In this document: piece after piece, positions 1 through 12,246 of the stretch
Layout of the letters: each line of letters begins with the position of its first letter
How positions within the stretch are numbered: position 1 is the first letter of the stretch
From: Bacilli bacterium
Lineage (GTDB): Bacteria > Bacillota_I > Bacilli_A > RF39 > UBA660
DNA length: 12,246 nt
Direction: 5' to 3'
Assembly: GCA_900757295.1 (NCBI GenBank)
Contig: CAAENH010000136.1
Coordinates: 1-12,246, forward strand
The notes under the pieces: model-generated
Seen by the model: the letters and a program-made list of their open reading frames with translations, nothing else
Told to the model about the DNA's origin: nothing
Database searches by the model: none
Program-made: the position numbers and the translations under genes

Positions 1-2
1 AA

Positions 3-326
3 AATATTAATTCTTTAAATGATTATTGGGATAAAACTTTATATGAGATAAATTATAAATTTATAGATCAAAATATTAAAGATATTTATAATCCATATTC
101 AATTTATACTAAAGGCAAGTCTATTAAAGATTTGAAAAAAAATTCTAAAATTTTTGAAGATAATGAAAATAAACTAAATGAATATTTGGATAAAATTAAT
201 AGAAATGATGATAAAACAACTTTGAGTTCAGGTAATAAATATGTTGATATGTTATTAATTTTAGCAGTTGTTTCTACTCAAATAATGCTTGGGTCACTTT
301 TATTTGTTACGTTATTTAAGAGGTGA
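3..326 (+). CDS. C-terminal part of an unrecognised membrane protein (5' end outside window)
   Basis: The frame is open from the first bases of the window to a TGA at 324-326, so this is the last ~107 residues of a longer protein. A TTG at 132 is in frame but has no convincing ribosome binding site, and the frame continues upstream of it, so I do not take it as the start. The visible part is hydrophilic and rich in Asn, Lys and Asp. It ends in one hydrophobic segment of about 22 residues (from VDMLLILAVV to FVTLF) followed by KR, which fits a C-terminal membrane anchor with a very short cytoplasmic tail. No LPXTG-like motif precedes the segment. The stop overlaps the ribosome binding site of the yutD-family gene, so the two are probably co-transcribed. 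I do not recognise the family. Confidence 0.75.
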   Translation, partial: NINSLNDYWDKTLYEINYKFIDQNIKDIYNPYSIYTKGKSIKDLKKNSKIFEDNENKLNEYLDKINRNDDKTTLSSGNKYVDMLLILAVVSTQIMLGSLLFVTLFKR

Positions 327-328
327 AT

Positions 329-610
329 ATGAAAATAGAAATAGAAAATTGTAATTATGAAATAATTAAAGATTATAATAATGCTTTTAATTTAGATGAT
401 TTAGTAAATAGATATACTTCTTATTTTGAAGATTATGATTATATCTTAGGAGATTATGCTTATGGAAAATTAAGATTGAAAGGTTTTAATAATAAAGAAA
501 ATCCTAATTTTAATAGTATAAATGATTATGCTAAAGTAGAAGAATATAGAAAAATAAATTGTGCTTATGGATGTAAATATTTTATATTAAAAAAAATAAT
601 AAAAAAATAG
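329..610 (+). CDS. yutD: YutD family protein (DUF1027)
   Basis: A 93-residue soluble protein. The family hallmarks are in order: an N-terminal strand and 'IIKDYNNAFN' (about residues 12-21), 'RYTSYFEDYDYILGDYAYG' (about 28-46), 'LRLKGF' (about 48-53), and a C-terminal 'CAYGCKYFILKK' with two Cys. This matches my memory of Bacillus YutD (KYDYIVGDWGYGQLRLKGF, and an NFGCAYFVLKR-like end). The family is common in Bacilli and its molecular role is not established. I chose ATG 329 over an in-frame GTG at 323 because the GTG lies inside the Shine-Dalgarno stretch AGAGGTGA (319-326). That stretch also contains the stop codon of the preceding gene, which indicates translational coupling. Family assignment is from memory of the motif pattern. 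Confidence 0.85.
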   Translation: MKIEIENCNYEIIKDYNNAFNLDDLVNRYTSYFEDYDYILGDYAYGKLRLKGFNNKENPNFNSINDYAKVEEYRKINCAYGCKYFILKKIIKK

Positions 611-639
611 TTGACGGCAAATGAATTTTATGCTATAGT
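611..639 (+). promoter_or_regulatory. Strong sigma-A-type promoter for the 82-residue protein gene
   Basis: TTGACG at 611-616 and TATAGT at 634-639 are separated by 17 bp. TGC directly before the -10 gives an extended -10. It begins on the base after the yutD stop codon and is the clearest vegetative promoter in the window. Confidence 0.8.
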
Positions 640-673
640 ATCTTCATAATTTTTTAAAGAAGGGGGAAATGTT

Positions 674-922
674 ATGTTAATACCATTACCAATTGATGAA
701 AATATGGCAAAATTTATTGAGAAATGCGGTGTACGTGTTATTAATGGAAATCACGTTCATTATTCAGATGTGCTTGCTGCTAAAGAAATAGCAAATGCAT
801 ATTGTAGAAAGAACAATTTACCTGAAATAGATCTTGATTGGGAACCTGCTGATACTTATGATCGTGCTATGGGCGGTAAAGGCGTTACTAGATCTTATAC
901 AGTAAAAAAGGATAGATTTTAA
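674..922 (+). CDS. Conserved-looking 82-residue protein of unknown function
   Basis: ATG at 674 follows a very strong ribosome binding site (AGAAGGGGGAA, 658-668). The 82-residue product is soluble, with no signal peptide or membrane segment. It has a helix-rich centre (DVLAAKEIANAYCRKNN), an acidic-aromatic stretch (EIDLDWEPADTYDRA) and a basic C-terminus. I do not recognise a family. The gene is monocistronic: its own consensus promoter lies immediately upstream, and its stop codon overlaps the left arm of an intrinsic terminator. That arrangement implies a well-expressed independent gene rather than a chance ORF. Codon use matches the neighbours. Confidence 0.85.
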   Translation: MLIPLPIDENMAKFIEKCGVRVINGNHVHYSDVLAAKEIANAYCRKNNLPEIDLDWEPADTYDRAMGGKGVTRSYTVKKDRF

Positions 923-947
923 GTTACTTTTGTAAGTAACTTTTTTT
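921..947 (+). terminator. Intrinsic terminator after the 82-residue protein gene
   Basis: A perfect 9-bp stem (AAGTTACTT / AAGTAACTT, 921-929 and 934-942) with a TTGT loop is followed by a T run. The TAA stop codon of the gene (920-922) reaches into the stem. Confidence 0.9.
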
Positions 948-975
948 AATTTATATAGATATTTATATGTTAAAA

Positions 976-984
976 TGATAAAAT
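976..984 (+). promoter_or_regulatory. Possible extended -10 promoter for the 389-residue protein gene
   Basis: TGATAAAAT (TG, one base, then TAAAAT) lies 27 bp before the start codon at 1011. No good -35 is visible, so this is a weak call resting on the extended -10. Confidence 0.35.
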
Positions 985-1010
985 AGAATTATCAATTAAA
1001 GGAGTGTTTT

Positions 1011-2180
1011 ATGGAAAGTTTAAAATCAATGTATAATAATATGTCTGACATGAGTAAAATGCTTATTAAAATGTTATTAGGAATAATAGCTGCATTATTA
1101 TTTATGTTTTTAATTGTTTTTGTTGTTCGTATAATTGGTGGAGGTAAGAAAGGTTATAGTTCTACAGAAAGCACAATGCAATCTGCAGCAGTAAAATATT
1201 TTAAAAAACATAAAAGTAAATTACCTTTAGATAATGAAGAAGCTGTTGTAAATGTTAATACTTTGGTTTCTGAAGAGTATATGAAGGAATTAACAAAGTA
1301 TGTAGGAAAAAATACTACTTGTAAAGGTAATGTAACTGTTTTAAATAATGATGGAAATTATATTTATTTACCATATTTAGATTGTGGTAAGAAATATAAA
1401 ACTGAGTTATTAAAAGATAGTATTTTAAAGGATAATGAAGTAGTAGAGTCTGGTGATGGATTATATTTAGATGATGATGGAAATTATATATTCCGTGGTG
1501 AATTTGTAAATAATTATCTTATTTTTAATAATTTGAAATTCCGTATTTTAAGAATTAATGCTGATGGCTCAATAAAATTATTTTTAGCTGGTCCTATTAA
1601 AGGATATAAATCTACTATTTGGGATGACAGATATAATATTGAAAAAGATGATAAGACTGGTATAAATAACTATGCTAAGAGTAGAATAAAAGATTATTTG
1701 TATACTATTTATAAAGATGATGAAATATTTAACGATAATGCAAAAGCTTTAATGAAAAAACAAAGTTTATGTGTTGCTTCTAGAGATATAGATAGTGAAG
1801 ATTTAACAGATGCTCAAGAGTGTAGCGAAACTTTAGACAATGAAGAGCTTGGTTTACTTCAATTAAATGAGTATGTATTACCTAGTATTGATGAAAATTG
1901 TACTAAAGCATCTGATAAGAGTTGTATAAATTATAATTATATGAAATCATATCAACAATCTTTTTGGTCAATCACACCATATGCTGATGATACATATCAA
2001 GTTTATAGAATTGCTAATGCTGTATATCTAGCTAAGGCAAAAAGTACAGGAAGTGTATTATTTACACTAAGTCTATCTGATAAAGCTCAATTAAAATCAG
2101 GTGATGGAAGCAGTGAAAATCCTTATATCGTTAAAGATTATAATAAATCTTCTAATGATAAAATAAAAAATGCATCTTAG
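1011..2180 (+). CDS. Membrane-anchored extracellular protein of unknown function
   Basis: The product has 389 residues. ATG 1011 follows AAAGGAG at 998-1004. A short N-terminal segment leads into one membrane helix (about residues 20-41) followed by GGGKK, so most of the chain is probably outside the cell. After the helix comes 'ESTMQSAAVKYFKKHKSKLP', which looks like the stalk of bitopic or pilin-like secreted proteins. A middle region (about 150-260) has alternating strands (YIFRGEFVNNYLIFNNLKFRIL) and several Cys (CVASRD, QECSE, ENCTK, KSCIN). The C-terminus carries 'SGDGSSENPYIVKD', a motif I associate with exported proteins of low-GC Firmicutes. The function is unknown. The last codons form half of the terminator shared with the convergent sortase gene. 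Confidence 0.85.
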   Translation: MESLKSMYNNMSDMSKMLIKMLLGIIAALLFMFLIVFVVRIIGGGKKGYSSTESTMQSAAVKYFKKHKSKLPLDNEEAVVNVNTLVSEEYMKELTKYVGKNTTCKGNVTVLNNDGNYIYLPYLDCGKKYKTELLKDSILKDNEVVESGDGLYLDDDGNYIFRGEFVNNYLIFNNLKFRILRINADGSIKLFLAGPIKGYKSTIWDDRYNIEKDDKTGINNYAKSRIKDYLYTIYKDDEIFNDNAKALMKKQSLCVASRDIDSEDLTDAQECSETLDNEELGLLQLNEYVLPSIDENCTKASDKSCINYNYMKSYQQSFWSITPYADDTYQVYRIANAVYLAKAKSTGSVLFTLSLSDKAQLKSGDGSSENPYIVKDYNKSSNDKIKNAS

Positions 2181-2192
2181 GATGCATTTTTT
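2165..2192. terminator. Bidirectional terminator embedded in the ends of two convergent genes
   Basis: A perfect 12-bp stem (2165-2176 and 2181-2192; AAAAAATGCATC / GATGCATTTTTT) has a TTAG loop. The loop holds both stop codons: TAG on + (2178-2180) and TAA on - (2177-2179). The A run on one side becomes the T run on the other, so it should work for both strands. Confidence 0.9.
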
Positions 2193-3757
2193 ATTAACTT
2201 AGCGTGTATTACTAATCTTTTATTATTATCAACACAAGTAGATATTGTTAGTATTTTGTCTTCTTTAGTTACATCAACATTAAAATCTTTGATACTTCTA
2301 TTTTTTATAACATTTAAAAACTTTTTATAAGCGGCTTTACTGCTAAAGGATGTTGTTAAATAATCATTTGTGTTATGAATTTTATATATTGAAAATATTT
2401 GCCATTGCATATTCTCATATAAATTATTGAAAGTTATTTTTAAATTTTCATTATTATTTTGCCATTCTTCATTCAGTACATTATTTAGTGTTCCAAACAT
2501 TGTTTGATTTAAATACTTATTATGACCATAAATTATTGTATTCTGATCTAATTTATCTATATCATTTCTATAATCAGCAAATATCCAACCATTATAATTT
2601 TTATTATGATAATAGTCATTTTTTAAATAATAATCATTATTTGTTGTTTGGACAACAGGGTAGTCAACATTAGTATTGTTAATTTTTAACCAACCAACAG
2701 TATCTTTATTAACTTCTAATAAACTATCAAATAATTCGTTAATTTTTTTTGTATCAGATAGATTATCTTCTACTTTGTTAATATTAAAATCATTATTTTT
2801 AGTTTTGACAACAATTTTATTTAAATCCTTATTTATTTTAGCTACAGATTTTTGATCTTTATAATTATTAAATATTACAACTCCGAAAAATACAACAAAA
2901 ATGCTTATTATAATGAAACAACACATTTTAATATTATTAACTACCAATTGACTAAATAAGTTATTGCTAATATATTCATCACTATAAACTAGTTTTAATT
3001 CAACGCCATATTTTTTACAATAAGTTTTGTTAATTTTCTTTAAATATTCTATAAGTTTGATATCAGTTATATTTTCGTGAATTAATATTTTAATATTTTT
3101 AATTTTGGTTTTGTAAGTTATAGCAACAATTTTATTTATAGTTTCTTTGTCAAAAAATTCTAGATTAATATTTTTCAAATATTTATTTATTTGACAGAAA
3201 GAATGAAAATCATTTAAATCTTCATCAGTTAATTTTTGATCTATAATAATACTATTTTTATAATATATCTTAGAATAATTTATTAAATTGTTTGATTCCA
3301 TAAAATGACTAGTAAAAAAAATTTCATCTCGGCATTCAACTTTTATTTTATTTTTATCAAATTGTTCTAAAATAAACTTTGGAATAGAGTAACAGTTAAC
3401 ATATTTAATATTTTTACAATTTTTTATTTTAACGAACAAGTCATAATTTAATGGAGTAAAATCTTCAATATATAATTCTTTAATATTTTTATTTTTTACG
3501 AAAAGATCTAATATTATTAATCCAATATTAATATCTTTTATTTTTAATTTAGATATTTTATTTTCAGTGATTATTTCATCAAGGAAAGATGTAACAATAC
3601 TTTTATTCTTTTTAATATAATCTTCAGAAAAAGCTAGTTCATTTTCAGATATTATATTAGTATTAAGTAAATTATGGATGGTATTATCAGTTTTATAAGT
3701 AAAATTTAAATATGGACCTAGAACATTAATTAAAATTTTCTTAATAATAATCACCAC
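2177..3757 (-). CDS. Class B sortase with a large N-terminal cytoplasmic domain
   Basis: The product has about 526 residues. The C-terminal ~190 are a class B sortase: 'GWLKINNTNVDYPVVQ' (355-370), 'IYGHN' with catalytic His412, 'TISTC' with nucleophile Cys508, and Arg514 in KRLVIHA. One membrane helix lies at about 277-298, so the catalytic domain is outside the cell. The extra part is residues 1-275, rich in Ile, Lys and Asn, with repeated short hydrophobic strands (NIKELYIEDF, NIKYVNCYSI, IKNIKILIH) that faintly suggest a leucine-rich-repeat-like fold. Usual class B sortases are about 220-300 residues, so this architecture is unusual. The start is uncertain. GTG codons at 3757 and 3754 lie on top of the ribosome binding site AGGTGG, and no ATG is in frame before residue 153; an ATT at 3748 or 3745 would be spaced better. 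The divergent neighbour encodes a likely substrate. Confidence 0.9.
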   Translation of the reverse strand: MVIIIKKILINVLGPYLNFTYKTDNTIHNLLNTNIISENELAFSEDYIKKNKSIVTSFLDEIITENKISKLKIKDINIGLIILDLFVKNKNIKELYIEDFTPLNYDLFVKIKNCKNIKYVNCYSIPKFILEQFDKNKIKVECRDEIFFTSHFMESNNLINYSKIYYKNSIIIDQKLTDEDLNDFHSFCQINKYLKNINLEFFDKETINKIVAITYKTKIKNIKILIHENITDIKLIEYLKKINKTYCKKYGVELKLVYSDEYISNNLFSQLVVNNIKMCCFIIISIFVVFFGVVIFNNYKDQKSVAKINKDLNKIVVKTKNNDFNINKVEDNLSDTKKINELFDSLLEVNKDTVGWLKINNTNVDYPVVQTTNNDYYLKNDYYHNKNYNGWIFADYRNDIDKLDQNTIIYGHNKYLNQTMFGTLNNVLNEEWQNNNENLKITFNNLYENMQWQIFSIYKIHNTNDYLTTSFSSKAAYKKFLNVIKNRSIKDFNVDVTKEDKILTISTCVDNNKRLVIHAKLIKNAS

Positions 3758-3836
3758 CTATTTTATTCTTCTTATATAATATCATAAATTGGATAGTTTA
3801 AGGAAATTTTTTTAATAATATCTTTTTTTACTATTA

Positions 3837-3889
3837 TTGACATTTTTAGATAAAAAATTGCTTATAATTTAAGAAAAATATGTTATACT
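3837..3889 (+). promoter_or_regulatory. Promoter region of the NPDTG surface protein gene
   Basis: TGTTATACT (3881-3889) is an extended -10 just before the gene. A consensus TTGACA (3837-3842) and a second -10-like TATAAT (3863-3868) lie upstream but are 20 bp apart, which is wider than ideal. Transcription from the proximal -10 would begin around 3896, downstream of the ATG at 3895, which supports the later start codon at 3916. Confidence 0.55.
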
Positions 3890-3915
3890 AACTAATGAAG
3901 AATAGAGGTACATAT

Positions 3916-4545
3916 ATGAAAAAAATAGTTTATAGTTTAATTATTACAAGCTTATTTTTAATTCCATCAATAGTTTTTGCTGAAGGAGAAAAAATTAATT
4001 TAAGTTGTACACCTAGTAGTGCTCTTCCTGGAGATAGCATAAGTTGTGTTATTGGAGGAGAAGCAAGTAGTTTGGCAAAAGATAGTTCTTTTACAGGAAA
4101 AGTACAGTTGTCTTCTAATTTAGAGATGGCAAGTATATCTACGTCACAAGATTGGAAAGCATCTACTAGTAATAATACATCTAATGGCATATTTGATTTG
4201 GTGTCTACTAAAGCTCAAAGCAGTAGTTTTGAAATTGCTACATTTACAGTAAAAATAAAAAGTGATTCAACTGAGAGTGGGACTGTTACTTTAAATACAA
4301 CTACTTTTGGAACAGCAAAAAGTATTGATCCTGTTACTCAGACAATTACAATGAAAAGCAATGTTACTGATACAAGTGATCCTAAATTAGGTGATGATAC
4401 TACAACAACAGATAATGTTAATGCTGATGTTAAAAATCCTGATACTGGTTCTAATATTCCTTTTGTAATTATTGGAGCAGGGACTATATTAGTTATTGTT
4501 TTTTATGAAATAGCAACTAAAAATAAGAAAATACATAAAATATAA
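3916..4545 (+). CDS. Secreted cell-wall protein with NPDTG sortase signal
   Basis: The 209-residue product has a clear signal peptide (MKKIVYSLIITSLFLIPSIV, then FA and a likely cut before EGEK). A Ser/Thr-rich domain of about 130 residues begins 'LSCTPSSALPGDSISC' and includes 'FEIATFTVKIKSDSTESGTVTL', a pattern reminiscent of cohesin-like beta sandwiches. A Thr/Asp-rich linker follows, then a sorting signal: NPDTG (about 174-178), a hydrophobic helix (IPFVIIGAGTILVIVFY) and a basic tail (KNKKIHK). NPXT(G/N)-type signals are the known kind for class B sortases, and the divergent neighbour is a class B sortase. ATG 3916 is preferred over ATG 3895: it follows AGAGGT (3904-3909), starts a canonical signal peptide, and 3895 coincides with the predicted transcription start. 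Confidence 0.88.
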   Translation: MKKIVYSLIITSLFLIPSIVFAEGEKINLSCTPSSALPGDSISCVIGGEASSLAKDSSFTGKVQLSSNLEMASISTSQDWKASTSNNTSNGIFDLVSTKAQSSSFEIATFTVKIKSDSTESGTVTLNTTTFGTAKSIDPVTQTITMKSNVTDTSDPKLGDDTTTTDNVNADVKNPDTGSNIPFVIIGAGTILVIVFYEIATKNKKIHKI

Positions 4546-4547
4546 TT

Positions 4548-4571
4548 GTTGGCTTTGATGTCAACTTTTTT
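4548..4571 (+). terminator. Intrinsic terminator after the NPDTG protein gene
   Basis: A 6-bp stem GTTGGC / GTCAAC (4548-4553 and 4560-4565, one G-T pair) with a 6-nt loop is followed by six T. Confidence 0.7.
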
Positions 4572-4600
4572 ATTTTAATTATGTTTTATAAATGTTTTGA

Positions 4601-4609
4601 TGTTATAAT
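4601..4609 (+). promoter_or_regulatory. Extended -10 promoter of the HerA-like ATPase gene
   Basis: TGTTATAAT is a consensus extended -10, 21 bp before the start codon. No convincing -35 is present. Confidence 0.55.
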
Positions 4610-4630
4610 TAATTTAGAATAGGTGATTAG

Positions 4631-6388
4631 ATGTTTGGAAATATAATAGATATAGATGATAATAAAGTTACTTTAGTTAATTTAAAACAAGAAGCAGAAA
4701 CTAATATTTTAAATTATCATGTTATTTTTGTTGAGAATGATCGCAAAGTAGTTGGTGAAATAGTTGGTATTAATAATGAAGTTATTAAAATATTGTTAGT
4801 AGGAGAAATTAAAAATGATATTTTTACTTCTGGCGTAATAAAAAAGCCTAGTTTTAAAACTCCAGCTAGATTAATTTATAAAAGTGAATTAGAACTTATA
4901 TTAGGAAGTCAAGATATTGCAGCAAAAGAAAATCTTTTAATTGGTAAGTCAACCACATATGAAGGATATAACATATCTACTAAAATAAATGATTTTTTTA
5001 CATCTCATTTTGCAATTGTGGGAAATACTGGTGCAGGAAAATCATGTGGTGTAGCTAGAATATTGCAAAATATTTTTTATCATAATGATGAGGCAATGCC
5101 TATTAATGCTCATATAGTTTTATTTGATGCTTATGGCGAATATAATAGTGCTTTTAGTAAAATGAATAGTTTACCTAATTTAAGATTTAAACATTATACA
5201 ACTAATACTGGTTTTGATGATTCACAATTAATTAAAATTCCTGCTTATTTTTTAGATGTAGATGATTTAGCTTTACTTTTAAATTGTAAAGATTCATCTA
5301 TGTTACCAATAATAGAGCAAGCTTTGAAATTAGTATACATTTTTACTAGTGAAAATGAGCAGGTAGTAGAGTATAAAAATGATATAATTGCTAAAAGTTT
5401 ACAAGATATTTTAGCAAGTGGAAAGAATTCTACTCAAATTAGAGATCAAATTATTGCTGTATTATCAAAATATAACACTGATACTTTAAATTTAGATACT
5501 ATTATTTCTCAACCTGGATATAATCGTACAATTAGACAATGTTTAAATATAGATGCACAGGGTAAAATGAATTCAGTTGGTTTTGTAGTTGATTTTCTGC
5601 AACAATATTCAAAAGTTGATTTAGAAAAAATTGAGTCTACTGCTGATTTTACATACACTTTAGATGATTTATATTATGCTTTAGAATTTGCTTTAATTGG
5701 AGAAGGAATATTAAGTAGTGAAACTATTTATGAAAAAGCTAATCAATTAAAAGTTAGATTACATGCTATTATAAATAGTGATTCTAAGAAATTTTTTGAA
5801 TTTGATAAAAAGATTGGTAAAGAACAATATATTAAAGAGTTTTTTACTGCTAATGATGGCATGCCTGCTCAAATAGTAAATGTTAATTTTAATTATATTG
5901 ATGAAAGATTTGCTAAAGTTTTAACTAAAATATTTGCAAGGCTATTCTTTAATTATACTGTTCATCTAACTAATAGAGCTTCATTTCCTATTCATATAAT
6001 TATAGAAGAAGCTCATAGATACGTTCAAAATGATAATGATTTAGATTTATTAGGATATAATATTTTTGATAGAATAACTAAAGAAGGTCGTAAGTATGGC
6101 GTTATTTTAGGGCTGATTACTCAAAGACCTAGTGAATTATCGACAACTTCATTATCGCAATGTTCTAATTTTATAGCTTTTAGAATGTTCCATCCAGCTG
6201 ATATAAATATAATTTCTAATATAACTTCTAATGTTAGTAATGATACTATTGAAAGAATAAAAACTTTAAGACCTGGTATGGCTATGGCTTTTGGAACAGC
6301 ATTTAAAGTTCCATTAATAGCAAAATTAGATTTACCTGATCCAATGCCAGCAAGTACTAGTGTTGATATAGAGAAAATATGGTATTAA
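4631..6388 (+). CDS. HerA-like DUF87 ATPase (hexameric DNA translocase type)
   Basis: The 585-residue cytoplasmic protein starts at ATG 4631 after AGGTGAT (4621-4627). Residues 1-90 resemble the small beta barrel found at the N-terminus of HerA proteins (VGEIVGINNEVIKILLVGEI). Walker A is GNTGAGKS at 131-138, within 'FFTSHFAIVGNTGAGKSCGV'. Walker B is 'IIIEEAHR' with Glu459/Glu460. It is followed by 'ITKEGRKYGVILGLITQRPS', the sensor-like segment typical of HerA and related FtsK-fold ATPases. Archaeal HerA works with the NurA nuclease in DNA end resection, but bacterial homologues are often in other contexts. No nuclease gene is next to it here, so the partner is unknown. It is the longest gene in the window and appears intact. 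Confidence 0.88.
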   Translation: MFGNIIDIDDNKVTLVNLKQEAETNILNYHVIFVENDRKVVGEIVGINNEVIKILLVGEIKNDIFTSGVIKKPSFKTPARLIYKSELELILGSQDIAAKENLLIGKSTTYEGYNISTKINDFFTSHFAIVGNTGAGKSCGVARILQNIFYHNDEAMPINAHIVLFDAYGEYNSAFSKMNSLPNLRFKHYTTNTGFDDSQLIKIPAYFLDVDDLALLLNCKDSSMLPIIEQALKLVYIFTSENEQVVEYKNDIIAKSLQDILASGKNSTQIRDQIIAVLSKYNTDTLNLDTIISQPGYNRTIRQCLNIDAQGKMNSVGFVVDFLQQYSKVDLEKIESTADFTYTLDDLYYALEFALIGEGILSSETIYEKANQLKVRLHAIINSDSKKFFEFDKKIGKEQYIKEFFTANDGMPAQIVNVNFNYIDERFAKVLTKIFARLFFNYTVHLTNRASFPIHIIIEEAHRYVQNDNDLDLLGYNIFDRITKEGRKYGVILGLITQRPSELSTTSLSQCSNFIAFRMFHPADINIISNITSNVSNDTIERIKTLRPGMAMAFGTAFKVPLIAKLDLPDPMPASTSVDIEKIWY

Positions 6389-6413
6389 AAAAATTACTCT
6401 TATTTGAGTAATT
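6387..6413 (-). terminator. Terminator of the HIT-family gene (minus strand)
   Basis: An 8-bp stem AATTACTC / GAGTAATT (6392-6399 and 6406-6413) with a 6-nt loop. The A run at 6387-6393 is a T run when read on the minus strand. It overlaps the last codons of the HIT gene. On + it lacks a T run, so it would stop the HerA transcript less well. Confidence 0.75.
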
Positions 6414-6762
6414 CGAATATTTCTTGAGGGTTTTTTGAAGCCTTCTTTTTTTGATAATCTGGAAGCAAATGTAAGTGAAAATGTTTAATCACTTGACGGT
6501 CACCATAGTTGGCTATTAATGCTAGACCACTTGAATTTAAAGTTGTCATTAGTTTCTCACTTAGCATTTTAGCAACTTTATTTATATGATTTAAGATTTC
6601 TTCATCTAGTTCTTTAAAATCAGTATAATGTTTTTTAGGTATTATTAAAGTATGACCATCAACATCAGGATAAGCATCTAATATGGCTATGACTTTATCA
6701 TCTTCATAAATTTTTTTACTTTCAACTTTATTATTAACTATTTTACAAAATAAACAATCCAT
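6400..6762 (-). CDS. HIT family nucleotide hydrolase
   Basis: The 120-residue soluble protein is of the histidine triad (HIT) superfamily, which hydrolyses nucleoside phosphoramidates and related nucleotides. It starts 'MDCLFCKI', the usual beginning of bacterial HIT proteins. It has 'AILDAYPDVDGHTLIIPKKH' (about 26-45) and the catalytic triad HFHLH (His94, His96, His98) followed by LLPDY. The length is typical. The open frame extends upstream to 6843, but ATG 6762 is chosen: MDCLFC is the family's N-terminus, GGTGATGAG precedes it, and the longer version would run through the gene's own promoter. It is divergent from cotE, with which it shares a 113-bp intergenic region. Confidence 0.93.
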   Translation of the reverse strand: MDCLFCKIVNNKVESKKIYEDDKVIAILDAYPDVDGHTLIIPKKHYTDFKELDEEILNHINKVAKMLSEKLMTTLNSSGLALIANYGDRQVIKHFHLHLLPDYQKKKASKNPQEIFELLK

Positions 6763-6778
6763 TCTCATCACCATAAAT

Positions 6779-6807
6779 ATCATAATAGAAAATAATTCTT
6801 TTGGCAA
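6779..6807 (-). promoter_or_regulatory. Sigma-A-type promoter of the HIT gene
   Basis: On the minus strand, TTGCCA (6802-6807) and TATGAT (6779-6784) are separated by 17 bp. Each matches the vegetative consensus at five of six positions. The ribosome binding site follows directly. Confidence 0.75.
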
Positions 6808-6828
6808 ATATATTTTAGTTATTTGTGT

Positions 6829-6856
6829 ACTTTTATTAAGCATTTGGCATACATTA
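6829..6856 (+). promoter_or_regulatory. Mother-cell sporulation promoter (sigma-E or sigma-K type) of cotE
   Basis: CATACATTA (6848-6856) fits the sigma-K -10 CATAnnnTA exactly, and its first eight bases also fit the sigma-E -10 CATACA(A/C/T)T. An AC at 6829-6830 lies 17 bp upstream, as expected of a sigma-K -35. No sigma-E -35 is convincing. The site is 20 bp before the cotE start codon. In B. subtilis cotE is known to have both sigma-E and sigma-K promoters. Confidence 0.65.
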
Positions 6857-6875
6857 AACTAGAGGAGGTTGGATT

Positions 6876-7034
6876 ATGGCCACATACAAAGAGATTGTTA
6901 CTAAGGCTATTATTGGTAAGGGTAAAAAAACAAGTAACACAAGTTGTTCAATAACTCCAGAGGTGACTCCAGATACTGTATTAGGGTGTTGGGTTATAAA
7001 TCATGAGTTGGTTTTTGGTGATAATTTATTTTGA
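6876..7034 (+). CDS. cotE: cotE, 5' part: outer spore coat morphogenetic protein, split by an inserted element
   Basis: ATG 6876 follows a strong AGAGGAGG (6861-6868). The 52-codon frame encodes the CotE N-terminus: 'MATYKEIVTKAIIGKGKK' aligns with the YREIITKAVVAKGRK start I recall for Bacillus CotE, and 'VLGCWVINHE' with its ILG-WIINHK. CotE organises the outer spore coat from the mother-cell side. After codon 44 the frame leaves cotE. The last eight codons (VVFGDNLF-like, ending at TGA 7032-7034) come from the inserted element. The remaining 133 residues are encoded at 10050-10457. If the element is excised at the CATGAGTT repeats, the joined gene has 178 codons including the stop, close to the ~181 residues of B. 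subtilis CotE. As it stands, the unexcised gene would give only a 52-residue fragment. Confidence 0.9.
   Translation: MATYKEIVTKAIIGKGKKTSNTSCSITPEVTPDTVLGCWVINHELVFGDNLF
7002..7009 (+). repeat. Left attachment core (attL), CATGAGTT
   Basis: This is the 8-bp direct repeat shared with 10050-10057. It begins at codon 43 (CAT GAG TT) of cotE. The flanking base differs on both sides (T before and G after here; A before and T after at the right end), so the identity is exactly 8 bp. Short identity is typical of large serine recombinase sites. Confidence 0.85.
7011..7029 (+). repeat. Left attP arm: 19-bp terminal inverted repeat
   Basis: GTTTTTGGTGATAATTTAT is the exact reverse complement of 10024-10042. 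It starts 1 bp inside the left core. In an excised circle the two arms would flank a 16-bp centre containing CATGAGTT, making a symmetric ~54-bp site, about the size of known serine integrase attP sites. Confidence 0.85.
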
Positions 7035-7038
7035 AATT

Positions 7039-7066
7039 AAAGATACTTTAGACAAAAGTATCTTTT
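7039..7066 (+). terminator. Hairpin terminator at the left end of the element
   Basis: An 11-bp stem AAAGATACTTT / AAAGTATCTTT (7039-7049 and 7055-7065) with loop AGACA; the T run is short (four). It lies 4 bp after the premature stop of the cotE 5' part, so it would end transcripts from the cotE promoter before the element's genes. Confidence 0.65.
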
Positions 7067-7079
7067 AATGTGCTATTAT
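7049..7079 (+). promoter_or_regulatory. Possible vegetative promoter of the ASCH gene
   Basis: TAGACA (7049-7054, starting in the last stem base of the terminator hairpin and covering its loop) and TATTAT (7074-7079) preceded by TGC form an extended -10 promoter with a 19-bp spacer. It is 22 bp before the start codon. Confidence 0.5.
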
Positions 7080-7100
7080 ATATAAATAAAGGTGGTATTA

Positions 7101-7511
7101 ATGAAAGTATTGAGTATTAAGGAACCATTTGCAACTTTAATAGCAAATGGTTTAAAGAAAATTGAAACAAGAAGTTGGAAAACTAATTATAGAGGTGAAA
7201 TTTTTATACATGCTAGTGGTAAAAGTTTAGCAAAAGAATATTTAACCAATGATTTTGTATTGGAAATAATTAAAGATTTGAATATGAATTATGGAAATAT
7301 TATTTGCAGATGTAATCTAACTGATTGTGTTTATATGGATGAAAAATTTTTAAATTTTATAAAAAATAATCCTAAAGAATATAATTTAGGTGACTATAAA
7401 TTAGGAAGGTATGCATGGATTTTAGAAGATGTCCAATTAATTTATCCAATACAAGCAAAGGGAAAATTGAACATTTGGAATTTTGAAGGAAAATATAAGT
7501 TAATGAAATAA
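7101..7511 (+). CDS. ASCH domain protein (element cargo)
   Basis: The 136-residue soluble protein starts at ATG 7101 after AAAGGTGGT (7088-7095); an in-frame GTG at 7092 lies inside that site and is rejected. The N-terminus 'VLSIKEPFATLIANGLKKIE' followed by TRSWKTNYRGEIFIHAS (to residue 39) is the classic ASCH signature. Related lines read S(I/L)xxPWAxLIxxGxKxIExRxWxTxYRGxxxIHAS. The C-terminal 'GRYAWILEDVQLIYPIQAKGKLNIW' also fits. ASCH domains are PUA-related folds that bind or process RNA or modified nucleosides; the E. coli member YqfB hydrolyses N4-acetylcytidine. Here it is the first gene inside the cotE element and is followed 84 bp later by an acetyltransferase. Its role in the element is not known. 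Confidence 0.88.
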   Translation: MKVLSIKEPFATLIANGLKKIETRSWKTNYRGEIFIHASGKSLAKEYLTNDFVLEIIKDLNMNYGNIICRCNLTDCVYMDEKFLNFIKNNPKEYNLGDYKLGRYAWILEDVQLIYPIQAKGKLNIWNFEGKYKLMK

Positions 7512-7557
7512 TTAATATAAATGGCGGTAGTATTGACAAAGTAATTTATGTATATTA

Positions 7558-7579
7558 CCATATATAACAGTATATATGG
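7558..7579. repeat. Perfect palindrome upstream of the GNAT gene (operator or hairpin)
   Basis: CCATATATA and TATATATGG (9 bp each, 7558-7566 and 7571-7579) are separated by ACAG. It lies 16 bp before the GNAT start codon, downstream of a consensus TTGACA at 7533-7538. There is no T run, so it is not a terminator; a repressor site or a hairpin in the leader is more likely. Confidence 0.6.
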
Positions 7580-7595
7580 GATATGGTGGATTTTA

Positions 7596-8162
7596 ATGGT
7601 TAATCTAAAAAGAATAGTAAGTGAAGATGAATTTGAGAAAGGAATAAAAGCTTTAATTTCTATATTCATTGAAGAATATCCATATTTTTCAACCTGGATA
7701 TCAAATAATATGTATCAATTTAAAAATGGAGAAAAGCAAATATTAGGCATTGAGAAAAAAGATGGAATAGTTGGTTATTTAATGATTCATTTTTGTAGTT
7801 CTAAAATAGTAAAAATAAATGGTATTTATATTTTTGATGAATTTAGTAATCAAGGCGTAGCCACTGCTGCTATAAATGAACTTATAAACAAACTGACGAA
7901 ACTCTTTATCGATTTAATATATATTCAAACAAGATTGGATAATAATTCAGTAGTTCATTTATTTGACAAAACAAATTTTCAATTAATTGGTACTAATTTT
8001 CATGAAGTAGAAAATAAGAATAATTGGGTTGCGTGTCATAAAATTAATTCTTCAATAACGAATGAACAAGAAATTGCACAAAAACTTTATAAAGTTTTTT
8101 TACCATTAAAGCAAAATGAAATTATTTCATTAAGAAATGAACATAAAAATACTTTATATTAA
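7596..8162 (+). CDS. GNAT family N-acetyltransferase (element cargo)
   Basis: The 188-residue soluble protein starts at ATG 7596 after GGTGGA (7585-7590). The frame extends upstream to 7548, but that would place the palindrome in coding sequence and lacks a ribosome binding site. The GNAT fold is visible as a strand pair 'GIEKKDGIVGYLMIHF' (51-66), the strand 'IVKINGIYIFDEF' (71-83) and the acetyl-CoA loop 'SNQGVATAAINELI' (84-97, of the Q-x-x-G-x-G/A type). Near residue 120-130 'NSVVHLFDKTNFQLIG' matches the usual late GNAT motif (N..(A/V)..(F/Y)...GF...G). The C-terminal 50 residues are variable and may be for substrate choice. The substrate is unknown. The stop codon lies inside a terminator, so transcription of the recombinase is separate. 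Confidence 0.8.
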   Translation: MVNLKRIVSEDEFEKGIKALISIFIEEYPYFSTWISNNMYQFKNGEKQILGIEKKDGIVGYLMIHFCSSKIVKINGIYIFDEFSNQGVATAAINELINKLTKLFIDLIYIQTRLDNNSVVHLFDKTNFQLIGTNFHEVENKNNWVACHKINSSITNEQEIAQKLYKVFLPLKQNEIISLRNEHKNTLY

Positions 8163-8174
8163 AGTGTTTTTTTT
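8146..8174 (+). terminator. Intrinsic terminator between cargo genes and recombinase unit
   Basis: An 11-bp stem (8146-8156 and 8160-8170, one G-T pair) with loop TAT and an 8-base T run. It separates ASCH-GNAT transcription from the recombinase unit. Confidence 0.85.
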
Positions 8175-8190
8175 ATTTAAACAACAATAA

Positions 8191-8218
8191 TCATAAATGG
8201 AAATTTAATTCATAAGTT
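8191..8218 (+). promoter_or_regulatory. Candidate sigma-E-like promoter of the recombinase unit
   Basis: TCATAAA (8191-8197), 13 bp, then CATAAGTT (8211-8218) partly match the sigma-E pattern (K-M-ATATT, 13-15 bp, CATACAnT). No good vegetative promoter is seen between the upstream terminator and the 39-codon ORF at 8243. The match is incomplete, so this is a hypothesis. Confidence 0.35.
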
Positions 8219-8242
8219 TAAATAAAAAGGAGCATAAAAAGC

Positions 8243-8362
8243 ATGGATAAAGTATTGAATATTAATTTATTTTATAAAGAAAACGGAGTAAAAATTTTAG
8301 AAGTATTAACTAATGATTTTAGTGATTTTTTGGATGACTATATAAAAAAAATAATAAAATAA
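8243..8362 (+). CDS. 39-residue small protein directly upstream of the recombinase
   Basis: ATG 8243 follows AAAAGGAG (8225-8232) at a somewhat long spacing of 10. The product 'MDKVLNINLFYKENGVKILE' continues to a Lys-rich end, with a short strand and a helix (FSDFLDDYIKKIIK). Its stop codon overlaps the ribosome binding site of the recombinase (AAAGGAG, 8361-8367), so the two are translationally coupled. Small ORFs of this style commonly precede serine recombinase genes in Firmicutes elements. The known directionality factor of the SPbeta recombinase (SprB) is also a very small protein, so a directionality role is possible. There is no sequence evidence beyond size and position. Confidence 0.65.
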   Translation: MDKVLNINLFYKENGVKILEVLTNDFSDFLDDYIKKIIK

Positions 8363-8371
8363 AGGAGAGTT

Positions 8372-10015
8372 ATGAATTATAATTGTTCTAATTATAAAGT
8401 AACATTAAAAAATTATAAATCAAGTGAAATTGCTAAATATATTAGATTGTCATTAGCTGATGAGACAATAGTTGGTGATGAAAGTGAAAGTGTTACTAAC
8501 CAAAGAAGATTGATGAATGAATTTATTACTAGAAATGGCAATATTGGTGAGAATTGTAAAGAATTTGTAGATGATGGTGTTAGTGGAACTAATTTTGATA
8601 GACCTGGTTGGAAAGAACTACAAGAAGCTATGGAAACTGGTAAAATTAAAGTTGTAATTACTAAAAGTTTATCAAGATTGGGAAGAAGTAATTTTGAATG
8701 TAGTTATTATTTAGATTGCTATTTTCCTGATAATAATATTAGATATATTGCCATACAAGAACAAATTGATACAGGTAATATAGAAAATTCTAACAATGAA
8801 TACGCTGCTTTGAATAATTTCATTAATGAAAAATATTCTAGAGATTTATCAAAGAATATAAGAAGAGTTTATAAAATAAAACAATTTGCCGGTGAATATA
8901 TGGGTGGCAAACCTGTGTTTGGATATATTAAAGATCCGAATGATAAACATAAATTAATTATAGATGAAGAGGCAGCAAATATCGTAAGAAAAGTATTTAA
9001 TTCATATTTAGAATTACAGTCCCAAAGTGCTGTTATGAAGATATTAAGCAACGAAAAAATTCCAATTCCTGAAGTGTATAAAAAAACTAGAAGAGGTTTA
9101 AAAGTGAAATTTCCTTATGAATGGAATTATCATACTATTAGAAGCATGCTAAGAAATAGAATGTATATAGGTGATATGGTTCAAAATGTTCATATAAAAA
9201 AAAGTTTTAGAGAAAAGAAAATTATTAAAACCAAAAAAGAAGATTGGATAATTGTTGAAGGAACACATGAACCTATTATTGAAAGAAGTATTTTTGAACG
9301 TGTTCAAGCTTTATTGGATGCTAATTATAGACAGCCAACTTCTGAATATCAAAGAATTTTTAAAGGGTTAATGTATTGTTATGAGTGTGGTCATAAAATA
9401 GGTGTTGGTAATCAAAAAAGGGATAATCGACCTATTGAAAAACAATATGTTTATACTTATTGTAATTTTTATCGAAAAAATAGTGCATATAACAAGTGTA
9501 CACCTCACACAATTAATTATAATAGTTTAGAAGAACAATTGCTTAATATTATTACAAAAATATGTAAAAAATATATTCATTTAATTGAATATGAAAATAT
9601 TATAAAAAAAAGAAAAAAGAATTTTTTTACATACACTGACTCTTTACAAAAGAGAATAACTAAATTAAAACTTGATATTAAAAGTATTGATTTGAAAATT
9701 GAAAAATTGTATATGGATAGATTGGACGAAATTATTTCATCTAATATTTACAAAAAATTAACAGATAAATTCGAGCAACAAAAGGAAAAAAAGAAAAAAG
9801 AAATTGCTGAATTAAAAATTTTAATTCAAGATTATAAAAAAGATGATTTTTTAGAAAGTCTATTGAAAACACAGAAGATAATTAAAGAATATTTTAAGAG
9901 TAGGAAAGAATCGCCAAAAGAATTAATTTTAAAAATCGTTGATAAAATTGAAATTCATCAAGATAAGAGTATTGATTTATATTTGAAAATAGAACAACTA
10001 AATAAAGTTGTTTAA
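8372..10015 (+). CDS. Large serine recombinase of the cotE element
   Basis: The 547-residue product starts at ATG 8372. The resolvase catalytic domain has the nucleophile in 'KYIRLS' (Ser27), then 'ESVTNQRRLMNEF' (39-51), 'FVDDGVSGTNFDRPG' and 'VVITKSLSRLGR', the standard catalytic Arg region. A recombinase domain follows (about 170-330: 'GEYMGGKPVFGYIKDPNDKH', 'WNYHTIRSMLRNRMYIGDMV'). A zinc ribbon has Cys336, Cys339, Cys364 and Cys376. A long Lys-rich coiled coil spans about 415-500, and the end 'ILKIVDKIEIHQDKSIDLYL' resembles DUF4368-type tails of Clostridial transposon recombinases (TnpX/TndX group). The length is close to skin SpoIVCA (about 500). All catalytic residues look intact. It is the only recombinase in the element and ends 9 bp before the right attP arm. 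Confidence 0.95.
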   Translation: MNYNCSNYKVTLKNYKSSEIAKYIRLSLADETIVGDESESVTNQRRLMNEFITRNGNIGENCKEFVDDGVSGTNFDRPGWKELQEAMETGKIKVVITKSLSRLGRSNFECSYYLDCYFPDNNIRYIAIQEQIDTGNIENSNNEYAALNNFINEKYSRDLSKNIRRVYKIKQFAGEYMGGKPVFGYIKDPNDKHKLIIDEEAANIVRKVFNSYLELQSQSAVMKILSNEKIPIPEVYKKTRRGLKVKFPYEWNYHTIRSMLRNRMYIGDMVQNVHIKKSFREKKIIKTKKEDWIIVEGTHEPIIERSIFERVQALLDANYRQPTSEYQRIFKGLMYCYECGHKIGVGNQKRDNRPIEKQYVYTYCNFYRKNSAYNKCTPHTINYNSLEEQLLNIITKICKKYIHLIEYENIIKKRKKNFFTYTDSLQKRITKLKLDIKSIDLKIEKLYMDRLDEIISSNIYKKLTDKFEQQKEKKKKEIAELKILIQDYKKDDFLESLLKTQKIIKEYFKSRKESPKELILKIVDKIEIHQDKSIDLYLKIEQLNKVV

Positions 10016-10023
10016 AAAATAAC

Positions 10024-10042
10024 ATAAATTATCACCAAAAAC
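10024..10042 (-). repeat. Right attP arm: 19-bp terminal inverted repeat
   Basis: ATAAATTATCACCAAAAAC is the exact reverse complement of 7011-7029. It is 7 bp inside the right core, so the centre of symmetry of the joined attP falls at the CA at the start of CATGAGTT. Confidence 0.85.
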
Positions 10043-10049
10043 TATTACA

Positions 10050-10057
10050 CATGAGTT
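10050..10057 (+). repeat. Right attachment core (attR), CATGAGTT
   Basis: Second copy of the 8-bp direct repeat. In the cotE frame it reads CAT GAG TT(T), the same codon phase as at 7002-7009. Confidence 0.85.
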
Positions 10058-10457
10058 TAACGGTACAAATAATAATGGCAAAATAAATGTTAATGGAAGT
10101 TTCGATGTAAATGTTTGGTATTCATATGATAATAATACTAAAACAGGGGTAGTTACAGATACTTTTAATTATAATGATAATATGAATATGAAATTAGAAA
10201 ATACTTCTAAATTAAATAATAAATCTGATATTATAGTTAGATCGTTAACTCAACCAACAGTAACAGATGTAAAAATAGAAAATGGAACAGTAAAAATGAA
10301 TGTTCAAAAAGAATTAGGAATTGAAGTTGTAGGAGATACAATGGTTAAGGTTAGTGTTGAAGAAGATGAAGATGATTATGAAATTCTTGAAGATGATGTT
10401 AGTGATGAAGATATAAAAAATATAGACGAGGAAGTTGACGAAGATTATTTAAAATAA
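10050..10457 (+). CDS. cotE: cotE, 3' part: residues 43-177 of the coat morphogenetic protein, no start of its own
   Basis: The frame from the right core reads [14 protein letters not shown], then '[20 protein letters not shown]', which aligns without gaps with [20 protein letters not shown] as I recall it from B. subtilis CotE. Later '[20 protein letters not shown]' matches the conserved LAEVVGETKVVVEV region, and the protein ends in a strongly acidic tail, also a CotE feature. There is no start codon with a ribosome binding site in the cotE-like part before the conserved core. An in-frame ATG at 10182 would skip the VNVWYSY motif. A stop at 10020-10022 closes the frame upstream, within the element. 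The segment is therefore expressed as CotE only after excision joins it to 6876-7001. Codons show no decay (no frameshifts or stops), which argues for continued selection. Confidence 0.9.
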   Translation, partial: [135 protein letters not shown]

Positions 10458-10492
10458 GGTGTCAACCAATTTATGTTGACACTTCTTTTTTT
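10457..10492 (+). terminator. Intrinsic terminator of cotE
   Basis: An 8-bp stem GTGTCAAC / GTTGACAC (10459-10466 and 10475-10482), extendable by a G-T and an A-T pair, with an 8-nt loop and a 7-base T run (10486-10492). Confidence 0.85.
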
Positions 10493-10504
10493 ATTTGATA
10501 TATT
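10476..10504 (+). promoter_or_regulatory. rpsP promoter, with its -35 inside the cotE terminator stem
   Basis: TTGACA (10476-10481) is a perfect -35 and is part of the right arm of the cotE terminator. TATATT follows at 10499-10504 after 17 bp. It is 27 bp before the rpsP start codon. Confidence 0.6.
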
Positions 10505-10530
10505 ATATACAGAAACAAGGAGGAAAGAAA

Positions 10531-10806
10531 ATGGCAGTTAAATTAAGATTAAAAAGAATGGGTGCTAAACAAAAACCATTCTATAGAGTTGTAGCAGCAG
10601 ATTCAAGAAGTCCTAGAGATGGTAGATTTATTGAAACAGTTGGTACTTATAATCCTATAAAAGAACCAGCAGAAGTTACTTTTAAAGAAGATAGAGTAAT
10701 GTATTGGTTAAGTAATGGAGCTATCCCAACTGATACTGTAAGAAACCTTTTAAGTAAACAAGGTATTATGAAAAAATTTGCTGATTCTAAAAAAGAAGGT
10801 AAATAA
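10531..10806 (+). CDS. rpsP: 30S ribosomal protein S16
   Basis: A 91-residue protein of the small ribosomal subunit. '[20 protein letters not shown]' and '[18 protein letters not shown]' are the signature of S16, and the length is normal. ATG 10531 follows AAGGAGGA (10517-10524); the frame extends upstream to 10495, but [11 protein letters not shown] is the family start. It forms an operon with khpA, which starts 3 bp after the stop, the order usual in Firmicutes. Confidence 0.98.
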
Positions 10807-10809
10807 TAA

Positions 10810-11052
10810 ATGGAATTAGCAGAATATGCTGAATTTTTAGTAAAAAGTATTGTTAAAAATCCAGATATGATTAAGGTTAAAACTTTTGGAAAAGATGATG
10901 AAAATATTTTAGAAATTCTTGTTCCTGAAAATGAGATGGGCGTAGTTATAGGACGTCAAGGAAAAATGGCAAATGCACTAAGAACAATGATTTTAGCTTT
11001 TGCTTATATTAAAGGAATAAATAATGTTAAAATAAATATTGATTCTTTTTAA
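10810..11052 (+). CDS. khpA: KH-domain RNA-binding protein KhpA
   Basis: An 80-residue single KH-domain protein (YlqC/KhpA family) that usually pairs with KhpB and binds many small RNAs and mRNAs. The GxxG loop is GRQG at 48-51 within 'NEMGVVIGRQGKMANALRTM'. The N-terminus 'ELAEYAEFLVKSIVKNPD' is typical of KhpA. It lies 3 bp downstream of rpsP, as in B. subtilis. The further genes usually found in that operon (rimM, trmD, rplS) do not follow here. Confidence 0.95.
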   Translation: MELAEYAEFLVKSIVKNPDMIKVKTFGKDDENILEILVPENEMGVVIGRQGKMANALRTMILAFAYIKGINNVKINIDSF

Positions 11053-11108
11053 AAGTTTTTTTCTTTACATATTTTTTGTTTAATTTAATAAAATAATACG
11101 AAAGTGTG

Positions 11109-11136
11109 TTGTAACAAAATAAATTTATGATATAAT
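11109..11136 (+). promoter_or_regulatory. Promoter of the HD-domain protein gene
   Basis: TTGTAA (11109-11114) and a perfect TATAAT (11131-11136) with a 16-bp spacer. TGA before the -10 makes it extended. The Shine-Dalgarno GAGGTGA (11148-11154) follows. Confidence 0.7.
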
Positions 11137-11161
11137 TATTTGGTCTTGAGGTGAGAAGTGA

Positions 11162-11659
11162 ATGTCTAAAAAAAATAAAGACGAATTCTTAAAGATAATT
11201 AATGATATTGAAAATAATAATAAATTTAAAGAATTAGATAATGAATTACATCACGGAATAACTAGATATGGTCATTCATATCGTGTAGCTAAAGCTACAT
11301 ATAAATTATCTAAAACTCTTAAAATGAATTATATAGATGCTACTAGAGCAGCATTATTACATGATTTTTACTTAGATAGTGATTTTAGTATTGAAAAGTC
11401 TACTAAAATATTATCTATTCATCCTAATGTTGCTTTAATAAATGCAAAAAAATATTTTGAAATAAATGATATGCAAGCGAATATCATAAAATCTCATATG
11501 TTTCCTTTAAATGGTGTAAGACCAAAATATAAAGAAAGCTGGTTAGTTTCTTTAATTGATAAATCAGTAGCTGTTTATGAATTGTATCGTTTTAAATTTA
11601 AAATGGTTATTAATATTTGGGCAATATTTTTATTTAATGTAATTACATTAAACAAATAG
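11162..11659 (+). CDS. HD-domain phosphohydrolase
   Basis: The 165-residue protein contains the HD metal-binding set: His38 (GHSYRVA), His67-Asp68 (ALLHDFYL), His112 (IIKSHMFP) and Asp133 (SLIDKSVA). This superfamily hydrolyses phosphate esters, often of nucleotides; the substrate here is unknown. The last ~20 residues (MVINIWAIFLFNVITLNK) are hydrophobic and could sit in or at the membrane. ATG 11162 has a GAGGTGA site at good spacing. The gene stands alone, with its own promoter and terminator, just upstream of sigK. Confidence 0.88.
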   Translation: MSKKNKDEFLKIINDIENNNKFKELDNELHHGITRYGHSYRVAKATYKLSKTLKMNYIDATRAALLHDFYLDSDFSIEKSTKILSIHPNVALINAKKYFEINDMQANIIKSHMFPLNGVRPKYKESWLVSLIDKSVAVYELYRFKFKMVINIWAIFLFNVITLNK

Positions 11660-11665
11660 TTAAAT

Positions 11666-11693
11666 AAGAATAATAAAAAGTTATTCTTTTTTT
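11666..11693 (+). terminator. Intrinsic terminator after the HD-domain gene
   Basis: An 8-bp stem AAGAATAA / TTATTCTT (11666-11673 and 11681-11688) with a 7-nt loop, then a T run. Confidence 0.8.
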
Positions 11694-11740
11694 CTTATAA
11701 AAATATTTAAAAATAATATAATTTATTAAGGAAGTGAATT

Positions 11741-12246
11741 ATGTTTTTAAATATTTTAAGTATTATTAAAGATATGTTATTTTTTACTGGAAGCTATTCT
11801 AATAATGTTTTTCCTGATCCTTTAAGTAAAGAAGAAGAGGAAGAAAACATTAATTTAATGCTTGCTGGTGATAAAAACGCAAGAAATAAATTGATTGAAC
11901 ATAATCTGCGACTTGTTGCACATATAGTAAAAAAATTTGAAACAAAGAACAATGATCCTGATGATCTAATTAGTATAGGAACTATTGGTTTAATTAAAGG
12001 CATAGATTCTTATAAAAACAATCATAAAACTAAAATAACTACTTATTGTGCGCGATGTATTGAAAATGAAATATTGATGCATTTTAGGTCTAATAAGAAA
12101 AATGATAATAATGTAAGTTTAAATGATTCAATAGGTTATGATAAAGAAGGAAATGAGATAAATTTAATTGATGTTTTAAAAGATAATCAAGTAGATATTA
12201 TTACAAAAATTCATAATAAAAATAATATAAAATTATTAAATGAATA
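11741..12246 (+). CDS. sigK: Mother-cell sporulation sigma factor SigK (5' 168 codons; runs off the window)
   Basis: ATG 11741 follows AAGGAAGTG (11729-11737). The first ~20 residues (MFLNILSIIKDMLFFTGSYS) are hydrophobic and correspond to the pro-sequence that SpoIVFB removes in B. subtilis. 'NNVFPDPLSKEEE' follows, then sigma region 2: 'ARNKLIEHNLRLVAHIVKKF', DDLISIGTIGLIKGI and 'TYCARCIENEILMHFR', and then 'IGYDKEGNEINLIDVL', which is specific for SigK as opposed to other sigma factors. SigK directs late mother-cell transcription of coat genes. The frame is continuous to the window edge, past the place where skin interrupts B. subtilis sigK (about codon 112). Region 4 is outside the window. 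Confidence 0.95.
   Translation, partial: MFLNILSIIKDMLFFTGSYSNNVFPDPLSKEEEEENINLMLAGDKNARNKLIEHNLRLVAHIVKKFETKNNDPDDLISIGTIGLIKGIDSYKNNHKTKITTYCARCIENEILMHFRSNKKNDNNVSLNDSIGYDKEGNEINLIDVLKDNQVDIITKIHNKNNIKLLNE

Follow-up and report, generated by a model that had tools for sequence, protein, structure and literature searches.

Background

In cyanobacteria, XisF and the fdxN element exemplify the developmental excision of an intervening element. As the class of sporulation gene-intervening elements for comparison we used skin, SPbeta, vfbin, gin and yin. The gin element, a non-phage element of 28.6 kb in the sporulation gene gerE of Bacillus cereus ATCC10987, has three recombinase genes, a serine recombinase (GirC) with a small partner (GirX) and a short common core within an inverted repeat, and its sporulation-specific excision is proven (PMC5595907). 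SPbeta, an active prophage in spsM of B. subtilis, combines the serine recombinase SprA, expressed in vegetative cells, with the 58-aa SprB, expressed from a mother-cell promoter, and restores its host gene exactly (PMC4191935). The prophage-like skinCd element in sigK of C. difficile is excised in the mother cell, with a constitutive serine recombinase (CD1231) and a 72-aa directionality factor (CD1234) under sigma-E (PMC5025042). The yin element lies in yabG, a coat-assembly gene of C. botulinum; it was reported from a single isolate and its excised circle was observed (PMC10747680).

Here we describe a window (the whole stretch of DNA analysed, 12,246 nucleotides from a Bacilli bacterium) in which cotE is interrupted by an element of 3.0 kb. 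With gin this element shares its non-phage nature and the short core within an inverted repeat, and with gin, SPbeta and skinCd a serine recombinase accompanied by a small protein. It differs from gin in size, in its single recombinase, in its host gene and in that its excision is predicted rather than proven. It differs from skinCd in targeting a coat gene, sigK being uninterrupted in the 13 cotE-split relatives tested, and from yin in that the cotE elements are found in many genomes, with repeated insertion at one codon. A full-text literature search, judged on titles and the starts of abstracts and covering few subscription papers or preprints, returned no report of an element that interrupts cotE; one match used as reporter and target the cotE of C. 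difficile, which we take to encode a protein unrelated to the CotE of the window.

Results

In the sequence of the window, two parts of cotE flank 3,048 bp that hold a serine recombinase:

6876..7009, + strand: cotE 5' part (Pfam CotE PF10628, profile positions 2-42, 8e-15)
7010..10057, + strand: intervening element of 3,048 bp bounded by a direct repeat (from the repeat spacing)
10058..10457, + strand: 3' part of cotE, downstream of the direct repeat (PF10628 positions 87-174, 1.4e-08; joined frame open)

Each half matches PF10628 separately in profile searches, and the rejoined flanks translate into a CotE of 177 aa followed by a stop, with no internal stop. This agrees with an earlier reading of the sequence alone, which had described a stop-free joined gene of 178 codons that exact removal of the element restores. 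That reading had also suggested a search of relatives for uninterrupted cotE, and such forms exist in nature. The uninterrupted CotE P0001 (177 aa) is 99% identical to the joined protein of the window, from which it differs at one residue; it was counted in four contigs, and the split 3' fragment P0024 in seven. Because of this one residue, P0001 may represent the empty site of another strain and not an excised gene. Empty cotE sites also occur in the genomes G293 and G386, where the neighbouring HerA-like, S16 and KH genes are those of the window; a search at a threshold of 1e-8 did not find the window's HIT-type gene at these sites. With an interrupted sporulation gene, a frame restored by precise removal, its own recombinase and att sites at its ends, the window element has the makeup of a sporulation gene-intervening element.

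Four genes are recognised inside it:

7092..7511, + strand: ASCH-domain protein, 139 aa, cargo (PF04266, 6.5e-07)
7548..8162, + strand: GNAT acetyltransferase, 204 aa, cargo (PF00583, 1.1e-09)
8243..8362, + strand: 39-aa small protein, candidate recombination directionality factor (counterpart directly upstream of the recombinase in 13/13 elements)
8372..10015, + strand: large serine recombinase, 547 aa (Resolvase, Recombinase and Zn-ribbon Pfam domains above cut-off)

The recombinase is complete, as had been read from the sequence, and has the three domains and the invariant N-terminal serine of a large serine recombinase. R25, S27, D68, R102 and R105, presumably the catalytic residues, are invariant across 32 aligned sequences, and dN/dS ranges from 0.055 to 0.155 in 29 pairs of relatives. 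Its best PDB sequence match is TnpX. The best NCBIfam match is XisF of the fdxN element (NF041201, 3.3e-28), an assignment that we rejected since the score of 98.9 bits falls below the cut-off of 375. The small protein has no match in NCBIfam; each of the 13 elements has, ahead of its recombinase, an ORF of 35-41 aa that is the candidate excision factor. In SPbeta, sprA and sprB lie at opposite ends of the prophage, unlike the corresponding genes here. The ORFs of at least 50 aa in the window element comprise the ASCH, GNAT and recombinase genes and unnamed short antisense frames. No phage gene was recognised among them and no relative was found in viral_contigs, and we rejected a prophage; nor were conjugation genes seen in the window element, as an integrative conjugative element would have. 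Relatives carry other genes: the elements of G010 and G346 encode their own sigma factors, and that of G001, which spans two contigs, encodes a VirD4-like coupling protein above the NF045973 cut-off (253.2 against 250 bits). By our reading, the G346 recombinase is without a standard start codon in the assembly.

Insertions of this kind recur in related genomes. In genome_contigs, all 12 recombinase relatives of at least 52% identity adjoin a cotE half, and whole-genome searches of such relatives found cotE in two pieces in 10 of 10. Across 385 genomes of the order, the recombinase matches of at least 63% among those listed come from six genomes, all with a two-piece cotE; a 67% recombinase fragment in G263 adjoins the cotE 3' half, and the next match among those listed falls to 41%. 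In all 14 genomes that can be joined, counting the window, codon 43 is where the two halves come together, in a single full-length frame. The material is entirely metagenomic and the halves lie on separate contigs in 5 of the 14, as an assembly artefact or chimera might produce, a chance that we consider negligible: halves and element share one contig in the other nine, the codon is the same every time, and the configuration, whose possible artefactual origin had been raised at the outset, is seen again in 13 other assemblies. The split genes are distributed over 11 separate clades, and the divergence of the recombinase conflicts with that of CotE (95% against 51% in one direction, 59% against 91% in the other), from which it follows that the elements move repeatedly into codon 43.

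Comparison of the 14 genomes also placed the attachment sites:

7002..7029, + strand: attL, core codon CAT at 7002-7004 (predicted crossover CA at 7002-7003) and inverted-repeat half TTTTTGGTGATAATTTAT at 7012-7029 (from the attP dyad axis)
10024..10052, + strand: attR, inverted-repeat half ATAAATTATCACCAAAAA at 10024-10041 and core codon CAT at 10050-10052 (from the attP dyad axis)

The direct repeat CATGAGTT, noted earlier as an 8-bp repeat at both borders, is indeed present at 7002-7009 and 10050-10057, spaced by 3,048 bp, but it is not the conserved core. None of the other 13 genomes showed GAGTT at the two borders together. What the borders have in common is codon 43 (CAT in 12 genomes, AAT in G009), reduced to the bases CA in G214 (CAT/CAC), and we rejected the 8-bp repeat as the functional core. 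In the attP reconstructed for each of the 14 genomes, the dyad axis falls between the C and A positions of this codon.

Two promoter-like motifs accompany the excision genes and cotE:

6829..6856, + strand: cotE promoter, sigma-K-like, AC at 6829-6830, 17 nt, CATACATTA at 6848-6856 (AC-N16/17-CATANNNTA pattern)
8193..8218, + strand: sigma-E-like promoter motif of the excision operon, ATAAA at 8193-8197, 13 nt, CATAAGTT at 8211-8218 (from motif counts)

The sigma-E-like pattern, which was composed after the sequences had been inspected, lies ahead of the small ORF in 11 of 13 elements, as opposed to 0/15 cotE upstream regions and 2/173 background ORFs. Its -10 differs from the textbook sigma-E -10 CATACANT, which occurs in none of the 13 elements. 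The pattern AC-N16/17-CATANNNTA, which we take to be sigma-K-like from the consensus as we remember it, is found in 9/15 cotE upstream regions and 2/173 background ORFs, both of which are intact cotE genes of relatives. The two elements without the sigma-E-like motif are those of G346 and G010. In G346 the start of the small ORF overlaps the stop codon that ends the cotE 5' fragment, and transcription of the ORF there should therefore come from the promoter of cotE itself. As regards a directionality factor expressed in the mother cell, the observations are the ORF (13/13) and the motif (11/13), the small protein being a candidate. In public data, nearly identical cotE alleles do occur both with and without the interruption, as expected if some cells lost the element at any time in a stochastic and reversible manner, with mixed coat phenotypes as the outcome and no control by development. 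The conserved motif ahead of the excision operon speaks against such switching, as does the directionality factor often needed for excision by recombinases of this type (PMC5025042), and we regard it as very improbable.

In G010 and G346, both split and the one informative split pair for the selection analysis suggested by the sequence-only reading, dN/dS is low on both cotE halves (0.073 for the 3' part; dN 0.05 and dS 0.52 for the 5' part). Nine further split pairs gave 0.18-0.59 for the 3' part, with high dS, the comparison being among split pairs alone. A full-length SigK-type gene (above the curated cut-off in seven) and spoIVA are present in 13/13 split genomes tested, and the carrier hosts are predicted to sporulate.

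Discussion

We consider it likely that these elements form a cotE-specific family of intervening elements that are excised in the mother cell and work like skin, SPbeta and gin. The mobile element would sit site-specifically at codon 43 of cotE, and the recombinase, aided by the 39-aa candidate directionality factor, would recombine attL and attR across the CA of codon 43 (His), the element leaving as a circle and cotE being restored exactly. The small protein and the recombinase would be transcribed as an operon from the sigma-E-like promoter, and excision would thus be expected to take place in the mother cell at an early stage of sporulation, ahead of the transcription of cotE from its sigma-K-like promoter. 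As the mother cell dies, the germ line would retain the element.

A simpler reading is that a conserved cotE codon serves as an attachment site and the gene stays broken, excision serving transfer only and the gut tolerating coat defects. B. subtilis is viable without cotE, the elements move between species and one of them encodes a coupling protein. Against the excision reading, the attP pattern (the circle junction) matched nothing in viral_contigs, in 16 whole genomes or in 116 fetched loci, nor did the attL pattern in viral_contigs. Against plain disruption, both halves are open and joinable in 14/14 genomes, dN/dS is low on both in the informative pair, a mother-cell-like motif precedes the excision operon and the carriers keep the cotE promoter motif; we judge it improbable. 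The shared codon, the restorable frame, the low dN/dS and the motif support instead what was first proposed for this locus, a cotE rebuilt by excision, although we infer the excision during sporulation itself.

If this is true, cotE, the outer-coat organiser, would be one more of the few genes that sporulating cells reassemble through DNA excision. The example is a very compact one, of 3 kb with two candidate excision genes, and brings a new family of recombinase, att sites and partner that has a predicted 2-bp core. As like elements sit at one codon in many genomes and close relatives have an intact cotE, it can be asked directly whether they are tolerated parasites or useful timers. Further questions are by what steps a directionality factor is placed under the control of a mother-cell promoter, and by what route the trait spreads. 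More broadly, we lean towards codon 43 being a recurrent homing site, across an order of gut Bacilli, for elements from about 3 kb to conjugative size. A common two-gene module under mother-cell control would make coat assembly depend on excision in many unrelated carriers, the developmental switch having moved from a regulator (sigK) to a coat organiser. Timing may have been rewired in some lineages: the excision genes of G346 come immediately after the cotE promoter, and the G010 and G346 elements have their own sigma factors.

Five genomes of the order that gave two cotE matches were rejected as element-split: the contig ends of G328 overlap inside cotE, as at an assembly break; G377 has adjacent overlapping pieces that look like a frameshift; G379 has two full-length cotE copies; and the second cotE match of G085 is weak. 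The fifth, G268, has an intact cotE together with an additional 3' half that follows an attR-like arm, the recombinase being absent, and we interpret this state as degenerate or bypassed.

The interrupted cotE gene and its intact counterparts

The sequence-only reading held that cotE is split in the window by DNA bearing a serine recombinase, and domain searches bear this out. Pfam CotE is found on either side, and the intervening 547-aa protein carries Resolvase, Recombinase and Zn-ribbon domains. From the ORF list and the sequence, the gene is arranged as follows:

from ATG 6876: cotE 5' part
7010..10057: inserted element, 3,048 bp
8243..8362: small ORF, candidate recombination directionality factor
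8372-10015: recombinase gene
stop at 10457: cotE 3' part

The 8-bp repeat that had been reported is present at both borders (CATGAGTT at 7002-7009 and 10050-10057, a spacing of 3,048 bp), and joining the two parts yields 177 residues plus a stop, the 178-codon gene that had been proposed. An uninterrupted cotE was to be sought in relatives, and it exists: the natural protein P0001 (177 aa), carried by 4 contigs, is one residue off the joined sequence. A second protein, P0027, which ends at a contig end, also continues through the joint, and a 137-aa fragment of the split form, P0024, occurs on 7 contigs. Both interrupted and uninterrupted alleles of nearly the same gene therefore exist. P0001 may come from a different strain whose site is empty.

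Two genomes with intact cotE (G293 and G386) align with the window's empty site at 78% over 1.2 kb, the alignment crossing the joint. HerA-like, S16 and KH genes flank cotE there as in the window; no match to the window's HIT-type gene was found around their cotE at 1e-8. The HerA-like ATPase of the window (4631-6388, 5' of cotE) has anti-phage HerA models as its best NCBIfam matches, far under cut-off. A sortase-domain protein on the minus strand (2177-3757) has a long N-terminal region.

Recurrence of the split at one codon

A scan of the contig database genome_contigs, using 32 aligned recombinases as the query, returned 40 loci. A cotE half adjoins the recombinase in all 12 loci with at least 52% identity (L001-L011, L017); at 1e-3, cotE was absent from the fetched stretch of six loci at 50% and of 22 others. 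We searched the whole genomes of 10 of the 12 loci, and cotE is in two pieces in all of them.

CotE has a match in 346 of 385 genomes sampled from the order. Within the matches listed, six of the 385 carry recombinases of at least 63% identity (G001, G002, G003, G004, G006 and G346), all with cotE in two pieces. G263 has a 67% recombinase fragment, after which the next match falls to 41% (among matches listed, to ~1e-87, a limit too strict for short fragments). In G263 only the 3' cotE half is present, and the recombinase fragment that precedes it lies at a contig end. In G214, a C-terminal recombinase fragment adjoins the 3' half of a two-piece cotE. Split cotE is therefore found in at least 8 of the 346 genomes. 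In 395 genomes of the class, 1e-120 was passed by G001-G003 alone.

The halves could be joined in 14 genomes (the window, G001-G010, L004, G346 and G214), leaving aside G263 (3' half alone), G268 and G328. In G328 two contig ends overlap within cotE, which marks a break in the assembly. All 14 give a full-length frame (175-184 aa) with the joint at codon 43. Both halves lie on a single contig in nine, with elements of 3,048 to 15,384 bp, and on different contigs in five. Codon 43 reads CAT at both borders in 12 genomes, AAT in G009 and CAT/CAC in G214, and its first two bases are therefore the sole pair that the two borders share in every genome. When we rebuilt attP, the predicted circle junction, from the element ends, the best dyad axis fell exactly between these two bases (14/14). 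Large serine recombinases use a 2-bp crossover, in agreement with this position.

Movement, cargo and selection

In a FastTree phylogeny of 125 CotE proteins, rooted at the midpoint, the 14 split genes fall into 11 distinct clades made up of split genes alone. Recombinases are more alike than CotE in 74 of 78 pairs, and the two identities correlate weakly (Spearman 0.37, p 0.0009). Between G001 and G002, identity is 95% for the recombinase (dS 0.2) and 51% for CotE, and their elements have 10.8 kb of cargo in common (88%); the values for G008 and G009 are 91% versus 47%. The pair G346/G010 shows the opposite pattern (59% versus 91%). We interpret these sequence comparisons as elements moving from one species to another into a single codon, occasionally with replacement.

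The cargo is ASCH and GNAT in the window; among selected larger ORFs elsewhere it includes ATP-grasp/amino-acid ligase-like, radical SAM, glycosyltransferase and MBOAT proteins, ArdC-type and SpaA-repeat proteins in G007, and a VirD4-like protein in G001. About 40 kb of G001 was read from the cotE 5' half into the element (loci L111 and L112); a DNA methylase, a SpaA-repeat protein and the 10.8-kb cluster common to the G002 element lie there. The G001 element is probably a large conjugative form, and the stretch read stops short of its far end.

Recombinase dN/dS is 0.055-0.155 (29 pairs above 72% identity). For cotE of G010 and G346, both split, dN/dS is 0.073 in the 3' part, and the 5' part has dN 0.05 and dS 0.52; nine other pairs with split cotE give 0.18-0.59 at high dS and are less informative. 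In G268 (locus L103), an intact cotE (2498-3010) is followed ~8.4 kb on by a near-identical 3' half (11437-11829), after an arm resembling the element end attR. No recombinase was seen at this cotE locus, which perhaps represents a lineage freed from excision dependence.

The small ORF and its putative promoter

A 35-41-aa protein, its start codon chosen by us, is encoded directly 5' of the recombinase in all 13 elements with this region assembled, at 9-113 bp where measured. The gap is 9 bp in the window and 71-113 bp in G001, G003-G007, G009 and L004; in several elements it holds TATAAT-like boxes together with GGATTC and GAATCC-like arms, which could mark an RNA hairpin or a promoter of the recombinase's own. 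A pattern search of the 28 loci with more distant recombinases recovered the small ORF in the six 50% cousins only, which have one identical recombinase sequence and lack the promoter motif described below. These cousins are Clostridia contigs (L012-L016, L018; feature at 7662-9573 in L015) and adjoin valS, which in L015 begins at roughly position 263 of its 860. A break within the essential gene valS is odd.

Upstream of the small ORF, 11 of 13 elements have an A/T-rich -35 (ATATT, ATAAA, TATTTT or ATTTA), 11-15 nt and CATANN(T/C)TT, a pattern composed after inspecting these same sequences. Shuffled upstreams gave means of 0.09/13 (near-identical pattern) and 0.03/13, and the motif occurs in 0/15 cotE upstreams and 2/173 other ORFs. 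We label it sigma-E-like by comparison with the sigma-E consensus; the textbook sigma-E -10, CATACANT, matches none of the 13 small-ORF upstreams. A sigma-K-like AC-N16/17-CATANNNTA precedes cotE in 9 of 15 cases, and its two background matches (173 ORFs) are cotE of G293 and G386. B. subtilis cotE is described as transcribed from sigma-E (P1) and sigma-K (P2) promoters (PMC517825).

The two exceptions, G346 and G010, which alone among the 13 miss the sigma-E-like motif, are telling. Both elements encode sigma-70-type factors (L097 763-2582 in G010; L108 111-1088 in G346). In G346 (L109/L011), the small-ORF ATG and the stop codon that ends the cotE 5' fragment overlap (ATGA), and the small ORF should therefore be transcribed from cotE's own promoter; the recombinase has no standard start codon in this assembly. 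A sigma-type gene also accompanies the motif in the G007 element.

Proposed excision and host sporulation genes

The serine recombinase and the small candidate directionality factor would together remove the element from cotE. Comparable anatomy, a serine recombinase that removes an element together with a small directionality factor, is described for SPbeta (SprA and 58-aa SprB; PMC4191935), skinCd (CD1231 and 72-aa CD1234; PMC5025042) and gin (GirC and GirX; PMC5595907). We infer that excision takes place, as well as the role of the partner, the timing and the cell type. Searches with attP and attL patterns in viral_contigs, and with attP in 16 whole genomes, turned up no excised circle. The literature consulted names sigK, spsM, spoVFB, spoVR, gerE and yabG as host genes, and full-text literature searches did not find cotE as one. 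New here are the host gene, the lineage, the repeated insertion at one codon and the compact module.

Among the CotE relatives, one bears the name Candidatus Caccenecus (Bacilli incertae sedis at NCBI), whose GTDB order is RF39. Members of RF39 are described as predicted spore formers (PMC10868615). The 13 split genomes searched, a set that excludes those of L004 and the window, all have a full-length SigK-type gene (7 above cut-off, the rest at most 10 bits off) and spoIVA; in G006 and G214, spoIVA is divided between two contigs. In the window, a sigma gene at 11741 has SigK as its best match and extends beyond the window.
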